Below, piece after piece: positions 1 through 64,000 of a stretch of 64,000 nucleotides of DNA. Made by a program: the position numbers and the translations under genes. The first letter of the stretch is position 1. Each line of letters starts with the position of its first letter. The DNA is from Myxococcota bacterium (GTDB lineage Bacteria > Myxococcota > B64-G9): NCBI GenBank assembly GCA_022710975.1, contig JAKLGA010000002.1, positions 186,001-250,000 of the forward strand, in the 5' to 3' direction. The notes under the pieces were generated by a model, which saw nothing but the letters and a program-made list of their open reading frames with translations, was not told the DNA's origin and did no database searches.

Positions 1-957
1 ACCGCGCTGACGGTCGAGCTGGCCGAGCGGCTGGTGAGCATGGTGCCCATCGCCGACTGGGCCACCTTCGCCCGCAACGGCTCGGACGTGTGCACCTACC
101 TGGTACTGGTCGCCCGCCAGCACACCCAGCGCCGCAAGATCCTCATGGCCAAGGGCGCCTACCACGGCACCCACGCCTGGTGCATCCACGGCATCGCCGG
201 GCTGATCCCCGAGGACTACGAGCACGTGCTGCGTTTCACCTGGAACGACCTGGACGAGCTCGCCAGCCTGGTGCAGAAGAACGCGGGCGACGTGGCCGGG
301 ATCATCCTGACCCCCTACCACCACCCGGCCTTCGGCGACTCGGTGCTGCCCGCGCCCGGCTTCATGCAGGGCGTGCGCGAGCTGTGCGACCGGCACGGCA
401 TCGTGTTCATCATGGACGACGTGCGCGCCGGCTTCCGCCTGGATCTGGGCGGCTCGAACGAGTACTTCGGCTTCAAGCCCGACGCGATCGCCTTCTGCAA
501 GGCGCTGGCCAACGGCCACGTGATCTCGGCCGCGGTGGGCCGGGAGGAGCTGAAGAAGGCCGCCTCCCAGGTGTTCTTCACCGGCTCCTACTACAACAGC
601 GCGGCCGAGATGGCCGCGGCGCTGGCCTGCCTGGAGGAGCTGGAGCAGACCCGGGCCGTCCCGCACATGCTGGAGATGGGCGCCATGCTGCAGCAGGGGC
701 TGCGCGACCGGGCGGCCAAGCACGGGCTGCAGGTGACCGTCAGCGGCCCGCCCTCCATCCCGGCCATGACCTTCTCCAACGAGAAGAACTTCCTGCGCAT
801 GCAGCGCTTCTCGGCCGAGGCCGCGCGGCGCGGGGTGTTCTTCCACCCCCACCACAACTGGTTCCTGTGCGCCGCCCACCAGGAGAACGACATCCGGGAG
901 GCGCTGGAGGTGGCCGATCGCTGCTTCGCCATCGTCAAGGCCGAGTTCGGCTCCTGA
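1..957 (+). CDS. Class III aminotransferase, glutamate-1-semialdehyde aminomutase-like (5' truncated)
   Basis: The reading frame is open from base 1, so the N-terminus lies outside the window and 318 residues are visible. The sequence fits the fold-type I, class III PLP family. A FARNGSD stretch and a KGAYHGTH phosphate/substrate loop match the glutamate-1-semialdehyde aminomutase branch. An Asp-Asp pair at visible residues 139-140 ([10 protein letters not shown]) would contact the pyridine nitrogen. Lys167 (FCKALANGH) is the expected Schiff-base lysine. The lysine context differs from the GKIIGGG of true HemL, so a role in tetrapyrrole synthesis is doubtful. A sugar or small-molecule aminotransferase or mutase is equally possible. 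The next gene starts 61 bp downstream and looks unrelated. Confidence 0.8.
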
Positions 958-1018
958 AGATTCTCCTTCCCTTTCGTCCCGGAACCGGGCCAGAGTCCCC
1001 CCTCGGTCAGGAGGGACC

Positions 1019-1303
1019 ATGCCTGAAGCGCAAGACAAGCTCGGCCGGAACGAACCCTGCCCTTGCGGCAGCGGGAAGAAGTACAAGCACTGCTGCCTGC
1101 ACCAGGAGTCCAGCCAGCCGACCAGGCGCTTCAAGGGCGTGATGGTCGTCCTGGCGGTGCTGAGCGTGCTGGCGAGCGTCGCGGGCGCGCTGCTCTTGCG
1201 CGAGTGGTGGGTGCTGGCGGGCGGTGGTATGCTGGCCGCGCTGCTCCTGGTGCTGGAGAACCCGCCCGCGGCGCGAAAGCCCGTCCGGGTGCGCGGGCGC
1301 TGA
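1019..1303 (+). CDS. Small SEC-C motif membrane protein
   Basis: This 94-residue protein has an N-terminal SEC-C zinc motif ([18 protein letters not shown], residues 9-26; Cys14, Cys16, Cys25, Cys26). About 20 residues later come two hydrophobic segments (roughly residues 40-57 and 61-78) and a short basic tail. SEC-C modules bind zinc and occur at the C-terminus of SecA and in many small proteins. The combination with a membrane hairpin is less common, and its function is unknown. It lies 31 bp upstream of the first CY-CP-CxxC family gene on the same strand, so co-transcription is likely. It adds to the density of small cysteine-motif proteins in this region. Confidence 0.8.
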
Positions 1304-1334
1304 CCGGCCGGGCGCGGCTCCGGGGAGGACGCCC

Positions 1335-1982
1335 ATGGGAACCGCCGTCATCCTGATCCTGCTCGCCCTGGTCTCGTCCGGGTTGATCCTGGCCACCTCC
1401 GCCCGCCCGCAGGGGGGCGCGCCGGCCACGCTGGCCCAGGCCGCGCCGGAGGCGAGGCCGCCCGCGCCCGCGGCGACGAGGCCGCTCAGCCGGGACGAGG
1501 TGGCCGCCCGCCTGAGGGCGCTGGCCGCGAGCGAGCCGCCCAAGAACCTCGAGATGGGCGCCATGTGCTACGACATGGCCGGCCCGCCCCCGACCGCGGA
1601 CTACGTCTGCCCGAAGTGCGGCCAGCGCACCCAGTACAGCCGCGAGGGCGGCCTGACCATGCTGCTGACCTACGAGCTCCAGGGCATGCGCGCGCAGGTC
1701 AAGAGCCTCAAGGGCCTGGATGCCACCCTGGACGAGTCCGAGCTGTGCCGGAAGTGCAGCCCGAGCGTGCAGACGCCCGAGCTGGTGCTGCGGGTGCGCT
1801 ACACGGAGCCCTCCGGCGGCAAGTTCGAGGAGCACCGGGTGCGGGGCGTGCGCCCGCGGGATCTCACCCTGCTCCAGGAGTTCCTCGGCGGCACGCCCAA
1901 GCACACGGGTGAGCAGGGCCGGGAGTCCCCCCTCAGGGACCACCTGCCGCGCATCCGCGAGCTGCTCGGGGTGAAGGACTAG
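1335..1982 (+). CDS. CY-CP-CxxC family protein 1 (membrane-anchored, unrecognised domain)
   Basis: The protein has 215 residues. The ATG at 1335 follows a GGGGAGGA ribosome site at 1322-1329. The N-terminus (residues 3-21) is a single membrane segment, followed by an Ala/Pro linker to about residue 50 and then the domain repeated in this region. Conserved points are Cys78-Tyr, Cys92-Pro (with an extra Cys95, CPKCG), Leu-Asp-Glu before Cys138-x2-Cys141, and the C-terminal PLRDHLPRIRELLG block. No charge precedes the membrane segment and Arg follows it, which suggests that the cysteine domain faces the cytosol (inference). The four invariant cysteines suggest a metal site, probably zinc. I do not recognise the family. 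The gene ends in an odd direct duplication of its last 12 bases. Confidence 0.8.
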   Translation: MGTAVILILLALVSSGLILATSARPQGGAPATLAQAAPEARPPAPAATRPLSRDEVAARLRALAASEPPKNLEMGAMCYDMAGPPPTADYVCPKCGQRTQYSREGGLTMLLTYELQGMRAQVKSLKGLDATLDESELCRKCSPSVQTPELVLRVRYTEPSGGKFEEHRVRGVRPRDLTLLQEFLGGTPKHTGEQGRESPLRDHLPRIRELLGVKD

Positions 1983-1997
1983 TGGTGAAGGACTAGG
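1971..1997 (+). repeat. Direct duplication across a stop codon
   Basis: The string GTGAAGGACTAG occurs twice, separated by two bases. The first copy encodes the last residues and stop of family protein 1, and the second is the spacer before family protein 2. It looks like a recent slippage duplication that left the frame unaffected. Confidence 0.7.
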
Positions 1998-2012
1998 GGG
2001 CGAGCTCGAGCC

Positions 2013-2534
2013 ATGCAGCCACCCGATTCTCCCGATGCGCCCCGCTTCGCCCCGCCCCTCTCCGGCGCCCCCTCGCGCGAGGAGCTCCGCGCGCGCCTCC
2101 GGGCGCTCGCCCTGAGCGAACCGCCGCGGGAGCTCGCCGTGGGCGCGTGCTGCTACGAGGTGGCCTCGAACGACGAGACCGAGGATCACCTCTGCCCGAC
2201 CTGCGGCGCGCGCACCACCTACCCACGCTTCACGGTGGAGTTCGTGCGCGAGGCCCGCGCCCGGCTGCGCGAGGTGCGCGGGCTCCGGGTGGAGCTCGAC
2301 GAGCGCGGCTTCTGCGGGCGCTGCTCGCGCGGGGAGCCCGACCGCCGGCTGGACCTCGTGCTCCACCTCCCGGGCGAGACCGCGCCGCGCCGGGTGGCCG
2401 ACGTGCAACCCAGGGACCTCGTCCTCCTGGCGGAGTTCCTCTCGGGCCTGGCCAAGCACCGGGACGGCCACGACGAGAGCCCGCTCAAGGACCACCTGCC
2501 CCGCCTCAGGCAGCTCCTCGGGCTAGAGCCCTGA
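2013..2534 (+). CDS. CY-CP-CxxC family protein 2 (soluble form)
   Basis: This 173-residue member has no membrane segment; the N-terminus is a short Pro-rich leader. It keeps the family frame: Cys47-Tyr, Cys61-Pro with Cys64 (CPTCG), Cys101-x2-Cys104, and the C-terminal SPLKDHLPRLRQLLG block. An additional Cys46 precedes the first conserved cysteine. It starts 30 bp after family protein 1 and is probably translated from the same message. As the only copy without an anchor, it indicates that the domain can work in the cytosol. No function is known. A hairpin repeat follows about 40 bp after the stop. Confidence 0.78.
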   Translation: MQPPDSPDAPRFAPPLSGAPSREELRARLRALALSEPPRELAVGACCYEVASNDETEDHLCPTCGARTTYPRFTVEFVREARARLREVRGLRVELDERGFCGRCSRGEPDRRLDLVLHLPGETAPRRVADVQPRDLVLLAEFLSGLAKHRDGHDESPLKDHLPRLRQLLGLEP

Positions 2535-2571
2535 CTCGGCCTGGCTCAGCCCCGACACCCAGGCGAGGCAA

Positions 2572-2650
2572 TCATCGAGGGTGGCGTGGAGAGGCTGTTC
2601 ACAGGGCCTCCGGCGGGCAACTGGCGCCGGTAGGACCGTCCTTCGTATCC
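2572..2650 (+). repeat. Hairpin intergenic repeat, copy A
   Basis: This element starts with a GAGGGTG core at 2577-2583 and continues with GTGGAGAGGC, a loop, and GGGCCTCCGGCGGGC. The arms GAGGC (2591-2595) and GCCTC (2606-2610) can pair. Copies B (6901) and C (9034) align over about 80 bases. It lies just 3' of family protein 2. It may be a REP-like or termination element; no T-run follows the hairpin. Confidence 0.6.
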
Positions 2651-2694
2651 CCTGGGATGGGGAGCCTGGCACCAGCATGATCGCACCCGCATGA

Positions 2695-2723
2695 TTGACC
2701 CACCTTCGGTGCGCCGCTACCAT
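2695..2723 (+). promoter_or_regulatory. Predicted housekeeping promoter for the lipoprotein at 2759
   Basis: A TTGACC -35 box (2695-2700) and a TACCAT -10 box (2718-2723) are separated by exactly 17 bases. This predicts a leader of about 29 nt for the gene at 2759. Confidence 0.5.
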
Positions 2724-2758
2724 GGTCCGCGGACTCCCCACCTCGGCGGCGGTGACGC

Positions 2759-3730
2759 ATGGCCCGTGGTCGGCCGACCCTGTCCCTGCTCCTGCCCCTC
2801 GCCCTGGCCGCCTGGTCCGGGTGCGCGCGGGAGGCTCGCCTCCCCGACGGTTACTTCCCGATGCCGGGGATCGAGCCCGAGACCACCCACGAGCACGCCC
2901 TCCCGCCGCAGACCCTCGGCCTCCTGGTGGCCACCTCCGGCGAGGGGCTGGACGCCGCGCGGCTTCACGGGCTCGCGCGCGACTGGCTCGTCCAGCGCTC
3001 CCACCGGGTACGCGACGAGGAGTACCTCCTGGCCGAGCGGAGCCTCCGCATCTGCCTGGAGGCGGCGAAGGGCCCGCTGAGCTCGGGCCGCCGGCACTAC
3101 GACAACCTGGAGCTCGTGGAGGCCCGGCTGGACCTGGAGCTCGCCGCCGCGGCCCTCGAGCCTTGTCTGCCATGGATCCAGCGGCTCGAGGCGGCGGAGC
3201 CCTGGTGGGAGGTGCACCTCTACCTGGCCCTCATCCGGCACCTGGAGGGCAAGCCCGCCGACGCCGCCCTGCTCGTCCAGCGGATGCTCCCCTTCGGCGA
3301 CGCGAGGCGCTATGTCGCGCAGAGGAGAGACGTCACGAGCAAAGCGTTCCTGGACCTCTTCGACGCCGCGTGCTCCCGGGGCGGTGACCGGCCGATCGAC
3401 ACCCCGGCGGACCCGCAGGGGCACCTGGTCCTCTCGACGCCCGAGAGCGGCGGGGAGTCCAACCTCCGGGCGGCGCTCGCCGGAGCCGAGGGGGTGGGTG
3501 GGCTGGTCGAGGTCGGTGACCAGGCGGCCCGCGCCTGGGAGGTCCAGCGCGTGGTGCTCGTCCGGCTCGCCCGCGCGCGCGACCGGATCGAGCTGGAGAC
3601 CTGCCTCTACGACCACGCGCGCCACGCCTGCCAGGGCCACGCGGTGCGGCCCGTGGACCCCGCCGCGCAGGGCCTCGAGGAGGCGCTGATCCAGTCCTTG
3701 AGGGACGGGCTGTCCTCGCCGGGCGACTGA
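2759..3730 (+). CDS. Predicted lipoprotein of unknown function
   Basis: This 323-residue protein starts with a lipoprotein signal (MARGRPTLSLLLPLALAAW) ending in a lipobox with Cys at about residue 22. The mature part is mostly helical and charged, with long Leu/Glu/Arg-rich stretches at about residues 60-200 that could form a TPR-like or alpha-solenoid fold. I find no catalytic motif. It has its own predicted promoter and sits between family proteins 1/2 and the radical SAM gene on the same strand, so it may be the envelope component of this cluster (inference from position only). Confidence 0.7.
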   Translation: MARGRPTLSLLLPLALAAWSGCAREARLPDGYFPMPGIEPETTHEHALPPQTLGLLVATSGEGLDAARLHGLARDWLVQRSHRVRDEEYLLAERSLRICLEAAKGPLSSGRRHYDNLELVEARLDLELAAAALEPCLPWIQRLEAAEPWWEVHLYLALIRHLEGKPADAALLVQRMLPFGDARRYVAQRRDVTSKAFLDLFDAACSRGGDRPIDTPADPQGHLVLSTPESGGESNLRAALAGAEGVGGLVEVGDQAARAWEVQRVVLVRLARARDRIELETCLYDHARHACQGHAVRPVDPAAQGLEEALIQSLRDGLSSPGD

Positions 3731-3836
3731 CGCCCTTCCAACAAAGTCGCTGGCACCAGGAGGGGGGGGCGATAGCCTGGCACCTGGGGAAGGGCGCGGG
3801 CTTGACCCGCGGGGCCGGCCAGGGGAGAACTGGCCC

Positions 3837-4925
3837 ATGAGCGAGAAGGTCCAGAGCAGGCTCGCCGCCTCCTTCCTGCCAGCCACGGCCGTGCTGGAGA
3901 TGACCTACGCCTGCAACCACCGCTGCCTGTTCTGCTCCTGCCCGTGGTACGCGGAGGGCAACGGCTTCGACCAGCGGCCCGAGCTCGAACTGCCGTCCTG
4001 GAAGCGCATCCTCGAGAAGCTCTGCCGCATGGGGGTCGTCGACCTCGCCTTCACCGGCGGCGAGCCCCTGCTCAAGCAGGGCCTCGAGGAGCTCATCGTC
4101 CACGCCGCCGGCCTCGAGGCGGAGCACGTGCGCACCCAGGACGGCGGCCTGGTGGTGGAGCCCGGCCCGCCTCACCTCTTCCTGCTCACCAACGGCAGGA
4201 TCCTGAGCGAGCGGGTGCTCGAGCTGTGCGCCCGCCACCGCGTCCACCTGGGCATGAGCCTGCCGGGCGTGACGTCCTTCACCGACCACACCCGGGCGAG
4301 CGACGCCGCCCACGTGCTCGGCTGGTTCAGGCGGGCAAAGGCCCTGGGCATCGAGACCCACGTGGGCATCACCGTGACCCGCCTGAACCTCCACGAGCTC
4401 TACGAGACCATGGGCGAGGCGCTGCTGGCGGGCGCGGACAGCGTGCTGCTGAACCGCTTCATGCCCGGCGGGCGGGGGCTGGCCCACGCCCGGGAGCTCG
4501 CGCTCGACGCGGACGGGGTGCGCCAGATGCTGTCCACGGCCGAGGAGGTCCTGCGGCTGGCCAACCGCCGGGGCAACGTGGGCACCGAGCTGCCGCGCTG
4601 CCTGTTCGACCCGGCGGCGCACACCCACCTCGACGTGGGCAGCCAGTGCGCGGCCGCGACCGGGTTCTTCTGCATCGACCCCTCCGGCTACGTGCGGGTG
4701 TGCAACCACTCGCCGGTGCGCCTCGAGCACTTCGACGCGATCGAGGCGGTCAAGGACAACCCGTACTGGCGGCGCTTCGTGCAGAAGGACTACCTGCCCA
4801 GGGCCTGCGCCGGCTGCCGCGAGATCGGCCGCTGCGACGCGGGCTGCCGCGAGGCGGCGCACATCGCGTGCGGGGCCGTGGACGCGCTCGATCCGCTGCT
4901 GCCGTCGGTGACCCCGCTCAAATAG
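3837..4925 (+). CDS. Radical SAM/SPASM-type enzyme
   Basis: This 362-residue enzyme has the radical SAM cluster motif CNHRCLFC (Cys26, Cys30, Cys33), followed by another cysteine at 35. It also has the glycine-rich SAM-binding element FTGGEPLL near residue 74. The C-terminal part is SPASM-like: a cysteine region around residues 270-285 (FFCIDPSGYVRVC), then CAGCREIGRCDAGC near residue 325. It could therefore hold auxiliary 4Fe-4S clusters, as in peptide-modifying and cofactor-maturing enzymes such as the PqqE and AnSME types. The substrate is unknown. No obvious short RiPP precursor lies next to it; the nearest repeated proteins are the CY-CP-CxxC paralogues on both sides. A GGGGAG at 3822-3827 can act as ribosome site. 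Confidence 0.85.
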   Translation: MSEKVQSRLAASFLPATAVLEMTYACNHRCLFCSCPWYAEGNGFDQRPELELPSWKRILEKLCRMGVVDLAFTGGEPLLKQGLEELIVHAAGLEAEHVRTQDGGLVVEPGPPHLFLLTNGRILSERVLELCARHRVHLGMSLPGVTSFTDHTRASDAAHVLGWFRRAKALGIETHVGITVTRLNLHELYETMGEALLAGADSVLLNRFMPGGRGLAHARELALDADGVRQMLSTAEEVLRLANRRGNVGTELPRCLFDPAAHTHLDVGSQCAAATGFFCIDPSGYVRVCNHSPVRLEHFDAIEAVKDNPYWRRFVQKDYLPRACAGCREIGRCDAGCREAAHIACGAVDALDPLLPSVTPLK

Positions 4926-5005
4926 ACCTCTTGCCGATCACCCCTTCCCCTTTCCCTCTTCACCCTCTAAGATGCCCTTGTTCTCTCATGTTTCCCGGAG
5001 GCTCC

Positions 5006-6175
5006 ATGTACTACCTGGTGATCGGCCTGGTGCTGGTGCTCTCGCTCGGGGTGTTCGCCTTCGCCGGCGGCTGGCTCAAGGCGAAGCCCGGCCCGGCCGA
5101 GGATCGACCGGCGGGGCTCGCGGCGCCCGTGCGGCTCGCGGCCGGGCCGTCCACCCGGGCCGAGGTGCAGGAGAAGCTCAAGCGCCTGGCCGACAGCCCG
5201 GCCCCACCGGTCAAGCTCCAGGGGGCCATGTGCTACGAGCCGCGGGCCATCCTCGACCGGACCGAGTACATCTGCCCCAAGGACGGCGCGCGCACGCTGT
5301 ACACCAACGAGCACGGCCAGGCCGAGGTCGCCGCGCAGATCCAGTACATGCGGGAGGGCATCAAGCTGCTCAAGGGGCTGGACGTCTCCCTCGACGAGCA
5401 CGAGTTCTGCAAGAAGTGCAACCCCGGCCTCGATCCCAGCGGGCTCTCCCCCAAGGGCCCGGCCCTGGTGCTTGTGGTGCGCTACCCGGACGCCAGGACC
5501 GGCAAGGTCGAGGAGCACCGGGTGCGCGGGGTGACCTCGAGCGACCTCCAGCTCATCCAGGAGCTCCTGTCCGGCAGCCTCGAGCACGGGCTCGAGGGTC
5601 CGGATACGGGCCCGCTCAAGGACCACCTGGCCCGCCTCCAGGAGCTGCTAGGGACGAGGCTCGCCGCCTACACCCGGGCCGAGCTCCAGGCGCGCCTCCA
5701 GGCGCTCGCGGACACCGAGCCCCCCAAGACCCTGGCCACGGGCGCGGAGTGCTACAAGCCCTCCATGCCGCCCACGACCGCGGACTACGTCTGCCCGAAG
5801 GACGGCTCGCGCACCCAGTACAAGGTGGGCGGCCCGGGCAGCGAGAACCTGGTGCACCTCGTGAGCCGGGCGCTGCCCGCGTTGCGGCGGATGGTCGCGG
5901 ACATCCCGGGCCTCCAGGTGAGCCTCGACGAGTCCGAGCTGTGCAGGAAGTGCAACCCGGGGGCCAAGGATCCCGCGGCCGTGCTGGTGATCATGCTCCC
6001 GGGCGAGAAGGCCGCGCGGCGGGTGCGCGGGGTGACCGAGGACGACCTGCGCCTGCTGCGCGAGCTCGCCACGGGCGCGCTCGCGCACAAGGACGCGCAG
6101 GACGGTGAGACCCCGCTCAAGGACCACCTGCCCAGGATCCGCGAGCTGCTCGGAATCGAATCCACAGCAAAGTGA
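5006..6175 (+). CDS. CY-CP-CxxC family protein 3 (two tandem domains)
   Basis: The protein has 389 residues and starts at the ATG at 5006 behind CCCGGAGG; an in-frame ATG at 4988 has no such site. Residues 3-21 form a membrane anchor. Domain one has Cys76-Tyr, Cys90-Pro and Cys135-x2-Cys138, and ends in PLKDHLARLQELLG near residue 216. Domain two begins immediately with Cys249-Tyr, Cys263-Pro and Cys313-x2-Cys316, and ends with PLKDHLPRIRELLG. In both domains the second cysteine of the CPKC seen in proteins 1 and 2 is Asp (CPKDG), so only four cysteines per domain are invariant. This is an in-frame fusion of two family units. The first 11 residues are identical to those of family protein 4 except for the eleventh, which points to recent duplication. 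Confidence 0.8.
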   Translation: MYYLVIGLVLVLSLGVFAFAGGWLKAKPGPAEDRPAGLAAPVRLAAGPSTRAEVQEKLKRLADSPAPPVKLQGAMCYEPRAILDRTEYICPKDGARTLYTNEHGQAEVAAQIQYMREGIKLLKGLDVSLDEHEFCKKCNPGLDPSGLSPKGPALVLVVRYPDARTGKVEEHRVRGVTSSDLQLIQELLSGSLEHGLEGPDTGPLKDHLARLQELLGTRLAAYTRAELQARLQALADTEPPKTLATGAECYKPSMPPTTADYVCPKDGSRTQYKVGGPGSENLVHLVSRALPALRRMVADIPGLQVSLDESELCRKCNPGAKDPAAVLVIMLPGEKAARRVRGVTEDDLRLLRELATGALAHKDAQDGETPLKDHLPRIRELLGIESTAK

Positions 6176-6205
6176 CAGGACAGACCAGATCCTGGCGGAG
6201 GCCCC

Positions 6206-6874
6206 ATGTACTACCTGGTGATCGGCCTGGTGCTCGCGCTCGGTGTCGGGGTGGTCGCGCTCTCGGGAGGCTGGCTCAAGACCCGGGCCGGCTCTGCGCC
6301 CGAGCGCACCGCGGTCCAGGAGGCCCCCCTGAGGCTCGCGGCCGGTCCGCTCTCGCGCACGGAGCTCGAGCAGCGCCTGACCCGGCTGGCCGAGACCCCG
6401 CCGCCCGAGACCCTGTCCACGGGCGCGAAGTGCTACAAGCCGGCCATGCCACCCAAGACCGCGGACTACGTGTGCCCCAAGGACGGCTCGCGCACGCAGT
6501 ACAGCCTGGAGGCCGAGGACGGCCACAGCATGATCAAGCTCCTCCAGTTCCAGCTCCCCGCCATGCGCCGGATGCTCTCCGAGGTGGTGGGGCTGGAGGC
6601 TCGGCTGGACGAGTCCGAGTTCTGCAAGAAGTGCAACCCCGGGCGGAAGGACCCCCAGCTCGTGCTCGTGGTCACGCTCCCCGGAGACAAGCCCGGGCAG
6701 CGGAAGGAGCACCGGGTGCGCGGGCTGGGCTTCGAGGACGTCAAGCTGCTCCAGGAGCTGTTCGCAGGCAAGCTCGCCCACGAGGGCGACTACGGCCGCG
6801 AGACCCCGCTCAAGGACCACCTGCCGAGGCTCAGGGAGCTGCTCGGCTTCGAACCCCAGGCGAAGCAGCTCTGA
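6206..6874 (+). CDS. CY-CP-CxxC family protein 4 (membrane-anchored)
   Basis: This 222-residue protein starts 30 bp after family protein 3, with nearly the same start context (GGAGGC then CCATGTACTACC). It has an N-terminal anchor (residues 3-20) followed by Lys/Arg, then Cys76-Tyr, Cys90-Pro, Cys140-x2-Cys143 and the terminal PLKDHLPRLRELLG. The spacing from the first to the second cysteine is 14, as in every copy. It most resembles domain two of protein 3 (KCYKPAMPP, DYVCPKDGSRTQY). Proteins 3 and 4 probably form one transcript. Its function is unknown. Confidence 0.8.
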   Translation: MYYLVIGLVLALGVGVVALSGGWLKTRAGSAPERTAVQEAPLRLAAGPLSRTELEQRLTRLAETPPPETLSTGAKCYKPAMPPKTADYVCPKDGSRTQYSLEAEDGHSMIKLLQFQLPAMRRMLSEVVGLEARLDESEFCKKCNPGRKDPQLVLVVTLPGDKPGQRKEHRVRGLGFEDVKLLQELFAGKLAHEGDYGRETPLKDHLPRLRELLGFEPQAKQL

Positions 6875-6892
6875 ACCAATAGAGTAAAGACA

Positions 6893-7068
6893 AGGAGATT
6901 TCTTTGAGGGTGTGTGGCCGGAGGTGTCCATGGGCCTCCGGCGCGCGATTGCTGTGGTGTGACCGTCCACTGACTTCAGGCTGCTCACTCTCGGCGGCCA
7001 CGCAGGAAGCGCAGGAAAATCCATGAAGGAGGTCCCCTCCTTCTTCACCCTCAATGAATCCTCTTCCT
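6893..7068. repeat. Hairpin repeat copy B with inverted GAGGGTG core at the far end
   Basis: On the plus strand GAGGGTG lies at 6906-6912, followed by a perfect 8-bp hairpin: GCCGGAGG (6917-6924) pairs with CCTCCGGC (6935-6942). At the other end the same core occurs inverted (CACCCTC, 7046-7052) inside AATGAATCCTC. A second hairpin with 8-bp arms and a 3-nt loop lies at 7025-7043 (GAAGGAGG/CCTCCTTC). The block fills most of the gap between convergent genes. The inverted ends recall a MITE, but no target duplication is obvious. Confidence 0.55.
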
Positions 7069-7117
7069 GTTCCTGATTTGCTGGATTGGCTGGATTGGTG
7101 GCATGGGCCGTGCTGGC

Positions 7118-7435
7118 TCAGGTCTTCCGGGTGTGCGCCAGGTGGTGGACCAGGTGCCCCAGGCCGAAGCCGACCAGGGCCACCACGAAGGTGAACCACC
7201 AGCCCAGGTGCCAGTGGATCCAGTTCATGACCATGAACGGGGTGATCACGGCGATGGCCACCACCAGCCCGAACGCCCCCAGGCCCGCGCCCGGCCGGCC
7301 CGGCCCGCCCCCCTCGCCGCCCCCGGCGCGCGCCTGCCCGTCCGCGGGCAGCACGGTCGACTGGCGCAGGCAGGTCGGGCAGCGCCCCTCCTCGGCCTCG
7401 AACACCCGGTCGCAGGCGGTGCAGCGGTAGCGCAT
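7118..7435 (-). CDS. Zinc-ribbon membrane protein, small
   Basis: This 105-residue protein begins with a compact zinc ribbon (Cys5-x2-Cys8, Cys19-x2-Cys22: CTACDRVFEAEEGRCPTC). A Gly-rich linker and two hydrophobic segments follow (about residues 54-71 and 79-97), with a His-rich end (GHLVHHLAHT). The start at 7435 is the first Met before the ribbon. Longer upstream frames overlap the methyltransferase and are discarded. It lies 11 bp downstream of the methyltransferase gene on the same strand. No function can be assigned; several clustered histidines near the second membrane segment might bind metal. Confidence 0.75.
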   Translation of the reverse strand: MRYRCTACDRVFEAEEGRCPTCLRQSTVLPADGQARAGGGEGGGPGRPGAGLGAFGLVVAIAVITPFMVMNWIHWHLGWWFTFVVALVGFGLGHLVHHLAHTRKT

Positions 7436-7446
7436 GGGGCCTCCCC

Positions 7447-8259
7447 TCAGGGCTTGCGGGCGTGGAACAGGCAGGCCCCCGGCGCCACCCCGGCGCGGGC
7501 GAGCAGCTCCGGCGCGAGCAGCTCGCGGGCGCGCACCGTCCGCACCTGGAAGCCCGCCGCGGCGATGCGCTGGCCGTAGTCCTCGCCGCACCGCCGCACG
7601 TGCCCGGGGTGGCCGTGCAGCCGCCGGCGCGCCTCGGGCGTGGTGGCGGCGGGATCCGCCCGGGTCGGGCCGGGGGACAGCGGCACCGCCAGCATGGCCC
7701 AGCCGCCGGGCGCGAGCACCCGCAGGAGCTCGGCCAGGGCCTGACGATCGTCCTCCACGTGCTCGAGCACGTGGGAGCAGAGCAGCGCGTCGAACTGGCC
7801 CGCGGAGAACGGGAGCGAGGTGATGTCCGCCCTCAGCTCGGCCCAGGGGCAGTCGAGGTCCGCGCTCACGTAGCGCAGGCCCGGCAGGCGCCGCAGCCGG
7901 GGCACGAAGCAGCGCTCGGGGGCCAGGTGCAGCAGGCGCTTCGGGCGGCCGTCGAACAGATCGCTCGCGCGCTCCAGGAACAGCCAGGCCAGGCGGTGGC
8001 GCTCCCGCGCGCCGCACACCGGGCAGGCGGCCTGGGCCCGGGGCGGATCGCCGGCGGGGCGGAAGCGGTCGAGCTCGCTCCGGCACACCGGGCACTGGCA
8101 GCCCTGGCCCCGCGCCAGCGGCCGGCGCAGGCCCTCGAGCAGCTCCCCGCGCTCGACCGCGGCCCGCACCAGGGGCCGGGGCGTCCAGCGCCAGACCAGG
8201 CGCCTGGCCAGCGCGCCCGCCCGCCGGGCCAGGAAGTCGCCGAGGCTGTCCGTCTTCAT
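7447..8259 (-). CDS. SAM-dependent methyltransferase with N-terminal zinc-ribbon cysteines
   Basis: This 270-residue protein has paired cysteines at 54/56/59 (CQCPVC) and 79/82 (CPVC), suggesting a zinc ribbon. A class I methyltransferase core follows: LLHLAPE at about 109-115 as motif I (an atypical variant without the GxGxG loop), YVSADL as motif II, FDALLCSHVLEHV (157-169) and LRVLAPGGW (179-187). This arrangement is typical of Methyltransf_11-type enzymes with unknown small-molecule or glycan substrates. It is divergent from family protein 5, with 96 bp between their starts. The start at 8259 was chosen because the upstream frame is antisense to other genes. Confidence 0.75.
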   Translation of the reverse strand: MKTDSLGDFLARRAGALARRLVWRWTPRPLVRAAVERGELLEGLRRPLARGQGCQCPVCRSELDRFRPAGDPPRAQAACPVCGARERHRLAWLFLERASDLFDGRPKRLLHLAPERCFVPRLRRLPGLRYVSADLDCPWAELRADITSLPFSAGQFDALLCSHVLEHVEDDRQALAELLRVLAPGGWAMLAVPLSPGPTRADPAATTPEARRRLHGHPGHVRRCGEDYGQRIAAAGFQVRTVRARELLAPELLARAGVAPGACLFHARKP

Positions 8260-8355
8260 GCGCGGGCATTCTATCCGCGCCGCGCCCGCCGCGCCAGCGC
8301 CCCGGAGGCTTGACGCGGGAGCCCGCTCCGGAGGACAACCAGGTCGGGAGGTCCC

Positions 8356-9027
8356 ATGTACTACGTCATCCTCGGCGGGATCCTGGTGCTGTCCACCCTG
8401 GTGCTCCTGGTGGCCGGTCCGCGGCCGTTCCTGCGCGGCCCCGCCGGGGCCAACTCCCGGCCAGCCAGCCGGGTGGCGGAGACGCCCGCCCCGCGCGCCG
8501 CGGTGGAGCAGAAGCTGAAGGCGCTGGCCGAGACCCCGGCCCCGCCGCCCGACCAGCAGGGGGCCATGTGCTACGCGCCCATGCCCATGCACGACCACGC
8601 CGAGTACGTGTGCCCGCTGGACGGCTCGAAGACCCAGTACCAGTTCGAGGGCGGGCTGGCCGAGCTGGTGGCGGGCGAGCTGCCCGCCCTGCGGGCCCAG
8701 CTCAAGCAGATCCAGGACCTCAAGCCTTCCTTCGAGCTCACGCTCGACGAGCGCGAGCTCTGCCGGAAGTGCAGCCCGAAGGTCGAGAAGCCGGCCATCG
8801 TCCTGGTGGTGCGCTACCCCGACGCCAGGAGCGGCAAGGTGCTCGAGCACCGCACCCGCGGGGTGCGCCGGGTGGACCTGCAGCTCCTCCACGAGTTCCA
8901 GTCGGGCAGCCTGGTGCACCACACGGGCGGGCCGGACACGGTGCCGCTCAAGGACCACCTGCCCAGGATCCGGGAGCTGCTCGGCTTCGACCCGGTCCAG
9001 CCCCCTCCCCCAGCCCCGAAGCCCTGA
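8356..9027 (+). CDS. CY-CP-CxxC family protein 5 (membrane-anchored)
   Basis: This 223-residue protein has an N-terminal anchor (residues 3-20, MYYVILGGIL) and then the family frame: Cys72-Tyr, Cys86-Pro (CPLDG), LDERELCRKC with Cys136 and Cys139, and terminal PLKDHLPRIRELLG, with a Pro-rich tail. The segment VVRYPDARSGKVLEHRTRGV is shared closely with domain one of protein 3. It is the last copy in the window and is separated from the others by two minus-strand genes. A hairpin repeat begins within about 10 bp of its stop. Its function is unknown. Confidence 0.8.
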   Translation: MYYVILGGILVLSTLVLLVAGPRPFLRGPAGANSRPASRVAETPAPRAAVEQKLKALAETPAPPPDQQGAMCYAPMPMHDHAEYVCPLDGSKTQYQFEGGLAELVAGELPALRAQLKQIQDLKPSFELTLDERELCRKCSPKVEKPAIVLVVRYPDARSGKVLEHRTRGVRRVDLQLLHEFQSGSLVHHTGGPDTVPLKDHLPRIRELLGFDPVQPPPPAPKP

Positions 9028-9352
9028 TAATGGTCTTCCTCGAGGGTGGCGTGGAGAGGCCATGCACGGGGCCTCCGGCGGGCGATTGCTTCTGATGTGG
9101 CCGGCCTTCGTCCTTTGGCTGCTCGCTTGGCCGCACGCGCCAAATGGATCAAAGCTGCTTCCCGCGGCGGCCACGCTGGGCGCGCTGGCCTGTCTCATGC
9201 CTTTCCACTCGAAGCATGCCCGGAGCGATTCACACACGGAGGGTCTGCCAACGGCGCCCTGTCGAAGGCATCGGCCTCAAACCGGGTAGAGGCTCGGGAG
9301 TCGCAGAGGATGGGCGTGCCCTGCACGCCGCGGCAGCACCCTGGGCGCCGGG
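9028..9352. other. Gene-free stretch between convergent genes, holding hairpin repeat copy C
   Basis: I see no supported gene in these 325 bases. The first part (9034-9125) is the third copy of the hairpin repeat: GAGGGTG at 9042-9048, with arms GAGGCC (9056-9061) and GGCCTC (9070-9075). It matches copy A over GTGGCGTGGAGAGGC and copy B further down (GGCTGCTC). The remainder shows nothing recognisable. Short open frames across it overlap the repeat and lack family resemblance. Confidence 0.6.
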
Positions 9353-9706
9353 TCAGGGCGGCTCGAGCGGGCTGAGCCCCTGAAGGACCAGGTACTGCCT
9401 CGGCATGGCCGCGTTCGGCACGCCCCAGGTGCTGTCCTCGTGGCAGTAGCTCTCGAAGCGCACGAGCTCGGAGCCGATCACCTGGTAGAGGGTGAGGGTG
9501 CTGCGGTCGGCGTTGGGATCGTGCAGCTTCTTCTCGGGCGAGTAGCGCGCCCGGACCTGGCCCGCGGCGTCCAACTCGACGTAGGCGTGGGCCTCGGTCA
9601 GGCCCGGGATGGGCACACCCTCGAACACGACCGGGCTGGCCGCGCCCTCCTCGAGGATCGTGCCGCGCTGGGTGGCCCAGCGCCGCGTGGCGGCGGTCCG
9701 ACTCAT
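9353..9706 (-). CDS. Small hypothetical protein coupled to the cysteine-rich lipoprotein
   Basis: This 117-residue protein has no signal peptide, membrane segment or recognised motif. It contains a predicted beta-rich stretch (residues 25-110) with a single cysteine. Its ATG overlaps the stop of the 616-residue cysteine-rich lipoprotein by four bases (ATGA), which implies translational coupling. The longer frame upstream of 9706 is out of phase with that lipoprotein and should not be used. Its function is unknown. Confidence 0.6.
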   Translation of the reverse strand: MSRTAATRRWATQRGTILEEGAASPVVFEGVPIPGLTEAHAYVELDAAGQVRARYSPEKKLHDPNADRSTLTLYQVIGSELVRFESYCHEDSTWGVPNAAMPRQYLVLQGLSPLEPP

Positions 9707-11553
9707 GGGAAGGGTATGCACATCAAGCCCTGGCACTCCCACTGGTTGGAGAGGTCGCACTCGCAGATCCCGTCCTGATCGCAGTCCTCGAACATCCCGG
9801 CGCACACGCAGGTGTCCCCGGCGCAGAAGCTGCCGTACTCGCAGGTTCGGACACAGGCGCCGCAGTACTGGTCGTTGTTCACCAGATACGTCTCGCAGCC
9901 CGGATCGGGCGTGCAGTCGCCGTAGTCCACGTGGCACACGCAGGCTTGCCCCTCGCAGCCCTGGTGCTCCGAGCAGGCCTCACAGCCGGGCCCGCAGCCG
10001 TTGGCGTTGGTCTCCATGTTGAGGCACACGTCCCCGACCGGGGTACCGACGCAGCAGTAGTTCACCACGGAGCCCTCGCAGTCCAGGTCGGACGCGCCGC
10101 AGCGGCAGCCCTGCCCGTCCACGCAGTGCTCGTGCGCGTCGCAGGCGTCCCCGCAGTCCAGGCAGTCGTCGTCGCTGCCCGCGGCGGTCTCGCAGCCCCG
10201 CTGGCCGTCGCAGTCGAGCCAGCCGCTCTGGCAGACGCACCGTCCGGCGCTGCAGCGCTCGCCCGCGGCGCAGGTTACGCAGCCCGGCCCGCAGTGGTCC
10301 GGGTCGCTGCGCGTGTCCACGCAGCTCGCGCCGCAGCAGAAGTCGGCGTCGTTGCCCGCGCAGTCCGGGCCGGTTCCCCCGCAGCGGCAGGTGCCGTCCA
10401 CGCACTCCTCCCCGCCGTCGCAGGGCGTGCCGCCGCAGGGGCTCGAGAGGCACTGGCCCGCCTGGCAGCCCTCGGGGCAGTCGACCTGCGCCTCGGTGTA
10501 GACGCAGGCGCCGGCCAGGCAGGCGCCGGGCAGGCTCGAGCTGACGAGCGCGCTGCCCTCGCAGCGCGGCCCGGGCGGCGCGTCGCAGGCGAGCGGCGCG
10601 CCCTGGCACAGCCCGTCCGCGCAGGCGTCGGCCTGGCTGCAGGCGTCGCCGTCGTCGCAGCCCGCGAGGCTCGTGCTCCAGGCGAACGCCGGACCCGCGG
10701 GCTCGAGGGCGCACGTCCAGCTCCGCCCGTCGCAGGTCTGCCGGGCGCACTGGCTGGCCGGGCCGCACGTGCCCGCCGGGCACTCCCCGGCCACGCAGGC
10801 GCCCTGCACGCAGCGCTCCCCGGCCGGGCAGCTCACCCCCACGCACGGCCGGTCGAGGCACAGCCCGGCCGAGCACACCTCGTCGTCCAGGCAGTCCTCC
10901 GCGGGGCAGTCCGGCTCGAAGCAGTAGCCGTTCAAGCAGAGCTGGGCGCCGATGCACGCCACGTCCGCGCAGGCGCGGTCCACGCAGGCGTCCTCGAGGC
11001 ACACCTCGTCCGGGCCGGGGCAGCCGCTCCCCCCGCAGTCGGTGGGGAAGCAGTGGCCCTGGGCGCAGCGCTGGCCGGTGGGGCAGCTCACCCCCACGCA
11101 GGTGCGCGGAGTGCAGGCGTCCTCGACGCACACCTCGCCGTAGCCGGAGCACACCCGGGTGGGGCAGTCGATGGGGTAGCAGCTCCCCGCGGCGCAGCGC
11201 TGCCCCGCCGGGCAGTCCTCTTCCAGGCAGTCCCGGGGGATGCACTCGTCGTCCAGGCACACCTCGCCCACGCCCGGGCAGCTCCGGCGCGGGCAGTCCC
11301 GGGCGAAGCAGGCGCCCTGCACGCACTCCTCGCTCGGCTGGCAGGGCGCGGCCGCGCAGGAGAGATCGAAGCAGTCGTCGCGCACGCAGGCGAAGCCCGC
11401 GGGGCAGTCCTGGTTCCAGCAGTCGAGCGGCCAGCAGATGCCGTCCACCAGGGCGCCGTCCTGGCACTCCCCGCCCCCACCGCCCGGGCAGGCCGCCAGC
11501 CCGCCGCCCAGGAGCGCCGCCAGCACCACCAGCACTCCGCCGCCCGCCCGCAT
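9703..11553 (-). CDS. Cysteine-rich repeat lipoprotein, 616 residues
   Basis: The ATG at 11553 has GGAGG eight bases upstream; a GTG two codons earlier is less well placed. The signal sequence (MRAGGGVLVVLAALLGGGLAAC) ends in a lipobox with Cys22. The rest is dense in disulfide-type repeats. About residues 30-235 are tandem units of about 20-25 residues of the form C-P-x-G-x-x-C-x-x-G-x-C-x-x-x-x-C. Longer EGF-like or Dickkopf-like cysteine modules follow, carrying CGxGC and CDG elements. Proteins of this type are common in Myxococcota envelopes and are thought to sit on the cell surface; the role is unknown. It is immediately followed by a coupled 117-residue gene. Confidence 0.75.
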   Translation of the reverse strand: MRAGGGVLVVLAALLGGGLAACPGGGGGECQDGALVDGICWPLDCWNQDCPAGFACVRDDCFDLSCAAAPCQPSEECVQGACFARDCPRRSCPGVGEVCLDDECIPRDCLEEDCPAGQRCAAGSCYPIDCPTRVCSGYGEVCVEDACTPRTCVGVSCPTGQRCAQGHCFPTDCGGSGCPGPDEVCLEDACVDRACADVACIGAQLCLNGYCFEPDCPAEDCLDDEVCSAGLCLDRPCVGVSCPAGERCVQGACVAGECPAGTCGPASQCARQTCDGRSWTCALEPAGPAFAWSTSLAGCDDGDACSQADACADGLCQGAPLACDAPPGPRCEGSALVSSSLPGACLAGACVYTEAQVDCPEGCQAGQCLSSPCGGTPCDGGEECVDGTCRCGGTGPDCAGNDADFCCGASCVDTRSDPDHCGPGCVTCAAGERCSAGRCVCQSGWLDCDGQRGCETAAGSDDDCLDCGDACDAHEHCVDGQGCRCGASDLDCEGSVVNYCCVGTPVGDVCLNMETNANGCGPGCEACSEHQGCEGQACVCHVDYGDCTPDPGCETYLVNNDQYCGACVRTCEYGSFCAGDTCVCAGMFEDCDQDGICECDLSNQWECQGLMCIPFP

Positions 11554-11869
11554 CCTCACCCACCTCCGCGAAGCTCCGGACGTACCGATTCTACACCACC
11601 CCGCAGGAGTCGAACGCGGGAACCAGAGACGAAGGAAACGAAGAAGAGAGGATTTCTATTAGGTGAAGAAAGGGCAAACAGCAGGGAAGCGCGGGCCAGG
11701 CTCCAGGCGGCGCGAAGATGCCTTCCCCGCCTCTATTTCTGCTCCTCCTACCCAACCTTCGATGAATTCCTCTTCCCGGCCTTCCTGCCCTTCCTGCCTC
11801 ACCCTTCAAGAATCCTTCTTCTGCCCTTCCTGCCCCACCCTCAAAGAACTCATTATCTTGTTGTTGTTG
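11554..11869. other. Gene-free stretch with several degenerate GAGGGTG-core repeats
   Basis: No gene is supported in these 316 bases. On the plus strand GGATTTCTATTAGGTGAAG lies near 11644. On the minus strand three related units follow each other: CAACCTT at 11753, CACCCTT at 11800 and CACCCTC at 11836, each followed by AAGAA- or GATGAATTC-like sequence and spaced by CTTCCTGCCC. The plus and minus units face each other, making an imperfect inverted repeat about 230 bp across. Confidence 0.5.
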
Positions 11870-12499
11870 TCAGAGGACGTGCAGCTCGCGGAGGGTCTGG
11901 CGCAGCGGGGCCACGCCGGTGAAGCGCAGCGCCTGCATGCCGACCGCCAGGGCGCCCTCGACGTTCGGCTCCAGGTCGTCCACGAACAGGCAGCGCTCCA
12001 CGGGCGCGCCCGTGTTCCTGGCCGCCAGGCGGTAGCAGTCGGGGTGGGGCTTCAGCAGGCCGATCTCGAAGCTCAGCGTGGGCCTGGGGATGAGTCCGAG
12101 CCAGGGGTTCTCCGCGAGCTCGAAGGCCCAGTGGAGCGGGTCCGTGTCCGACAGCAGCCCCAGCGGCACCCCCTCGCCGGCCAGCTCGCGCACCAGCGCC
12201 TCCATGCCCGGCGAGGGCAGGAAGATGTCGCACCACTGGCGGCGGAACTCCTCGAAGCCGAGCCCCAGCCCGAAGCGGGCCTCCATGCGGCGGTGGAACT
12301 CCGCGGGCGGGATGCGGCCGGTGGAGAAGTCCGCGAAGGTGGGGTCCGCGAGCACGCGCCGCAGCGCGGCGTCGCTGGCCGGGCCGCTCCCCCCGGCCAG
12401 GCGGCCGGGCAGCCCCCGGGTGAAGTCGAGCCCGACCAGGACCCGCCCGAGGTCGAAGACGACGGCCTGCACCGCGGTGGTTCGGGCGGCGGGCTTCAC
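11870..12499 (-). CDS. HAD-superfamily phosphatase (HAD-IA, YihX-like)
   Basis: This 209-residue protein has the four HAD motifs: VVFDLGRVLV with nucleophile Asp16; LSDTDP with the motif II Ser; the motif III Lys in GLLKPHPD; and the acidic motif IV in CLFVDDLEPN. Replacement of the usual second Asp of DxDGT by Gly matches the YihX-like branch, which acts on sugar phosphates. The GTG start overlaps the stop of the GspE-type gene (GTGA), so the two are translated together. The pairing with a secretion ATPase has no obvious biochemical reason. The substrate is not predictable. Confidence 0.8.
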   Translation of the reverse strand: MKPAARTTAVQAVVFDLGRVLVGLDFTRGLPGRLAGGSGPASDAALRRVLADPTFADFSTGRIPPAEFHRRMEARFGLGLGFEEFRRQWCDIFLPSPGMEALVRELAGEGVPLGLLSDTDPLHWAFELAENPWLGLIPRPTLSFEIGLLKPHPDCYRLAARNTGAPVERCLFVDDLEPNVEGALAVGMQALRFTGVAPLRQTLRELHVL

Positions 12500-14805
12500 T
12501 TGATGCACACCGCCCGGACCTGGTGGTGGTCGGTGTGGCCGGCCAGCACCTTGACGATGCCGTCCTGCATCAGCGTGGTCATGCCGTCCGCCATGGCCTG
12601 GTTGCGGATGTCCTCGACCGGCGAGCGCTTCTGGATCATGCGCTTGATCGGGTCGGTGCCCACCATCAGCTCGTGCAGCGCGATGCGGCCCCGGTAGCCG
12701 GTGCCGGCGCACTCGGGGCAGCCCACGGCCTTGTAGAGCGTCAGATCGGGCTTGTACGCGAGCCCGGTCTTGGCGAACCACTCCTCGCCGTAGTCCTTGA
12801 CCAGGACGGCGAACTCCTCCTCGCTCGGGTGGAAGGCCTGCTTGCAGTGCTTGCACACCCTGCGCGCCAGGCGCTGGGCCAGGATGCCGAGCAGGGAGTC
12901 GGCGAAGTTGAAGGGCTCGATGTCCATGTCGAGCAGGCGGGTGACCGTCTCGGGCGCCGAGTTGGTATGCAGCGTGGAGACCACCAGGTGGCCGGTCAGC
13001 GAGGCCTCGATGCCGATCTCGGCCGTCTCCTTGTCGCGCATCTCGCCGACCATGATCACGTCCGGGTCGGCGCGCAGGAAAGAGCGCATGGTGTTGGCGA
13101 AGGTCAGGCCGATCTTCGAGCGCATCTGCACCTGCCGCAGGCCGCGCTGGGTGATCTCGACCGGGTCCTCGGCGGTCCAGATCTTGAGCTCGGGCGTGTT
13201 GATGTAGCCGAGCGCCGAGTGCAGCGTGGTGGTCTTGCCGGAGCCGGTCGGGCCCACGCACAGGAAGATGCCGTAGGGCTTGTCCATCAGCTCCTTGGTG
13301 ACCCGGAGGTTGCGCTCGCTGAAGCCCATGTCCTCGAGCGGCATGGGCTTGGAGGCGGCCAGGATGCGCATGACCACGTCCTCGTCGCCGCCGCCGCCGC
13401 TCTGGGTGGGGATGGTGGCCACGCGCAGCTCGATCTGGCCCTTGCCCATCTTGAAGCGGATCTTGCCGTCCTGGGGCAGGCGCCGCTCGGAGATGTCCAG
13501 GCGGGCCATGATCTTCAGGCGCGAGACCAGCGCCGCGCGGTGGCTGGCCGGGATCTCCTGGTAGACGTGGCAGATGCCGTCGATGCGGAACCGCACCACG
13601 CACGGATCGTTCTTGCCGTAGGGCTCGACGTGGATGTCCGACGCCCCGCGCTCGTAGCCGTCGATGATGATCTGGTTGGCCAGGCGCACCACGGCCGGCT
13701 CGGTGTCGTCCATGACCTCGGCGGCGGCCTTGGCGGCGGCGGCGGACTCGGCGTCCTCCTCCTCCTCGGCGCCCAGCTCGGTCAGGATGTCGGCCACCTG
13801 CCCGCTGCCCGCCGCGGCGATGTTGAAGGAGGCGTCCACGTAGTCGCCGATGTCCTTGGGCAGGGCCACCAGGAACTGCACCTTGGGGGCGAGCTGCATC
13901 ACCCGCACCGCGTCCGCCTTGGCCAGATCCGAGGGATCCTCCATGGCGACGGTGACCGTCGAGCCGTCCTTGGACACGGGGGCCACCAGGATCTTCTTGA
14001 GGTACTCGTGCTTCAGCCGCTCGCGGAACTCCTCGGGCATGCGCTGGGAGCCGTCGTACAGGAAGGAGGGGCACTCGTAGAAGGCGGACAGGCTCTTGAG
14101 CACCTCGTCCTTGGAGATGCGGTACTTCTCCACCAGCACCTCGGCCACCGGCAGGTTGTTCATGCGCGAGTAGCTGACCGCGTCCTCGAAGTTCTTCTCC
14201 GAGATGAGGTTCTTGTCGATGATGGCGGCGAACTTGTTGGGGCTGCGCTTGGGGGCCATGCGCCGGCGGTTGTAGAAGGCGCTGCCGAGCGTGCGGGCCA
14301 CCTGGTTGGCGGCCTCCAGGTCCTCGGGGGTGAAGGCGTCGCCGCCCACCTTGTTCAGGAGCTGCAGCACGCCCATCAGGTACTTCTCGTACAGCACCGG
14401 GGTGGTCAGCACCTGCTTGGTCTTGAAGCCGGTCTTCTGGTCCCAGGACTGGTCGAACTTCAGCTCAGGGTGGTAGCCCTTGAGCTCCGCGGCGTCGTAG
14501 GCGTTCCTGATGTTGATGGCCTGGCCGGTCAGCGCCACGAAGCCGACCATGGAGGACGAGGTGCGCGGGACGCGGATCTCCTTGACCTCCTCGCCCTGCT
14601 TGAACAGCGAGTAGACCTGCTGGTTCTTGGCGTCCACCGCGTAGATGCTCAAGCGCTCGGCGTCGAGCATGTCCAAGATCTTGGGGCGCAGGTTGACGAT
14701 GATCTCGGCGATGTCCTGGGTCTCGTGGATGAGGTTGATGATCTCGGTGAGCTGGTTCTTGAACTCGAGCGCCTTCTGCAGATCCTTCGCGCTGGGGCCG
14801 GCCAT
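12496..14805 (-). CDS. gspE: GspE/PilB-type secretion ATPase with N-terminal GAF domain
   Basis: The protein has 769 residues. About residues 15-170 look like a GAF domain (LDMLDAERLSIYAVD, VLTTPVLYEKYLMGVLQLLNK). A GspE N-terminal (MshEN-like) region follows at about 185-340, then the T2SS/T4P ATPase core. The core has the Walker A GPTGSGKTTT near residue 520, Asp box/Walker B DPDVIMVGEMRD near 578, and a four-cysteine zinc element (CKHC near 651, CPEC near 697). Such ATPases power pseudopilus or type IV pilus assembly. No other secretion genes are adjacent, so it is an orphan. The GAF domain suggests control by a small ligand or partner. Confidence 0.88.
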   Translation of the reverse strand: MAGPSAKDLQKALEFKNQLTEIINLIHETQDIAEIIVNLRPKILDMLDAERLSIYAVDAKNQQVYSLFKQGEEVKEIRVPRTSSSMVGFVALTGQAINIRNAYDAAELKGYHPELKFDQSWDQKTGFKTKQVLTTPVLYEKYLMGVLQLLNKVGGDAFTPEDLEAANQVARTLGSAFYNRRRMAPKRSPNKFAAIIDKNLISEKNFEDAVSYSRMNNLPVAEVLVEKYRISKDEVLKSLSAFYECPSFLYDGSQRMPEEFRERLKHEYLKKILVAPVSKDGSTVTVAMEDPSDLAKADAVRVMQLAPKVQFLVALPKDIGDYVDASFNIAAAGSGQVADILTELGAEEEEDAESAAAAKAAAEVMDDTEPAVVRLANQIIIDGYERGASDIHVEPYGKNDPCVVRFRIDGICHVYQEIPASHRAALVSRLKIMARLDISERRLPQDGKIRFKMGKGQIELRVATIPTQSGGGGDEDVVMRILAASKPMPLEDMGFSERNLRVTKELMDKPYGIFLCVGPTGSGKTTTLHSALGYINTPELKIWTAEDPVEITQRGLRQVQMRSKIGLTFANTMRSFLRADPDVIMVGEMRDKETAEIGIEASLTGHLVVSTLHTNSAPETVTRLLDMDIEPFNFADSLLGILAQRLARRVCKHCKQAFHPSEEEFAVLVKDYGEEWFAKTGLAYKPDLTLYKAVGCPECAGTGYRGRIALHELMVGTDPIKRMIQKRSPVEDIRNQAMADGMTTLMQDGIVKVLAGHTDHHQVRAVCIK

Positions 14806-14832
14806 CGTGCACCTCCGCGGGAAATCTGCCCG

Positions 14833-14861
14833 ACGGTACCAAGCCCCCCGGGCATGGTCAA
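14833..14861 (-). promoter_or_regulatory. Predicted promoter of the GspE-type gene
   Basis: Reading the minus strand, TTGACC (14861-14856), a 17-base spacer and TACCGT (14838-14833) precede the start at 14805. A GGAGG sits just before the ATG. Confidence 0.5.
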
Positions 14862-14889
14862 GCGGCCGGATCGGCGCTAGAATGCGCCC

Positions 14890-16692
14890 ATGGCCGCGGA
14901 ACGAGGACGGCGCGGGGATTCTCCGAGGGTGTGTCTGCCGGCATGCCTCGGGCTGCTCCTGTGCCTGGGCCCGGCCTGCTCCGAGGAGACCCGGTACCGG
15001 CCGGACGCGGGCCAGGAAGAGGACGCCGGCCAGGACGGCTTCGAGGCAGAGGACTTCTCGGGGGACGGCGAGGCAGGGAGCGACGAGGAGGGCGACGAGG
15101 GCAGCGCGGACGAGGCCGACTCGGGCTGCGGAACCGCGCCAGTGCCTGCAGCCGTCCCCATGCCCGGACCCTTCGTCCGGCCAGCACCAAGCGTCACCTG
15201 TCCGGACATCTCGGGGAGCTATCGACGAATCGAGTACTGTCTGTCCGAGCCCAACTACGAGCCCTCCGTGTTCGTCCAGGATGGTTGCGCTTTCACGTTC
15301 ATCATCGACGCGCTCTACTGCAGCGGCACGATCGACAGCGCCATGAACCTCGACGTGGAGTGCGGCGGGCTAGGCTGGCCAGGCCAGGGCACGGCCAGCC
15401 TCGTGGAGGATTTCTGGATCGTGTTCAGCCCGCAATGTTCGTACGGCTTCGTGCCGACCTGGGAGCGGACTCCCTGCGCTTTCCAAGCCGATCCGACCTG
15501 CGCCGCCCTGGGCCAGGTCTGCGGGGTGGTCGCGGAGGAGGGCACGCTCGTCCCGCGCTGCGTCCAGCCCTTGCCCGACGGGTTGCCTCCAGGCATGGCC
15601 TGCGACGATGTCCAGGGCGCGCGGTGCGAGAACTCCCTGTGCATGAACGGGAGGTGCGCGGCGCTATGCCAGGATGACACCCAGTGCTCCTCTCTTCCCT
15701 TCTCCACATGCCAGCAGGTCCCCTACACCCTTGGCGGGATCACCATGGGAATCCCCGCGTGCTCCCTGCAGCCTCCCGGCGAGCCCCGGTGCCATAGGAC
15801 CGCGGACTGTCCGCTGGGCACCACTTGCCGGCCTCGTCCGGCCAGCGGAGGGGTCCTGACCACCTGCCAGGCACCTGCCGTACTGGATCCCTCGTTCGAG
15901 CAGGTGTGCCTCACAGAGCTCGACTGTCCCCAGGGCATGACCTGCGGGTTGGCCGAGGTGCCAGACCTGGCAGGCACGCTCTACCCCATCCAGTCCTGTG
16001 TGCGCCAACCTGACGCCTGCTCGAGCACTCAGGACTGCGAGGAGGACCTCACCTGCCTGCCCTTCGTAGAGGGCGAGCCACCCCGGTTCGCAACCCGCTG
16101 CACTTGCCATTTACCTGCGGGAGAGGCAGACACGGGTGAGGACTGCCAGCAGGACTCCGACTGCGCGTCTGCATGGTGTGGGCAGGATCGACGTTGCGTG
16201 GGTCTGTGCCACACTGACGAGGACTGCCCCTCCATCATCGCGGGAGGTCTCCAGTTCCGGTGTTCCTCCACATTCTTCTCCCTCGGGGGCGCTGCTCCCG
16301 GCCCCCTCGCAGTCGATGATCTGGGTGTCTGCCGTCCGATCCTGCTTCCCTGCCTCTCCCTAGCAGACTGCTCGGCAAGACAAGTCTGCAAGCCCGATCT
16401 CTCCTACCGCCGTCCTGGCCCCCACGCGGGCTGCGACCGGGGCGGACCTGGTACTGCCCAGCTCGGCGAGGCCTGTCCTGGCGGTTCTGCGGACTGCTGG
16501 AGCGGGCTCTGCCTGCTCCCCGAGGGCGGTAGCCCTGCCGAGGCCTACTGCAGCACTCCCTGCGAGGTCTACTGGGACTGCAATGATAGCTTCGGAGATG
16601 CCCGCACCTGCAAGAGCATCCCCATCGAGGTTTATCCCGGGCTCGTGGTGACCATGCGAACCTGCGTGCGCCTGCCCTATGAGGGCCCTTGA
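14890..16692 (+). CDS. Cysteine-rich lipoprotein, first of a paralogous pair
   Basis: This 600-residue protein has a lipoprotein signal ending at Cys30 (LLLCLGPAC). An in-frame GTG at residue 14 is an alternative start. A strongly acidic linker (residues 40-77) follows. Residues 90-190 form a beta-type module beginning CPDISGSY and containing VPTWERTPC. From about residue 195 on it is cysteine-rich (GLPPGMACDD, CENSLCMNGRCAALC, CSSLPFSTC and more). The same order of elements is seen in the gene at 17268. No enzyme motif is present. The product is probably anchored to the outer membrane; its role is unknown. TAGAAT at 14877-14882 is a possible -10 box immediately before the start. Confidence 0.75.
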   Translation: MAAERGRRGDSPRVCLPACLGLLLCLGPACSEETRYRPDAGQEEDAGQDGFEAEDFSGDGEAGSDEEGDEGSADEADSGCGTAPVPAAVPMPGPFVRPAPSVTCPDISGSYRRIEYCLSEPNYEPSVFVQDGCAFTFIIDALYCSGTIDSAMNLDVECGGLGWPGQGTASLVEDFWIVFSPQCSYGFVPTWERTPCAFQADPTCAALGQVCGVVAEEGTLVPRCVQPLPDGLPPGMACDDVQGARCENSLCMNGRCAALCQDDTQCSSLPFSTCQQVPYTLGGITMGIPACSLQPPGEPRCHRTADCPLGTTCRPRPASGGVLTTCQAPAVLDPSFEQVCLTELDCPQGMTCGLAEVPDLAGTLYPIQSCVRQPDACSSTQDCEEDLTCLPFVEGEPPRFATRCTCHLPAGEADTGEDCQQDSDCASAWCGQDRRCVGLCHTDEDCPSIIAGGLQFRCSSTFFSLGGAAPGPLAVDDLGVCRPILLPCLSLADCSARQVCKPDLSYRRPGPHAGCDRGGPGTAQLGEACPGGSADCWSGLCLLPEGGSPAEAYCSTPCEVYWDCNDSFGDARTCKSIPIEVYPGLVVTMRTCVRLPYEGP

Positions 16693-16694
16693 GC

Positions 16695-17249
16695 ATGCGC
16701 CTCCCCTGCCCTCACCTCACAGCCGCCCTCTTCCTTTCCCTGCCATTGGCCCTGTTCGCCTGCAAGGGACCGCCGGCGGAGGAGCAGGTGCGCAGGCTCG
16801 TGGAGGAGGCGGTCGTGGCCGGCGAGGCCGGGCGGATCGGCGAGCTGGTGAAGCTCACCACCCCCACCTTCCAGGCCCTGCCCATGAAGGCCGACCGGGA
16901 GCGGGCCAGGCAGGCCCTCCAGTGGGTGCTGCGCTCCTTCCGCGGGCACCAGATCCTCTACCCCCGCCCCGCGGTGACCGTCGCGCCGGGGGACCAGGAG
17001 GCCACGGCCCGCTTCTCCTTCGTGTTCGTGCGCGGGGCGGAGCCGGCCGGGGGCGAGGCGCAGGCGCCGCCCCGGCGCGGGGAGGACGACGAGGAGGCCT
17101 TCCTGGTCGGGCTGGCGGAGCGGACGAACCTCTTCCGCATCGAGCTGCGGCTGCTCAAGGGGGAGGATGGCTGGCGGGTGGACGGCGCCTTCCTGGAGCG
17201 GTGGAGCGGCCTCGGCTTCTCGCCGGTCCAGGGCAGCTTCGGGTTCTGA
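16695..17249 (+). CDS. NTF2-like lipoprotein
   Basis: This 184-residue protein has a short signal and lipobox (LALFAC, Cys23). The mature part begins with a helix (EEQVRRLVEEAVVAGEAGRIGELVKL) and continues with beta strands that fit an NTF2/SnoaL-like cone (AVTVAPGDQEATARFSFVFV, FRIELRLLKGEDGWRVDGAFL). An acidic insertion lies at about 125-137. The ATG at 16695 lies two bases after the preceding stop; a TTG two codons earlier is possible. It sits between two paralogous cysteine-rich lipoproteins, so the three are likely one operon. Its ligand is unknown. Confidence 0.7.
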   Translation: MRLPCPHLTAALFLSLPLALFACKGPPAEEQVRRLVEEAVVAGEAGRIGELVKLTTPTFQALPMKADRERARQALQWVLRSFRGHQILYPRPAVTVAPGDQEATARFSFVFVRGAEPAGGEAQAPPRRGEDDEEAFLVGLAERTNLFRIELRLLKGEDGWRVDGAFLERWSGLGFSPVQGSFGF

Positions 17250-17267
17250 GGCCTCGAAGGGGACGAG

Positions 17268-18950
17268 ATGTCGGCTGCGCGCATGCCAGGGATGGCCTCG
17301 AGGCTCCTGCTACTCGCCTGCCTGGGCCTGGGCTGCGACGACGGCGGTTCAGGCGAGCCCGACGGGGGGTTCGACGCGGACGATGATGGCGGGGCTGGCT
17401 TGGACTGCGAGGTCCTGGGCGCGCCCTCGGTCCGACCCGCAGCGCTCGGGATCATTCCGGTCGGCGAGCCCGCCTCCTGCCCGGACATCCGCGGGATCTA
17501 CGACGTCGTGATGTACTGCCTTCTCGACGTGAACCACGCGGTCGAGATCGAGCAGCAGGGCTGCGCGATCTCCTTCGTCCTTGACTCCGTGCCGGGCTGT
17601 CGTGGCAACCTGAACGCCGACCTCGCGCTCTACGTGGAGTGCCCGGATCTCCTCTTCCCCTGCGAGGGCGAGGTCAACCTGCTGGGCCAGACCCTGCTCT
17701 ACTGCGGTCCCCAGTGCAGATTTCTCTTCGAGCCCACCTGGGAGCGGGTCGCCTGCACCAGCCATGGCGATCCGGCCTGCCAGGCCCGGGGCGAGGTGTG
17801 CAGCATCGCCTACGAACAGGGTGGCCTGGCCGCGCGCTGCGTTCGCCCCCTGCCCGGCGGTCTGCCGCCCGGTGCGGCCTGCAGCGACGATTACGTGCTG
17901 CGCTGCGAGAACTCCCTGTGCCTCAGCGAGCGCTGCTCCGCGCCATGCACAGACGACTCCCAGTGCACGGCCATCCCCGGCGCCAGCTGCCAGCCCGTGT
18001 TCTTCTCGGTGGGACCCCGCGATCTCCCCGTGCAGGGCGAGGTGAACCTGTGCATCTCGAACGTCTACGGGAATGGCCGCTGCACGCATCAGGCCGACTG
18101 CACCCGCGCGACGTGCATGCCGGTCCCAGGGCAGGACGACGTGGAGCTCCTGTGCGTTCGGGGGGGCTGGGATCCTTCCGCGCCGGTCCCCTGTGAGACC
18201 GACCTCGACTGCGTCCAGGCCGAGACCTGCGGACAGGTGGAAGTATTCGACCTCGAGCTCCGACCCCACGTGATCGCGGCCTGCGTGCCCAGGCCCGGTG
18301 AATGTGCGCGCGACAGCGACTGTCCCGTGGGAGAGGCCTGCGCGGTCTCCGTCGAGGGCGACCCGCCCAGGTTCGTGTCCCGGTGTGCTTGCGGTGGCGG
18401 ACCGGGGTGGTGGCCAACCACCGGCCTGGCCTGCGCCAGGGACCAGGACTGCTTCTCGGGCTGGTGCGGACCCGACCGCACCTGCCAGGGCCTCTGCCGT
18501 GACTCGCTCGCGGACTGCCCACTCGAGGCACCCGACTGCCGTCCCCATCTCTTCGAACTCGGCGACCAGGGCGCCACCCCGCCCTCGCTCGATCTCCTCA
18601 CGCTCTGCGAAGCCAGGCCGGCTGGCTGCAGCCGCGAGCAGGACTGTCCAGCGGGTCAGTCGTGCAACATGGTGCCCCTGCTCATCCCGAACGACGCCGG
18701 AGGTGTCTGTGAGCCCTTCGGGCCCGGCCAGGTCGGGCTGGCCGAGCCCTGTCCGGAGGGGCCAGCCATCTGTCGGAGCGGCCTCTGCCTGCGCGATCCG
18801 GCCGACATCCCCGAGGCGGCCTACTGCTCCCAGCTCTGCGAGCAGGAGGAGGACTGCCTCTACCCCACCCTGTTCACCTGCCGCGAGCTGCGCTTCGAGG
18901 GCGCCCGCGGGGTCCCCCAGACCGCCCGCGTGTGCACCCGGCGGCAGTGA
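17268..18950 (+). CDS. Cysteine-rich lipoprotein, second of a paralogous pair
   Basis: This 560-residue protein is related over its full length to the gene at 14890. It has a lipobox at Cys23 (LACLGLGC), an acidic Asp/Gly linker, the CPDIRGIYDVVMYC module, FEPTWERVAC, the LPGGLPPGAAC segment, CENSLCLSERCSAPC, and tandem cysteine modules to the end. Several Met residues near the N-terminus (1, 6, 9) leave the exact start open; 17268 has AAGGGG upstream. The conserved domain order with its partner, across an NTF2-like lipoprotein, suggests duplication of the whole gene and a joint surface role. Confidence 0.75.
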   Translation: MSAARMPGMASRLLLLACLGLGCDDGGSGEPDGGFDADDDGGAGLDCEVLGAPSVRPAALGIIPVGEPASCPDIRGIYDVVMYCLLDVNHAVEIEQQGCAISFVLDSVPGCRGNLNADLALYVECPDLLFPCEGEVNLLGQTLLYCGPQCRFLFEPTWERVACTSHGDPACQARGEVCSIAYEQGGLAARCVRPLPGGLPPGAACSDDYVLRCENSLCLSERCSAPCTDDSQCTAIPGASCQPVFFSVGPRDLPVQGEVNLCISNVYGNGRCTHQADCTRATCMPVPGQDDVELLCVRGGWDPSAPVPCETDLDCVQAETCGQVEVFDLELRPHVIAACVPRPGECARDSDCPVGEACAVSVEGDPPRFVSRCACGGGPGWWPTTGLACARDQDCFSGWCGPDRTCQGLCRDSLADCPLEAPDCRPHLFELGDQGATPPSLDLLTLCEARPAGCSREQDCPAGQSCNMVPLLIPNDAGGVCEPFGPGQVGLAEPCPEGPAICRSGLCLRDPADIPEAAYCSQLCEQEEDCLYPTLFTCRELRFEGARGVPQTARVCTRRQ

Positions 18951-18973
18951 GACAGGCCACAGCAAGCAGAAGA

Positions 18974-19010
18974 ATCTCCTCGAGGGTGACAGCAGGAGGG
19001 GCAGGCGGTC
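18974..19010 (+). repeat. GAGGGTG-core intergenic repeat copy
   Basis: GAATCTCCTCGAGGGTGACA followed by GCAGGAGGGGCAGG lies just after the cysteine-rich lipoprotein. It matches the core seen at 2577, 9042, 11836 and 49100, but lacks the long hairpin part of copies A-C. Confidence 0.45.
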
Positions 19011-19051
19011 TGCGGGGCCTCTCCCCTTGCCGGGGCCGGTGAGGAAGGAGG

Positions 19052-19471
19052 TCAGTTTCCCAGGAGCTGGACGGCGATCACGCGCTTGCGGGGGTGGTTG
19101 TCGTGGTCCACCACCACGATCTGCTGCCAGCTCCCGAGCAGGAGCGCCCCGCCGGTGACCGGCACGGCCAGGCTCGGCCCCAGGAGCCCCGCCCGCACGT
19201 GCGAGTAACCGTTGCCGTCCCCCCGGCTCCGGTCGTGCTGGTAGGCCTCACCCTCGGGCGCCAGCCGCCCCACGGCCGCGCGCAGGTCCGCCACCGCGCC
19301 CGGCTCGAACTCGAGCGTGGTCACCGACGCCGTGGCCCCGGGCACCCACACCGTGGCCAGCCCCTCCCCGAGCCCCTCGGCCTCCACGATGCGGCGCACC
19401 TCGGCGGTCACGTTCACCACCTCCGAGCGCCCATCCGTCTCCAGCTCGAAACTCCTGGTGCAGGCCAGCAT
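19052..19471 (-). CDS. yjbQ: YjbQ/UPF0047 family protein
   Basis: This 139-residue protein is the usual length for UPF0047/YjbQ. Family marks are the conserved His/Asn loop NGYSHVRAGLLG near residue 88, VPVTGGALLLGSWQQIVVVD near 105-122, and the terminal R-x-R/K segment. Members form trimers, and some have a secondary thiamin-phosphate synthase activity; the physiological role is uncertain. It is the last gene of a four-gene minus-strand group and starts 24 bp after the PduO-type gene. Confidence 0.88.
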   Translation of the reverse strand: MLACTRSFELETDGRSEVVNVTAEVRRIVEAEGLGEGLATVWVPGATASVTTLEFEPGAVADLRAAVGRLAPEGEAYQHDRSRGDGNGYSHVRAGLLGPSLAVPVTGGALLLGSWQQIVVVDHDNHPRKRVIAVQLLGN

Positions 19472-19495
19472 CTTGAGTGGTCCTCTTCCTGTCCG

Positions 19496-20062
19496 CTAGA
19501 GGGTGGGCCGGGGCAGGTCCTTGTTCCACAGCACATCGCCGGCGCCGCACGCCGCGTTCGCGTAGCGGGCCGCGGCGAACAGGAAGTCGGAGGTGCGGTT
19601 GAGGAAGCGGCGCACGTCCTCGTCCACCGGGTCCCGCGCGCCGAGCGCCACCACCAGCCGCTCGGCCCGGCGCACCACCGTGCGCGCCACGTGCAGCAGC
19701 GCCGCGTCCCGGCAGCCGCCCGGCACCACGAAGTGCTCGAGCGGGCCGGTCCGCTCCTCGAAGCGGTCGATGGCCCGCTCCAGCCACAGCACGTCCTCGG
19801 GGCTCACCCGGGTGGGCGCGAGCTTCCCGCCCGGCGGGGTGGCCAGGTTGGACGAGCAGTTGTACAGCCGGTGCTGGACCAGCTCGAGCGCGGAGGCGAG
19901 CAGCGGGTCCGAGGCGAAGGCCCGGGCCGCGCCCACCCACGAGTTGGCCTCGTCCACGGTGCCGTAGGCCTCCACCCGCAGATCGGTCTTGGGCACCCGG
20001 CGGCCATCGGCCAGCCCGGTCGTGCCCCCGTCCCCGGTGCGGGTGACGATCGACGAGCTCAT
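19496..20062 (-). CDS. pduO: PduO-type ATP:cob(I)alamin adenosyltransferase
   Basis: This 188-residue protein has the N-terminal TRTGDGGTTGL ATP-binding loop, then GTVDEANSWVG, and the C-terminal RFLNRTSDFLFAAARYAN helix with the conserved Arg/Asn pair. All are marks of the PduO/MMAB fold. It moves the adenosyl group of ATP onto cob(I)alamin to make coenzyme B12. Its ATG overlaps the stop of the SDR gene by four bases. No B12-dependent enzyme is visible nearby. Confidence 0.92.
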   Translation of the reverse strand: MSSSIVTRTGDGGTTGLADGRRVPKTDLRVEAYGTVDEANSWVGAARAFASDPLLASALELVQHRLYNCSSNLATPPGGKLAPTRVSPEDVLWLERAIDRFEERTGPLEHFVVPGGCRDAALLHVARTVVRRAERLVVALGARDPVDEDVRRFLNRTSDFLFAAARYANAACGAGDVLWNKDLPRPTL

Positions 20063-20910
20063 GTCGCCCCTCCCCCGGTCCGCTCGGCCGCGGCCCTGGA
20101 CAGCGGCCCCAGCAGGGCGCCGTACAGCCGCGCGTACAGGGCCGGCGACAGGCGCCGCACGGCGTACAGCGGCCAGTTCTCGCGCGGCAGGCTCACCACC
20201 CCGCCGCCCGGGCCCTCGAGGCAGCCCACGATCTCCGCGGCCACGGCCGCGGGCTCGGCCGACAGGTGCTGGAAGCCGAAGCCGATGGCCGCCAGCCAGG
20301 CCGCGGGCAGCCTGAAGCGCGCGGCCTGGAACGCCCCGGTGCGCACGAACCCGGGGCACACGGCCGAGACCCGCACCCCGCGCGGGCCGAGCTCCGCGTC
20401 CAGCGCCTGGCTGAGCCCCACCACGGCGAACTTGGAGGCGCTGTAGGGCGCGAACAGGGGGAAGCCCACCAGCCCGGCCATGGAGGCGGTGTTCACGATG
20501 CGGCCCGCGCCCCGGGCCAGCATGCCCGGGACGAAGGCCCGCACCCCATGGATCACCGTCCACAAGTTGGTGTCCACGATCCAGCGCCAGTCCTCGAGCG
20601 CCAGGCGCTCGACGGGCCCGGCCAGCATGACCCCGGCGTTGTTCACCAGCGCGTCCACCCGGCCGTGCTCGGCCTGCAGCCCGGCCGCCAGGGCCGCCAG
20701 CCCCCGCCCGTCGCGGCAGTCGAGCGCGTGCGCGCCCGCCGGCGAGAGCCCGAGCTCGCGCAGCGCCTCGGCCGCCCGGCCGAGCGCCCCGGCCTCGAGG
20801 TCCACCAGGTGCACGCGGGCGCCGCGCCGCAGGCACTCCTCGGCCACGGCCCGGCCGATGCCGGAGGCCGCCCCGGTCACCACCACCACGGCGTCGCGAA
20901 GCCCGGGCAA
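20059..20910 (-). CDS. Short-chain dehydrogenase/reductase
   Basis: This 283-residue classical SDR has the TGAASGIG cofactor loop (12-19), NNAG at 90-93, Ser143, and YSASK with Tyr156 and Lys160. Asp37 after the second strand (HLVDLEA) suggests preference for NAD. The C-terminal part is longer than in minimal SDRs and has a hydrophobic/basic end that may associate with membranes. It lies 16 bp after the FKBP gene. The substrate is unknown. Confidence 0.88.
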   Translation of the reverse strand: MPGLRDAVVVVTGAASGIGRAVAEECLRRGARVHLVDLEAGALGRAAEALRELGLSPAGAHALDCRDGRGLAALAAGLQAEHGRVDALVNNAGVMLAGPVERLALEDWRWIVDTNLWTVIHGVRAFVPGMLARGAGRIVNTASMAGLVGFPLFAPYSASKFAVVGLSQALDAELGPRGVRVSAVCPGFVRTGAFQAARFRLPAAWLAAIGFGFQHLSAEPAAVAAEIVGCLEGPGGGVVSLPRENWPLYAVRRLSPALYARLYGALLGPLSRAAAERTGGGAT

Positions 20911-20926
20911 GACAGGGGATCCTGGC

Positions 20927-21835
<909 letters not shown>

Positions 21836-21842
21836 GGCCACG

Positions 21843-21871
21843 AACCTATCCAAACCCGGACCCCGGGGCAA
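21843..21871 (-). promoter_or_regulatory. Predicted promoter of the FKBP-SDR-pduO-yjbQ operon
   Basis: Reading the minus strand, TTGCCC (21871-21866), 17 bases, then TAGGTT (21848-21843). The -10 box ends only 8 bases before the ATG at 21835. Confidence 0.4.
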
Positions 21872-21893
21872 GCCCCGCGTGACCCCGTCCGGA

Positions 21894-21923
21894 TTGACAG
21901 GCCCGGCTCGGATTCGATACCCT
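21894..21923 (+). promoter_or_regulatory. Predicted promoter of the PH-like membrane protein
   Basis: TTGACA (21894-21899), 18 bases, TACCCT (21918-21923). A leader of about 33 nt to 21964 contains AAGAGGAG as ribosome site. Confidence 0.5.
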
Positions 21924-21963
21924 GGGCCACCGATTTCACCACTGGCCAAGAGGAGTCTGCGTC

Positions 21964-22344
21964 ATGGAAGACAAGATCTACCCGGTCAAGACGAGCATGA
22001 AGGTGCTGTTCTGGATCCTGGCCATCGTGTGCACGGTCATCATCGTCGGCATCCCGGTCGCCATCATGTTCTACATGATGATCTTCCGCTCCAAGATCGT
22101 GCTCAAGTCCGACCGGATCGTGAACATCTGGGTGAAGACCCGCGAGGTGCCCTACGCCGACATCAGCGCGCTCGCCTGGGGGCCGCGCGCCGGCGGCATC
22201 ATCGGCGTCATGATGGGCCGGCCGCTGATGTCGCATGACAGCACGGGCAAGAAGCGGTGGTGGGGCTTCATGGCCGAGGCCGTGGAGAACACCCCGGAGC
22301 TCCTGGCCGAGCTCGAGGTCCGCACGGGCCAGAAGCCGGTGTGA
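21964..22344 (+). CDS. Small membrane protein with a bacterial PH-like domain
   Basis: This 126-residue protein has a long hydrophobic stretch at residues 13-41 (one or two membrane passes) and then a cytosolic part. The cytosolic part has the pattern of bacterial PH domains (KIVLKSDRIVNIWVKTREVPYADISAL): strand, turn, strand, and the conserved P-Y-x-D-I. A positively charged stretch (GKKRWW) follows. It has its own promoter and lies divergently from the FKBP operon. Its function is unknown. Confidence 0.65.
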   Translation: MEDKIYPVKTSMKVLFWILAIVCTVIIVGIPVAIMFYMMIFRSKIVLKSDRIVNIWVKTREVPYADISALAWGPRAGGIIGVMMGRPLMSHDSTGKKRWWGFMAEAVENTPELLAELEVRTGQKPV

Positions 22345-22395
22345 GGCCCACCCTCATCCTGCCACCCCCGCCCACACCGGATAGCCAGACTCCTG

Positions 22396-22424
22396 TTGCC
22401 GAAGCGCCCCTCTACCCGTAGAGT
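22396..22424 (+). promoter_or_regulatory. Predicted promoter of the M6 protease gene
   Basis: TTGCCG (22396-22401), 17 bases, TAGAGT (22419-22424). Confidence 0.4.
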
Positions 22425-22466
22425 ACCTGCCAGGGGTTGCACACCCGGGGGAAGAGAGGGTCGGAG

Positions 22467-25319
22467 ATGCTGAAACTCCTGTCGCGTGGCGCCGTCATCT
22501 CGCTCGTGCTGCTGGCTCTCGGCGAGAACGCCCGGGCCGTGCCCGCCCCGCCCACCCCCATCCAGCTCACCAACGACGACGGCTCCGGGCTGTGGGGCCA
22601 CATGTTTGGGGACGAGCACCTGTCCTGGCTCGAGGACCTGGAGGGCTACGCCCTGGCCTTCGACCCGGCGCTGGGCGCCTGGTGCTACGCCGAGCTCGGG
22701 CCGGACGGCCGGCTGCGGCCGACCCTGGTGCGCGCCGGCAGCGCGGACCCGGCCTTCCTGGGCCTGCCCCTGCACCTCCGCCCGTCCGCGGAGATCCGAA
22801 CGCAGACCCGGGCGCTCCGCGACGCGCGGCCGGTGCCCCAGCCGCCGCCCTCCCCGGGCGTCGTGCCCAACCTCGTGCTGCTGGTGAAGTTCTCGAACCA
22901 GACCACGCACTTCCAGCCGGCCGACTTCGGCCCGGTGTTCAACGGCGCGGACGGCTCGGTGAACGACTACTGGCAGGCGGCCTCCCTCGGCCGGATCGAT
23001 CTGGTGTCCACCGTGACCCCGTGGATCCCGCTGCCCAACACCGACCTGTACTACGCCTACAACGACCAGGTGTACGGCCACCCCGAGCAGATGATCATCC
23101 ACGCCGTGGACTACCTCGACGGGCAGGGCTTCGACTTCACCCCCTTCGACCAGAACCCGCAGGACGGGATTCTGGACGCGGTCACGGTGATCCACTCGGG
23201 CCAGGGCTACGAGACCACCGGCAACCAGAACTACATCCACTCCCACTTCGCCGACCTGCGCTGGTACGGCCTGGACTTCTACACCCACGACGGCATCCGC
23301 GTGGTGGCTTACCACACCGAGCCCGAGTACCGCGGGGACGGGGTGCACATCACCCAGATCGGCGTGGTGGCCCACGAGTCGGCCCACTTCTTCGGGCTGC
23401 CGGACCTCTACGACTACGACGGCGACTCCGCGGGCGTGGGCATGTGGTGCCTGATGGCCATGGGCCCGTGGGGCGGCCCGGGCATGGACGGCACCGTGCC
23501 GGTCCTGCTCTCGGCCTGGGGCAAGTACAAGCTGGGCTTCGTCAGCCCGACCGTGCTGCAGGTGAGCACCGCCGGGCTGCGGCTGCACCCGGCCGCCACC
23601 AACCCCGAGGCCCTGCTGCTGAACACCGGCATGCCGACCCGCCAGTACTTCCTGCTGGAGGACCGCCAGTTCGTGGGGTACGACGAGTCTCTGCCGGCCG
23701 AGGGGCTGCTCATCCAGCACGTGGACGAGAACATCGACAACAACAACGACCAGAGCCACTACCTGGTGGACATCGAGCAGGCCGACGGGCTGCGCGAGCT
23801 GAACAACAGCGGCTACGAGATCGGCGACTGGGGCGACCTGTGGCCCAACGGCAACGCGTCCACCTTCGGCCCGGACACCAGCCCGAACAGCAGGGCCTAC
23901 GGCCAGGCCACCTCGCGCATCACGGTCATGGGCATCACGCGGGACGGCGAGGACATCGTCTTCAACGTGGACCTGGCCGGCACCGCCGGCTCGCTGCTGC
24001 TGCTCAGCCCCACCCAGCTCGCCTTCGCCGGCGCCGTGGGCAGCCCGGATCCGTCCGCCCTGCCGGTGAGCGTCACCCACCAGGGCACGAGCGCGCTGTC
24101 CTGGACGGCCAGCCCGCAGCAGGCCTGGCTGCGGGTGAGCCCGGCCTCGGGCGGCACCCCCGGCGTGGCGAACGTGTCGGTGGTGACCGCCGGGCTGGGC
24201 GCGGGCACGCACACGGGCACCGTCGTCTTCAGCGCCCCGGGCGCGGCCAACAGCGCCAACCTGACCGTGCGCCTGAGCATGGACGCCACGCCGCCGGCCA
24301 TCGCCGTGGACCCGGCCTCGCTGGGTTTCCGGGCGCGCGCAGGCGCCAGCGCGATCGAGGGGCAGCCGCTCGCCATCACCAACGGCGGCGGCGGCACCCT
24401 GGACTGGACCGCCAGCCTGGACGCGGACGCGAGCTGGGCCTCGCTGTCGGCGAGCTCGGGCCGGGCACCCAGCACCCTGCTGGTCACGGCGCACGCCGGG
24501 GGCCTGGCGGCCGGGCTGTACCCGGGCACCCTCACCCTGACCGCCGCGGGCGCCGCGCCGCTCGAGGTGCCGCTCGAGCTCATCCTGGATCCCCAGCCGC
24601 ACCTGGCCGTCTCCCCGGCCGAGCTGGTGTTCGAGGGGGTCAAGGGCGAGGTGCTGCCCGCGCCGGCCGCACTCAGCGTGCAGAACTCCGCGGGCGGCCC
24701 CATGAGCTTCCAGGCCTCGGGCTCGCCTGGCTGGGTGGACGTCGGCGCGGGCTCCGGCGCGGCCCCGGCCCAGGTGATGATCAGCCTGGACGTGGACTAC
24801 CTGGCCACCGGCGAGCACCTCGGCAGCGTGACCGTCAGCTCCGCGGAGGCGGACAACGGCCCGATCGTGGTGCCGGTGCGCTTCCTGAACGCCTCCCCGA
24901 ACACCGCGCCCGGCGCGCCTACCCTGCTCTCCCCGCCGGACCTGGCGAGCCTCAGCCAGGTCTTCCCGGAGCTGACCGTGTCCAACGCCAGCGACCCGGA
25001 CGGCGACCGCCTGACCTACGAGTTCGAGGTGGTCACCTACCCTGACCAGCGGGTGGTGGCGCTGGACTCCGGCGTGGCCGAGGGCACGAGCTACACCTCC
25101 CACGTCCTGTCCTCCCCGCTGGAGATCGGCGGCACCTACCAGTGGCGGGCGCGCGCGGCGGACGAGCACGGCCTGCCCGGCCCCTGGACCGAGCGGCTGA
25201 CCTTCGGCGTCTCCCGGGGGGACAGCGCGGGCTGCGCCTCGGCGGGCGCGGGCGGGCTCGGCGGGCTGGGGCTGCTCGGGCTGCTCGGCCTGGCCTGGCT
25301 CAGGGCCCGGCGGTGCTGA
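22467..25319 (+). CDS. M6-type secreted metalloprotease with BACON-like repeats and C-terminal sorting-like tail
   Basis: This 950-residue protein starts at the ATG at 22467 with CGGAG next to it; a TTG ten codons upstream is rejected. It has a signal peptide (to about residue 25) and a propeptide-like region with PNLVLLVKFSNQTTHF. The M6 zinc site is HESAHFFGLPD (His303, Glu304, His307, third ligand probably Asp313). The catalytic region extends to about 515. Three Ig/BACON-like repeats follow (about 515-795), then a fibronectin-like module with DPDGDRLTYEFEV. The C-terminus is GDSAGCASAG, a Gly/Leu hydrophobic run and RARR. This resembles MYXO-CTERM-type surface-sorting tails but has only one cysteine in the motif. 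Confidence 0.88.
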   Translation: MLKLLSRGAVISLVLLALGENARAVPAPPTPIQLTNDDGSGLWGHMFGDEHLSWLEDLEGYALAFDPALGAWCYAELGPDGRLRPTLVRAGSADPAFLGLPLHLRPSAEIRTQTRALRDARPVPQPPPSPGVVPNLVLLVKFSNQTTHFQPADFGPVFNGADGSVNDYWQAASLGRIDLVSTVTPWIPLPNTDLYYAYNDQVYGHPEQMIIHAVDYLDGQGFDFTPFDQNPQDGILDAVTVIHSGQGYETTGNQNYIHSHFADLRWYGLDFYTHDGIRVVAYHTEPEYRGDGVHITQIGVVAHESAHFFGLPDLYDYDGDSAGVGMWCLMAMGPWGGPGMDGTVPVLLSAWGKYKLGFVSPTVLQVSTAGLRLHPAATNPEALLLNTGMPTRQYFLLEDRQFVGYDESLPAEGLLIQHVDENIDNNNDQSHYLVDIEQADGLRELNNSGYEIGDWGDLWPNGNASTFGPDTSPNSRAYGQATSRITVMGITRDGEDIVFNVDLAGTAGSLLLLSPTQLAFAGAVGSPDPSALPVSVTHQGTSALSWTASPQQAWLRVSPASGGTPGVANVSVVTAGLGAGTHTGTVVFSAPGAANSANLTVRLSMDATPPAIAVDPASLGFRARAGASAIEGQPLAITNGGGGTLDWTASLDADASWASLSASSGRAPSTLLVTAHAGGLAAGLYPGTLTLTAAGAAPLEVPLELILDPQPHLAVSPAELVFEGVKGEVLPAPAALSVQNSAGGPMSFQASGSPGWVDVGAGSGAAPAQVMISLDVDYLATGEHLGSVTVSSAEADNGPIVVPVRFLNASPNTAPGAPTLLSPPDLASLSQVFPELTVSNASDPDGDRLTYEFEVVTYPDQRVVALDSGVAEGTSYTSHVLSSPLEIGGTYQWRARAADEHGLPGPWTERLTFGVSRGDSAGCASAGAGGLGGLGLLGLLGLAWLRARRC

Positions 25320-27717
25320 AGACGAACGGGTAGTTGACCACCACCTCGCCCCCGCCCTTGACCGCGGGGAACACCCAGGTGGCCGCCAGCGCGCGCAGCT
25401 CCCTGGCCAGGGTCTCGTCGCCCACCGTGTCCTCGGCGATCTCCACCTTCTTCACCTTGCCGTCCGCGGCGATGGTGAAGCGCAGCACGATCTTCCCGGC
25501 CAGCCCGGGCGTGGCCTTGAGCCGGCGCTCGTAGAGCAGCTTGATCCTGGGCTGCTGGGCCCGGATCACCCGCTGGACGACCGACCTGTCCAGCGAGCCG
25601 GTGATCATGGGCGAGGACATGCCGACGCTCGGGCTGGCGCTGCGCCGGCCCAGGCGCGCGCCGCCGCCGCCCTGGCCCCGGCCCATGAGCCCGAGCCCAC
25701 CATAGCCCACGGAGCTGCCCGTGGCCGAGCCGCTCAGGCAGCCGAGCACCCCCTGGTTGCCCACCGCGGAGTCCTCGACGCCCTCGGGCAGGGGCAGCGG
25801 CTGGCGCACCTGGGTGACCTTCTGGCCGTCCGCGCGCACCTCGGTGTCCACGGCCACGAAGGAGGTGAAGTCGGTGAGCAGGTTGTAGCGCAGGCCCAGC
25901 TCGGTCACCTGCGCCTCGCCCTCGCCGCCCGGCTCGAGCCGCTGCAGATCGCTCAACCGGGCGATGCGGCCGCGGGCCCACAGGTAGCGCAGGGCCGACA
26001 GCTCGTCCGACGCCTGGGCCTCCGACACCTCCAGGCTCTGCTCGAACGGCCCGGCGGCCGAGTGGCCGGTGACCCTGATCCGCCCCTGGGCCGGCCCGTG
26101 GTACTTGCCCACCACCAGCACCGGCCGGCGGGCGAACAGATCGGGCACCGCGGCCGGCTCGAGATCGTGGGTCTCGAGGCCCTCGAAGGAGACCCGGATG
26201 CCCTGCAGCACCGGCTGGGAGACCAGCTCGACGAAGCGCCGCGCCTTCGCCTCCACCTCCCGCGGACCGAGCACCACGAACGGCTCGCCCTGCCCCGCCC
26301 GGGCCAGCCCCTCGATCAGGAAGCGGTTGACCGAGCTGCCGATGCCGAAGGCGAACAGGTTGGCCTCGCCCAGCCGCGCGGCCACCAGCTCGAAGGCCTG
26401 CTTCTCGACCGCCACGTACCCGTCGGTCACCACCACCATGATGCGGGACATGCCCTCGGCCCGCGGCATGGCCAGCGCGTGCTGCAGGGCGGGCAGCAGC
26501 TCGGTGCCGCCGCCGCCATCGAAGCGGTCCAGCCAGGCCAGGGCCCGCTTCACGTTCTTGCGGGTGGCCTCCTGGGGCGCGGCGGCGAACACCGCGTCGC
26601 CCCCCGAGAAGGTCAGGATGTTGAAGCGCTCGTCCGAGCGCATGCCCTGGAAGAGCTTCTCCATCAACGACTTGGCGGTGTCCAGGGGGAAGCCGTGCAT
26701 CGAGCCGGACACGTCCAGCACGAACAGGTACTCGCGCGGCACGAGCGCGGTGCGCTCCACCCGCGCGGGCGGCTCCACCGCCAGGGCGAAGAAACCCTCG
26801 TCCTCGGGACCCGCGCCCGGGAAGAGCAGCAGCCCCTGCTCGATCTCGTCGCCGGCCAGGCGGTAGCGCACCACCAGGTCGCGGTTCCCGGCCGCCGTGT
26901 CCAGGATCTCGACGCAGGCCTTGCGCGGGTCGCTGTACTCCACCCGCACCGGGTGGGAGGGGCTGGTCACGGCCGCGATGGGCAGGCCGGACTGCAGCTC
27001 GACCAGCGCCTCCCAGGTGTAGGGCGGCGGCTCGCCCGCGTGCAGGTAGGGGTTCTCCACCCAGCGCTCGCTGTCGGCCGCGCCGGCGGCCGGCTGGTTC
27101 GAGTAGCGCGGGCCCACCACGCTCGGCAGCACGAACTCGTACTGCCCCTCCTCCGGCACCAGCAGCTCGGTGTACTCGAGCTCCACCCGCACCTGGTCGC
27201 CCGGCAGGATGTGGCCCACGCTCATCTGGAACACGTTGGGCCGCTGCTGCTCGAGCAGCGAGGCCGTGCGGCCCTCCGCCAGGGCCCGCTCGTAAGTCTC
27301 ACGCGCCTCGGCGCGCTTCTGCACCTTGGCCTCGATCACCCGCTCCCCGACCGTCATGCGCATGGCGTGCACCGCCGCCCGGGTCGAGGCCGGGAACAGG
27401 TAGATCGCCTCCAGATCCTGGTCCCCGCGGTTGCGGTAGGTCTGGGTCAGGCGCACGTGGGCGATCATGCCGGCGATGCTCACCCGGGCCTGCACCCCCT
27501 CGAGCGGCAGGGCCTCGGCCTGGCTGCCCTCGGCCAGCACGAAGAAGTACGGGGACAGCGTGCGCTCGGCCCCGCCCTCCGGGATGCTCGCCAGGGCGGC
27601 CTGCACCAGGCGGGCCTTGCGCTCCTCCACGCTCTCCGCGGCCTGGCAAACCAGGGGCAACAGCAAGGAAAGGATGCTTATAGGTAGAAGGCAAAGGCAG
27701 GGAGAGCGCGTGGCCAT
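25300..27717 (-). CDS. VIT and von Willebrand A domain protein with AgmX/PglI-type C-terminal domain
   Basis: This 805-residue protein has a signal peptide (LLPISILSLLLPLVCQA). A VIT domain covers about 30-165 (ARVSIAGMIAHVRLTQTYRNRG). The VWA domain has an intact MIDAS, DVSGSM near residue 333. A Gly-rich linker (about 680-700) precedes a C-terminal domain (700-805; VIRAQQPRIKLLYERRLKATP and KIVLRFTIAADGKVKKVEI). This resembles the AgmX/PglI C-terminal domain found in myxobacterial gliding and envelope proteins and distantly the TonB C-terminus. The 3' end overlaps the convergent M6 gene by 20 bases. It may bind metal-dependent ligands in the periplasm; the exact role is unknown. Confidence 0.85.
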   Translation of the reverse strand: MATRSPCLCLLPISILSLLLPLVCQAAESVEERKARLVQAALASIPEGGAERTLSPYFFVLAEGSQAEALPLEGVQARVSIAGMIAHVRLTQTYRNRGDQDLEAIYLFPASTRAAVHAMRMTVGERVIEAKVQKRAEARETYERALAEGRTASLLEQQRPNVFQMSVGHILPGDQVRVELEYTELLVPEEGQYEFVLPSVVGPRYSNQPAAGAADSERWVENPYLHAGEPPPYTWEALVELQSGLPIAAVTSPSHPVRVEYSDPRKACVEILDTAAGNRDLVVRYRLAGDEIEQGLLLFPGAGPEDEGFFALAVEPPARVERTALVPREYLFVLDVSGSMHGFPLDTAKSLMEKLFQGMRSDERFNILTFSGGDAVFAAAPQEATRKNVKRALAWLDRFDGGGGTELLPALQHALAMPRAEGMSRIMVVVTDGYVAVEKQAFELVAARLGEANLFAFGIGSSVNRFLIEGLARAGQGEPFVVLGPREVEAKARRFVELVSQPVLQGIRVSFEGLETHDLEPAAVPDLFARRPVLVVGKYHGPAQGRIRVTGHSAAGPFEQSLEVSEAQASDELSALRYLWARGRIARLSDLQRLEPGGEGEAQVTELGLRYNLLTDFTSFVAVDTEVRADGQKVTQVRQPLPLPEGVEDSAVGNQGVLGCLSGSATGSSVGYGGLGLMGRGQGGGGARLGRRSASPSVGMSSPMITGSLDRSVVQRVIRAQQPRIKLLYERRLKATPGLAGKIVLRFTIAADGKVKKVEIAEDTVGDETLARELRALAATWVFPAVKGGGEVVVNYPFVFSTAGP

Positions 27718-27868
27718 GGGGCATGACCTCCGATCGGCGGTTGTGGTGTTCGGTCTGGCGGCGCCCGGGGGGCCCTGGAGTCTTCCGGGTGCTTCCGGGC
27801 GCCGGAGCTGCTGACACCCGGTCCCCGCCCCCGGTTCCCGACCTCCCGCGGCGCGGGCCGTGCGCCGC

Positions 27869-27898
27869 TTGACCCGGGCCGGGCGGCTCGGGCATGTT
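27869..27898 (+). promoter_or_regulatory. Predicted promoter of the membrane thioredoxin gene (start-proximal)
   Basis: TTGACC (27869-27874), 18 bases, CATGTT (27893-27898). The -10 box ends 6 bases before the ATG at 27905, so transcription would begin at or next to the start codon. Confidence 0.35.
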
Positions 27899-27904
27899 GG
27901 GGCC

Positions 27905-28567
27905 ATGCCGACCTGCCCGCGCTGCGACCAGGAGCTCGGTTCGAGCCCCGGCATCTGCCCCTTCTGCGGGGTGACCGTGGCGCACTACCAGGGCCCCAGG
28001 CTCGGCCCGCAGGCCATCACCCGCCTGGCCGGCCCGGCGCCGGCCCGCCAGGGGCCGCGCCGCCCGGGCCTTGGCCTGGGCGTGGTCGTCCTGCTGCTGG
28101 TGGCCGCGGCCATCACCTGGAGCCTGTGGCCCCGGAAGCTGCCGCGCACGGACCTGGTCCCCTCCAGGGCCCACGCGAGCGGGCTGGATCCCTGCCTGGG
28201 CAAGCCGCGCTGCCTGGTCGTCTACCTGGCGCCCTGGTGCCCGAGCTGCAAGAGCGCGGCCCGGGTGGTCCGGGAGGCCATCGCCGGCTACGCCGGCTCG
28301 CGCGAGGTGGGGGTCCAGGCCGTGGTCGGCCAGGACGACCGCGGCGCGCTGGAGGAGATGGCGGCGGGCATCGGCCCCAGCACCTTCCTCGACCTCGACG
28401 GCGCCCTGTACCGCCAGGCCGGCGGCGAGGGCGTGCCCGTGTTCTGGGTGCTGGACGAGAAGCGCCGCATCCTCGAGAAGCAGCTCGGCGCCCTGCGCGA
28501 CACCCGCTTGCAGCTCCAGGTCCTGGGCCTGCCCCCGCTGCCGCCACCCCGTGGAGACACGCCATGA
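27905..28567 (+). CDS. Membrane-anchored thioredoxin-like protein with N-terminal zinc ribbon
   Basis: This 220-residue protein begins with a zinc ribbon (CPRC at 4-7, CPFC at 18-21), then has a membrane segment (57-74) and a thioredoxin fold. Its active site is WCPSC (Cys112, Cys115) after the strand CLVVYLAP, and Cys97 and Cys103 lie just before it. The closing VPVFWVLDEKRRIL has the expected cis-Pro. With the ribbon inside, the thioredoxin domain would be periplasmic. It would act as a thiol oxidoreductase; the partner is unknown. The ATG of the next gene overlaps its stop (ATGA). Confidence 0.8.
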   Translation: MPTCPRCDQELGSSPGICPFCGVTVAHYQGPRLGPQAITRLAGPAPARQGPRRPGLGLGVVVLLLVAAAITWSLWPRKLPRTDLVPSRAHASGLDPCLGKPRCLVVYLAPWCPSCKSAARVVREAIAGYAGSREVGVQAVVGQDDRGALEEMAAGIGPSTFLDLDGALYRQAGGEGVPVFWVLDEKRRILEKQLGALRDTRLQLQVLGLPPLPPPRGDTP

Positions 28568-29493
28568 AACCGACCCCCCGCGCGCTCTGCCTCTGCTGCC
28601 TGCTCGCCGCCCTGGCCGGCCCGGCCGTCCGGGCCGAGGGGCCGCCGGTGATCGCCCCGCTGACCACCGAGGGCTACCTGTGGACCGGCCCGCTGCCGGC
28701 CTACCCCACCACCAGCCTGCAGCTCGAGCTGGGCTACCTGTACCAGACCTACGACATGAGCTACGACTACGGCTTCGCCAGCCTCGACGATCCGGAGATG
28801 CACTCCTTCGTGCTCTCGCTGCGCGGGGAGTACACCTTCCTGGGACAGCTCACCCTGGGCTTCGAGCTGCCGGCCCTGGTCACTTACAGCATCGCGGCCT
28901 CGGGGACCATCCTGACCCGCCCGGTCGACTGGGACGACGACGGCGCGGACTTCGGCAACCTGCGGCTGCACCTGCGCTGGATGGCGTTCGAGTCCAGGGA
29001 GCTCGGGCTCGTGCTGACCGCGGCCTTCCGTGTCTGGCTCCCCACCAACACCTTCCTGGAGGTGGAGATCGGGGAGGAGGACCAGGAGCTCCTGGGGATG
29101 TTCGCCCAGTTCGAGCCCATGCTGGCGCTGGGCTGGGGAAACCGCCGCTTCTCTGCGCTGCTCGAGACCGGTCCCAAGTTCTTCACCCTCGATGACGCGG
29201 ACGACTTCTCCTGCTGGGGCATCGATCTGGTGCTGGGCTCGGCCCCGGTGGCCAGCCTCGACGAGCTGGAGCTGGTGCTCGAGCTCAACATGCTGTTCGA
29301 GCTGGACGACGACGACGCCCCCAGCGAGGAGGGCGACGACCAGGTCCAGGCCATCGGGCTCGGGCTGGGGCTGCGCTACGCCATCGGCGCCTGGCGGCTG
29401 GGGCTGGGGCTGCGGATCGGGCTGCACGAGCACGCCTTCTACATGGGCCAGCTCGGCCTGGGCGTGACCCTCGACTACTCCTGGGGGCCCTGA
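28564..29493 (+). CDS. Outer-membrane beta-barrel candidate
   Basis: This 309-residue protein has a signal peptide cleaved after about residue 24 (AVRA). Alternating hydrophobic strands (LQLELGYLYQTYDMSYDYGF, HSFVLSLRGEYTF, LRLHLRWMAF, ELGLVLTAAFRVWL, LGLGLRYAIGAWRLGLGLRIGL) continue to a C-terminal strand ending in Tyr-Ser-Trp-Gly-Pro, as in barrel proteins. An acidic loop (LDDDDAPSEEGDD) lies near 240-260. It is translationally coupled to the thioredoxin gene. It may be a porin or transporter; the specific family is not recognised. Confidence 0.65.
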   Translation: MKPTPRALCLCCLLAALAGPAVRAEGPPVIAPLTTEGYLWTGPLPAYPTTSLQLELGYLYQTYDMSYDYGFASLDDPEMHSFVLSLRGEYTFLGQLTLGFELPALVTYSIAASGTILTRPVDWDDDGADFGNLRLHLRWMAFESRELGLVLTAAFRVWLPTNTFLEVEIGEEDQELLGMFAQFEPMLALGWGNRRFSALLETGPKFFTLDDADDFSCWGIDLVLGSAPVASLDELELVLELNMLFELDDDDAPSEEGDDQVQAIGLGLGLRYAIGAWRLGLGLRIGLHEHAFYMGQLGLGVTLDYSWGP

Positions 29494-31208
29494 GGCGGCT
29501 CGCCCGCCGGCGCGTCCGGCTCGTCGCCGATGGCGTAGAAGTAACCGTCCCGGGCGCCCACCAGGATCTTGCCCTTCCACACCGCGGGGGTGCTCTCGAT
29601 GCAGGCCTCGGAGCGCAGGCGGAAGCTCCACACTGGCCGGGGGTGCAGCGGGTCGTCGAGCGAGTAGCGGCGGAGCTCGCCCTTGCAGGTGGCCACCAGC
29701 AGGCTGCCGTCCACCACCACGGGCGAGGACCAGGCGTGCGGGCCCAGCTCGTCCACCCAGGTGACCTCGCCCGTGTCCGCGTCCACCACCAGGAGCTGGC
29801 CGCTGTTGGTGGCCACGTACAGCACCCCCTGCGCCAGGGCCGGGGTGGCCCAGATGCCGCCCCGGAACTCCCCGCGCAGCCCGGGCGGCGCGGCCAGGCT
29901 CCACACCACCGGGTCGTCCGGGCGGTAGGGGTCGAGCTTGACGAGCTGGCCCAGCTCGTCCGCGCGCGGCAGGAAGCGCTCCAGCTCCACCGCCGCGTAC
30001 AGCATGCCCTGCTCGTCCGCCACCAGGGAGGCGTCCACGTCGTCCCCCAGCCAGAAGTCGAACACCACCGGGGCGCGGCCCTCCTGGACCTCGCGCAGAT
30101 CCAGCCCCACCACCCGCCCGGCCGAGTTGGCGAAGTACACCCGCTCCTCGAACACGGTGACCGAGTTCTCGATGGAGGCGTTGTCGTCCCCCACCTGCTC
30201 GAGCAGCGCCTCGGTCCAGCCGCGGTAGGCCACCAGCAGCTCCGGCGCGATCTGGACCAGGCCGGCGGCGTCGTAGTCCCGGTGGAGCTTGATGGCGAAG
30301 AAGTAGCCGTTCTCCCCGCCCTGCAGCAGGAGATCGTCGAGCACCACGGGGTTGCCGTCCCAGTCGTTGTTCCAGATGCCGTGCACGAAGTCGGCCGGCA
30401 GGTCCCACAGCCGCGTGGGCGCCGGCCGATCGAGCGCCAGCACCCGCAGGCGGTTGTCGCGCGAGCCGAAGTACAGGAGCGGATCTCCGTCCGGGTCGAG
30501 GGTCACCGAGCCCTTGATGATGTCTCCGGTGGGGTAGTCGGGCCGCAGCCGCCGGCCCGTGGCCGCGTCGAGGAAGTGGACGCTCTTGTCGTAGGCCCCG
30601 AAGATCACCTCGGTCACCCCGTCCGCGCGCTCCCACAGGGCGGGCTGCCCTGTCCAGCCGGTGCCGCACCAGATGGAGGCCTCGTCGCCCACCCAGGACT
30701 CGGCGCACATGGGCTCGCCGGTCTCGGGGAAGCGCCACAGCACCCTGGGCCTGTCGGGCAGCGGCCCCTCGCCGTAGTAGGTCCGCGAGGGGTTGCCGCG
30801 GAACTGCAGCAGCCCCTCGACGGTCTGGTTGTAGCGCAGGTTCAACGCCACCAGGCCGGGCTCGCTGGCGCCGTCGACCGCCGGCGGCGCGGGCCGCGGC
30901 GCGACCGGTCCCAGGGCGGCCGCCCCTGGCGCGGTCGGACCCGGTGCAGCCGGCCTGACCGGCCGCGGGGCCGGCGCGGCGCGCAGCCAGCTCTCGCCGA
31001 GCCGGTAGAGCGAGCCCCCCAGCGCCACCCCGACGACCAGGGCCACGGCCAGGGTCACCAGCCAGGAGCGGCGGGGCCGGGCGGCGGCGGCCGGAGCGTG
31101 GGCCGCGGTGGGGGCCTGCGCCGGCGCCCGCAGGGCGCCCAGCCAGGCGTCGATCACCTCGGTCGCGGAGGCGTTCACCTCCGGCGCCGCTGGGGGCAGC
31201 TCGTCCAT
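29475..31208 (-). CDS. Membrane-anchored PQQ-like beta-propeller protein
   Basis: This 577-residue protein has a cytosolic N-terminus, one membrane segment (49-66), a Pro/Ala-rich linker, and from about residue 125 a beta propeller. Blades are recognised by repeats such as GVTEVIFGAYDKSVHFLDA, LYFGSRDNRLRVLAL, GVLYVATNSGQLLVVDADTGEVTWV, GSLLVATCKGELRRYSL and GKILVGARDGYFYAIGD. It lacks dehydrogenase residues, so it is probably a scaffold or sensor like BamB, not a quinoprotein enzyme. Its 3' end overlaps the convergent barrel gene by 19 bases. Confidence 0.8.
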   Translation of the reverse strand: MDELPPAAPEVNASATEVIDAWLGALRAPAQAPTAAHAPAAAARPRRSWLVTLAVALVVGVALGGSLYRLGESWLRAAPAPRPVRPAAPGPTAPGAAALGPVAPRPAPPAVDGASEPGLVALNLRYNQTVEGLLQFRGNPSRTYYGEGPLPDRPRVLWRFPETGEPMCAESWVGDEASIWCGTGWTGQPALWERADGVTEVIFGAYDKSVHFLDAATGRRLRPDYPTGDIIKGSVTLDPDGDPLLYFGSRDNRLRVLALDRPAPTRLWDLPADFVHGIWNNDWDGNPVVLDDLLLQGGENGYFFAIKLHRDYDAAGLVQIAPELLVAYRGWTEALLEQVGDDNASIENSVTVFEERVYFANSAGRVVGLDLREVQEGRAPVVFDFWLGDDVDASLVADEQGMLYAAVELERFLPRADELGQLVKLDPYRPDDPVVWSLAAPPGLRGEFRGGIWATPALAQGVLYVATNSGQLLVVDADTGEVTWVDELGPHAWSSPVVVDGSLLVATCKGELRRYSLDDPLHPRPVWSFRLRSEACIESTPAVWKGKILVGARDGYFYAIGDEPDAPAGEPPQGPQE

Positions 31209-31265
31209 CCTGGCATGATCTGAGCACCGCTCCGGCCGGAGGGCAAAAAATATGACCGCGGCGGC

Positions 31266-32990
31266 TCAGCCCCCGCTCAACCGCACGTCCACGAGCTTGA
31301 GCTGCAGGCTGGTGTGGCCGTCCCAGGTGTTGAGCTCCGGGGAGTAGAGCACGTCCACCCTGCCCGAGCGCAGTGCGTCCAGGCGCTCGGCCTGGCGGAA
31401 CCAGATCGCGTCCCAGGTCCGCGCCCCGTCCGCCAGGCCGGCCTTCAGGTGCAGCGGCGGCCGGGTCCCCACCGGTCGCACCCCGCGCACCTCGAGGTCG
31501 CGGGCCAGGAAGACCGGCTCGGGGTTGCCCGCGCCGAAGGGCGCGAGCCGGGCCAGCTCGGCCACCTCCGCCAGGCTCCACTCCGAGGGCTGGGCCGGGC
31601 CGTCGGCGTGCAGCACCCGGGCCGGCTCGGCCCCGCCGAGCTGCGCGGCGACCACGGCCACGAAGCGCCTGCGGAAGGCCTCCAGCGCCTCGCGGCGCAC
31701 GGTCAGCCCGGCCGCCAGCCGGTGTCCGCCGAAGGCGGCCAGGTGCTCGGCCGAGGCCGTCAACGCCTCGAACAGGTGCACCCCCTCCACCCCGCGGGCC
31801 GAGCCCTTGCCGCGCTCCCCGTCGAGCGCCAGCAGCACCACCGGCCGGCCGAAGCGCTCGACCAGGCGCGAGGCCACGATGCCCACCACCCCGGGGTGCC
31901 AGCCCTCCTCGGCCAGCACCAGGGCCGCGGGGCGCGCGTCCTGCAGGGCGGCCTCGGCCAGCTTGCTGGCGCGCTCGAAGATCTGCTGCTCGATGGCCTT
32001 GCGCTGCTCGTTGGCCGCGTCCATCTCCCGGGCCAGCGCCAGCGCCCGGGCGTAGGAGCTGGTGGTCAGCAGCTCCACCCCGCCGCGGGCCAGGCCCAGG
32101 CGTCCGAGGGCGTTGATGCGCGGGGCCAGCCGGTAGGCCACGTCGGCGGCCGAGGCGCCCGGCCCGGTCAGCCCGGCGATCTCCTTGAGCGCGGCCACGC
32201 CCGGCCGGCGCCCTGCGGCCAGCTCCTGGAGCCCGACCTGGGTGAGGATCCGGTTCTCGCCCAGCAGCGGGACGATGTCGGCCACCGTGCCCAGCGCCAC
32301 CAGGTCCAGGTGCTGCCGCAGGTTGGGCTCCGGGCCGGTCCCGAAGGCGCCCCGCGCGCGCAGGGCCGCCCGGAGCGCCATGACCAGGTTGAAGACCAGC
32401 CCCACCGCGGCCAGGTCCTTGGCGGGGAAGGCGCAGCCGGGCCGCAGCGGGTCGAGCACCGCCGCGGCCTCGGGCAGGGCCTCCGGGAGCTGGTGGTGGT
32501 CGATCACCACCACGTCGAGCCCGAGCTCGCGGGCACGCGCGATCGGCGCCCGATCCGAGATGCCGCAGTCGACCGCGATCACCAGGCCGACCCCCTGGCC
32601 GGCCAGGCGCTCGAGCCCGGCGGCGGAGAGCCCGTAGCCCTCCTCGCGCGCCGGGATGTGGTACTCGGCCGCGTGGCCGAGCTCCCGCAGGAAGCCCACC
32701 AGCAGCGCGGTGGCGGTCACCCCGTCCACGTCGTAGTCGCCCCACACGCACACCCGCTCCCGCGCGCCGAGCGCGCGCAGGACGCGCTCCACGGCCAGGT
32801 CCATGTCCTGGAGGAGCTGCGGGGGGTGGAGATCCTCCAGATTGGGCGCCAGGAAGCGCCGGCCCGCCGCGGGGCTGTCCACCTGCCGGAGCGCCAGCAG
32901 GCGCGCCAGCCGCGGGGACAGGCCGAGCCCCCTGGCCAGCTCCGTCACGCGGTCCTCGGCGACCTCGCGGATGGCCCAGACCCGGCGCAT
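31266..32990 (-). CDS. recJ: Single-stranded-DNA-specific exonuclease RecJ
   Basis: This 574-residue protein is of normal length. It has the DHH phosphoesterase motifs GDYDVDGVTA (84-93), VDCGIS and VIDHHQ (162-167), and the DHHA1 motif with GGHRLAAG near residue 420 and an OB-fold C-terminal part. RecJ degrades 5' ends of single-stranded DNA in recombination and repair. It is the last gene of the yajC-secD-secF run, 29 bp after secF, an arrangement also seen in other delta-type proteobacteria. Confidence 0.95.
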   Translation of the reverse strand: MRRVWAIREVAEDRVTELARGLGLSPRLARLLALRQVDSPAAGRRFLAPNLEDLHPPQLLQDMDLAVERVLRALGARERVCVWGDYDVDGVTATALLVGFLRELGHAAEYHIPAREEGYGLSAAGLERLAGQGVGLVIAVDCGISDRAPIARARELGLDVVVIDHHQLPEALPEAAAVLDPLRPGCAFPAKDLAAVGLVFNLVMALRAALRARGAFGTGPEPNLRQHLDLVALGTVADIVPLLGENRILTQVGLQELAAGRRPGVAALKEIAGLTGPGASAADVAYRLAPRINALGRLGLARGGVELLTTSSYARALALAREMDAANEQRKAIEQQIFERASKLAEAALQDARPAALVLAEEGWHPGVVGIVASRLVERFGRPVVLLALDGERGKGSARGVEGVHLFEALTASAEHLAAFGGHRLAAGLTVRREALEAFRRRFVAVVAAQLGGAEPARVLHADGPAQPSEWSLAEVAELARLAPFGAGNPEPVFLARDLEVRGVRPVGTRPPLHLKAGLADGARTWDAIWFRQAERLDALRSGRVDVLYSPELNTWDGHTSLQLKLVDVRLSGG

Positions 32991-33018
32991 GTCAGGGGTT
33001 CACGGGGGGAGGCCGGCC

Positions 33019-34203
33019 TCAGGCGTTCTTGGCCTTCTTGGCCCAGCCGTCGAACACCAGGGTGAGGCCCGAGGCGACGTAGATCGAGGAGTAGGTCCCG
33101 ACCACGATGCCGATCGTCATGGCGATGGCGAAGTCCTGGATCTCGCCGAAGCCGATGAACAGCAGCCCCAGGATGGCCAGCACAGTGGTCAGCGAGGTCA
33201 TCACGGTGCGGCCCAGGGTCTCGTTGATGCTCTTGTTGATCACGATCTCGAGCGCCTCGGAGCGGTACTTGGCGATGTTCTCGCGGATGCGGTCGTACAC
33301 CACGATGGTGTCGTTGATCGAGTAGCCGATGACGGTCAGCACCGCGGCCACGAAGGTCAGGTTGAACTCGAGCCCCAGCAGGGCGAACACGCCGATCACG
33401 ATGCTGGCGTCGTGGAACAGGGCGATGATGGCGCCCGGGGCGAACTTCAGCTCGAAACGGAAGGCGATGTACACCAGGATGCCGAGCAGCGCGTACACCA
33501 GCGCCAGGATGCCGTCCGTGCGCAGCTTGGAGCCGACCTGGGGGCCGACGAACTCGACCTTGCGCACCTGGGCGCCGGCGTCCGGGAACTTCTCGCCCAG
33601 GGCCTGCTCGATCTGCTTGGCCACCCCGGTCAGCGTCACCAGGTAGCGGTGGCTCTCGTCCTTGCCCTCGCGGCGGATGTTCACGTCGCCGAGCTCGGCC
33701 TTGTTCAGGGCCTGGGCCTGGCCCTGGAGCGCGGCGCGCACCTCGTCCTCGGTCACCGCGGCGCTGAAGCGCAGGTCGAGCTGGTCGCCGGTGTCCTTGT
33801 CGAAGCTCATCTCGCCGAGCCGCTCCCCGAACACGCCCTTCAGCCCGGTCCGCAATTTCTCCGCGTCCGCCTCGGACAGGATGGCGATGCGCTCGACCCG
33901 GATGATGAAGGACGCCCCGCCCTCCTGGCCGCCCACACCCGAGCGCTGGATCACGGCCTTGTCGTAGCCCAGGCCGCCGACGGTGGTGCGCACCTCGCCC
34001 ACGTCCACTTCCTTGGTGAAGGCCACGTCGATGACCGTGCCGCCGGCGAAGTCGATGCCCCAGTTGAGGCCCTCGGTCAGGTGCATGGTGACGGCGGCGC
34101 CCAGGCAGGCCACCACCAGGACGACCGACATCACCCCGAAGGTCCGCCGCGGCCGGGCGCCGACGAAGTCGATGTTCAGCTTCTTGGAATCGAAGAGTTG
34201 CAT
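33019..34203 (-). CDS. secF: Protein translocase subunit SecF
   Basis: This 394-residue protein has six predicted membrane segments. An N-terminal SecD/SecF motif (NWGIDFAGGTVIDVAF) leads to a long first periplasmic domain, and the C-terminal RND-type core has GYSINDTIVVYDRIRENI and the closing GFGEIQDFAIAMTIGIVVGTYSSIYVASGLTLVF. It is longer than the roughly 310 residues of the E. coli protein because of the enlarged periplasmic loop (about 75-200). With SecD it uses proton motive force to help release of secreted proteins. It follows secD by 30 bp. Confidence 0.95.
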   Translation of the reverse strand: MQLFDSKKLNIDFVGARPRRTFGVMSVVLVVACLGAAVTMHLTEGLNWGIDFAGGTVIDVAFTKEVDVGEVRTTVGGLGYDKAVIQRSGVGGQEGGASFIIRVERIAILSEADAEKLRTGLKGVFGERLGEMSFDKDTGDQLDLRFSAAVTEDEVRAALQGQAQALNKAELGDVNIRREGKDESHRYLVTLTGVAKQIEQALGEKFPDAGAQVRKVEFVGPQVGSKLRTDGILALVYALLGILVYIAFRFELKFAPGAIIALFHDASIVIGVFALLGLEFNLTFVAAVLTVIGYSINDTIVVYDRIRENIAKYRSEALEIVINKSINETLGRTVMTSLTTVLAILGLLFIGFGEIQDFAIAMTIGIVVGTYSSIYVASGLTLVFDGWAKKAKNA

Positions 34204-34233
34204 GTTCGCTTCCTCCGGACCGCTCGCCCGCGC

Positions 34234-36345
34234 CTAGACGCTCAGCCGCTGGACCTTGCGCTTGATGGTCGAGTAGTCCATGAACAGCCGGGTGACCACG
34301 ATGGCGGTGAACATGGACACGATCACCCCGATGAACAGGGTCACGGCGAAGCCCTGGATGGGTCCCGAGCCGTAGGACCACAGCACCACGGTGGAGATGA
34401 TGGTGGTGAAGTTGGCGTCGAAGATGGTCCAGAAGGCGCGGCTGTAGCCGGCCTCCACGGCCGCGCGCGGTGTCTTCCCGGCCGCCAGCTCCTCGCGGAT
34501 GCGCTCGTTGATGATCACGTTGGCGTCCACGGCCATGCCCATGGTGAGCACGATGCCGGCCATGCCGGGCAGGGTGAGCGTGGCGCCCAGCCCCGCCATG
34601 ATGGCCAGCATGAAGAGCGCGTTCATGCACAGGGCGAGGTCGGCGAAGACGCCGGCCACCCCGTAGTAGATCACCATGAACAGCACCACCAGGACCAGGC
34701 CGATCAGCATGGCCATGGCGCCCTGGTTGCGGGCGTCCTCGCCCATGCTCGGGCCCACCGTGCGCTCCTCGAGGATGCGCACGGGCGCGGGCAGGGCGCC
34801 GGCGCGGAGCACCATGGCCAGATCCTGCGCCTCGGTCAGGGCCTGGTCGTAGCCCTGGCCCGAGCCCAGGGTGATGCGCGCCTTGCCGCCGGCGATGCGG
34901 GTCTGGATGACCGGGGCCGAGCTCACGTCGCCCTCGAGCACGATGGCCATGCGCTTCTTCACGTTCGCCCCGGTCAGCTTCTCGAACAGCACCGCGCCGG
35001 TGCGATCGAAGTCCAGGCCGACCTCGGGCTGGCCGCTGTCCGGATCCGGCCGCACCACCGCGTCGGTGATGTAGTCGCCGGTCATGGCCACGTCCGCGTG
35101 CAGCAGGTAGGTCTTGTACTCCACCTCGAGCTGGCGCTCGCTGCGCTCGAAACCCACGACGCGGTCGGCGGGCAGCCGGCCGTCGAGCAGCTTCTCGAAG
35201 CGGGCCAGATCGGTGCTGGCCGGGGCCGCCGGCGCGGGCGCGGCCGCGGGGGCGCCAGGCTCGGCCGCGGCGGGTGCGGGGGTGGCCGCGGGGGCGCCGG
35301 GCTCGGCCGCGGCGGGTGCGGGGGCGGCCGCGGGGGCGCCGGGCTCGGCCGCGGCGGGTGCGGGGGCGGCCGCGGCAGGCGCGGGCTCGGCCGGAGCAGC
35401 CGAGGCCAGCAGCGGCCGCACGAGCTGCATGATCTCGGCCCGCTCGGCCGGGCTCATCCCGCCGCGGGCGATGGCCACCACCTGCTCGACGACCTTGGCG
35501 TCGACGCTCCGATCCAGGAGGAACTTCTGGATGGCGTCCACGCCGTTGAGGAAGTCGAGGATGCGCTCCCGCCCCTCGGTGCCCTTGCCCTTGGCGATCA
35601 GCATCGCGGTGGTGACCGGCTCGTCGTTGGGCCCCTCGTAGGTGTAGAAGTCGAGCCGGATGTCGGCCGGGAGGGTGTCCTTGAAGTCCTTGAAGAAGGA
35701 CGAGCCGTCGTCGACCAGGCGGAACTCGAGCTGGGCGGTGCGGCCGAGCAGGCTCTTGGCGCGCTCGGGGTCGAACATGCCCGGGAGCTGGACCAGGATG
35801 CCGGTGTCGCCGTGGAAGGCGATGATCGGCTCGGCCACCCGGAACTCGTTGACCCGGTTCTCGACCGTGGAGCGGGCCGTGTCCCGGGCGTTGCGCTTGA
35901 GCTCGTTGACGTACTTCTCCTCGAACGCCAGGCGCACCAGGCCCGGGCGCTTGTCCTCGGGCTCGATCATCTTGAGGTTGTAGTAGCCCTCCAGCACGCG
36001 CTTCTCGAAGCGGGGCACGTCCCCGGCCTCGTTCAGCTCGAACTGGATGTCCGAGGTGCCGGGCACCCGGTAGATCTTGGTGTAGCCGATGCGCTTCTCG
36101 CGCAGCAGCTCCTGGAAGTCCCGGGCCATCTGGTCGGCCTTGTCCTCGAGCGCCTTGTCCACGTCCACGCCCAGGACCAGGTGGCTGCCGCCCTGCAGGT
36201 CGAGGCCCAGGTTCACCTTCTTGTTGAAGAAGCCGGTGTACCAGTCGGGCAGGGAGTCGCCCATGAAGGTCGGGGCCACGTACAGCGCGGCGCCGATGGT
36301 CAGCAGGACCACGAAGAAGACTTTCCAGTACCAACCCTTTTCCAT
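34234..36345 (-). CDS. secD: Protein translocase subunit SecD, with Ala/Pro repeat insertion
   Basis: This 703-residue protein has the N-terminal membrane segment, the periplasmic P1 region (LGLDLQGGSHLVLGVDV) and the C-terminal six-pass core with the AGALPAPVRILEERTVGPSMG motif and GMAVDANVIINERIREEL. It is about 100 residues longer than usual. Much of the excess is a low-complexity Ala/Pro/Glu segment (about 318-373) made of 14-residue units within the P1 region. It is coupled in sequence with yajC and secF as in most bacteria. Confidence 0.95.
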   Translation of the reverse strand: MEKGWYWKVFFVVLLTIGAALYVAPTFMGDSLPDWYTGFFNKKVNLGLDLQGGSHLVLGVDVDKALEDKADQMARDFQELLREKRIGYTKIYRVPGTSDIQFELNEAGDVPRFEKRVLEGYYNLKMIEPEDKRPGLVRLAFEEKYVNELKRNARDTARSTVENRVNEFRVAEPIIAFHGDTGILVQLPGMFDPERAKSLLGRTAQLEFRLVDDGSSFFKDFKDTLPADIRLDFYTYEGPNDEPVTTAMLIAKGKGTEGRERILDFLNGVDAIQKFLLDRSVDAKVVEQVVAIARGGMSPAERAEIMQLVRPLLASAAPAEPAPAAAAPAPAAAEPGAPAAAPAPAAAEPGAPAATPAPAAAEPGAPAAAPAPAAPASTDLARFEKLLDGRLPADRVVGFERSERQLEVEYKTYLLHADVAMTGDYITDAVVRPDPDSGQPEVGLDFDRTGAVLFEKLTGANVKKRMAIVLEGDVSSAPVIQTRIAGGKARITLGSGQGYDQALTEAQDLAMVLRAGALPAPVRILEERTVGPSMGEDARNQGAMAMLIGLVLVVLFMVIYYGVAGVFADLALCMNALFMLAIMAGLGATLTLPGMAGIVLTMGMAVDANVIINERIREELAAGKTPRAAVEAGYSRAFWTIFDANFTTIISTVVLWSYGSGPIQGFAVTLFIGVIVSMFTAIVVTRLFMDYSTIKRKVQRLSV
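35240..35375 (-). repeat. 42-bp tandem repeat inside secD
   Basis: Three near-perfect 42-bp units (coding for GAPAAAPAPAAAEP) lie in tandem, with degenerate flanking units. The unit length keeps the frame, so copy number can vary without destroying secD. Confidence 0.75.
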
Positions 36346-36400
36346 CGCAGTGTCCTCGCTCGGTCGGGAGCCTCGGGGTGTGCGTCGAGAAGCGCTCGGC

Positions 36401-36793
36401 TCACTTCTTCTCGGGCTCGGGGATCACGGCCGCGGCCGCGCCATCCTTGTCGACGTTCTCGGGCTGCAGGCCCGCGATCTGCGAGCGCAGCATCTTCACG
36501 TGCACGTTCTTGGCCACCTCCAGGGTGACGATAGTGTCCGTCATCCCCGTGATGGTGCCCAGGATGCCCGCGTTGGTGATGATCTTGGCGCCCTTGTCCA
36601 GCGCCTTGATCATGGCCTGGTGGCGCTTCTGCTGCTTCTGCTGCGGGCGGATGATCAGGAAGTAGATGATCACGAACATCAGCACGATGGGCAGGAACAT
36701 GCCGCCCATCTGCTCGCAACCTCCGGTCGCTCCCGGGGTAGGAGCAGGGGCCGGTGCGGTCTGCGCAGCCAGGAAGTGGATGATCGATTCCAA
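36401..36793 (-). CDS. yajC: Sec translocon accessory protein YajC
   Basis: This 130-residue protein has a Pro-rich N-terminus, one membrane segment (GMFLPIVLMFVIIYFLIIRPQ) and the YajC core (GAKIITNAGILGTITGM), with a charged tail. The start codon is TTG at 36793, supported by AAAGGAG seven bases upstream; no ATG lies near. YajC associates with SecDF. It is the first gene of the sec part of the operon, separated from tgt by a short gap with a hairpin. Confidence 0.93.
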   Translation of the reverse strand: MESIIHFLAAQTAPAPAPTPGATGGCEQMGGMFLPIVLMFVIIYFLIIRPQQKQQKRHQAMIKALDKGAKIITNAGILGTITGMTDTIVTLEVAKNVHVKMLRSQIAGLQPENVDKDGAAAAVIPEPEKK

Positions 36794-36820
36794 GCCTAAC
36801 TCCTTTTGATCACGTCGGAA

Positions 36821-36839
36821 ACCGGCCGAAACGGCCGGT
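36821..36839 (-). terminator. GC hairpin between tgt and yajC
   Basis: ACCGGCC and GGCCGGT form a perfect 7-bp stem with a 5-base loop, followed on the minus strand by TTTCC. It may weaken read-through from tgt or stabilise the sec message; the T-run is too short for a strong terminator. Confidence 0.35.
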
Positions 36840-36890
36840 GGGTCCGACCACGGTCCACCTCATCTAGCAAAAGGCCGGGGTTAGATCAAA

Positions 36891-39110
<2,220 letters not shown>

Positions 39111-39124
39111 GCTGGCCCCGCGGC

Positions 39125-40237
39125 TCAGAACAGGGAGCGAAGCGAAAGCCCCGGGTAGAAGCGGGCCAGGATGTCCCGGTAGCCGAGCCCGCGCTCGGCC
39201 ATGCCCCGCGCCCCCCACTGGCACAGGCCGACCCCGTGCCCGCGCCCGCGCCCGCGCAGCTCGAGGGCCTGGCCCTCGCGCGACCAGGTGAAGTCGTCCC
39301 CGGGGATGGTGGCCGCGCCCACGAGCTGGCGCAGCCGCCGGGGGCTCAGCTGCAGGCGGCCGCCCTGCGCGGGCACCACCACGAGCTCCCCGCCCGGCGC
39401 GGCGCGCACCTCGGCGATCGCCCCGCGGAGCTCGCCTCGCGCCGCCAGCCGCTCGGCCAGGCGTTCGAGCGGCAGGCTCACGCTCCAGACGCGCTGCGGA
39501 CAGGCCTGGCAGTCGGGGTCGTCCACCTCGCGCAGGTAGGGCACGTCCTGGCCGAAGGCCGCGCTGGCCGCCCGGGTGCGCCCGCCGCAGCAGGCGTGGA
39601 ACAGGGTCTCGGCGGGCAGGTTGCCCCAGGTGAGCACCTCGCCGCGGGTGGCCTCGACGGCCTGGCGGGTGCGCGCGGCCTCCTGGCCGATGCCCTTGTA
39701 CACCTGGTCCAGGGTCGTGGCGGACAGGTCGAAGGGCTCGGCCTCGCGCTCCAGGCGCCGGTGCAGGAAGTAGGTGCGCGCGGCCACGGCCTGGGCCTTG
39801 AGCGCCTCGAGCGGCCAGCTCGAGGACATCTCGGCACCCAGCAGGCCCTCCAGGTAGCGCTCCAGCGGCAGTCGGTTGACCACCAGCAGCCCCCGGCCCT
39901 TCTCCAGGCTCACCTCCAGCTCGCCCACCAGGCTGCGGCCGTCCACGCGGATGGGCCCGCGCGAGGCCAGCAGCACCCCGGCTGGGCGGTGGCGGACGCC
40001 GGACACGCGGATCCCCTCGCCCTCCGGCCGCAGGCTCAGCTCCTGATCCGCGCCGCGCAGCAGCACGTCCCGCACGTCCGCGTCGAGCACCCGCAGGCCC
40101 TCGGCCCGCACGCGCACCTCGGGCGCGCCGCGCACCACGGCCAGCCTGACCACGTACTCCACGTCCGGATCGGCGGCCGCCGAGCCCGCCAGCGGGGCGG
40201 CGGCCGCGAGGGTGAGCCAGACTCCCGCCAGACTCAC
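39125..40237 (-). CDS. SpoIID/LytB-domain protein
   Basis: This 370-residue protein starts at GTG (40237), overlapping the preceding stop (GTGA). It has a signal-like N-terminus (LAGVWLTLAAAAPLAGSAAA). The SpoIID domain includes LPLERYLEGLLGAEMSSSWPL, LKAQAVAARTYFL, FHACCGGRT with a Cys pair, PYLREVDDPDC and RGRGHGVGLCQWGARGMA. In spore formers SpoIID cuts denuded peptidoglycan strands; in Gram-negative bacteria homologues probably act as lytic transglycosylases in the periplasm. No other sporulation gene is present. Confidence 0.9.
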   Translation of the reverse strand: MSLAGVWLTLAAAAPLAGSAAADPDVEYVVRLAVVRGAPEVRVRAEGLRVLDADVRDVLLRGADQELSLRPEGEGIRVSGVRHRPAGVLLASRGPIRVDGRSLVGELEVSLEKGRGLLVVNRLPLERYLEGLLGAEMSSSWPLEALKAQAVAARTYFLHRRLEREAEPFDLSATTLDQVYKGIGQEAARTRQAVEATRGEVLTWGNLPAETLFHACCGGRTRAASAAFGQDVPYLREVDDPDCQACPQRVWSVSLPLERLAERLAARGELRGAIAEVRAAPGGELVVVPAQGGRLQLSPRRLRQLVGAATIPGDDFTWSREGQALELRGRGRGHGVGLCQWGARGMAERGLGYRDILARFYPGLSLRSLF

Positions 40238-41352
40238 TTCTTCACCAGCCGCTCGATGAGCTCCTGGTTGTAGCCGACCACCAGCCGGGCGCCCACGCGC
40301 AGCACGGGCACCCCGGTCACCTCGACGCCCGCGCGCTGGGCCAGCTCCATCATCTCCACCAGGGCCTGCTGGTCGCGCTCGATGTCCTTCTGCTCGAACT
40401 TCACGTCCAGGCTCTTGAGGAGCTCGGCCGTCTTCTTGCAGTACTTGCACCACTTGGTCATGTACAGCACCACCGGCCCGCCCCCGCCCTCCGCGGCCGG
40501 CGCGCCGCCGTCGTCCGGGCGCATGGGCTCGCCGATGGCGGGCTCCGGCGCCTTGTCGGCGGCGTGGCTCTGGGCCACGATCTTGGCCTTGTGCAGGCGC
40601 CCCTCGAGCTCGCGGGTCATGCTGAGCGCGGAGCGGGTCTCCTCGACCTTGCCCTTGGCGAGATCCAGGAGCTTCCAGGCCTCGGTGATGTGCTTGCCGT
40701 GCTGCTCCCGGCCGGAGCGGGCCGCCTTGGTGAGCCAGGTGACGGCGACCTCGTACTCGCCCTGCTCGAAGGCCACCTTCCCGCGCAGGAGCTGGTTGCG
40801 CTGGTTCTCGCCGTCCAGCTTGGTCAACCGCTCGGCCAGCTCCTCGGCCCCGTCCACCAGGTTCATGTCCGGGTGCAGGTAGATCTCGATCTGCAGCCGC
40901 AGCAGCTCCGCGTGCTCGGGTTGCACCCCCAGGCCGCGCTCGCACAGCAGGGAGGCGAAGGCCACATCCTTGTTCTTGAAGAGCATCCGGTCGGCGGCCA
41001 CCCGGTAGACCTCGGCCAGCGCGGCCTTGTCCTGCTCGCCCAGGCGCTGGGCCTCCTTGGGCTCCAGGGCGCCCACCAGATCCTCGAACTTGCCGGCCTG
41101 GGCCAGCGCCTGCATCTCCACCACCTTGGGGCTCAGCCCCTCGGCCGGCTGGGCGGGCCGGGGCGCCGGCTCGGCCGGGGCGGCCTCCGCCCCCCCGTCG
41201 GCCTTGGCGGGCCCGGCCGGCTTGTTCGCGCCTCCCGCGGCCTCCCTGTCCTCGTCGGCGAACTTCTCCGGGGACGGCGAGCGATCGGCGCAGCCCTGTG
41301 CCAGGAGGCCCAGGCAGGCCACGGCGCACGACAACCAGTGGAGCGAGTGCAT
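40234..41352 (-). CDS. Lipoprotein with helical repeats and C-terminal glutaredoxin domain
   Basis: This 372-residue protein has a lipobox at Cys21 (GLLAQGC), a Pro/Ala-rich linker, and a helical TPR-like region (about 85-250). The C-terminal glutaredoxin-type fold has WCKYC near residues 300-304, the following helix, and the conserved TGVPVLRVGARLVVGYN. As a lipoprotein it would work in the periplasm on disulfides or mixed thiols. It is the first gene of the long minus-strand operon through SpoIID-like, queA and tgt. Confidence 0.8.
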   Translation of the reverse strand: MHSLHWLSCAVACLGLLAQGCADRSPSPEKFADEDREAAGGANKPAGPAKADGGAEAAPAEPAPRPAQPAEGLSPKVVEMQALAQAGKFEDLVGALEPKEAQRLGEQDKAALAEVYRVAADRMLFKNKDVAFASLLCERGLGVQPEHAELLRLQIEIYLHPDMNLVDGAEELAERLTKLDGENQRNQLLRGKVAFEQGEYEVAVTWLTKAARSGREQHGKHITEAWKLLDLAKGKVEETRSALSMTRELEGRLHKAKIVAQSHAADKAPEPAIGEPMRPDDGGAPAAEGGGGPVVLYMTKWCKYCKKTAELLKSLDVKFEQKDIERDQQALVEMMELAQRAGVEVTGVPVLRVGARLVVGYNQELIERLVKK

Positions 41353-41397
41353 GCGAGCTCTCCTCGGAAGGCCCCGCTGCCGGGGCGGATTCCTGCC

Positions 41398-41426
41398 ATG
41401 AGACAAGGGCCTGGCGCCAAAGTCAA
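41398..41426 (-). promoter_or_regulatory. Predicted promoter of the glutaredoxin-lipoprotein operon
   Basis: On the minus strand TTGACT (41426-41421), 17 bases, TCTCAT (41403-41398). The -10 box is poor. Confidence 0.3.
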
Positions 41427-41443
41427 GCCGCGCCCGAATCCCT

Positions 41444-41472
41444 TTGACCCGCGGACCGATTTGGAGTAGACG
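41444..41472 (+). promoter_or_regulatory. Predicted promoter of the diguanylate cyclase gene
   Basis: TTGACC (41444-41449), 17 bases, TAGACG (41467-41472). A leader of about 35 nt reaches the GTG at 41514. Confidence 0.5.
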
Positions 41473-41513
41473 CACGGCCGGCGGCGGTCCGCGGACCGGA
41501 TGGGAGCCTGTTC

Positions 41514-43505
41514 GTGCGGGGATTCCTTCGCAAGAGCATCGCGCGCAAGGTGGCCTTCACCGTGGGCACCGCCTGCGCCCTGGTGGTGGCCGCCGGCCTG
41601 GCCGGGATGCTGATGATCTTCCGGGCCGACGTGGACGACCACGCCCGCACCTCGCTCTCCAACCTGACCGAGGCCATGGCCTCGGCCTTCTCGGTGGTGG
41701 ATCAGCAGTCCGGCCGGCACCCCATCCCGGCCATGCTGGCCGAGCTGGACGCCATCGACACCCTGACCGTGGTGCGGGTGCTCGACCGCGACGGGCGCAT
41801 CGTGTGGTCCAAGCACGCGGCCGAGGTGGGCCAGCCGCTGCCCGAGCCGCTGCTGTCGCGCTTCCTGGCGGGCCGGGCCTCCTACCAGCGCGCCCCGGAG
41901 CGGGACAGCCTGGGGCTGGTGCGCCAGCTCCGCGCCCGGCAGTCCTGCCTGTCCTGCCACGCCGCGCACGGGGCCCGGGCGGCCGGCGACCTGCTGGGCG
42001 GCATCCACCTGGAGGCCTCCCAGCGCCGCCTGACCGGGCGGCTCAGCGCCTACTCCAACCTCCAGATCGCCGCCAGCGCCCTGCTGGTGGCCTTCGTGTG
42101 CGCGCTGACCGCGCTGGCGCTGCGCTGGCACCTGCACACCCCGCTGCAGAAGCTGCACCGCACGCTCACCACCGCCGAGGCCGGCGGCGACCTGCAGCGC
42201 GCCGAGGTGAGCGGCGAGGACGAGGTGGGGCAGCTGGCGGCCGACTTCAACCGGCTGCTGGCCCGGCTGACCGACGCCAGGGCGGCCCAGATCGATCAGG
42301 AGATGGCGCTGGTCATCGCGCGCAAGGATCTCGACCACCAGGCCGAGGTCGGGCAGAAGAACCTCATCATCCAGCAGCAGAACACCGAGCTGTCCCGCAG
42401 CCTCAACGAGCTCGGCCTGCTGTACGAGGTGACCCGGGCGCTGAGCTCGTCCCTCGAGCTCGAGACGGTGCTGGGCGCCGTGCACGAGGTGATCGGCAAG
42501 ACGCTGGGCTTCCACCGCTTCAGCGTGCTGCTGTGGGACGAGCGCCGGGCGCGGCTCGAGGTGCGCCACGTGTACGGCCCGCCCAACCCCCAGGCGCCCG
42601 TGGGCGCGCTGCTCAGCCCGACCCACGGGCCGCTGGCCGAGGCCATGCGCAAGGGCCACTGGGTGCTGACGCCCGACGTGGCCGTCCTCCGGCGCGAAGG
42701 CCCGATCGAGCGCGCCCTGCCCGAGCGCGGCGCGTTCCTGTGCATGCCCATGCGGGCCAAGGGGCGGGTGCTGGGCCTGCTCACCTTCACCCGGCCCGAG
42801 CCGGACAGCTTCCCCCCGGAGGAGGTGAAACTCCTCGAGGCCATCGCCAACCAGGCCGGGCTGGCCCTCCTCAACGCCCAGCTCTACCAGGAGAAGCTCG
42901 AGCTGTCGGTGACCGACGAGCTGACCAAGCTGGCCAACCGCCGCCAGCTCCAGACCCGCCTGTCCATGGAGTGGGATCGGGCCAGCCGCTTCGGCCACGC
43001 GCTCTCGCTGCTGATGGTCGACATCGATCACTTCAAGCGCTACAACGACGTCAACGGCCACCTGCTGGGCGACCAGGTGCTCCACGGCGTGGCCCGCCTG
43101 CTCGAGACCAGCACCCGCAAGGTGGACACGGTGGCCCGCTTCGGCGGCGAGGAGTTCGTCGTCCTGCTGCCCGGCCAGGACAAGGCCGTGGCCATCGCGG
43201 TGGCCGACAAGCTCCGCCGCGCCGTGGCCGAGGCGGACTTCCCGCGCATGGCGACCCAGCCCGAGGGCCGCATCACCATCACCGTCGGGGTGGCCTCCCA
43301 CCCCGAGGACGCCCAGGAGCCGACCCAGCTCATCGACTGCGCCGATCTGGCCCTGTACGTGGCCAAGGGCGCCGGCCGCAACCAGGTGGTGCCCTTCGAG
43401 GCCAGCATGCAGGAGGCCGCCGCGGCCCGGGCGGTCGAGAAGCAGCGCGGCCGGGAGCGCAAGGTGCGCCGGCGCTCCGGGGACGAGCCGGCCGGACCGA
43501 GGTAG
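41514..43505 (+). CDS. Membrane diguanylate cyclase with c-type heme motif, HAMP and GAF domains
   Basis: This 663-residue protein starts at GTG (41514). The first membrane segment is at about 15-35. The periplasmic sensor (about 40-175) contains CLSCH (Cys145, Cys148, His149), the covalent heme c signature. A second membrane segment lies near 185-203, then a HAMP domain (HLHTPLQKLHRTLTTAEAGGDLQ), a coiled coil, a GAF domain (about 305-455) and GGDEF. The catalytic signature is GGEEF (544-548), and RKVD five residues before it matches the inhibitory I-site. Signal input is therefore likely redox or gas state via heme, with cyclic-di-GMP as output. It has its own promoter. Confidence 0.88.
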   Translation: MRGFLRKSIARKVAFTVGTACALVVAAGLAGMLMIFRADVDDHARTSLSNLTEAMASAFSVVDQQSGRHPIPAMLAELDAIDTLTVVRVLDRDGRIVWSKHAAEVGQPLPEPLLSRFLAGRASYQRAPERDSLGLVRQLRARQSCLSCHAAHGARAAGDLLGGIHLEASQRRLTGRLSAYSNLQIAASALLVAFVCALTALALRWHLHTPLQKLHRTLTTAEAGGDLQRAEVSGEDEVGQLAADFNRLLARLTDARAAQIDQEMALVIARKDLDHQAEVGQKNLIIQQQNTELSRSLNELGLLYEVTRALSSSLELETVLGAVHEVIGKTLGFHRFSVLLWDERRARLEVRHVYGPPNPQAPVGALLSPTHGPLAEAMRKGHWVLTPDVAVLRREGPIERALPERGAFLCMPMRAKGRVLGLLTFTRPEPDSFPPEEVKLLEAIANQAGLALLNAQLYQEKLELSVTDELTKLANRRQLQTRLSMEWDRASRFGHALSLLMVDIDHFKRYNDVNGHLLGDQVLHGVARLLETSTRKVDTVARFGGEEFVVLLPGQDKAVAIAVADKLRRAVAEADFPRMATQPEGRITITVGVASHPEDAQEPTQLIDCADLALYVAKGAGRNQVVPFEASMQEAAAARAVEKQRGRERKVRRRSGDEPAGPR

Positions 43506-43552
43506 TCATCCGACCGATCGGTCCGATCGGTCGGATCCGTCCGATCGTCTCG
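43506..43552. repeat. Palindrome-rich CCGATCGG tract between convergent genes
   Basis: The gap is built from overlapping copies of CCGATCGG and CGGATCCG-like palindromes. It can fold into hairpins on either strand and may stop transcription from both sides, although no T-run is seen. Confidence 0.4.
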
Positions 43553-45448
43553 CTACGGATTGACCGAGATCTCGGCGTCGACCGGCAGCGACTGGGCGTT
43601 GAAGGTGTCCCACACCACCAGGCGTACGATGTAGGTGCCCACCATGTCGGGGGTGAAGGTGGTGACCGGATCCTGGGTGCTGTCGAGCTGGGCCTGGGCC
43701 ACGTTGCCCTGGGCGTCGGTCGGCTTGAACAGGAACGACCAGCCGTAGGCGTTGACGCTGTCGCCCGGGTCCGGATCGAAGCTGCCCGAGCCGTCCAGGC
43801 TCACCTCCTGGCCGAGCCCGTTGATGGTGAGCGTCTGGGGGGTGACCACCGCCACCGGTGGCAGGTTGGCCGGCGTGCCCGAGTTCAGCGCCATCAGGAT
43901 GTAGGGGTTGCTGTCGTTGGGGCTGTCGTGGCCGATCTCGAGCTGGCCCATCTCGTCCGCGATGAGCGTGTTGTCGTGGAAGGTCATGGTGAAGGAGATC
44001 GATTCGGTCGGGGCCAGCACGATGGGGGTGCCCGGGAAGTCCACCGGCAGCCCGAGCAGGCCGAAGACGGCCGGATCGCCCGGGTTCAGGGTGAAGGCCA
44101 TGGCCGAGATGGTGAGATCGGCGTAGCCCACGTTGCGCAGCGTCACCGGCTGCTCCGCGTCGCCGCCCTGGGGCACGTTGACGAACTCGACCGCCGCGCT
44201 GGGCGTGACCTCCAGATCGGGTCGCACGTTGCCGCCGAGGGTCACCACCACCTGCGGCTCGTCCGGGTCGTTCGAGTAGATGATGATCGAGCCGTCGTCC
44301 GCCCCCACGTCCTGCGGAGCGTAGGTCACTTGGAGGGTCTGCATGCCGGCCACGGGCAGCTCGAAGCCCTGGTCGGGGGTGACGCTGAACTCGCCGGCCA
44401 CCGACCCGCCGCTCACCTCGATGCCGGTGATGGTGAGCGCGCCCGTGCCGGTGTTGTGCACCGAGATGTCCGCCGTGGCCGAGGAGCCCTGGGTGACGCC
44501 CGTGAAGGGGATGTGCTCGGGGTTCACGTCGATGTCGGCCTCGGCCGACATGGCCAGCATGCGCACGCTGAAGGTGCCGTCCGGGACGTCCGTGTCGTTG
44601 GTGTCCAGGTCGAAGCCGGCCGCGTCGGCGCCCTCGGCCGCCGGGGCGTAGACCAGCGCCACGGTCGCCTGCATGCCTGGCTGGATGGTGAGGGTCTGCT
44701 CCCCGGGCTCGAGCAGGCGGAAGTCGTCCGGCGTCCCGAAGGTCGGGTCGAAGGCGAAGCCCGCCAGGTCGAGCGGGATGTTGCCGACGTTGCGCAGCGT
44801 CGCGCGCAGCTCGCGGTTCTCCCCGGCCGGCACCTCGCAGAAGTTGAAGGCCAGCCGCTGCGGGTGGGTGTTGGTGACGTTTTCCAGGATGACCCGGCAG
44901 GTGAGCGCCCCGCCGCCGCCCGGGCACTCCTCCACCGAGTCCGGCGGGCACTCCACCTCCAGCTCGGCGTCGGGCGGGGCGCCCGTGCCCGAGAGCTGCA
45001 CCTCGCAGGGGTTGTAGGGCCCGGGGCAGGCGTCGTGGTCGTTGGTGGTGACGTCCAGGGTGTCGAAGTCCGCCGCGTCGTCGGAGGACGGGTCGTACTG
45101 GATCAGCACCAGCATGCTGGCGCCCGGGCCCAGGCTGGCCGGGACCTGGGGGTCCACGCTGCCGGTCAGCGGGTCGCGGATGCCCACCACCCGGAAGCGG
45201 CTCTGGGCGCCCAGGCGCGGGGCCAGGGCCTGGAGCTGCAGGCCGGCGAACCCGGTGTTGCTGACGGTCAGCTCCTGGATGCTGGGGTAGCCCACGGCCA
45301 CGTGCTCGAACTGCAGCACCGTGGGCGACACCTCGAGCTGCGGCAAGACCGTGAGGCTCTCCTCGCACCCGCCGGCCCCCACCGCCCCCGTCAGGGAGAG
45401 CGCCAGCACCACCCGCCCCAGGCACGTCATCCGGCTGCAAGCACGCAT
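43553..45448 (-). CDS. Lipoprotein of choice-of-anchor-D/ASH repeats
   Basis: This 631-residue protein has a lipobox at Cys28 (GAVGAGGC). It then has Ig-like repeats beginning LEVSPTVLQFEHVAVGYPS, with recurring elements such as VSNTGFAGLQL, LRNVGNIPLDLAGFAFDP, VHNTGTGALTITGIEVSG and LRNVGYADLTISAMAF, typical of choice-of-anchor-D/ASH modules. The C-terminal part is PKD-like (VSLDGSGSFDPDPGDSVNAY). It is a surface or periplasmic adhesive scaffold without enzyme motifs. It starts 39 bp downstream of the M24 peptidase stop. Confidence 0.82.
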   Translation of the reverse strand: MRACSRMTCLGRVVLALSLTGAVGAGGCEESLTVLPQLEVSPTVLQFEHVAVGYPSIQELTVSNTGFAGLQLQALAPRLGAQSRFRVVGIRDPLTGSVDPQVPASLGPGASMLVLIQYDPSSDDAADFDTLDVTTNDHDACPGPYNPCEVQLSGTGAPPDAELEVECPPDSVEECPGGGGALTCRVILENVTNTHPQRLAFNFCEVPAGENRELRATLRNVGNIPLDLAGFAFDPTFGTPDDFRLLEPGEQTLTIQPGMQATVALVYAPAAEGADAAGFDLDTNDTDVPDGTFSVRMLAMSAEADIDVNPEHIPFTGVTQGSSATADISVHNTGTGALTITGIEVSGGSVAGEFSVTPDQGFELPVAGMQTLQVTYAPQDVGADDGSIIIYSNDPDEPQVVVTLGGNVRPDLEVTPSAAVEFVNVPQGGDAEQPVTLRNVGYADLTISAMAFTLNPGDPAVFGLLGLPVDFPGTPIVLAPTESISFTMTFHDNTLIADEMGQLEIGHDSPNDSNPYILMALNSGTPANLPPVAVVTPQTLTINGLGQEVSLDGSGSFDPDPGDSVNAYGWSFLFKPTDAQGNVAQAQLDSTQDPVTTFTPDMVGTYIVRLVVWDTFNAQSLPVDAEISVNP

Positions 45449-45487
45449 GGTCTCCCTCCGTCCACGCCGCCCGGCGGGCGGCGGGCC

Positions 45488-46672
45488 TCAAGCCTCGATG
45501 GCCACCAGCTCGCGCTGGATCGCGCCGGCCACGGTCACCTCGCCGGCCGGGGTGATGAACACGTCGATCTCGGTGCGCACGGCCATCTCGCCCGGCAGGT
45601 AGATGCCGGGCTCGATGGAGAAGCAGATGCCCGGCACCAGCCGGCGCTCGTCCTTGGTCTCCAGGTTGTCGATGTTCACCCCGTTGCCGTGCACCACCTG
45701 GCCGATGGAGTGCCCGGTGCGGTGGATGAAGCTGGGGCCGTGGCCGCCCTGCTCCACCACCCGTCGGCAGGCGTCGTCCACCTCGTAGCCGTGGCACGGC
45801 TCGCCCCGGGCGAAGCGCCCGCGCACGAACTCCAGGGCGGCGTCCCGGGCGTCGCGCGCCACGCGGAAGATCTCGGCGTACCGGGGCGCGGGGCCCGGGC
45901 CGATGAAGCCGCACCAGGTGATGTCGTAGAAGATGGCCCCGGGCTCCTTGAGCTTGGCCCACAGGTCGATCAGCACGCTGTCGCCGCGCTTGAAGGGCCG
46001 CGCGTTCTCCCGGGTGGGCTCGAAGTGCGGGTCGGCCGGGTGGTCGTTCACCCCCACGATGGGCAGCTCGCCCAGGCAGTCCAGGCCCTCGGCCTCGAAG
46101 CGCTCGAGGATCCACTGCTGCAGCTCGAACTCGGTCAGGGTCCGCCCGGCGCCGAGCTCCTGGCCGATACGCTGGAAGGCTCCGTCCTTGATGGCCTGGA
46201 TCTTCTCCCCGGCCCGCACGTGGGAGCGGTAGCCGGCCTCGTCGATGACCGCCTCGAAGGTCTGCACCAGATCGGCCGAGGACACCAGGTCGTAGCCCAG
46301 CGAGCGGACCAGATCGGCCGTGCCCGCGTCCACCGTGGACACGTAGGGGATGGCGGCCAGCGGCGAGATCTGCATGGCCACGCTCCTGGCCTGGCCGAGC
46401 GTCTCGGCCAGGGCCAGGTGCAGCTCGCGCCAGCCGAGGTACAGGCGCTTCGAACCCGGCAGGGAGTCGAGCTTGCGGGGCTCGACCCTGTGCACCAGGC
46501 GGACCGGCTCCCCGCGGGCCGGGACCCAGTAGAACCAGCGCCGGGAGGTGAACTTGCCGTGGTCCAGCCCCAGCACGTGGTAGGCGATGGCGTCGCGGTT
46601 GTGGAAGTCGTAGAACAGCCAGCCGTCGATGCCGGCGCGGGCGAGCTCTGCCTGGATCCGAGCGAGGTCCAT
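45488..46672 (-). CDS. M24 family metallopeptidase (Xaa-Pro aminopeptidase-like)
   Basis: This 394-residue protein starts at 46672 behind GGAGG. It has a creatinase-type N-terminal domain and the pita-bread catalytic domain with all five metal ligands: Asp in SVLIDLWAK, Asp in FYDITW, His in HRTGHSIG, Glu in FSIEPGIY and Glu in VRTEIDVF. A second His (VVHGNGVN) supports proline-type specificity. It is cytosolic and should remove residues before proline from small peptides. Confidence 0.9.
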   Translation of the reverse strand: MDLARIQAELARAGIDGWLFYDFHNRDAIAYHVLGLDHGKFTSRRWFYWVPARGEPVRLVHRVEPRKLDSLPGSKRLYLGWRELHLALAETLGQARSVAMQISPLAAIPYVSTVDAGTADLVRSLGYDLVSSADLVQTFEAVIDEAGYRSHVRAGEKIQAIKDGAFQRIGQELGAGRTLTEFELQQWILERFEAEGLDCLGELPIVGVNDHPADPHFEPTRENARPFKRGDSVLIDLWAKLKEPGAIFYDITWCGFIGPGPAPRYAEIFRVARDARDAALEFVRGRFARGEPCHGYEVDDACRRVVEQGGHGPSFIHRTGHSIGQVVHGNGVNIDNLETKDERRLVPGICFSIEPGIYLPGEMAVRTEIDVFITPAGEVTVAGAIQRELVAIEA

Positions 46673-46704
46673 CGAGCGCCTCCGGGGAGTGCGGTTCTCG
46701 GTCC

Positions 46705-46734
46705 GGTCTACCACGGGAGCGCGCGCCCAGGCAA
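46705..46734 (-). promoter_or_regulatory. Predicted promoter of the M24 peptidase gene
   Basis: On the minus strand TTGCCT (46734-46729), 18 bases, TAGACC (46710-46705), about 33 bases before the ATG. Confidence 0.4.
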
Positions 46735-46735
46735 C

Positions 46736-47494
46736 CTAGCCCAGGGCGTCGCGCAGGAAGGCCGCGGTCCGCGCGAGCACCCGGGCCAGGTGGGCCGGGG
46801 CCACGAGCTGGTGGTCTCCGCCGGGCAGCACCTCGAGCTCGGCCCGCCCGCCGCTGGCCTGGTGGAGCAGGCGCGCGTCGGCGAGCGGCACGACGGGATC
46901 CGCCTCGCCGTGCAGGATGAGCCAGGGGCAGCGCACGCGCGCCGCGGCCGCGGGCAGATCGACCCGCCGCCCGTCCTCGACCAGGCCGTAGCCGACCGGC
47001 GCGCCCTCGAGCACGAGCACCCCGTCCCGCGCCCAGCGGGCCAGCGCCTCCCGGCCCACCACCCGCTCGGCCAGCAGGTCGGCCCGGCCCACCCCGGCCC
47101 AGGTGACCAGGGCGTGCACGGGCTGCTCGGCCGCGAGCAGCAGGCCCACCGCCCCGCCCAGGCTGGAGCCCACCACGCCCACCCGCCCGGCGCCGGCGCG
47201 GCGCCTGAGCTCCGCGAGCGCCGCGCGCGCGTCGAGGAGCTCGCGGGTCAGGCTGAGCCCGAGCAGATCCCCGCCGCTCTCCCCCCGCCCCTGGAAGTCG
47301 AAGCGCAGCGCGGCCTGCCCCTGCTCGCAGAGCGCGCGGGCGAGCGCCACCTGCTTGGTGCCGTCCTTGGAGCTCAGCATGCCGTGGCACAGGAGCACGG
47401 CGGAGGCCGCCCGGCCGGCGGGCAGGTGCAGCACGCCGCGGAGCTCCACGCCGCCGGCCCCGGGGAAGGAGAAGGCTTCCTCGCCCACGCGCAC
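46736..47494 (-). CDS. Alpha/beta hydrolase
   Basis: This 252-residue alpha/beta hydrolase has the oxyanion region LCHGMLSSKDGTK, nucleophile elbow GSSLGG near residue 108, acid in GEADPVVPL and His in GGDHQLVAP. It belongs with small serine hydrolases/acyl esterases of the dienelactone or monoglyceride type; the substrate is unknown. The start is GTG, one base after the stop of the FadL-like porin gene, so they share a transcript. Confidence 0.85.
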   Translation of the reverse strand: MRVGEEAFSFPGAGGVELRGVLHLPAGRAASAVLLCHGMLSSKDGTKQVALARALCEQGQAALRFDFQGRGESGGDLLGLSLTRELLDARAALAELRRRAGAGRVGVVGSSLGGAVGLLLAAEQPVHALVTWAGVGRADLLAERVVGREALARWARDGVLVLEGAPVGYGLVEDGRRVDLPAAAARVRCPWLILHGEADPVVPLADARLLHQASGGRAELEVLPGGDHQLVAPAHLARVLARTAAFLRDALG

Positions 47495-47495
47495 C

Positions 47496-48950
47496 TCACA
47501 GCTTGGCCGAGCCCGAGACGACCACGGTCAGGGTGTGGGCCACGACGCCCGAGCGCTGGACCGGCTCGCCGAACAGCTCGTCCATGGAGAAGGACTCGCC
47601 CAGCCCGTAGACGTACACCACGCCCACGGAGGTCGTGGTGCGCTCGCCGACCATCCCGCCGCCCAGGCTGACGCCGAAGGAGGTCAGCCTGGGCAGGAAC
47701 AGCGCCTGCCGCTCGAGCCTGCGCTCGGCGTAGAAGTCCTGGTCCACCACGGAGAAGTTGGTGAACGCCCCCAGGCGCAGCAACCAGCCCTCCACCAGCG
47801 TCACCTCGGCGCCGGCGTTGACGTTGAACGCGCCCGCGAGCTGGCGCCACTCGACCGGGTACAGGGCCCGGTTGACGTCGCGGATGGGCTGCCCGGAGGG
47901 ATCCTCGGGGAACACCAGCGGGCCGTCGTAGTAGCGCCAGCGCCCCAGCGGGAAGTGGTAGGTGCCGTCCAGCGCCAGGCGGTAGCGGCCCGGCTCCGTG
48001 TAGCTCACGCCCAGGGCCAGCATCCACGGCAGCCGGTAAGCGAGCTCCCCCTCGTCCGTCTCCACGCGGTCCACGTAGGCGCGCGTGCCCGGGTAGGGGT
48101 TGCCGTCCGCGTCCTCCACCGTCAGGCTGGAGAACATGAGGTCCTTGCCCTCGGTGTAGATGGACCCCAGGGTCCCGGAGCGCACGGTCAGCCCGAGCTC
48201 CAGCCCGCGCCACACCTGGGCCTGGAGGCCGAGCTGCAGCAGCGCGGTGACGCCCAGCGCGGTGCGCTCGTAGGTCTGGGTGGAGTAGAAGCTCACCTCG
48301 GGGTTGCCGGGGTCGTCGACCGTGGCGCGGTACTTGAGCCCGGTGTTGGAGCGCGCGGTCGAGGTGGTCACCAGGCCGAACAGGCTCAGGCCCACCCGCA
48401 GGAAGCCGCCGATGGAGAGGGCGTAGGCGGGCCCGGCCCAGTAGGTCAGCTCCTCGAGGAAGTACGAGCCCTTGAGATCGAACCCGGTGCCGTCCAGGCC
48501 GCCGCGGAAGCCGGCGTCCAGCTTGGCGTCCAGCTTGTCGTAGTCCGGGATGAGCAGCGCCAGCGCCAGCACGTGGTGCAGCCCGTCCTGGCCCTCGTTG
48601 GAGTCGACCGGCAGGCTGTAGACCACGGAGTCGGGGAAGGTGGCAAAGGTCTGGCTCTCCATGTCCGCCCGCATGGCGGTCAGGTCCAGGACGCCCGAGT
48701 AGTCCTCCCAGCGGGCCTGGTAGGCCGAGGCCGACAGCGACAGCCCCTGCCGGGTCATGCCGGCCAGCCCGGCCGGGTTGTAGAAGATGGCGATGGGATC
48801 GCCGCTCAGGCTGACCGCCGCCCCGCCCATGCCGCTGGGCAGCTCGCCCAGCAGGTAGTTCTGCCGGTTCAGATCCCTGGCCTGTGAAACACCTGCAATC
48901 ACCAGACAGGCGGCCAGGGCTGCAAGGCTTGGACGAGGACTGCTCCGCAT
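47496..48950 (-). CDS. FadL/OmpP1-like outer-membrane transporter
   Basis: This 484-residue protein has a signal peptide (to about residue 24) and the FadL hatch region (ELPSGMGGAAVSLSGDPIAIFYNPAGLAGM, 36-65). Long alternating beta strands run to a C-terminal hydrophobic strand (HTLTVVVSGSAKL). FadL-type barrels take up long-chain fatty acids or aromatic hydrocarbons. The coupled hydrolase downstream fits processing of an imported ester (inference). Confidence 0.8.
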   Translation of the reverse strand: MRSSPRPSLAALAACLVIAGVSQARDLNRQNYLLGELPSGMGGAAVSLSGDPIAIFYNPAGLAGMTRQGLSLSASAYQARWEDYSGVLDLTAMRADMESQTFATFPDSVVYSLPVDSNEGQDGLHHVLALALLIPDYDKLDAKLDAGFRGGLDGTGFDLKGSYFLEELTYWAGPAYALSIGGFLRVGLSLFGLVTTSTARSNTGLKYRATVDDPGNPEVSFYSTQTYERTALGVTALLQLGLQAQVWRGLELGLTVRSGTLGSIYTEGKDLMFSSLTVEDADGNPYPGTRAYVDRVETDEGELAYRLPWMLALGVSYTEPGRYRLALDGTYHFPLGRWRYYDGPLVFPEDPSGQPIRDVNRALYPVEWRQLAGAFNVNAGAEVTLVEGWLLRLGAFTNFSVVDQDFYAERRLERQALFLPRLTSFGVSLGGGMVGERTTTSVGVVYVYGLGESFSMDELFGEPVQRSGVVAHTLTVVVSGSAKL

Positions 48951-48957
48951 GTCGGCG

Positions 48958-48987
48958 AGAGTAGGGAGGCCGCGACAGCGCTGTCAA
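48958..48987 (-). promoter_or_regulatory. Predicted promoter of the FadL-like gene (start-proximal)
   Basis: On the minus strand TTGACA (48987-48982), 18 bases, TACTCT (48963-48958). The -10 box ends 7 bases before the ATG at 48950, predicting a leaderless message. Confidence 0.45.
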
Positions 48988-49079
48988 GGCGTGCGGCGTG
49001 CGGCGTGCGGCGCAGGACGCTCCACCTGCCTCGCGTGCCAGGTCACAAGTTCCTGGTTCCTGGTTCCTGGTGCCTGGTC
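48988..49079. repeat. Two heptamer tandem repeats and a GAGGGTG-core element nearby
   Basis: GGCGTGC is repeated three times from 48988. Twenty-odd bases later TTCCTGG is repeated three times, with a fourth degenerate unit (TGCCTGG), to 49077. An inverted GAGGGTG core (49100-49106) follows with the flank CGAGAAATCTCTTCCC. Confidence 0.7.
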
Positions 49080-49125
49080 GCCGTTCCCCTGCCCTGCCTC
49101 ACCCTCCGAGAAATCTCTTCCCATC

Positions 49126-50211
49126 CTATTCTTCCTCGTCCGGTCTCCGGTCTGGAGATATCGGCAACCAGGGATCGAGGGACAGGCCGGCCTGGAGCTG
49201 GCCGGCCCAGGCCGCGAGCACCCGCCGGGTGAGCGGGTCGGGCAGCCGGGGCGGGTCGAGGAGGTCGTAGTCGCGCAGCGCGTCCATGGCGCACCAGGTG
49301 GCGTGGTAGCGGTCGTACTCGAGGTCGCTGTCGGCCGGATCGAGCAGCCCGTCGGGCGGGGTGCCCTCGGGCGCCCAGCCCCCGTCGGGGCGCTGCAGGG
49401 CGACGAGCAGCGCGCGGGCCGCCCGGAGCCCGGGCTCGTCCGGGGAGTGGCCCAGGATGAGCAGGCAGTCCGCGTACTCGGCCAGGGTCTCCGGATCGCC
49501 CCAGGCCAGCGCCCGGTCCAGGTTGGCGAGCAGGTAGGCCCGCTCCCGCGGCAGCCAGCTCGCCTCCAACCCCCAGCCGGCGTAGCCCGACAGGGTGTAC
49601 ACCACGTGCGTGGCCAGGTTGTTGAGCTCGACGTAGCGCCACTCGTCCTCCTCGGTGGCGGCGCCGTAGTCCACGCCCGCGGCGTACACCAGGGCCTCGG
49701 CGTAGCTCACCCCCACGGGGACCTCGAGCCGCTCGGTGAAGTGCAGCCCGATCAGCAGATCGATCAGCCGGTCGAGGTCGGGCAGCTCGCCCCGGGCCGG
49801 ATCGAACCCCCAGTACGCGCGGGCCGGGAAGCCGCGGGCCGCCTCCCGCAGGAGCGCCAGCGGGGCGTCCACGTCCAGCCCCAGCTCGTCGAGCGCCCAC
49901 AGCGCGCTGGCGGCGTCCACCACCTCATCCGCGGAGTCGAGGGTGAAGTGCACGGCCAGGTAGCGCGCGCCGAGCTCGCGGCCGAGCTCCCGGGCCCGGG
50001 CCTGCAGCCAGGGATCTTCCACCCGCTGCAGGTCGGCCAGGAAGAACAGGTAGTCGCTGGCGTAGCGGGCGAAGTGGGCCGGGTCGACGGCCGAGCGGGT
50101 CATGTGCTCCATGCCCAGCCAGAGCGCCCGGCGGACGTCGGCCTGCCCCGGGTCGGCCTGGGCCAAGCCCGGGAGCAGGAGCAGCCAGAGCACCAGGCCC
50201 GCACGGCGCAT
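49126..50211 (-). CDS. Secreted alpha-barrel protein, terpene-cyclase-like fold candidate
   Basis: This 361-residue protein starts at 50211 with a signal peptide (LVLWLLLLPGLAQA). The mature protein is helical with repeated Leu/Ala/Trp/Asp patterns. QRPDGGWAPEG near residue 280 resembles the QW-type motif of alpha-toroid proteins (prenyltransferases, squalene-hopene cyclases, pectate-lyase-like toroids). The catalytic DxDD is not seen, so enzyme activity is unproven. It carries its own promoter facing the tRNA promoter. Confidence 0.65.
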   Translation of the reverse strand: MRRAGLVLWLLLLPGLAQADPGQADVRRALWLGMEHMTRSAVDPAHFARYASDYLFFLADLQRVEDPWLQARARELGRELGARYLAVHFTLDSADEVVDAASALWALDELGLDVDAPLALLREAARGFPARAYWGFDPARGELPDLDRLIDLLIGLHFTERLEVPVGVSYAEALVYAAGVDYGAATEEDEWRYVELNNLATHVVYTLSGYAGWGLEASWLPRERAYLLANLDRALAWGDPETLAEYADCLLILGHSPDEPGLRAARALLVALQRPDGGWAPEGTPPDGLLDPADSDLEYDRYHATWCAMDALRDYDLLDPPRLPDPLTRRVLAAWAGQLQAGLSLDPWLPISPDRRPDEEE

Positions 50212-50217
50212 CCCCCT

Positions 50218-50246
50218 GGAATACCCCCTTCCCACCCGGGGGTCAA
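50218..50246 (-). promoter_or_regulatory. Predicted promoter of the alpha-barrel gene (start-proximal)
   Basis: On the minus strand TTGACC (50246-50241), 17 bases, TATTCC (50223-50218). The box ends 6 bases before the ATG at 50211. Confidence 0.45.
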
Positions 50247-50262
50247 AAACCGAAGATTTCCC

Positions 50263-50291
50263 TTGACCCGGGGGGGATGCTCGCTTAGATT
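50263..50291 (+). promoter_or_regulatory. Promoter of tRNA-Leu
   Basis: TTGACC (50263-50268), 17 bases, TAGATT (50286-50291). The initiation site would be about 25 bases before the tRNA. Confidence 0.65.
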
Positions 50292-50324
50292 CCCGCGCCG
50301 TGACCCTGCTCTTTGGTCGATGAT

Positions 50325-50408
50325 GCCGAGGTGGCGGAACTGGTAGACGCGCTAGATTCAGGGTCTAGTGGGGTCACACCCGTGCAGGTTCAATTCCTGT
50401 CCTCGGCA
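50325..50408 (+). tRNA. tRNA-Leu(CAG)
   Basis: The 84-nt gene has the acceptor pair GCCGAGG/CCTCGGC, discriminator A, and the D-arm GTGGCGGAACTGGTAGACGC. The anticodon stem is CTAGA/TCTAG with loop TTCAGGG (anticodon CAG). It has a long variable arm as expected for leucine and a GGTTCAATTCC T-arm. The 3' CCA is not encoded. It reads CUG, the dominant leucine codon in GC-rich genes such as these. Confidence 0.95.
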
Positions 50409-50417
50409 CTGTCTTTA

Positions 50418-50456
50418 CGGGGCTTTTCCTTCGCTGGAAAAGCCCCGTTTTCGTTT
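50418..50456 (+). terminator. Intrinsic terminator after tRNA-Leu
   Basis: A perfect 12-bp stem (CGGGGCTTTTCC with GGAAAAGCCCCG), a six-base loop, then TTTTCGTTT. It is the clearest rho-independent terminator in the window. Confidence 0.9.
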
Positions 50457-50507
50457 CCGCTACAGAAGACACCAGCCACCGGCCGGGCATGGCGACTGGA
50501 GCAGGCC

Positions 50508-53291
50508 TCAGTCGATCGAGATCTCGGAGAAGTCGAGCTCACTGAGGATGAAGCCGGTGGTGTCCCCACCCAGGCCGAACGACACCACGGCCCCGGGCTG
50601 GTCGAGGAAGCTGAAGGTCCACGAGCGGGTGAAGGAGGTCCCCCCCTCGTCCAGGTCGTAGATGTTCACCCAGGGGATGTTGCTGCCGATGCGGAACACG
50701 GCCCAGCCGCGATTCCCGGCGGCGCGGGCCGTCCAGCCTAGCTGGTAGGTGTGTCCCTGGAGCAGCGGGGTCGACCGGCTGAGGCGGATGTCCCAGCCGT
50801 CCGATCCCGGCGAGGTGATGCTCACCACCAGCTCGCCGTTCGACACGCTCAGGCTGGCGTTCGCGCCGTTCTGCGTCTCGAGCGTCCAGCCATCGGTGGT
50901 GCTGCTGAAGTCGCTCTGGTAGATCGGCGTGACGCTGCTCGGCCAGACCGCCGGCATGGGGGCGTCCATCAGGGCCTCGAGCAGCTCGGGGAAGAACGTC
51001 CCGCTGCCGCGATCGAAGATGTTGAAGTCCACGAGGAAGTCCCAGTGGCACCAGATGAAGCCGACAGATTCGAAGTAGCGCGCCAGGTAGTTTAGGTAAC
51101 GCGCCCTCGACTCCATCGGTCCGCCCTGGTAGGTGCCGAACTCGCCGACGTGGACCGGGATGTTGTGCGCCGCGCTGTAGGCGACAGCGGGCGCGAAGTG
51201 GCGAGCGATCTCGTCCCGGAACTCCTGGATGGGATACCACTCCTCGCCGCAGCACTGGTCGTAGTCCTCGATCCAGGAGGCGCACTGGTGGGTGAAGGTG
51301 TGAGGATCATAATAGTGGAACGACACCATCAGCGCCTCGTCGGCCGGTAGCTCGAGCTGCGGCAGCCCGCTCACATTCGCCCAGTATCCAGGAGAGACCA
51401 GCACGACCCGCTCCGCGTCATGCGCGCGGATGGCGGACACCGCCGCCGCCAGGAGCTGGTTCCAGTCCGCGAAGCTGAGGCCGCCCGTGGGCGCGATCGG
51501 TTCGTTGGTCAGCTCGAACACCAGGTTCGTGTAGGGGTAGCCCGCGAAGAAACTGGCGAGCTGCCCCCAGTGAGAGACGAAGGCGTCCTTGTGGGCCTGG
51601 GTCGGATCGCTCAGAAACGCGGGCGCGTGGTAGTCCAGCACGGGGATCAGGCCGGCCGCGATGCACAGGTCGATGATGGCCTGGAGGTTGGTGAGGGTCG
51701 CGGGGTCGATGGCGTAGTCCGGGCCGCCGCCGCCCGTGAAGCCGTAGATGACCAGCCGGATGTGCCCGAAGCCGGCCTCGGCCAGAAGCTGGAAGTAGGA
51801 CTCGTCCCAGTCGGGGCTCAGCGCGCAGGAGCCGTCGTTCACCACCCCGTACCCGTTGATGCCCTTGCCCATGGCCGCGTGGAGCTGCCAGGCGAGGGTC
51901 GTTCCGGTCGGCACGCAAGCTCCGGCGCTGCAACGGGTGTCCCCCACGCACTCCTCCTGCAACACCGGGGTGATGCTCTCGCGGCAGTGGCCGCCCTCAC
52001 AGCTCCATCCGTGGGCGTCCGCGTAGACATCTCCATCGCGGCAATAGGGCACGCCCGTCGAGTCGGGATCACAATCACCATCCCCGGCGCACTCCGGCGT
52101 CTCGTCCTCGAGGGGCAGCGGCGCCGCGCCGCGCGGCACGATCTCGATACCGCAGATCTTCGGCGGCTGGCCACCGCCCGACGGCACGAAGTCGAGGCGC
52201 AGCTCGCCGCCGCTCACTTCTACATCGAAGCTCCGCCGCACGGCGCGGTTCAGCTGGCCGCTGTCCGCGAAGATGTCCCAGGCCTGCAGCACGGAGCTCC
52301 CGTTCACGCGCACCTGGAAGACCCGGCTGCCGGCCGTGGCCCCGGCCGTGGTCTCGGCGTTGTGCAGGTGCAGCGTGTAGGCGCCGTTCGGCACGGCCAC
52401 GACGAACGACATGGTCTCTCCCGCGGGTGGCCAGAGCTGGCGCTGGTACAGGGCGTCGTACAGGGTGTTGTCGATGGCGACGGAGCTCTCGAAGACGTCG
52501 TGCACCGTCCCGATCGCGTACGGCGACAGCGGCACGAACACCCTCCCGGCGAAGGTGTCGCTGCCCGACAGCAGCCCCGCGTCGAGGTACAGCGTGGTCG
52601 GGCCGCCCTGCTCGAGGCACCGCCCCGACAGGCAGCGGCCGCGGTGCTCGTCGGTCTGGCCCTCGAGGAAACAGGGCGTGTCGTCGGCGGCCGGTGCCTC
52701 GTACGCGCAGCCCGCGGGCTCCGTGGTCGGGTCGCAGCGCCCCCCCGAGAGGCAGCCACCCTCGAGATCCGGGCAGAGCACGCCCTCGCACACCAGCAGA
52801 CAGGCCTGCCGGCAGCTCAAGCACGGCACGTCCGTCGGCGCGTACACGCACCCACCGCTGGCGGGGTCGCACTGCCCGACCGAGGCGTACACCCGCAGGA
52901 CGGCATCGTCGGCGCTGCACTCGGGCTCCGGTGGCTCCTCGCAGACCACGGCCGTGCCCAGGCAATCGCCGCCGGCGTCGCAGCGGTCGTTCACGCTGCA
53001 GCCGTCCTCGTCGTCACACGCGTTCCCCGAGGGCGCCAGCGGGAAGAGGCACTGGTGAGCCTGGCAGGTGGCCCCCTCCCGCAGACGGCAGGCGGGCAGG
53101 GCCATGGTCTGGCAGTCCTGCCCGAGGAGGCACTCATCCTCGTCGCGCTCGCGGCAGGCCCCCTGATCGCACAGCCAGCCTGCGGCGCAGTCACCGTCTG
53201 CGGAACAGGCTCCGCCCTGACCGGCGTCGCAGCCCGCCGAAGCCAGCGCCGCGAGCGCCCCGAGGACTCCGACCAGCGTCGCCCTGCTCAT
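50508..53291 (-). CDS. Glycoside hydrolase family 5 lipoprotein with malectin and CBM-like domains
   Basis: This 927-residue protein has a lipobox at Cys21 (ALASAGC) and cysteine-rich modules to about residue 215. A malectin-type carbohydrate domain follows (about 225-395; LYLDAGLLSGSDTFAGRVFV, RVFQVRVNGSSVLQ), then another cysteine segment. The GH5 barrel (about 460-775) has the acid/base Glu in FELTNEPIAP (near 595) and the nucleophile Glu in VHVGEFGTYQGG (near 716). A C-terminal beta-sandwich (about 790-927) resembles a carbohydrate-binding module. It is predicted to be a surface endo-glucanase/mannanase acting on beta-linked polysaccharide. It lies 110 bp downstream of arsG but is probably not part of the arsenic operon. 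Confidence 0.88.
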   Translation of the reverse strand: MSRATLVGVLGALAALASAGCDAGQGGACSADGDCAAGWLCDQGACRERDEDECLLGQDCQTMALPACRLREGATCQAHQCLFPLAPSGNACDDEDGCSVNDRCDAGGDCLGTAVVCEEPPEPECSADDAVLRVYASVGQCDPASGGCVYAPTDVPCLSCRQACLLVCEGVLCPDLEGGCLSGGRCDPTTEPAGCAYEAPAADDTPCFLEGQTDEHRGRCLSGRCLEQGGPTTLYLDAGLLSGSDTFAGRVFVPLSPYAIGTVHDVFESSVAIDNTLYDALYQRQLWPPAGETMSFVVAVPNGAYTLHLHNAETTAGATAGSRVFQVRVNGSSVLQAWDIFADSGQLNRAVRRSFDVEVSGGELRLDFVPSGGGQPPKICGIEIVPRGAAPLPLEDETPECAGDGDCDPDSTGVPYCRDGDVYADAHGWSCEGGHCRESITPVLQEECVGDTRCSAGACVPTGTTLAWQLHAAMGKGINGYGVVNDGSCALSPDWDESYFQLLAEAGFGHIRLVIYGFTGGGGPDYAIDPATLTNLQAIIDLCIAAGLIPVLDYHAPAFLSDPTQAHKDAFVSHWGQLASFFAGYPYTNLVFELTNEPIAPTGGLSFADWNQLLAAAVSAIRAHDAERVVLVSPGYWANVSGLPQLELPADEALMVSFHYYDPHTFTHQCASWIEDYDQCCGEEWYPIQEFRDEIARHFAPAVAYSAAHNIPVHVGEFGTYQGGPMESRARYLNYLARYFESVGFIWCHWDFLVDFNIFDRGSGTFFPELLEALMDAPMPAVWPSSVTPIYQSDFSSTTDGWTLETQNGANASLSVSNGELVVSITSPGSDGWDIRLSRSTPLLQGHTYQLGWTARAAGNRGWAVFRIGSNIPWVNIYDLDEGGTSFTRSWTFSFLDQPGAVVSFGLGGDTTGFILSELDFSEISID

Positions 53292-53401
53292 CCTGTACCT
53301 CCTCCTCACGACGATTCGGTCCATGTTCGGCTGGTGCGTCCTCGGAGCGGTCCGCGTCCGCACCCCACCGAGATCCTCTCGTCTCCCGGGACCTCCGCTG
53401 G

Positions 53402-54097
53402 CTAGAGGATCCCGATCGTGTAGGCCAGGGTATAGTAGCCGCCGATGCCGAGGAAGACCACCGCGGTCAGGCGCCGCATCCAGCGTTCGATCACCGCCAG
53501 GGCGTTGAAGGCCTTCGAGATGCGGTTGGCGGCGAAGGCCAGGATCACCGAGAAGACCACCACCGGGAGCGCCGTCCCCACCCCATAGAGCGACGGCAGG
53601 AGCACGCTCGAGTCGTGCCGCACGGCCAGGGGGATCAGGCTCCCGAAGAAGAGCGCCGCCGACAGCGGGCAGAACGCCATCGCGAACACGATCCCCAGCA
53701 ACCCCGCGCCCCACAGCCCGATCTTGTCCACCCGCGCCTTCAGCTTCGCCGAGACGCCCGCCCCCCCCGTCCAGGGCCAGGGGATCACGTCGAGCAGCAG
53801 CAGGCCGACCACGAGCAGCACCGGCCCGACGATCAGGTTCATGTACCGCTGCAGGAACATCGAGACGCTGGGGGTGGAGACCAGGCTCTCGACCACCAGC
53901 AGCGCCACCAGGAAGTAGGTCAGGGTCCGGCCCAGGGTGTAGAGCAGCCCGGACACCAGCACCAGCACCGGGCGATCGATCCGCTTGCTGGCGTAGGAGA
54001 TGGCCGCGATGTTCGTCGCCAGCGGGCAGGGGCTGATGGAGGTCAGGATCCCCAGCCAGAGAGCGGTCCCGACCGCCATCCAGAACGGCTCCATCAT
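53402..54097 (-). CDS. arsG: ArsG-type aromatic arsenical efflux permease
   Basis: This 231-residue protein has six predicted membrane segments. TSISPCPLATNIAAISYASKRI at the N-terminus and FAMAFCPLSAALFFGSLIPL in the second half form the internal duplicate of the CcdA/DsbD-like superfamily, with the pattern of ArsG permeases. Established work on ArsEFG describes reduction of nitro-aromatic arsenicals and export of the amino product by ArsG. Its ATG overlaps the arsF stop. It is the last gene of the seven-gene arsenic operon. Confidence 0.78.
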   Translation of the reverse strand: MMEPFWMAVGTALWLGILTSISPCPLATNIAAISYASKRIDRPVLVLVSGLLYTLGRTLTYFLVALLVVESLVSTPSVSMFLQRYMNLIVGPVLLVVGLLLLDVIPWPWTGGAGVSAKLKARVDKIGLWGAGLLGIVFAMAFCPLSAALFFGSLIPLAVRHDSSVLLPSLYGVGTALPVVVFSVILAFAANRISKAFNALAVIERWMRRLTAVVFLGIGGYYTLAYTIGIL

Positions 54098-54606
54098 TTT
54101 GCCCCGGCCTTGGCGAGGTAGACCCTGATCCGCTCTGCGGTGTAGTCCATGAGCTTGGGAGCGTCGTGGGCAAGGTCCCAGACCTTGTCGCAGTTCTCCC
54201 ACTCGAGGGTCTTGCCGCCCTTGACCCACGCCACGACCATCGAGCTGAAGGAGATCTGGAACTGCATGGCGAGGGCCTTGTTGGCGTCCTCGTCGAAGTT
54301 GATCTCCCGGAACACGAGCTTCCTGGAGGCCAGCTCCGCGGCGAAACGCTCCTGGACGGCCTGCTCGATGCCCGCCTGGATGCCCAGGCAGGTGGGGCAC
54401 CGCCGGTCGCCGTGGAAGTAGTAGACCAGCACCCCGTCCGTGAGGGTCTCGGCCCTGACCGCCTCCGGCGCCTGGGCGGGTGAGTCGCCTGGCTTCGCGG
54501 CGGGCGGATCGCCTCCCCCCGCCGTGGATTGGCTGCAGCCCACCGCCGCCAGCGCGCCGACGGACAACACGAGCGAGAGGATCACCAGCGTCACCTGCCT
54601 GTTCAT
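54094..54606 (-). CDS. arsF: ArsF-like nitroreductase subunit lipoprotein
   Basis: This 170-residue protein has a lipobox at Cys24 (GALAAVGC). A thioredoxin-like fold follows, with VYYFHGDRRCPTC (Cys70, Cys73), the FREINFDED strand and FSSMVVAWVKGGKTLEW. This matches the ArsF family of nitrophenyl compound reductase subunits. It would act outside the inner membrane with ArsE in reduction of nitroarsenicals. It starts 17 bp after arsE. Confidence 0.75.
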   Translation of the reverse strand: MNRQVTLVILSLVLSVGALAAVGCSQSTAGGGDPPAAKPGDSPAQAPEAVRAETLTDGVLVYYFHGDRRCPTCLGIQAGIEQAVQERFAAELASRKLVFREINFDEDANKALAMQFQISFSSMVVAWVKGGKTLEWENCDKVWDLAHDAPKLMDYTAERIRVYLAKAGAK

Positions 54607-54623
54607 CGCGGCTTCTCCCGTGC

Positions 54624-54878
54624 TCAGGGCTTCTGCTTCGCGAGGGCGGTCGTGATCCAGGAGACGATCTCCTGCGCGGCCGGGATGCGACCGCTCGCCT
54701 TGATCTCTCCGTCGACGACCAGGGCCGGGGTCATCATCACCGCGTAGGCCAGGATGTCGTCGAGCCTCTCGATCTTCACCAGCTCGACCGGCTGGCCCGA
54801 GGTGGCGATGGCCTTCTCGGCCTCGGCGTAGAGCTTCCTGCACTTGGGACAACCCGTTCCCAGCACCTCGATCTTCAT
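54624..54878 (-). CDS. arsE: ArsE-like small thioredoxin family protein
   Basis: This 84-residue protein resembles the TM0996/MTH895 glutaredoxin-like group: GTGCPKC with Cys10 and Cys13, a cis-Pro in MTPALVVDGEI and a final helix. Position between the permease and arsF supports the ArsE role. Alone it could equally be a general redox partner of the operon. It is cytosolic. Confidence 0.65.
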   Translation of the reverse strand: MKIEVLGTGCPKCRKLYAEAEKAIATSGQPVELVKIERLDDILAYAVMMTPALVVDGEIKASGRIPAAQEIVSWITTALAKQKP

Positions 54879-54896
54879 GGATCTCCTCCTGCCTAT

Positions 54897-56072
54897 CTAG
54901 AAGATCGCGCCGTAGACCATGCCAGCGACGGTCGAGAGCGCGATCACCAGCCCCACGAAGACGGCCGTCTTCTTGGTCCCCAGCACGCTGCGGATGACCA
55001 GCATGCTCGGCAGCGACAGGGCCGGCCCGGCGAGCAGCAGGGCCAGCGCCGGCCCCTTGCCCATGCCGGAGGCGAGCAACCCCTCCACGATGGGCACCTC
55101 GGTCAGGGTGGCGAAGTACATGAAGGCGCCCACCACCGAGGCGAGCAGGTTGGCGAGCAGCGAGTTGCCGCCCACCGCCTGGGCGATCCAGGAGTTGGGG
55201 ATGAGCCCGCGCTCGGAGCCGCCCGGGCCGCCGAGCAGGAAGCCGGCGATCAGGACGCCGCCGAGCAGCAACGGCAGGATCTGCTTGGCGAAGGTCCAGG
55301 TCGAATCGACCCAGGACGCCAGCTCGTCCTTCTTGAACCAGGCCGCCAAGGCCCCCACCAGCAGCACGCCGAAGGCACCCGTGATGATCCACTTGGCCGT
55401 GTGAATGAGCGCCCAGGCGCCCCCCTCGCCGTCCGTGGGCTTGCCCCAGTTGGCGAACACCAGGATGCCGACCATGGCCGCGAAGTAGAGCCCGTCCTGC
55501 CACAGCCTGCGGCCCTTGACCTCGTCCGGGAGGACCACGCCGCCCGTGGCCTGCCTGGCCGCCTCCTCCTTGCGGAAGATGAGGTGCATCAGCAGGCCGA
55601 TGATCACCGCGAACGAGATGGCGCCCACGGCGCGCGCGATGCCCAGCTCGGGCCCCAGCACCCGCGCGGTCAGGATGATCGCCAGCACGCTGATGGCCGG
55701 GCCCGAATACAGGAACGCGGTCGCGGGTCCGAGCCCGGCGCCGCGCCTGTGGATGCTGGCGAACAGCGGCAGCACGGTGCAGGAGCACACCGCCAGGATG
55801 GTCCCCGAGGCCGCGGCCACGCCGTAGGCGAGCACCTTGTTGGCCTGCGGCCCCAGGTACTTCATGACCGAGGCCTGGCTGACGAACACGCTGATGGCCC
55901 CGGCGATGAAGAAGGCCGGGATCAGGCAGAGCAGGACGTGCTCCCGGGCGTACCAGTGCCCGAGCGCCAGGCTCTCCTGGACCGCGGCCCACAGCTTGTC
56001 GCTGCCGACCGGCAGGAACCAGAAGAGCGCGAACACGGCCAGGATGAGCGCGAGCTTGGTGCGTTCCTTCAT
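54897..56072 (-). CDS. ArsP/DUF318-type permease
   Basis: This 391-residue protein has about ten membrane segments. It has the family CSC motif (LAVCSCTVLPLF, Cys96 and Cys98) near the end of the third, repeated glycine-rich helices (LYSGPAISVLAIILTARVLG, LLLAGPALSLPSMLVIRSVLG) and YFATLTEVPIVEGLL. It belongs to the UPF0718/ArsP permeases. ArsP of Campylobacter exports trivalent organoarsenicals, so this may export the methylated products of ArsM. It is placed between arsM and arsE. Confidence 0.8.
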   Translation of the reverse strand: MKERTKLALILAVFALFWFLPVGSDKLWAAVQESLALGHWYAREHVLLCLIPAFFIAGAISVFVSQASVMKYLGPQANKVLAYGVAAASGTILAVCSCTVLPLFASIHRRGAGLGPATAFLYSGPAISVLAIILTARVLGPELGIARAVGAISFAVIIGLLMHLIFRKEEAARQATGGVVLPDEVKGRRLWQDGLYFAAMVGILVFANWGKPTDGEGGAWALIHTAKWIITGAFGVLLVGALAAWFKKDELASWVDSTWTFAKQILPLLLGGVLIAGFLLGGPGGSERGLIPNSWIAQAVGGNSLLANLLASVVGAFMYFATLTEVPIVEGLLASGMGKGPALALLLAGPALSLPSMLVIRSVLGTKKTAVFVGLVIALSTVAGMVYGAIF

Positions 56073-56081
56073 GGACGCCCC

Positions 56082-56945
56082 TCACCTCGCCTTTCCCTCG
56101 GGCTTGCGGCCCACGACGCGGACGCTCGCCACCTTGCCGCCGAGGGCCTCGGTGACACGCGCGAGCTGGTCCCTCGGCAGCGCCTCCGACCCGCAGCAGC
56201 AAGCGCCGGCCGTGTCCGTGTCGAGCAGGGCGGCGAGCTGCGAGGCGTCGTAGGTCAGGCGGTCCCGCACCTCGACCTCGGCCAGGCCTGCCTCCCGCAG
56301 CCCCGCCAGGTACTCCTCCTCGGGGATCGCCCCGGAGATGCAGGCCGAGTACAGCAGGCCCTCGGCCGCGATCCAGTCCGGCATCGGCTCGGCCACGATG
56401 TCCGAGATGGAGAAGCGGCCGCCGCCCTTGAGCACCCGGTGGAGCTCGGCGAAGACGCGCCTCTTCTCGGGCGAGAGGTTGATGACGCAGTTGGAGACCA
56501 CGAAGTCGACCGAGGCCGACTCGACGGGCAGCTCCTCGATGATGCCCTGGCGCACCTCGACGTTGTCCAGCCCGGCGGCCTGCGCGTTCTCCCGGGCGCG
56601 GGCGATCATCTCCGGGGTCATGTCCACCCCGATCACCTTGCCCCGCGGGCCGGCCAGCTTGGCCGCCAGCAGCAGGTCGATCCCGGCGCCCGAGCCGAGG
56701 TCGAGCACGGTGTCGCCGGCGCGGATGTCCGCGAGGGCCACCGGGTTGCCGCAGCCGAAGGAGCTGCGGACGGCGTCGGCGGGCAGCGAGGCCAGCGCCT
56801 CGGGGCTGTAGCCCGCCAGCATCGGCAGGACCCCGGCGGTGGCCGGCGTCGAGCAGCAGCAGCCGCAGCTGGACACCTTGGTCTGCTCGACCGCGCGGGC
56901 GTACGACGTCGAGACGGTCTTGCGGACGTCCTCGGGGCGGGTCAT
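56082..56945 (-). CDS. arsM: Arsenite methyltransferase ArsM
   Basis: This 287-residue protein has SAM motif DLGSGAGID (82-90) and three conserved arsenite-binding cysteines: Cys65 (FGCGNP), Cys153 ([11 protein letters not shown]) and Cys202 (YSACISGA). Extra Cys clusters occur near residues 27-31 and near the C-terminus (GACCCGSE). It methylates As(III). Its ATG overlaps the acr3 stop (ATGA). Confidence 0.93.
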
Positions 56946-58075
56946 GCCTTGACCTCCTGCGTGCGGAAGTACCTGCGCCCGAGCCAGAGCGCGATGTGGA
57001 CCAGACCGATCATCACCGGCACCTCGACCAGGGGCCCGATCACGGCCGAGAAGGCCGCGCCGTGGCCGAGGGTGAAGGTGGCCACGGCCACGGCGATGGC
57101 CAGCTCGAAGTTGTTCGAGGCCGCGGTGAAGCTCAGGGTCGTGGCCTGCCCGTAGGTCGCGCCGACCTTCTTCGACATGAGGAAGGAGATGAAGAACATC
57201 AGCACGAAGTAGATGAGCAGCGGGAGCGCGATCCACAGCACGTCCAGCGGCAGCTCCACGATCTTCTCGCCCTTGAGCGAGAACATGACCACGATGGTGA
57301 ACAGCAGCGCCACGAGCGTGATCGGGCTGATCCTGGGGATGAACCGGGTCTGGTACCAGGCCTTGCCCTTGAGCCTGATCAAGGTGAAGCGGGTGAGGAT
57401 GCCGGCCAGGAACGGGATGCCCAGGTAGATGAACACGCTCTGGGCGATCTGGCCGATGGTGATGTCCACCGTCACGCCCTCCAGCCCGAACCAGGTGGGC
57501 ACGACGGTGATGAACACCCAGGCGTACAGCGAGTAGAACAGCACCTGGAAGACCGAGTTGAAGGCCACCAGCCCGGCGCAGTACTCGCCGTCGCCCCTGG
57601 CCAGCTCGTTCCACACGATCACCATGGCGATGCAGCGCGCCAGCCCGATCATGATCAGCCCGACCATGTACTCGTGGTAGGTGGCCATCCGCTCGGGCGA
57701 GGCGCCCAGGGCCATGGGCAGGACGTGCAGGAACAGGATGGCCAGCCCGAACATGAGCAGCGGGCCGATGATCCAATTCTGCACCAGCGACAGGCCGAGC
57801 ACCTTGAAGTTCTTGAAGACTGGGCCCATCTCCTCGTAGCGCACCTTGGCCAGCGGCGGGTACATCATGAGGATCAGGCCGATGGCGATGGGGACGTTGG
57901 TCGTGCCCACGTTGAATCTGTTGATGAACGGGACCACGGCCGGGACCAGGTAGCCGAGCCCGACCCCGGCCGCCATGGCGATGAAGATCCACAGGGTCAG
58001 GTAGCGGTCGAGGAAGGACAGGCGCCTCGGCGCACCGCCCGGTTCGCCAGCGCCGGTCCCAGGTCCCTGACTCAT
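56942..58075 (-). CDS. acr3: Arsenite efflux permease Acr3
   Basis: This 377-residue protein has ten membrane segments. Conserved Cys148 in [13 protein letters not shown] (the counterpart of the essential TM4 Cys) and [21 protein letters not shown] are present. The [13 protein letters not shown] segment holds the conserved Glu. Acr3 exports arsenite using the membrane potential. It overlaps arsR by four bases. Confidence 0.95.
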
Positions 58076-58503
58076 CGAGCCCCTCCCGCCCGCGGCGACC
58101 TGGAGCGGCCCGCCGGCTTCTTCTTGATTGCAGCGCGGCCAGCCCTGCCCGCGGCGCACGCCCCGGCGCGCTCCTTGCGCGCCAGCCAGCCCTCGAGCTC
58201 CCGGAGCACCCGGGCGGCGCCGGGGTGGCTGGCGAGCTCTCCGCGGAGCGCGTCGAGCAGGGATCGCTCGAGCCCGCTCTCGACCGGGCGGAGCGAGTAG
58301 TAGGACCAGGTCGCCTCCCTGCGGTCGACCACCAGGCCCGCGTGGCGCAGCACCGCCAGGTGGCGAGAGGCCTTGGACTGGGTGATGCCGAGCGCGCCCA
58401 TGAGGTCGCACACGCACAGCTCCCGGTGGTTGAGCAGGAGCCAGAGCATCTCGAGCCGCGCCCCGTCAGACAGCGCCTTGAAGAAACGGGCCACGTCCTT
58501 CAC
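58072..58503 (-). CDS. arsR: ArsR/SmtB-family arsenic repressor
   Basis: This 143-residue protein has a winged helix-turn-helix fold with LCVCDL (Cys30, Cys32), the arsenite-sensing site of the E. coli type, just before the recognition helix ([15 protein letters not shown]). Start choice: an in-frame TTG exists at 58515, but GGAGG (58513-58509) lies between it and a GTG at 58503, which fits better. The Lys/Arg-rich tail after residue 105 is an unusual extension. It represses the operon until As(III) binds. Confidence 0.92.
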
Positions 58504-58516
58504 GTGCACCTCCAAA

Positions 58517-58553
58517 CATATAATCGTTTATGCGGATGTACGGATGATGTCAA
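58517..58553 (-). promoter_or_regulatory. ars operon promoter with ArsR operator candidate
   Basis: On the minus strand TTGACA (58553-58548), 17 bases, TAAACG (58530-58525). The AT-rich imperfect palindrome CATAAACGATTATATG (58532-58517) covers the -10 region and is the likely ArsR site. It stands out against the GC-rich surroundings. Confidence 0.65.
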
Positions 58554-58605
58554 GGGCTGTTTCGGGGGGGTGGGGCCGCCGGGGCGAACCGGGGGGCCCC
58601 TCGGC

Positions 58606-59868
58606 TCACACGGCCTTCAGGGCGTCGTCGAGCGCCTGGATGAGGTCATCGACGTCCTCCACGCCGACCGAGACGCGGACCAGGCCGTCGGTGATCCCGA
58701 CCTTCTCGCGCTTCGGCCTGGGCACGCAGGCGTGGGTCATCGAGGCCGGGTGCTGGATCAGGGAGTCCACGCAGCCCAGCGAGACGGCCAGCGAGAAGAC
58801 CTTGATGGTGTCCATCAGCTTCCGCCCGGCCTCCAGCCCGCCCCGGATGTCGAAGCAGACCATCCCGCCGAACTTGCCCATCTGCTGCCTGGCGATGGCG
58901 TGACCGGGGCTGCTCTCCAGGCCGGGGTAGTAGACGCGCTCCACCTTGGGGTGACCCTCCAGATAACGGGCGATGGCCAGCGCGTTCTCGCAGTGGCGAT
59001 CCATGCGCAGCGGCAGCGTCTTGATGCCGAGGTTGACCAGCCAGGCGTCGAAGGGGCTCGGGTTCCCGCCGACGTCCTTGACGATCGAGTAGGCCTTGTC
59101 CTTGACCTCGTCGCGGATCGTGGTCATCACCCCGCCCACCACGGTGCCGTGACCGCACAGGTACTTGGTCGTGGAGTGGATCACCACGTCGGCGCCGAGG
59201 CTCAGCGGGCGCTGGAGGTAGGGCGTGGCGAAGGTGTTGTCGACCACGACCTTCATGTCCGGGTTGACGCCCTTGACGATCTTCGCCAGGGCCGCGATGT
59301 CGGTGACGGCCAGGGTCGGGTTGGTGGGGGTCTCGAACAGGATGGCGCGCGCCCGCGGGTTGGCCTTGACGACGCGCTCCACGGCGTCCAGATCCTGCGT
59401 GGCCACCTCCACGGAGCGGACGCCGAACCGCGCCAGCACGTTCTCGGCCAGGTGCTGTGTGGCGCCGTAGAGCACGTCGCCCAGGATCAGCGTGTCGCCC
59501 TGGGAGCAGATCGCCATCAGCGTGGAGGAGATGGCCGCCATCCCGGAGGAGAAGGCCAGCGAGGACACGCGCACCTCGGGGTCGCGCAGCTTCACCTCCT
59601 TGCCCTCCAGGGCGTTCATCTTCGCCTCGAGCAGCATGACCGTGGGGTTGCCGAGGCGCGTGTAGGCGTAGCCCGGCCGCTCCCCGGAGAAGACCGCCGC
59701 GCCCTCGGCGACGTTCTGGAAGACGAAGGTCGAGGACTGGTAGATGGCGCCGGTGTGCGTGGTGTGCTGGGGCTGACCCACGTGCTCGCCGGCGTGGATC
59801 GCCCGCGTGCCGAAGCCGCAGTTGAGGAAAAAGCGCTCCAGGAAATCCGCCGACTTGGAATCTTCCAA
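58606..59868 (-). CDS. Cys/Met-metabolism PLP enzyme (cystathionine synthase/lyase type)
   Basis: The 420-residue protein starts at TTG (59868) after GGAGG. It has YTRLGNPT (69-76) and SSGMAAI, with Tyr134 in DVLYGATQ. The PLP lysine is Lys235 in HSTTKYLCGH. The Cys of methionine gamma-lyase (Cys116 equivalent) is absent. Residues fit cystathionine gamma-synthase, gamma-lyase or O-acetylhomoserine sulfhydrylase; sequence alone does not separate them. It faces the same way as the ars operon but has its own start signals. Confidence 0.85.
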   Translation of the reverse strand: MEDSKSADFLERFFLNCGFGTRAIHAGEHVGQPQHTTHTGAIYQSSTFVFQNVAEGAAVFSGERPGYAYTRLGNPTVMLLEAKMNALEGKEVKLRDPEVRVSSLAFSSGMAAISSTLMAICSQGDTLILGDVLYGATQHLAENVLARFGVRSVEVATQDLDAVERVVKANPRARAILFETPTNPTLAVTDIAALAKIVKGVNPDMKVVVDNTFATPYLQRPLSLGADVVIHSTTKYLCGHGTVVGGVMTTIRDEVKDKAYSIVKDVGGNPSPFDAWLVNLGIKTLPLRMDRHCENALAIARYLEGHPKVERVYYPGLESSPGHAIARQQMGKFGGMVCFDIRGGLEAGRKLMDTIKVFSLAVSLGCVDSLIQHPASMTHACVPRPKREKVGITDGLVRVSVGVEDVDDLIQALDDALKAV

Positions 59869-59886
59869 GGCTCACCTCCGGGGGCC

Positions 59887-59915
59887 GATCATGGACCTCG
59901 GCCCGGACGAGTCAA
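59887..59915 (-). promoter_or_regulatory. Weak predicted promoter of the Cys/Met enzyme gene
   Basis: On the minus strand TTGACT (59915-59910), 17 bases, ATGATC (59892-59887). Confidence 0.25.
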
Positions 59916-59972
59916 GCAGGATCTGCTGCGCCCTGGGTTCGCCTCCGGGGACGGGCCTGGCGCGCGTCCGGA

Positions 59973-61493
59973 TCAGCAGCACTCCGGGACGATGTCGATG
60001 CGTGGGACGTAGTCGTCCAGCAGGGGGAAGTCGTCCAGGTTCTTGGCGAACGCGGCCCGCATGAAGAGATCCTCCCACCAGAACACGTCGTGGCGCCGGA
60101 TCGAGCGGCGCATCGCACGCATGCGCCGGCGCCGCATCGCGAGGCGCATGTGGAAGGCCTCGGCGATGGTGTCGGCCGTCCCGACCACGTCGTAGGGGTT
60201 GCTGAGCAGCGCCCAGGGGTGGAGCTGGGCGGCTGCGCCGGCGAACTCGCTGAGGATCAACACGCAGTCCTCCTCGATGCTGCAGGCGCAGTACTCCTTG
60301 GCGACCAGGTTCATGCCGTCCTTGAGGGGCGTCACCAGGGCGATCTCGGCCGCGCGGTAGAAGGACAGCAGCTCGTCCCGGGCCAGGCTCCGGAACACGT
60401 AGTGGATCGGGACCCAGCCACCGGGCTCGGTGAATTGCCCGTTGATCTGCCCGACCGCCTGCTCGATCGAGACCTTGAGGGCCTGGTAACGGGGGATGTC
60501 CTCCCGGCTCGGGATGACCACCTGGATCAAGGTGACCTGGTTGGTGAGCTCCGGATGACGGAGGAGCGCATGGCGGAAGGCCTCCAGCCGGAGCGGGATG
60601 CCCTTGGTGTAGTCCAGCCGGTCCAGCCCGAGGATCAGCTGGCGGCTCGCCAGCTGCGTGCGCAGGCCCGCGGCGAGCTCCGAGACCGCGGGCCGATCGG
60701 CCCCGTCCTTGAACGCCTTGAAGTCGATGCCGATGGGGAAGTGGCCGATCCTCACCCGATGCTGGCCCACCCTGCCGGACAACACCTGCCCCTGGCCGCG
60801 GAAGCGGACCCCGCGGACGAGGGTCCGCAGGCACTGCACGAAGTTGCTACGATCCCTCATGGTCTGGAAGCCGATCAGGTCGAACTCGAGCAAGGCGCGC
60901 AGGAGGTCGAAACGCCAGGGCAGCTTGACGAAGATGTCCAGCGGAGGGAACGGGATGTGCAGGAAGAACCCGATGCGGTTCTTGACCCCCAGGCCCCTCA
61001 GCTCCGCGGCCACGTTCATGAGGTGGTAGTCGTGCACCCACAGGAAGTCGCCCGGGCGGATCTGGGCGGCGGTCTCCTCGGCGAAGCGCCGGTTGACCTG
61101 CTGGTAGGCCTGCCAGTAGCTCGGGTCGAAGTTGCAGAGCGACTGCAGGTCATGGAACAGCGGCCAGATGATCTCGTTGGAGAAGCCCTGGTAGAACCCC
61201 TGCACCTCCTCCGCCGAGAGCCCCACCGGCACCAGCTCGAAGCCCAGGGAGCGGCGCGAGTCGCGCAGCAGACCTGCCAGGTCCTCGGTCGCCCCGGAGA
61301 TCCCGGGCCAGCCGATCCAGGTTCCGCCCCGGTTCTGGAGAGTCGGCAGGAGGGCGGTGATGAGACCACCCGCTCCGGGCTTGAGCCTGGGTGGACTGCC
61401 CGGCACGCGTTCGACCACGAAGGGCAGGCGGTTCGAGACCACCACCAGGCGCCCGGCTTGCCGCGGACGTCTCCGTCGAGCTGTCTCGGCCAT
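59973..61493 (-). CDS. otsA: Trehalose-6-phosphate synthase
   Basis: This 506-residue GT20 enzyme has [12 protein letters not shown] and GGLITALLP at the N-terminus, WVHDYHLM near residue 155, [25 protein letters not shown] near 290, and [14 protein letters not shown]. It makes trehalose-6-phosphate from UDP-glucose (or GDP/ADP-glucose) and glucose-6-phosphate in the cytosol. It starts 11 bp after otsB. It ends in a short tail with two cysteines. Confidence 0.95.
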
Positions 61494-61503
61494 GACACCC
61501 CCC

Positions 61504-62289
61504 TCACCCGGTCAGTCCACCCCAGCGCTCCAGGAACCAGAACAGCTCCTCGGGCGGCTGGATCCACAGGTCCGCCGCGGTCGGGCGGAGCTCGGGGCGG
61601 ACCAGGACCCCCAGCCCACGCCCTCGAACGGCCCTGAACCCGTCTTCATCCGTCTCGTCGTCCCCGAGAAAGGCGATGGGCAGCGCGGTCGGGGCCTCGG
61701 CCAGCATGACCTCGACCGCGTGGGCCTTGCCGAGCCCGGGGAGGCGCAGCTCCAGGCCTCCGTCGAACTCGACCACGGACAGGTCGAACTGCCGGGCCAG
61801 CGCCTGCCAGTCGCCCCGGACGAGCGCGCGGATGGCGTGCACCGCCTGCGCCGGGCAGCCACGATGGTGCGCGGCCACCGCCAGACGCTTGATCTCCAGC
61901 CGGCCGCCCAGGGCCTGGACCGCCTGCTTGATCGCCGTGGCGCGGAGCAGGCCGACCGCCTGGAGGGCGGACAGCTCATGCCGCCAGGCGCTGCCGTCCG
62001 GCAGCCTGCGCTCCCCGCCGTGGCAGCCCCAGATCTCCAGCGGAAAGCGAACGGCCAGGAGGCGCTCGCACTGGTCGGCTGGCCGGCCCGTGACCACCAC
62101 GATCCGCGTACCCTGGCCGGCCAGGCGCTCCAGCAAGTCCGTGAGGCCCGGATACGGCAGCGCCAGGGCAGGATCGACCTGGAAGGGCGCCAGCGTGCCG
62201 TCGTAGTCGAGCATCAGGAGCCGCTGCGGGGCGTTCGCCGCCACCTGCATCCGTCGCTCCAGATCGACGCTCGCGGTGAGCTGCTGCAT
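61504..62289 (-). CDS. otsB: Trehalose-6-phosphate phosphatase
   Basis: This 261-residue HAD protein has LLMLDYDGTLAPF (Asp nucleophile near residue 28), VVVTGRPADQ, and GDDETDEDGF near 210. It removes phosphate from the OtsA product. It sits between treT and otsA with 15- and 10-base gaps, so the block is one operon. Confidence 0.93.
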   Translation of the reverse strand: MQQLTASVDLERRMQVAANAPQRLLMLDYDGTLAPFQVDPALALPYPGLTDLLERLAGQGTRIVVVTGRPADQCERLLAVRFPLEIWGCHGGERRLPDGSAWRHELSALQAVGLLRATAIKQAVQALGGRLEIKRLAVAAHHRGCPAQAVHAIRALVRGDWQALARQFDLSVVEFDGGLELRLPGLGKAHAVEVMLAEAPTALPIAFLGDDETDEDGFRAVRGRGLGVLVRPELRPTAADLWIQPPEELFWFLERWGGLTG

Positions 62290-62304
62290 GTATCCCGTCC
62301 CCCC

Positions 62305-63549
62305 CTAGCTCAACCGGATGTCCTGGCCGTCCTGTCCGCGCAGCAGGCTGACCATGAGGGTCAGGTACTCCCGCAGGTGGCGGGTGATCAGGAAGTTCTC
62401 CCGCACGATCTGCCTGGCCCTCTGCCCCATCTGCTGCAGCTTGTCCCGGTGGTGGTGCAGGTAGCGCACGCGCAGGGCGGCGCCCTCCGGGCTGTTGACC
62501 AGGAAGCCGGTGTGGTGGTTCACCACCTGCAGGCGGATCCCTCCGGTGTCCCCGCCGATGACCGGTTTGCCCTTCCACATGGCCTCGGCGACCGTCAGCC
62601 CGAAGCCCTCCCTGAGGGACTTCTGCAGCACGAAGTCCGCGGCCCGCTGGAGGGCGTTGATGGTGCGGTGCGCGTCGGCTGGCAGCGCCAGGATGTGGAT
62701 GTCCGGGTCGCCGTCCGCCGCCAGCTCCACCTCTCCGAGCACGGCGGCCGCCTCTGGATCGTCGGTTGCTCCGCCCCCCGCCAGGACCAGCTGCAACCCC
62801 GGGATGAAGTCCTTGGCCAGCCGGAAGGCACGGATCACGCCCAGCGGGTCCTTGAACCGGTCGAACCTCGACACCTGAGCCATCAGCGGGCGCTGAGCAT
62901 CCAGCCCGAACCGCGCGCGGACCGCGTCGATCTCGGCCGGGTCGAGCTCACAGTTCTTGTCCGAGAGCGGATCGATGCTGGGCGGGATCAGCACCATCGG
63001 ATGAGGCAGGGCCTGGGCGAAGTCAGCGAGCGAGAAGATGCTGGCGTCGTGCAACACCACCTCTGCCCGCAGGAAATTCCAGACCTGGCGCTGGGGGTGA
63101 CCCAGGTCGATGTGACAGCGCCAGATCCACTTGCCGCGCCGCCCCTGGCAGTGGCGCAGCAGCCCGGCTGGCTGCGGGTCGTGGATGAAGACCAGGTCCG
63201 CGTCCTCGAGCTGCGCCTGCAGCCGCCCGGCGTTCTCCTGGTTGGTGCGGCCGTAGGTCTCCAGCAGGGCCCTGGGGATGGGGGTCTGCTCGCCCTGGAG
63301 CGCGTTGTGCATGCGCTTGGTGCACTGGAAGAAGTCACCGCTCCCGGTGATCACCTCCCACTGGGCATCGATGCCCAGGCTGCGCATCAAGGGGACGAGC
63401 TTCTCGAGGATCTCCGCGACCCCACCGCCAGCCCGGGTGGAGTTGACGTGCACGACCCTCTTGCCCCGGAGGGGCTCGGCCAGCTGGACGAGCTGCCGGA
63501 TGACGTCCTCGCCGCAGGCCGGGGCGTAGCGCATCAACAACTCGTGCAT
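62305..63549 (-). CDS. treT: Trehalose glycosyltransferring synthase (TreT-like GT4)
   Basis: This 414-residue GT4 glycosyltransferase has VVHVNSTRAGGGVAEIL at the N-terminus and VFIHDPQP. It also has CHIDLG, SRFDRFKDPLGVI and the nucleotide-sugar motif SLREGFGLTVAEAMWKGKPVIGG with the ExxxxxxxE pair. This set is characteristic of TreT, which joins NDP-glucose and glucose to give trehalose directly. With otsA and otsB it gives the cell two routes to trehalose. Its start overlaps the upstream gene by 16 bases. Confidence 0.88.
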   Translation of the reverse strand: MHELLMRYAPACGEDVIRQLVQLAEPLRGKRVVHVNSTRAGGGVAEILEKLVPLMRSLGIDAQWEVITGSGDFFQCTKRMHNALQGEQTPIPRALLETYGRTNQENAGRLQAQLEDADLVFIHDPQPAGLLRHCQGRRGKWIWRCHIDLGHPQRQVWNFLRAEVVLHDASIFSLADFAQALPHPMVLIPPSIDPLSDKNCELDPAEIDAVRARFGLDAQRPLMAQVSRFDRFKDPLGVIRAFRLAKDFIPGLQLVLAGGGATDDPEAAAVLGEVELAADGDPDIHILALPADAHRTINALQRAADFVLQKSLREGFGLTVAEAMWKGKPVIGGDTGGIRLQVVNHHTGFLVNSPEGAALRVRYLHHHRDKLQQMGQRARQIVRENFLITRHLREYLTLMVSLLRGQDGQDIRLS

Positions 63550-64000
63550 GGCGCCCTCCTGACCAGCCAGCGATCGAAGAGGGACACCATCTGGGCGCGG
63601 AGCTCCGACAGGCTGTGGAAGTAGGGATCCAGCTCGGCCAGGGCGTGCACGAGCGCTTCGTGCTCGGGCCCGAACCGCTCCAGCCAGATGCGGAAGTCGT
63701 CCTGGTGCACCGGCGGTCGCCAGCGGGCGGCGACCACATGGTAGAAGATGCTGCCCACCGAGACCGTCGGGAGGGCGCCGGCCAGCTCCCCGGCCGTGGC
63801 GAACTGCAGGCCGGTGTCGAACACCACCATCTGGGAGCGCACGAAATGGAACTGCTCGTCCGTCCTGGCCCAGGGGACGAAGGTGCTCTCGTCCAGGCGC
63901 TCGTCGAGGACCTCGAGCAGCTCCCGGCGTAGCTCCTCGATCGAGTCGAAGTTGGCGGGATCGAGGATGCCCAGGCGCTCCGCCAGGCGCTTGTCGTGCA
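63534..64000 (-). CDS. DUF5752-like protein (5' truncated by window end)
   Basis: The frame is open to the window edge; 154 complete codons are visible. Recognisable parts are DERLDESTFVPWARTDEQF, VRSQMVVFDTGL, SVGSIFYHVVAARWR and DDFRIWLERFG, as in the DUF5752 group. A GTG at 63842 is inside the gene and not the start. Such proteins sit next to treT-type genes, suggesting a role in the trehalose pathway, but no activity is known. Confidence 0.65.
   Translation of the reverse strand, partial: HDKRLAERLGILDPANFDSIEELRRELLEVLDERLDESTFVPWARTDEQFHFVRSQMVVFDTGLQFATAGELAGALPTVSVGSIFYHVVAARWRPPVHQDDFRIWLERFGPEHEALVHALAELDPYFHSLSELRAQMVSLFDRWLVRRAPCTSC

Follow-up and report, generated by a model that had tools for sequence, protein, structure and literature searches.

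Duplicated cysteine-rich proteins and one dedicated radical SAM/SPASM enzyme suggest an undescribed modification system

The window analysed here, a 64,000-nucleotide stretch of DNA from a Myxococcota bacterium, carries one shared cysteine-rich domain in six copies over five genes (at 1335, 2013, 5006, 6206 and 8356), and between these copies sits the gene of a radical SAM/SPASM enzyme that the preliminary description of this DNA had overlooked. Duplicated cysteine-rich proteins together with one dedicated radical SAM enzyme suggest an undescribed modification system, and a literature search found no description of the domain/enzyme pair. On balance we consider the domain proteins to be dedicated candidate substrates of a cytosolic radical SAM/SPASM maturase, probably modified before or at export in a way that resembles QhpD and QhpC. 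A bolder version of this, which we put forward only tentatively, is a new radical SAM/SPASM-protein system with an unprecedented protein-derived cross-link or cofactor (e.g. at a Cys-Tyr motif), a new globular envelope fold and one enzyme for diversified paralogous substrates. To our knowledge, the substrate of most radical SAM/SPASM enzymes is not known; here a candidate is pinned by linkage alone, since the domain proteins of six or seven phyla go with a single conserved enzyme. If this is true, the substrates of the superfamily would gain folded envelope proteins instead of short peptides, with one enzyme per several diversified paralogues and possibly a new cross-link chemistry. The features concerned, all on the forward strand, are as follows.

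1335..1982, forward: Cys-domain protein 1, 215 aa; N-terminal hydrophobic anchor; CY(78)...CPKC(92-95)...CRKC(138-141); AF2 model
1566..1757, forward: conserved Cys codons of copy 1, from the sequence; C78 1566-1568, C92 1608-1610, C95 1617-1619, C138 1746-1748, C141 1755-1757
2013..2534, forward: Cys-domain protein 2, 173 aa; without anchor; CCY...CPTC...CGRC
2759..3730, forward: putative lipoprotein, probably a bystander; lipobox LAAWSGC by eye; no family match; absent from other loci
3837..4925, forward: radical SAM/SPASM enzyme, 362 aa; CX3CX2C at 3912-3935; SPASM Cx12Gx4C and Cx2Cx5Cx3C between 4647 and 4847
5006..6175, forward: tandem Cys-domain protein, 389 aa; two domains, split at ~5680/5681; anchor; both copies CPKD
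6206..6874, forward: Cys-domain protein, 222 aa; anchor; CPKD variant
8356..9027, forward: Cys-domain protein, 223 aa; anchor; CPLD variant

The linkage of domain and enzyme carries most of the argument. In each of the 16 readable loci, which come from 15 genomes and six or seven phyla (the window, L020, L022-L030, G020, L080, L076, L077 and L079), domain genes adjoin the same enzyme on one strand, usually directly upstream of it and often with overlapping stop and start, and the partner proteins are ~40% identical. Comparison of these loci yielded no other gene common to them; the lipoprotein at 2759 and the upstream aminotransferase and SEC-C genes were rejected as parts of the system because the other loci lack them. 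A reciprocal search in Verrucomicrobiota/Lentisphaerota with the enzyme alone as query returned new loci with the domain as upstream neighbour; the partner of one distant enzyme found there (E 4e-75) retains only CPKC...CPHC and a C-terminal block. The enzyme was present in all 12 domain-bearing genomes checked, once in each except for G106, which has two. The lone exception, G1501, has a 5'-truncated enzyme that has lost its CX3CX2C end and lies downstream of a toxin-antitoxin pair, in a genome where the domain is absent. Some domain copies are found away from the enzyme, namely two further copies in the source genome (C25 and C8) and C40 in G104. Copies have multiplied independently in each host, and the local expansion already noticed in the window is real and recurrent. 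The distribution is patchy and rare (about 0.3-1.5% of sampled genomes), and the queries tried against viral, phage and plasmid collections found no match, which lends no support to carriage on mobile elements.

The enzyme encoded at 3837 is assigned by its sequence to the radical SAM superfamily, with the CX3CX2C motif as C26-x3-C30-x2-C33 and a match to Pfam Radical_SAM PF04055 (E 4.2e-19, 69.8 bits, cut-off 29.5). Its cysteine motifs likewise place it in the SPASM subfamily: of the seven cysteines in the SPASM consensus CX9-15GX4C-Xn-CX2CX5CX3C-Xn-C (PMC5715301) it fits the first six, the seventh not being conserved. Cx12Gx4C and Cx2Cx5Cx3C are present in 12 of 15 enzymes, the remainder being truncated or distant, and the enzyme of locus L024 lies above the cut-off of the SPASM model TIGR04085. 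The radical SAM core begins at ~residue 20, which leaves no room for an RRE; none was found in the enzyme, nor any RRE gene next to it. The nearest curated NCBIfam models are PqqE (63-102 bits) and the mycofactocin maturase; an equivalog of PqqE, MftC, PapB or SkfB was rejected, all NCBIfam scores being far under the curated cut-offs. A Foldseek search with the enzyme model gave SkfB as the nearest solved structure (E 6e-17), and the nearest structures as a group (SkfB, SuiB, CteB and anSME) are peptide- or protein-modifying enzymes.

Judged by their sequences, the six window copies are homologous across the whole domain, far beyond chance: they share 42-51% identity with the first copy and 36 invariant columns, and profile matches cover the full domain at E 1e-54 to 1e-101. 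This bears out the gene and copy count of the preliminary description, as well as its assignment of anchors to 1335, 5006, 6206 and 8356 and none to 2013, its tandem fusion at 5006 and its terminal PL(K/R)DHLxR block. It had also called the domain unrecognised, and searches of Pfam, NCBIfam, PHROGs and PADLOC indeed give no family, nor does the PDB give a sequence match. The AF2 model of the 1335 protein is confident (pLDDT 89) and has strands on both sides of CPxC, and Foldseek finds no PDB match for the whole-domain fold. Porphobilinogen deaminase was rejected as a fold relative (TM ~0.2), and so were Herpes_US8A, DUF4908 and DUF4148, sub-threshold chance matches that lie on the anchor or low-complexity part only. 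The CGEKTLY stretch of the domain (E-x3-Y) resembles the cross-link site of PqqA; this idea was dropped because the Glu is not conserved (Q, A and S in the window).

The cysteine pattern required some revision. C78, Y79, C92, C138 and C141 are present in 31 of 31 family members in the conservation table, so that the cysteines are kept in homologues, and in the window copies the last pair is CxxC, as described earlier. The spacing of 14 between the first two cysteines stands for C78 and C92 in all six window copies; the copy C8 has x13 rather than x12. A pattern of four cysteines is right for CY, CP and CxxC and had left Cys95, the second cysteine of CPxC in 1335 and 2013, uncounted. This residue is Asp in the other four window copies and Cys in 27 of 31 family members (CPxC with CxxC in 27, CPxD with CxxC in 4), and a middle cysteine (118) occurs in 17 of 31 members and in none of the window copies. 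Being variable, neither C95 nor C118 can be an obligatory modification site. A metal site in the domain is plausible from this pattern; its likely ligands would be the four positions of CPxC and CxxC, one of them Asp in four window copies. The cysteine of CY is a separate invariant, outside the zinc-ribbon-like CPxC...CxxC core.

Classical signal peptides in the domain proteins of L022, L029 and L079, lipobox-like motifs in some family members and fusions of the domain to SH3_3 and DUF1287 (E 3e-70) in others point to the cell envelope. Export is not universal, since the proteins of 2013 and L076 are without an anchor, and a charged n-region is missing from most anchors, which counts against a firm topology call.

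We can sketch how such a system might work. The substrate would be a small globular domain with the zinc-ribbon-like core and the invariant Cys-Tyr, in most cases with a signal peptide, a lipobox or a membrane anchor in front of it, and enzyme and substrates, whose genes are neighbours, would be co-expressed. As in other members of the enzyme family, the [4Fe-4S] cluster at CX3CX2C would be reduced and SAM cleaved, and the 5'-deoxyadenosyl radical would abstract a hydrogen atom from one of the domain's conserved residues. The SPASM auxiliary clusters could then bind a substrate cysteine or accept an electron, giving a cross-link or other oxidative modification, likeliest at a cysteine: a QhpC-like Cys-to-Asp/Glu thioether, or Cys-Tyr chemistry. 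The matured protein would be displayed in the envelope, where paralogues may differ in their partners, as their signal peptides, lipoboxes and SH3/DUF1287 fusions hint.

The domain proteins might instead be partners of the enzyme, that is, membrane-bound Zn/Fe proteins that present an unlinked substrate, deliver electrons or serve in RRE/PqqD-like recognition. PqqE requires PqqD in trans (PMC8326336), the enzyme here has no RRE of its own, and CPxC...CxxC is a zinc-ribbon/rubredoxin-knuckle pattern with weak zinc-ribbon matches under the cut-offs. We nevertheless hold this to be unlikely: one enzyme per several separately expanded paralogues fits an enzyme acting on substrates better than a subunit meeting a subunit, signal peptides and SH3/DUF1287 fusions place the domain outside the cytoplasm and away from the enzyme, and no third gene common to the loci offers itself as the real substrate. 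Less probable again is an enzyme whose product is a small molecule or cofactor, with the domain proteins binding or carrying it in the envelope. Tetrapyrroles are also among the substrates of SPASM enzymes, the nearest NCBIfam models include AhbC/AhbD and NirJ, and a cysteine-rich carrier could bind the product after its export; however, biosynthetic genes other than the enzyme do not recur in the loci, and the best structural neighbours are peptide or protein maturases.

A conflict or competition system, in which modified, exported toxin-like or RiPP-like proteins act on neighbours and are diversified by selection, would suit the patchy, rare distribution and the repeated, lineage-specific expansion; we give it little credence, since genes for immunity, transport, proteolysis or leader cleavage do not recur, the proteins are ~200 aa, globular and kept at the membrane, and PADLOC has no family for the domain. 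A RiPP system was rejected: the partners measure ~175-450 aa, there is no RRE, and the domain is the sole gene common to the loci. The preliminary description had proposed diversified adaptors or scaffolds, which would make these ordinary, locally expanded zinc-ribbon membrane proteins beside a chance radical SAM neighbour. Conserved cysteine pairs and local duplication agree with this, but the invariant enzyme partner changes the reading, and same-strand adjacency in every readable locus, across phyla and from either search direction, contradicts chance and leaves this proposal scarcely credible. The substrate reading is preferred because of this linkage, the absence of a third shared gene, the nature of the nearest enzyme structures and the QhpD precedent. 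On the other side of the ledger, zinc-ribbon-like domains are ordinary folds for which no modification is required, an RRE is absent from the enzyme, some copies lie away from it, and the most distant partners (L079 and L091) are without the Cys-Tyr motif.

Among known systems, zinc ribbons (TFIIB-type, HVO_2753, Nop10) have similar CPxCG and CxxC knuckles, with weak, sub-threshold profile matches; the domain differs in its extra invariant Cys-Tyr and in having no significant family match and no PDB fold match. SkfB, SuiB and CteB, the enzymes of sactipeptides, streptide and ranthipeptides, match the enzyme model best in the Foldseek search (E 6e-17 to 4e-10), but they have an N-terminal RRE and act on short peptides, whereas the cluster enzyme has no RRE. 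PqqE, MftC and other SPASM peptide maturases share the CX3CX2C and SPASM cysteine motifs and a similar length; the enzyme is far under the curated cut-offs of the PqqE and mycofactocin models (381 and 265 bits), and the cluster has neither a PqqD-like partner nor a short precursor peptide. The closest parallel may be QhpD, which cross-links Cys to Asp/Glu in QhpC, the gamma subunit of quinohemoprotein amine dehydrogenase, in the cytoplasm and before export (PMC7876137). There, as in the cluster, a dedicated radical SAM/SPASM enzyme is encoded near a cysteine-rich protein rather than a short peptide; QhpC is bound for the envelope and the cluster proteins probably are, and side-by-side coding of enzyme and domain was found at all the readable loci, with export signals in some members and two without an anchor. 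QhpC and the cluster proteins show no detectable sequence relation: QhpC is ~110 aa, mostly coil and single-copy, whereas the cluster domain is ~200 aa, globular and present in 1-6 copies, and QhpD/QhpC are accompanied by qhpA/B/E/F/G genes whereas the cluster has no other qhp-like genes.

Translations of the five open reading frames at 1335, 2013, 5006, 6206 and 8356 match the preliminary description, and an alignment of the window's domain copies has 36 invariant columns across the full domain length. The four cysteines described there were recovered, but the bare "CP" did not hold for the 1335 and 2013 proteins, which have CPxC. In the numbering of the 1335 protein, all 31 family members keep C78, Y79, C92, P93, T99, C138 and C141, while C118 occurs in 17 of them and C95 in 27; the remaining four have Asp at position 95 (CPxD) and form a single clade, all in the window (support 99/95 in a tree of 31 domains). 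The wider family usually has one more Cys ahead of a conserved Arg (ELxxCR). Relatives are found in Myxococcota, and the genome carrying the window is 7.1 Mb and Myxococcota-type; a six-copy profile search of it matched only these six and two more.

Further domain copies in the same genome
C25, 274673-275314: extra copy (E 3e-61)
C8: divergent extra copy (E 4e-19)

The domain had been called unrecognised, and profile checks against Pfam, NCBIfam, PHROGs and the PDB likewise gave no family: nothing exceeded the cut-off in the first three for window copies or relatives, and matches in the PDB were limited to pieces of zinc fingers, the best with E 0.0017 and 16 residues long. The AlphaFold2 domain model (pLDDT 89.0 from 25 aligned sequences; mostly 86-98 per ten-residue block from residue 51 onward) has strands flanking CPxC on both sides, and Foldseek matched it neither in the PDB, where the best hit had E 0.23 and TM about 0.2, nor in a viral library. 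As far as sequence motifs indicate, CPxC and CxxC likely form a pair of knuckles.

Scanning 84,980 species genomes yielded eleven domain loci, in Armatimonadota, Bacteroidota, Planctomycetota, Lentisphaerota, Verrucomicrobiota, Thermodesulfobacteriota and one deltaproteobacterium. When all open reading frames of the loci were compared with one another, the recurring gene families were two, namely the domain and an enzyme of the radical SAM/SPASM type. The enzyme gene in the window is a partner that the first reading overlooked. Stop and start codons of neighbouring genes in these loci frequently overlap.

Gene order at the loci
L020: one protein with two domains, then enzyme
L022: enzyme preceded by four domain genes
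L023, L025, L026, L027, L030: one domain gene and enzyme
L024, L029: two domain genes and enzyme
L028: two domain genes, enzyme, one more domain gene
L080 (other contig of the L030 genome): enzyme, then two domain genes
Genome G020: one domain gene, with a frame break
Window: two domain genes, putative lipoprotein gene (probably a bystander), enzyme, tandem gene, one more domain gene; last copy further down

Other genes in and around the window cluster
1019-1303: shortly before the first copy, a small protein that has a SEC-C motif and a membrane segment
3837-4925 (+): radical SAM/SPASM enzyme
7118-8260 (-): zinc-ribbon membrane protein and methyltransferase-like gene, inserted in the cluster in reverse orientation; other loci do not share them
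9703-11559 (-): just downstream, protein of 618 aa that is very rich in Cys, contains repeated Cys units and looks secreted

At L021/L084 and L026 (genome G098) copies lie near contig ends, one ending and the other beginning close to such an end; they may be one tandem array split in assembly.

The pairing also holds from the enzyme's side. At a profile threshold of E 1e-60, the twelve domain-bearing genomes have one enzyme gene each (two in G106), always adjoining a domain gene. An enzyme-seeded search of about 390 Verrucomicrobiota/Lentisphaerota genomes gave four more enzymes. A domain gene lies directly upstream of the enzyme in G924, G779 and G612; the G612 pair is highly diverged, and of the partner's motifs CPKC...CPHC and the C-terminal block alone remain (E 3e-6). 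For G875, a contig end cuts the enzyme off, and that contig also encodes a domain protein at a distance of about 8.5 kb. The Armatimonadota genome G1501 has a 5'-truncated enzyme-like gene (L088, 3754-5434) without the CX3CX2C end, directly behind a Phd/RelE-type toxin-antitoxin pair, and a domain search of this genome found no partner; the gene looks like a decayed remnant, and enzyme and domain seem to have been lost as a pair. Some domain copies lie apart from the enzyme: those on C25 and C8 of the window's genome, on C40 of G104, and at L081-L083.

The system is rare, occurring in 1/395 Bacteroidota and 3/195 Myxococcota genomes and, in other phyla, in 5/388, 1/392, 2/241 and 1/257 (seed genome included in each). 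In the tree, copies cluster largely by host (the window's four CPxD, four from L022, four from G104, two each from L024 and L029), and the domain proteins multiplied independently in each host, with a single enzyme retained. Since the window copies fall into two groups, part of their diversity is older.

Classical N-terminal signal peptides occur in the L022, L029, L079 and G779 proteins and lipobox-like motifs in several others; most have a hydrophobic N-terminus without a charged n-region, and window copy 2013 and the L076 protein have no anchor. The latter (L076, 6020-7246), encoded beside the enzyme, is a fusion to a run of DUF4116 repeats. The G875 protein (L091, C84:6481-6807, -) combines the domain and a signal peptide with SH3_3 and DUF1287 (E 3e-70); its Cys-Tyr motif is missing and the enzyme is not adjacent. 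Given the established associations of such domains, this fusion, together with a weak SH3-like insert in the G779 domain, points to an envelope location.

Aligned copies from other phyla share 50-59% identity with the window's enzyme, and the non-window copies up to 73% with one another. The enzyme's start is invariant (SFLPxTxVxEMTYxCNHxCxFCSCPW), and all aligned members have an extra Cys at residue 35, two residues past the CX3CX2C cluster motif (CX3CX2CxC). The C-terminal part, Cx12Gx4C plus Cx2Cx5Cx3C, agrees with the published SPASM pattern (PMC5715301), except that its last Cys is not conserved. The AlphaFold2 model has pLDDT 86.8, and the nearest solved structures are SkfB, SuiB, CteB and anSME. 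An RRE domain is lacking, because only about 20 residues precede the radical SAM core.

We lean towards the domain proteins being the enzyme's substrates, with the conserved Cys, the Cys-Tyr pair and the LDE motif as candidate modification sites. This reading follows QhpD, the closest functional analogue, which installs Cys-Asp/Glu thioethers in QhpC while that protein is still in the cytoplasm, ahead of its export (PMC7876137). The main rival reading, which we consider rather unlikely, is that the proteins are not substrates of the enzyme but partners that bind metal. The earlier suggestion of adaptors or scaffolds found no support.

Follow-up and report, generated by a model that had tools for sequence, protein, structure and literature searches.

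The locus described here is a diguanylate cyclase gene with a GTG start, at positions 41514 to 43505 on the forward strand of the window, by which is meant the whole 64,000-nucleotide stretch of Myxococcota DNA that was analysed. It specifies a protein of 663 aa arranged in the order first transmembrane helix (TM1), predicted periplasmic heme-c sensor, second transmembrane helix (TM2), HAMP, GAF, and GGDEF, and all of its features are given below on the forward strand. A hydropathy scan placed TM1 at about residues 17–35 (41562..41618) and TM2 at about residues 185–203 (42066..42122), these residue numbers allowing for the 22 residues that the stop-to-stop frame has ahead of the start. The sensor domain between them, about residues 36–184 (41619..42065), was recognised from profile matches to structures 3b47 and 3b42 and from an hhalign comparison with a second cyclase of the same genome, L046. 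Within it lie Phe59 (41688..41690), which by inferred placement is near the position of the ligand Met60 in GSU0935, His69 (41718..41720), the distal heme ligand predicted from alignment and a count over the loop, and CLSCH, the predicted heme-c attachment motif (residues 145–149, 41946..41960). HAMP (residues 203–253, 42120..42272, Pfam E 2e-8), GAF (about residues 314–454, 42453..42875, E 3e-17), and GGDEF (about residues 464–626, 42903..43391, E 5e-46) all score above the Pfam cut-off, the Pfam matches themselves covering residues 314–452 of GAF and 466–624 of GGDEF. A preliminary description of this DNA had reported a CxxCH motif in a periplasmic sensor, followed by HAMP, GAF, and a GGEEF with an I-site, and this layout was borne out, with CLSCH lying between two hydrophobic segments, the Pfam domains in that order, and both GGEEF and RKVD readable.

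The active-site GGEEF (residues 544–548, 43143..43157) and the I-site R535-K-V-D538 (RKVD, residues 535–538, 43116..43127) were both located in the protein, the I-site standing five residues ahead of GGEEF. GGEEF, RxxD, and the D-I-D metal-binding stretch are intact, the R and D of the I-site are invariant in 8/8 family orthologues, and the protein is predicted to be an active cyclic-di-GMP synthase with an I-site. No promoter-like or terminator-like sites were found near the gene. About 27 kb away, the window carries a gene for a type II/IV secretion or pilus ATPase with an N-terminal GAF and an MshEN domain (12496–14805, reverse strand). MshEN domains bind cyclic di-GMP, and this ATPase is a possible effector of that molecule.

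Judged from its sequence, the periplasmic sensor very probably carries covalently bound heme. The preliminary description had taken a lack of CxxCH conservation among homologues as grounds for abandoning this idea, and the motif was found in every complete sensor among the cyclase orthologues (101/101). As these 101 were selected by CxxCH itself, the informative part is the search for orthologues made without using the motif, in which a long loop with no CxxCH was seen only in three copies, all from family f22. CLSCH appears not to be a chance match, because CxxCH is kept throughout even though 20 of the sensors, from outside the window's family, share just 22–28% identity with the window sensor. 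Cytochrome c maturation genes had been proposed as a further check, and a heme-attachment system is present, with ResB and CcsA (system II) adjacent in the window genome (G000:C4:37328-39495). The window's class is represented in the comparison by the nine genomes of its family, of which all nine have ResB and eight CcsA (PF01578); the remaining one, G006, is heme-bearing and has no PF01578 match, and its ResB match sits at a contig end. On this gene content, heme attachment would be possible in the window organism. The window also encodes a DsbD_2/cytochrome c biogenesis transmembrane protein (53402–54400, reverse strand; PF13386, E 1e-14), which is a possible periplasmic thiol-reduction partner for heme-c maturation.

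A MAFFT alignment of 24 sensors had five invariant columns, H69, S99, C145, C148, and H149, the histidine of one row (L006) being spurious since its loop was masked. In L-INS-i alignments, the loop His fell into one column for only 12/33 and 9/101 sensors, because indels vary the length of the loop and scatter the columns, and the count was therefore made over a region, from the alignment position of residue 60 to that of residue 75, leaving out the masked G006. Counted in this way, a His lies within the loop between the first two helices in 100/100 readable sensors, whose loops comprise 78 distinct sequences of 14–38 residues. Non-overlapping control stretches of the same alignment, from which those over CxxCH were excluded, contain His in 6 to 69 of 101 sensors; stretches that overlap the loop score 98–100, and the control stretches are shorter than many of the loops. 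What is claimed is simply a His in this loop, which is otherwise variable, and as the orthologues are related, 100/100 overstates the independent evidence. The residue had escaped the preliminary description, and it is the probable second heme ligand.

Position 59, whose equivalence with Met60 is approximate, is F in 94 of the 101 sensors, Y in 4, I in 2, and a gap in one, and is never Met. Among nine other CxxCH sensors, six (L046, L061, L067, L069, L082, and L083) have a Met in an AMLAGD-like context, in L060 the Met is less similar, and L056 and L084 do not follow this pattern. The Met of L046 aligns with the first Met of YMMKGD in 3b42, which is Met60 by the numbering in which C140 is chain residue 106. 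Since Phe59 stands near the place of Met60 and the loop His is conserved, a histidine is predicted as the distal ligand, and His69 probably replaces Met in that role.

No Pfam sensor model scored above its cut-off on the window sensor. The best sub-threshold match was sCache_3_2 (16–18 bits against a cut-off of 28.4), and the Tll0287-like model PF11845 fell short of its gathering score (14.0–16.2 bits against 24.1); both of these weak matches cover the right stretches of the domain. At E ≤ 1, PF11845 matched 3/24 sensors (best E 0.0064), and PF21563 (Mcp40H-20_sensor) only 2/24. A profile built from 24 sensors, each from a different genome, matched two Geobacter structures of heme-c sensors, weakly but collinearly: 3b47 at E 0.007, 3b42 at E 0.02. 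The structure of Tll0287 (5b82) came up at E 0.61. The profile also matched c-type cytochromes, the best of them, a cytochrome trimer with repeated weak matches (E 8e-4), ranking above 3b47, and as these are matched through CxxCH, the motif supplies part of the scores of 3b47 and 3b42.

The link to the two structures by way of L046 is stronger than the direct profile match. L046 (L046:1210-2517, forward strand, at G000:C24:333613) is a further CxxCH diguanylate cyclase encoded in the window genome, with a layout by eye of TM, CAQCH sensor with a Geobacter-type Met, TM, and GGDEF, and its match to PF21563 (E 9e-6) is just under the cut-off. The 24-sensor profile aligned with the L046 sensor across window residues 70–177 (hhalign probability 96%, E 4e-9), and the L046 sensor in turn gave E 7e-4 against 3b47, over 108 residues, and E 0.06 against 3b42. 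AlphaFold models of the sensor were poor (mean pLDDT 50 with two sequences and 38 with one), and a Foldseek search with the first of these (pLDDT 50) was led by the Cache sensors WalK and CitA, with no match at E ≤ 0.001, a result that carries little weight. A scan of the genome contigs gave one distant relative, L019, which by eye is a histidine kinase. The profile comparisons point to the window sensor being a distant relative, below the Pfam cut-off, of the heme-c Cache/PAS-like sensors GSU0582/GSU0935 and Tll0287.

The distribution of the cyclase across the phylum was determined by profile searches of 195 genomes. The sensor profile matched 61 of these, its matches including histidine kinases and other proteins, and because such a query finds only proteins that bear the sensor, a HAMP-GAF profile built from cyclase copies with and without it was used instead, at a cut-off of E ≤ 1e-40. 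Matches were obtained in 146/195 genomes, which rules out a rare architecture, with one match each among the candidates scored, at most 13 per genome, so that single copy is provisional; among the 49 unmatched genomes is G004, from the window's family. By their N-termini, the 146 orthologues comprise 102 with a CxxCH sensor, the motif being at the expected place, 40 with a short loop between TM1 and TM2, 3 with a Cache-like domain that lacks the CxxCH segment, and 1 that is truncated. Of the 102, G151 is truncated where its contig ends, and two more, G107 and G147, stop before GGDEF. Frames classed as lacking the sensor (n = 41) have 5–28 residues between the last two helices in 39 cases, and G059 has the same by eye; G071, truncated by a contig end, was left out to give the 40, among which the weakest call is G015 (no HAMP start found, E 5e-47).

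Heme-bearing and sensorless orthologues occur together in families f1 (4 and 4), f13 (87 and 3, one of the three being G071), and f15 (2 and 3). Sensorless copies alone were found in f4 (1), f7 (2), f8 (12), f9 (11), f10 (1), f12 (2), and f17 (2), and heme-bearing copies alone in f3 (1), f14 (1), f19 (2), f24 (1), and f25 (4). Almost every orthologue in the phylum has either the sensor complete with its heme residues or no sensor at all. The preliminary description had regarded the combination of heme c and GAF as uncommon, a view that does not hold, as a heme c-HAMP-GAF protein is present in 102/195 phylum genomes, nearly always with GGDEF in frame, and fusions of heme-c Cache domains to GGDEF/EAL enzymes are already in print. 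The N-terminal 203 residues of the cyclase had no match at E ≤ 1e-5 in plasmid and phage collections.

Four sensorless copies in the window's family are syntenic with heme-bearing ones, and such orthologues, without the whole sensor, were missed in the preliminary description. The divergent neighbour of the cyclase in the window (40234..41352, reverse strand, its start inferred from a lipoprotein-like signal) encodes a putative lipoprotein with a C-terminal glutaredoxin domain (CKYC; PF00462, E 4e-12). This gene is on the divergent side in 6/7 family loci read (4/4 sensorless and 2/3 heme); it is adjacent in five of those six, about 3 kb off in G007, and was not found in G002. A weaker homologue (25% identity, E 1e-12) lies beside the f14 orthologue (L096). 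The lipoprotein possibly keeps the heme-c thiols reduced, its membership in the system being putative, as that of a neighbour. On the other side, convergent with the cyclase, is a gene for a HYDIN/ASH-type Ig-repeat protein (43553–45448, reverse strand). Ig-like and Xaa-Pro peptidase genes occupy that side in 4/7 family loci read (G002, G003, G005, and G007); within 5–6 kb they were found neither in G001 nor in G008, and in G006 the contig stops on that side.

A single loss within the window's family, with the four sensorless copies forming one clade, was rejected by two trees: AU tests against such a clade, a group picked by trait and not by tree, gave p 3e-5 for the core-region tree and p 2e-67 for the SecD tree. 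The SecD tree splits the family, with support of 99/99, into two halves that both include heme-bearing and sensorless genomes, and given a heme-bearing ancestor this implies two or more losses; the sensor was apparently lost at least twice in this family. Missing heme-attachment genes were discarded as the cause, ResB/CcsA being present in all four genomes with sensorless copies. On a phylum core tree of 66 labelled rows, parsimony required 12 changes between heme and its absence, a soft number given several poorly supported nodes and midpoint rooting. Loss, not gain, is the preferred direction because the domain is homologous and occupies the same position in distant families.

A different kind of reduction was seen in the f22 orthologues of G172, G178, and G179 (L236, L235, and L237), whose genomes are 1.3–1.8 Mb. 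They retain a Cache-like domain, which aligns with the sensors as one and the same domain and is gapped where the others have CxxCH; at the usual loop position all three lack a His, two having none anywhere in the loop and G178 one at its start. As they group with the heme-bearing f24 and f25 (support 100/99), their heme segment was probably lost; these are three genomes of one lineage, and represent one event. A broader history can be put forward tentatively, at not quite even odds: the His/His heme-c Cache sensor would be the ancestral periplasmic input of a phylum-wide cyclic-di-GMP synthase, working by a redox- or NO-driven switch of the distal ligand, and would have been removed whole repeatedly, one small-genome lineage having dropped only the CxxCH segment and the ligand His while keeping the Cache scaffold, the opposite of the insertion event from which heme-c Cache domains have been proposed to arise.

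The favoured reading of the protein itself, to which we assign a probability of about 0.6, is that a His/His heme c with His69 as distal ligand is held in a Cache-type sensor, and that a redox- or NO-driven ligand change sets cyclase activity. One heme c would be attached to the periplasmic Cache-type domain through Cys145 and Cys148, with His149 as proximal ligand and His69, from the loop that follows the first periplasmic helix and close to the place of Met60 in GSU0935, as distal ligand. The trigger would be oxidation or reduction of the heme, or NO displacing the histidine. By analogy with ligand switching in the Geobacter sensors, the change in heme state is proposed to shift the N-terminal helices and to pass by way of TM2, HAMP, and the GAF-linked dimer to GGDEF activity, on which the I-site would exert product feedback.

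Redox state has close to an even chance of being the signal and NO falls somewhat short of one, redox being slightly likelier. The window genome has a bd oxidase and no match to PF00115, a family that covers heme-copper oxidases and also NO reductases. This combination fits low-oxygen life without favouring either signal. The idea that the sensor goes with aerobic respiration was also considered, and set aside as resting on too few genomes: bd oxidase is present in 4/4 heme-bearing and 2/4 sensorless family genomes, and PF00115 in 2/4 against 0/4, with one family genome in this comparison, G001, 70% complete. Published work on related domains bears on the same question. As reported, a stand-alone sCache_heme protein has a protein distal ligand, redox-like behaviour, and weak NO binding, and its C59A variant, from which the Cys ligand has been removed, still releases NO fast (PMC12889525). 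Since this variant is still not a strong NO binder, the signal cannot be read from the distal ligand alone.

Other explanations of the locus have to be weighed against the His/His switch. Heme c could be attached with its distal site open or water-bound, making the protein a selective NO sensor in which the loop His is structural or second-sphere. There is a precedent in the signal-fused heme-c Cache protein of Pseudomonas azotoformans, which is reported to bind NO tightly without an axial Cys (PMC12889525), but a His with no role as a ligand fits poorly with its presence in the loop of every readable sensor and its absence from the usual place in the three CxxCH-less relatives, and in the window genome NO metabolism of its own is not evident from PF00115; on balance, we regard this as unlikely. 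CLSCH could instead be a pair of thiols that works as a disulfide redox switch, in the manner of CSS-motif phosphodiesterases, or a metal site, in either case with no heme; this is far less probable still, as the entire CxxCH is invariant, including His149, for which a disulfide switch has no need, and the domain is related to solved heme-c sensors, although the glutaredoxin-domain lipoprotein gene found on the divergent side in most family loci would suit such a thiol-based role.

The heme domain could also be accessory, with activity set by GAF and dimerisation and the periplasmic part dispensable. That would accommodate the 40 sensorless orthologues, including the four syntenic copies in the window's own family, and the retention of GG[DE][EQ]F in 33/41 of the sensorless frames, and in Myxococcus xanthus DmxA the GAF region is described as required for dimerisation and activity (PMC11255338). 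Yet 102 of the 146 orthologues have held on to the sensor with an invariant heme motif, and some sensorless copies have lost or degraded GGDEF: there is no readable motif in G041, G042, G158, G159, and G160, where three frames end after GAF and two are degenerate, which suggests that sensor loss can accompany loss of the enzyme role. G019, G028, and G040 also have no in-frame GGDEF motif, possibly through contig ends or frameshifts. A dispensable heme domain is accordingly considered quite improbable, and a His/His heme c that governs the cyclase is preferred.

No study of this cyclase was found among the titles and abstract openings of the open-licence literature, where the searches led to the preprint PMC12889525 and to papers on Geobacter and Myxococcus. 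Already known or proposed, in PMC12889525 and PMC8396549, are heme-c Cache domains, fusions of these to cyclic-di-GMP enzymes, and a possible role in NO or redox sensing. On our reading of the open-licence literature, what is new is the conserved loop His, the phylum-wide spread of this cyclase, the existence of relatives without CxxCH, and a sensor that is nearly always either whole or absent. In a 2022 review, Table 3 gives assayed O2 and redox sensors in cyclic-di-GMP networks and describes none of them as heme c (PMC8846402), so that heme-c control of a cyclic-di-GMP enzyme, a prediction from sequence, is absent from the assayed sensors of that table. The family offers a natural experiment in its syntenic orthologues with and without the sensor, to which the relatives with only the scaffold, lacking the CxxCH segment, can be added, and in which the contribution of heme is directly comparable, while His69 is a residue-level prediction drawn from the cyclase family, which probably extends to genera that have strains in laboratory use.

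The nearest experimental setting for this cyclase is M. xanthus, a species described as having 17 GGDEF proteins, 11 of them predicted to be active, and in which 20 of 24 single GGDEF, EAL, or HD-GYP mutants are without a developmental phenotype (PMC4877007). DmxA of M. xanthus, presumably of the same phylum, resembles the window protein as a membrane cyclase with GAF and GGDEF, but its layout is described as six TM helices and two GAF domains, with no periplasmic heme domain, which rules out that the cyclase at 41514–43505 is DmxA itself (PMC11255338).

Heme-c Cache domains fused to GGDEF/EAL enzymes have already been described under the name sCache_heme (DUF3365/Tll0287-like, PF11845), and the window protein resembles them in a periplasmic domain predicted to be of Cache type, a single CxxCH, two TM helices with HAMP, and fusion to a signalling output, these outputs including GGDEF/EAL enzymes in sCache_heme (PMC12889525). 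Structurally, that group is defined by a CxxCH element that sits as an insertion between strands 3 and 4 of a Cache fold. Their distal ligands are given as Cys or water, whereas a conserved loop His is predicted for the family of the window protein; the string 'myxococc' does not occur in the main text of that paper (PMC12889525). In the same account, the signal-fused heme-c Cache protein that was characterised in vitro lacks a distal ligand supplied by the protein and acts as an NO binder; slow NO dissociation and no stable oxygen complex are given for that of P. azotoformans.

Three Geobacter proteins complete the comparison. GSU2622 is described as having a heme-c motif, HAMP, and GAF ahead of a cyclic-di-GMP domain, a likeness by description and not by sequence, but its output is HD-GYP, of phosphodiesterase type, in place of a cyclase (PMC8396549). 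GSU0582 (3B47) and GSU0935 (3B42) have a collinear domain with CxxCH in the same place and the same succession of TM, sensor, TM, and HAMP, and differ in that their output is an MCP and not a cyclase. In GSU0935, Met60 is a switchable ligand that is displaced by NO and CO, and a redox-linked change of spin and coordination has been proposed (PMC8396549). Where the Geobacter sensors have Met60 or water as distal ligand (PMC8396549), the window protein has a Phe near that position and a conserved His in the longer loop that follows.
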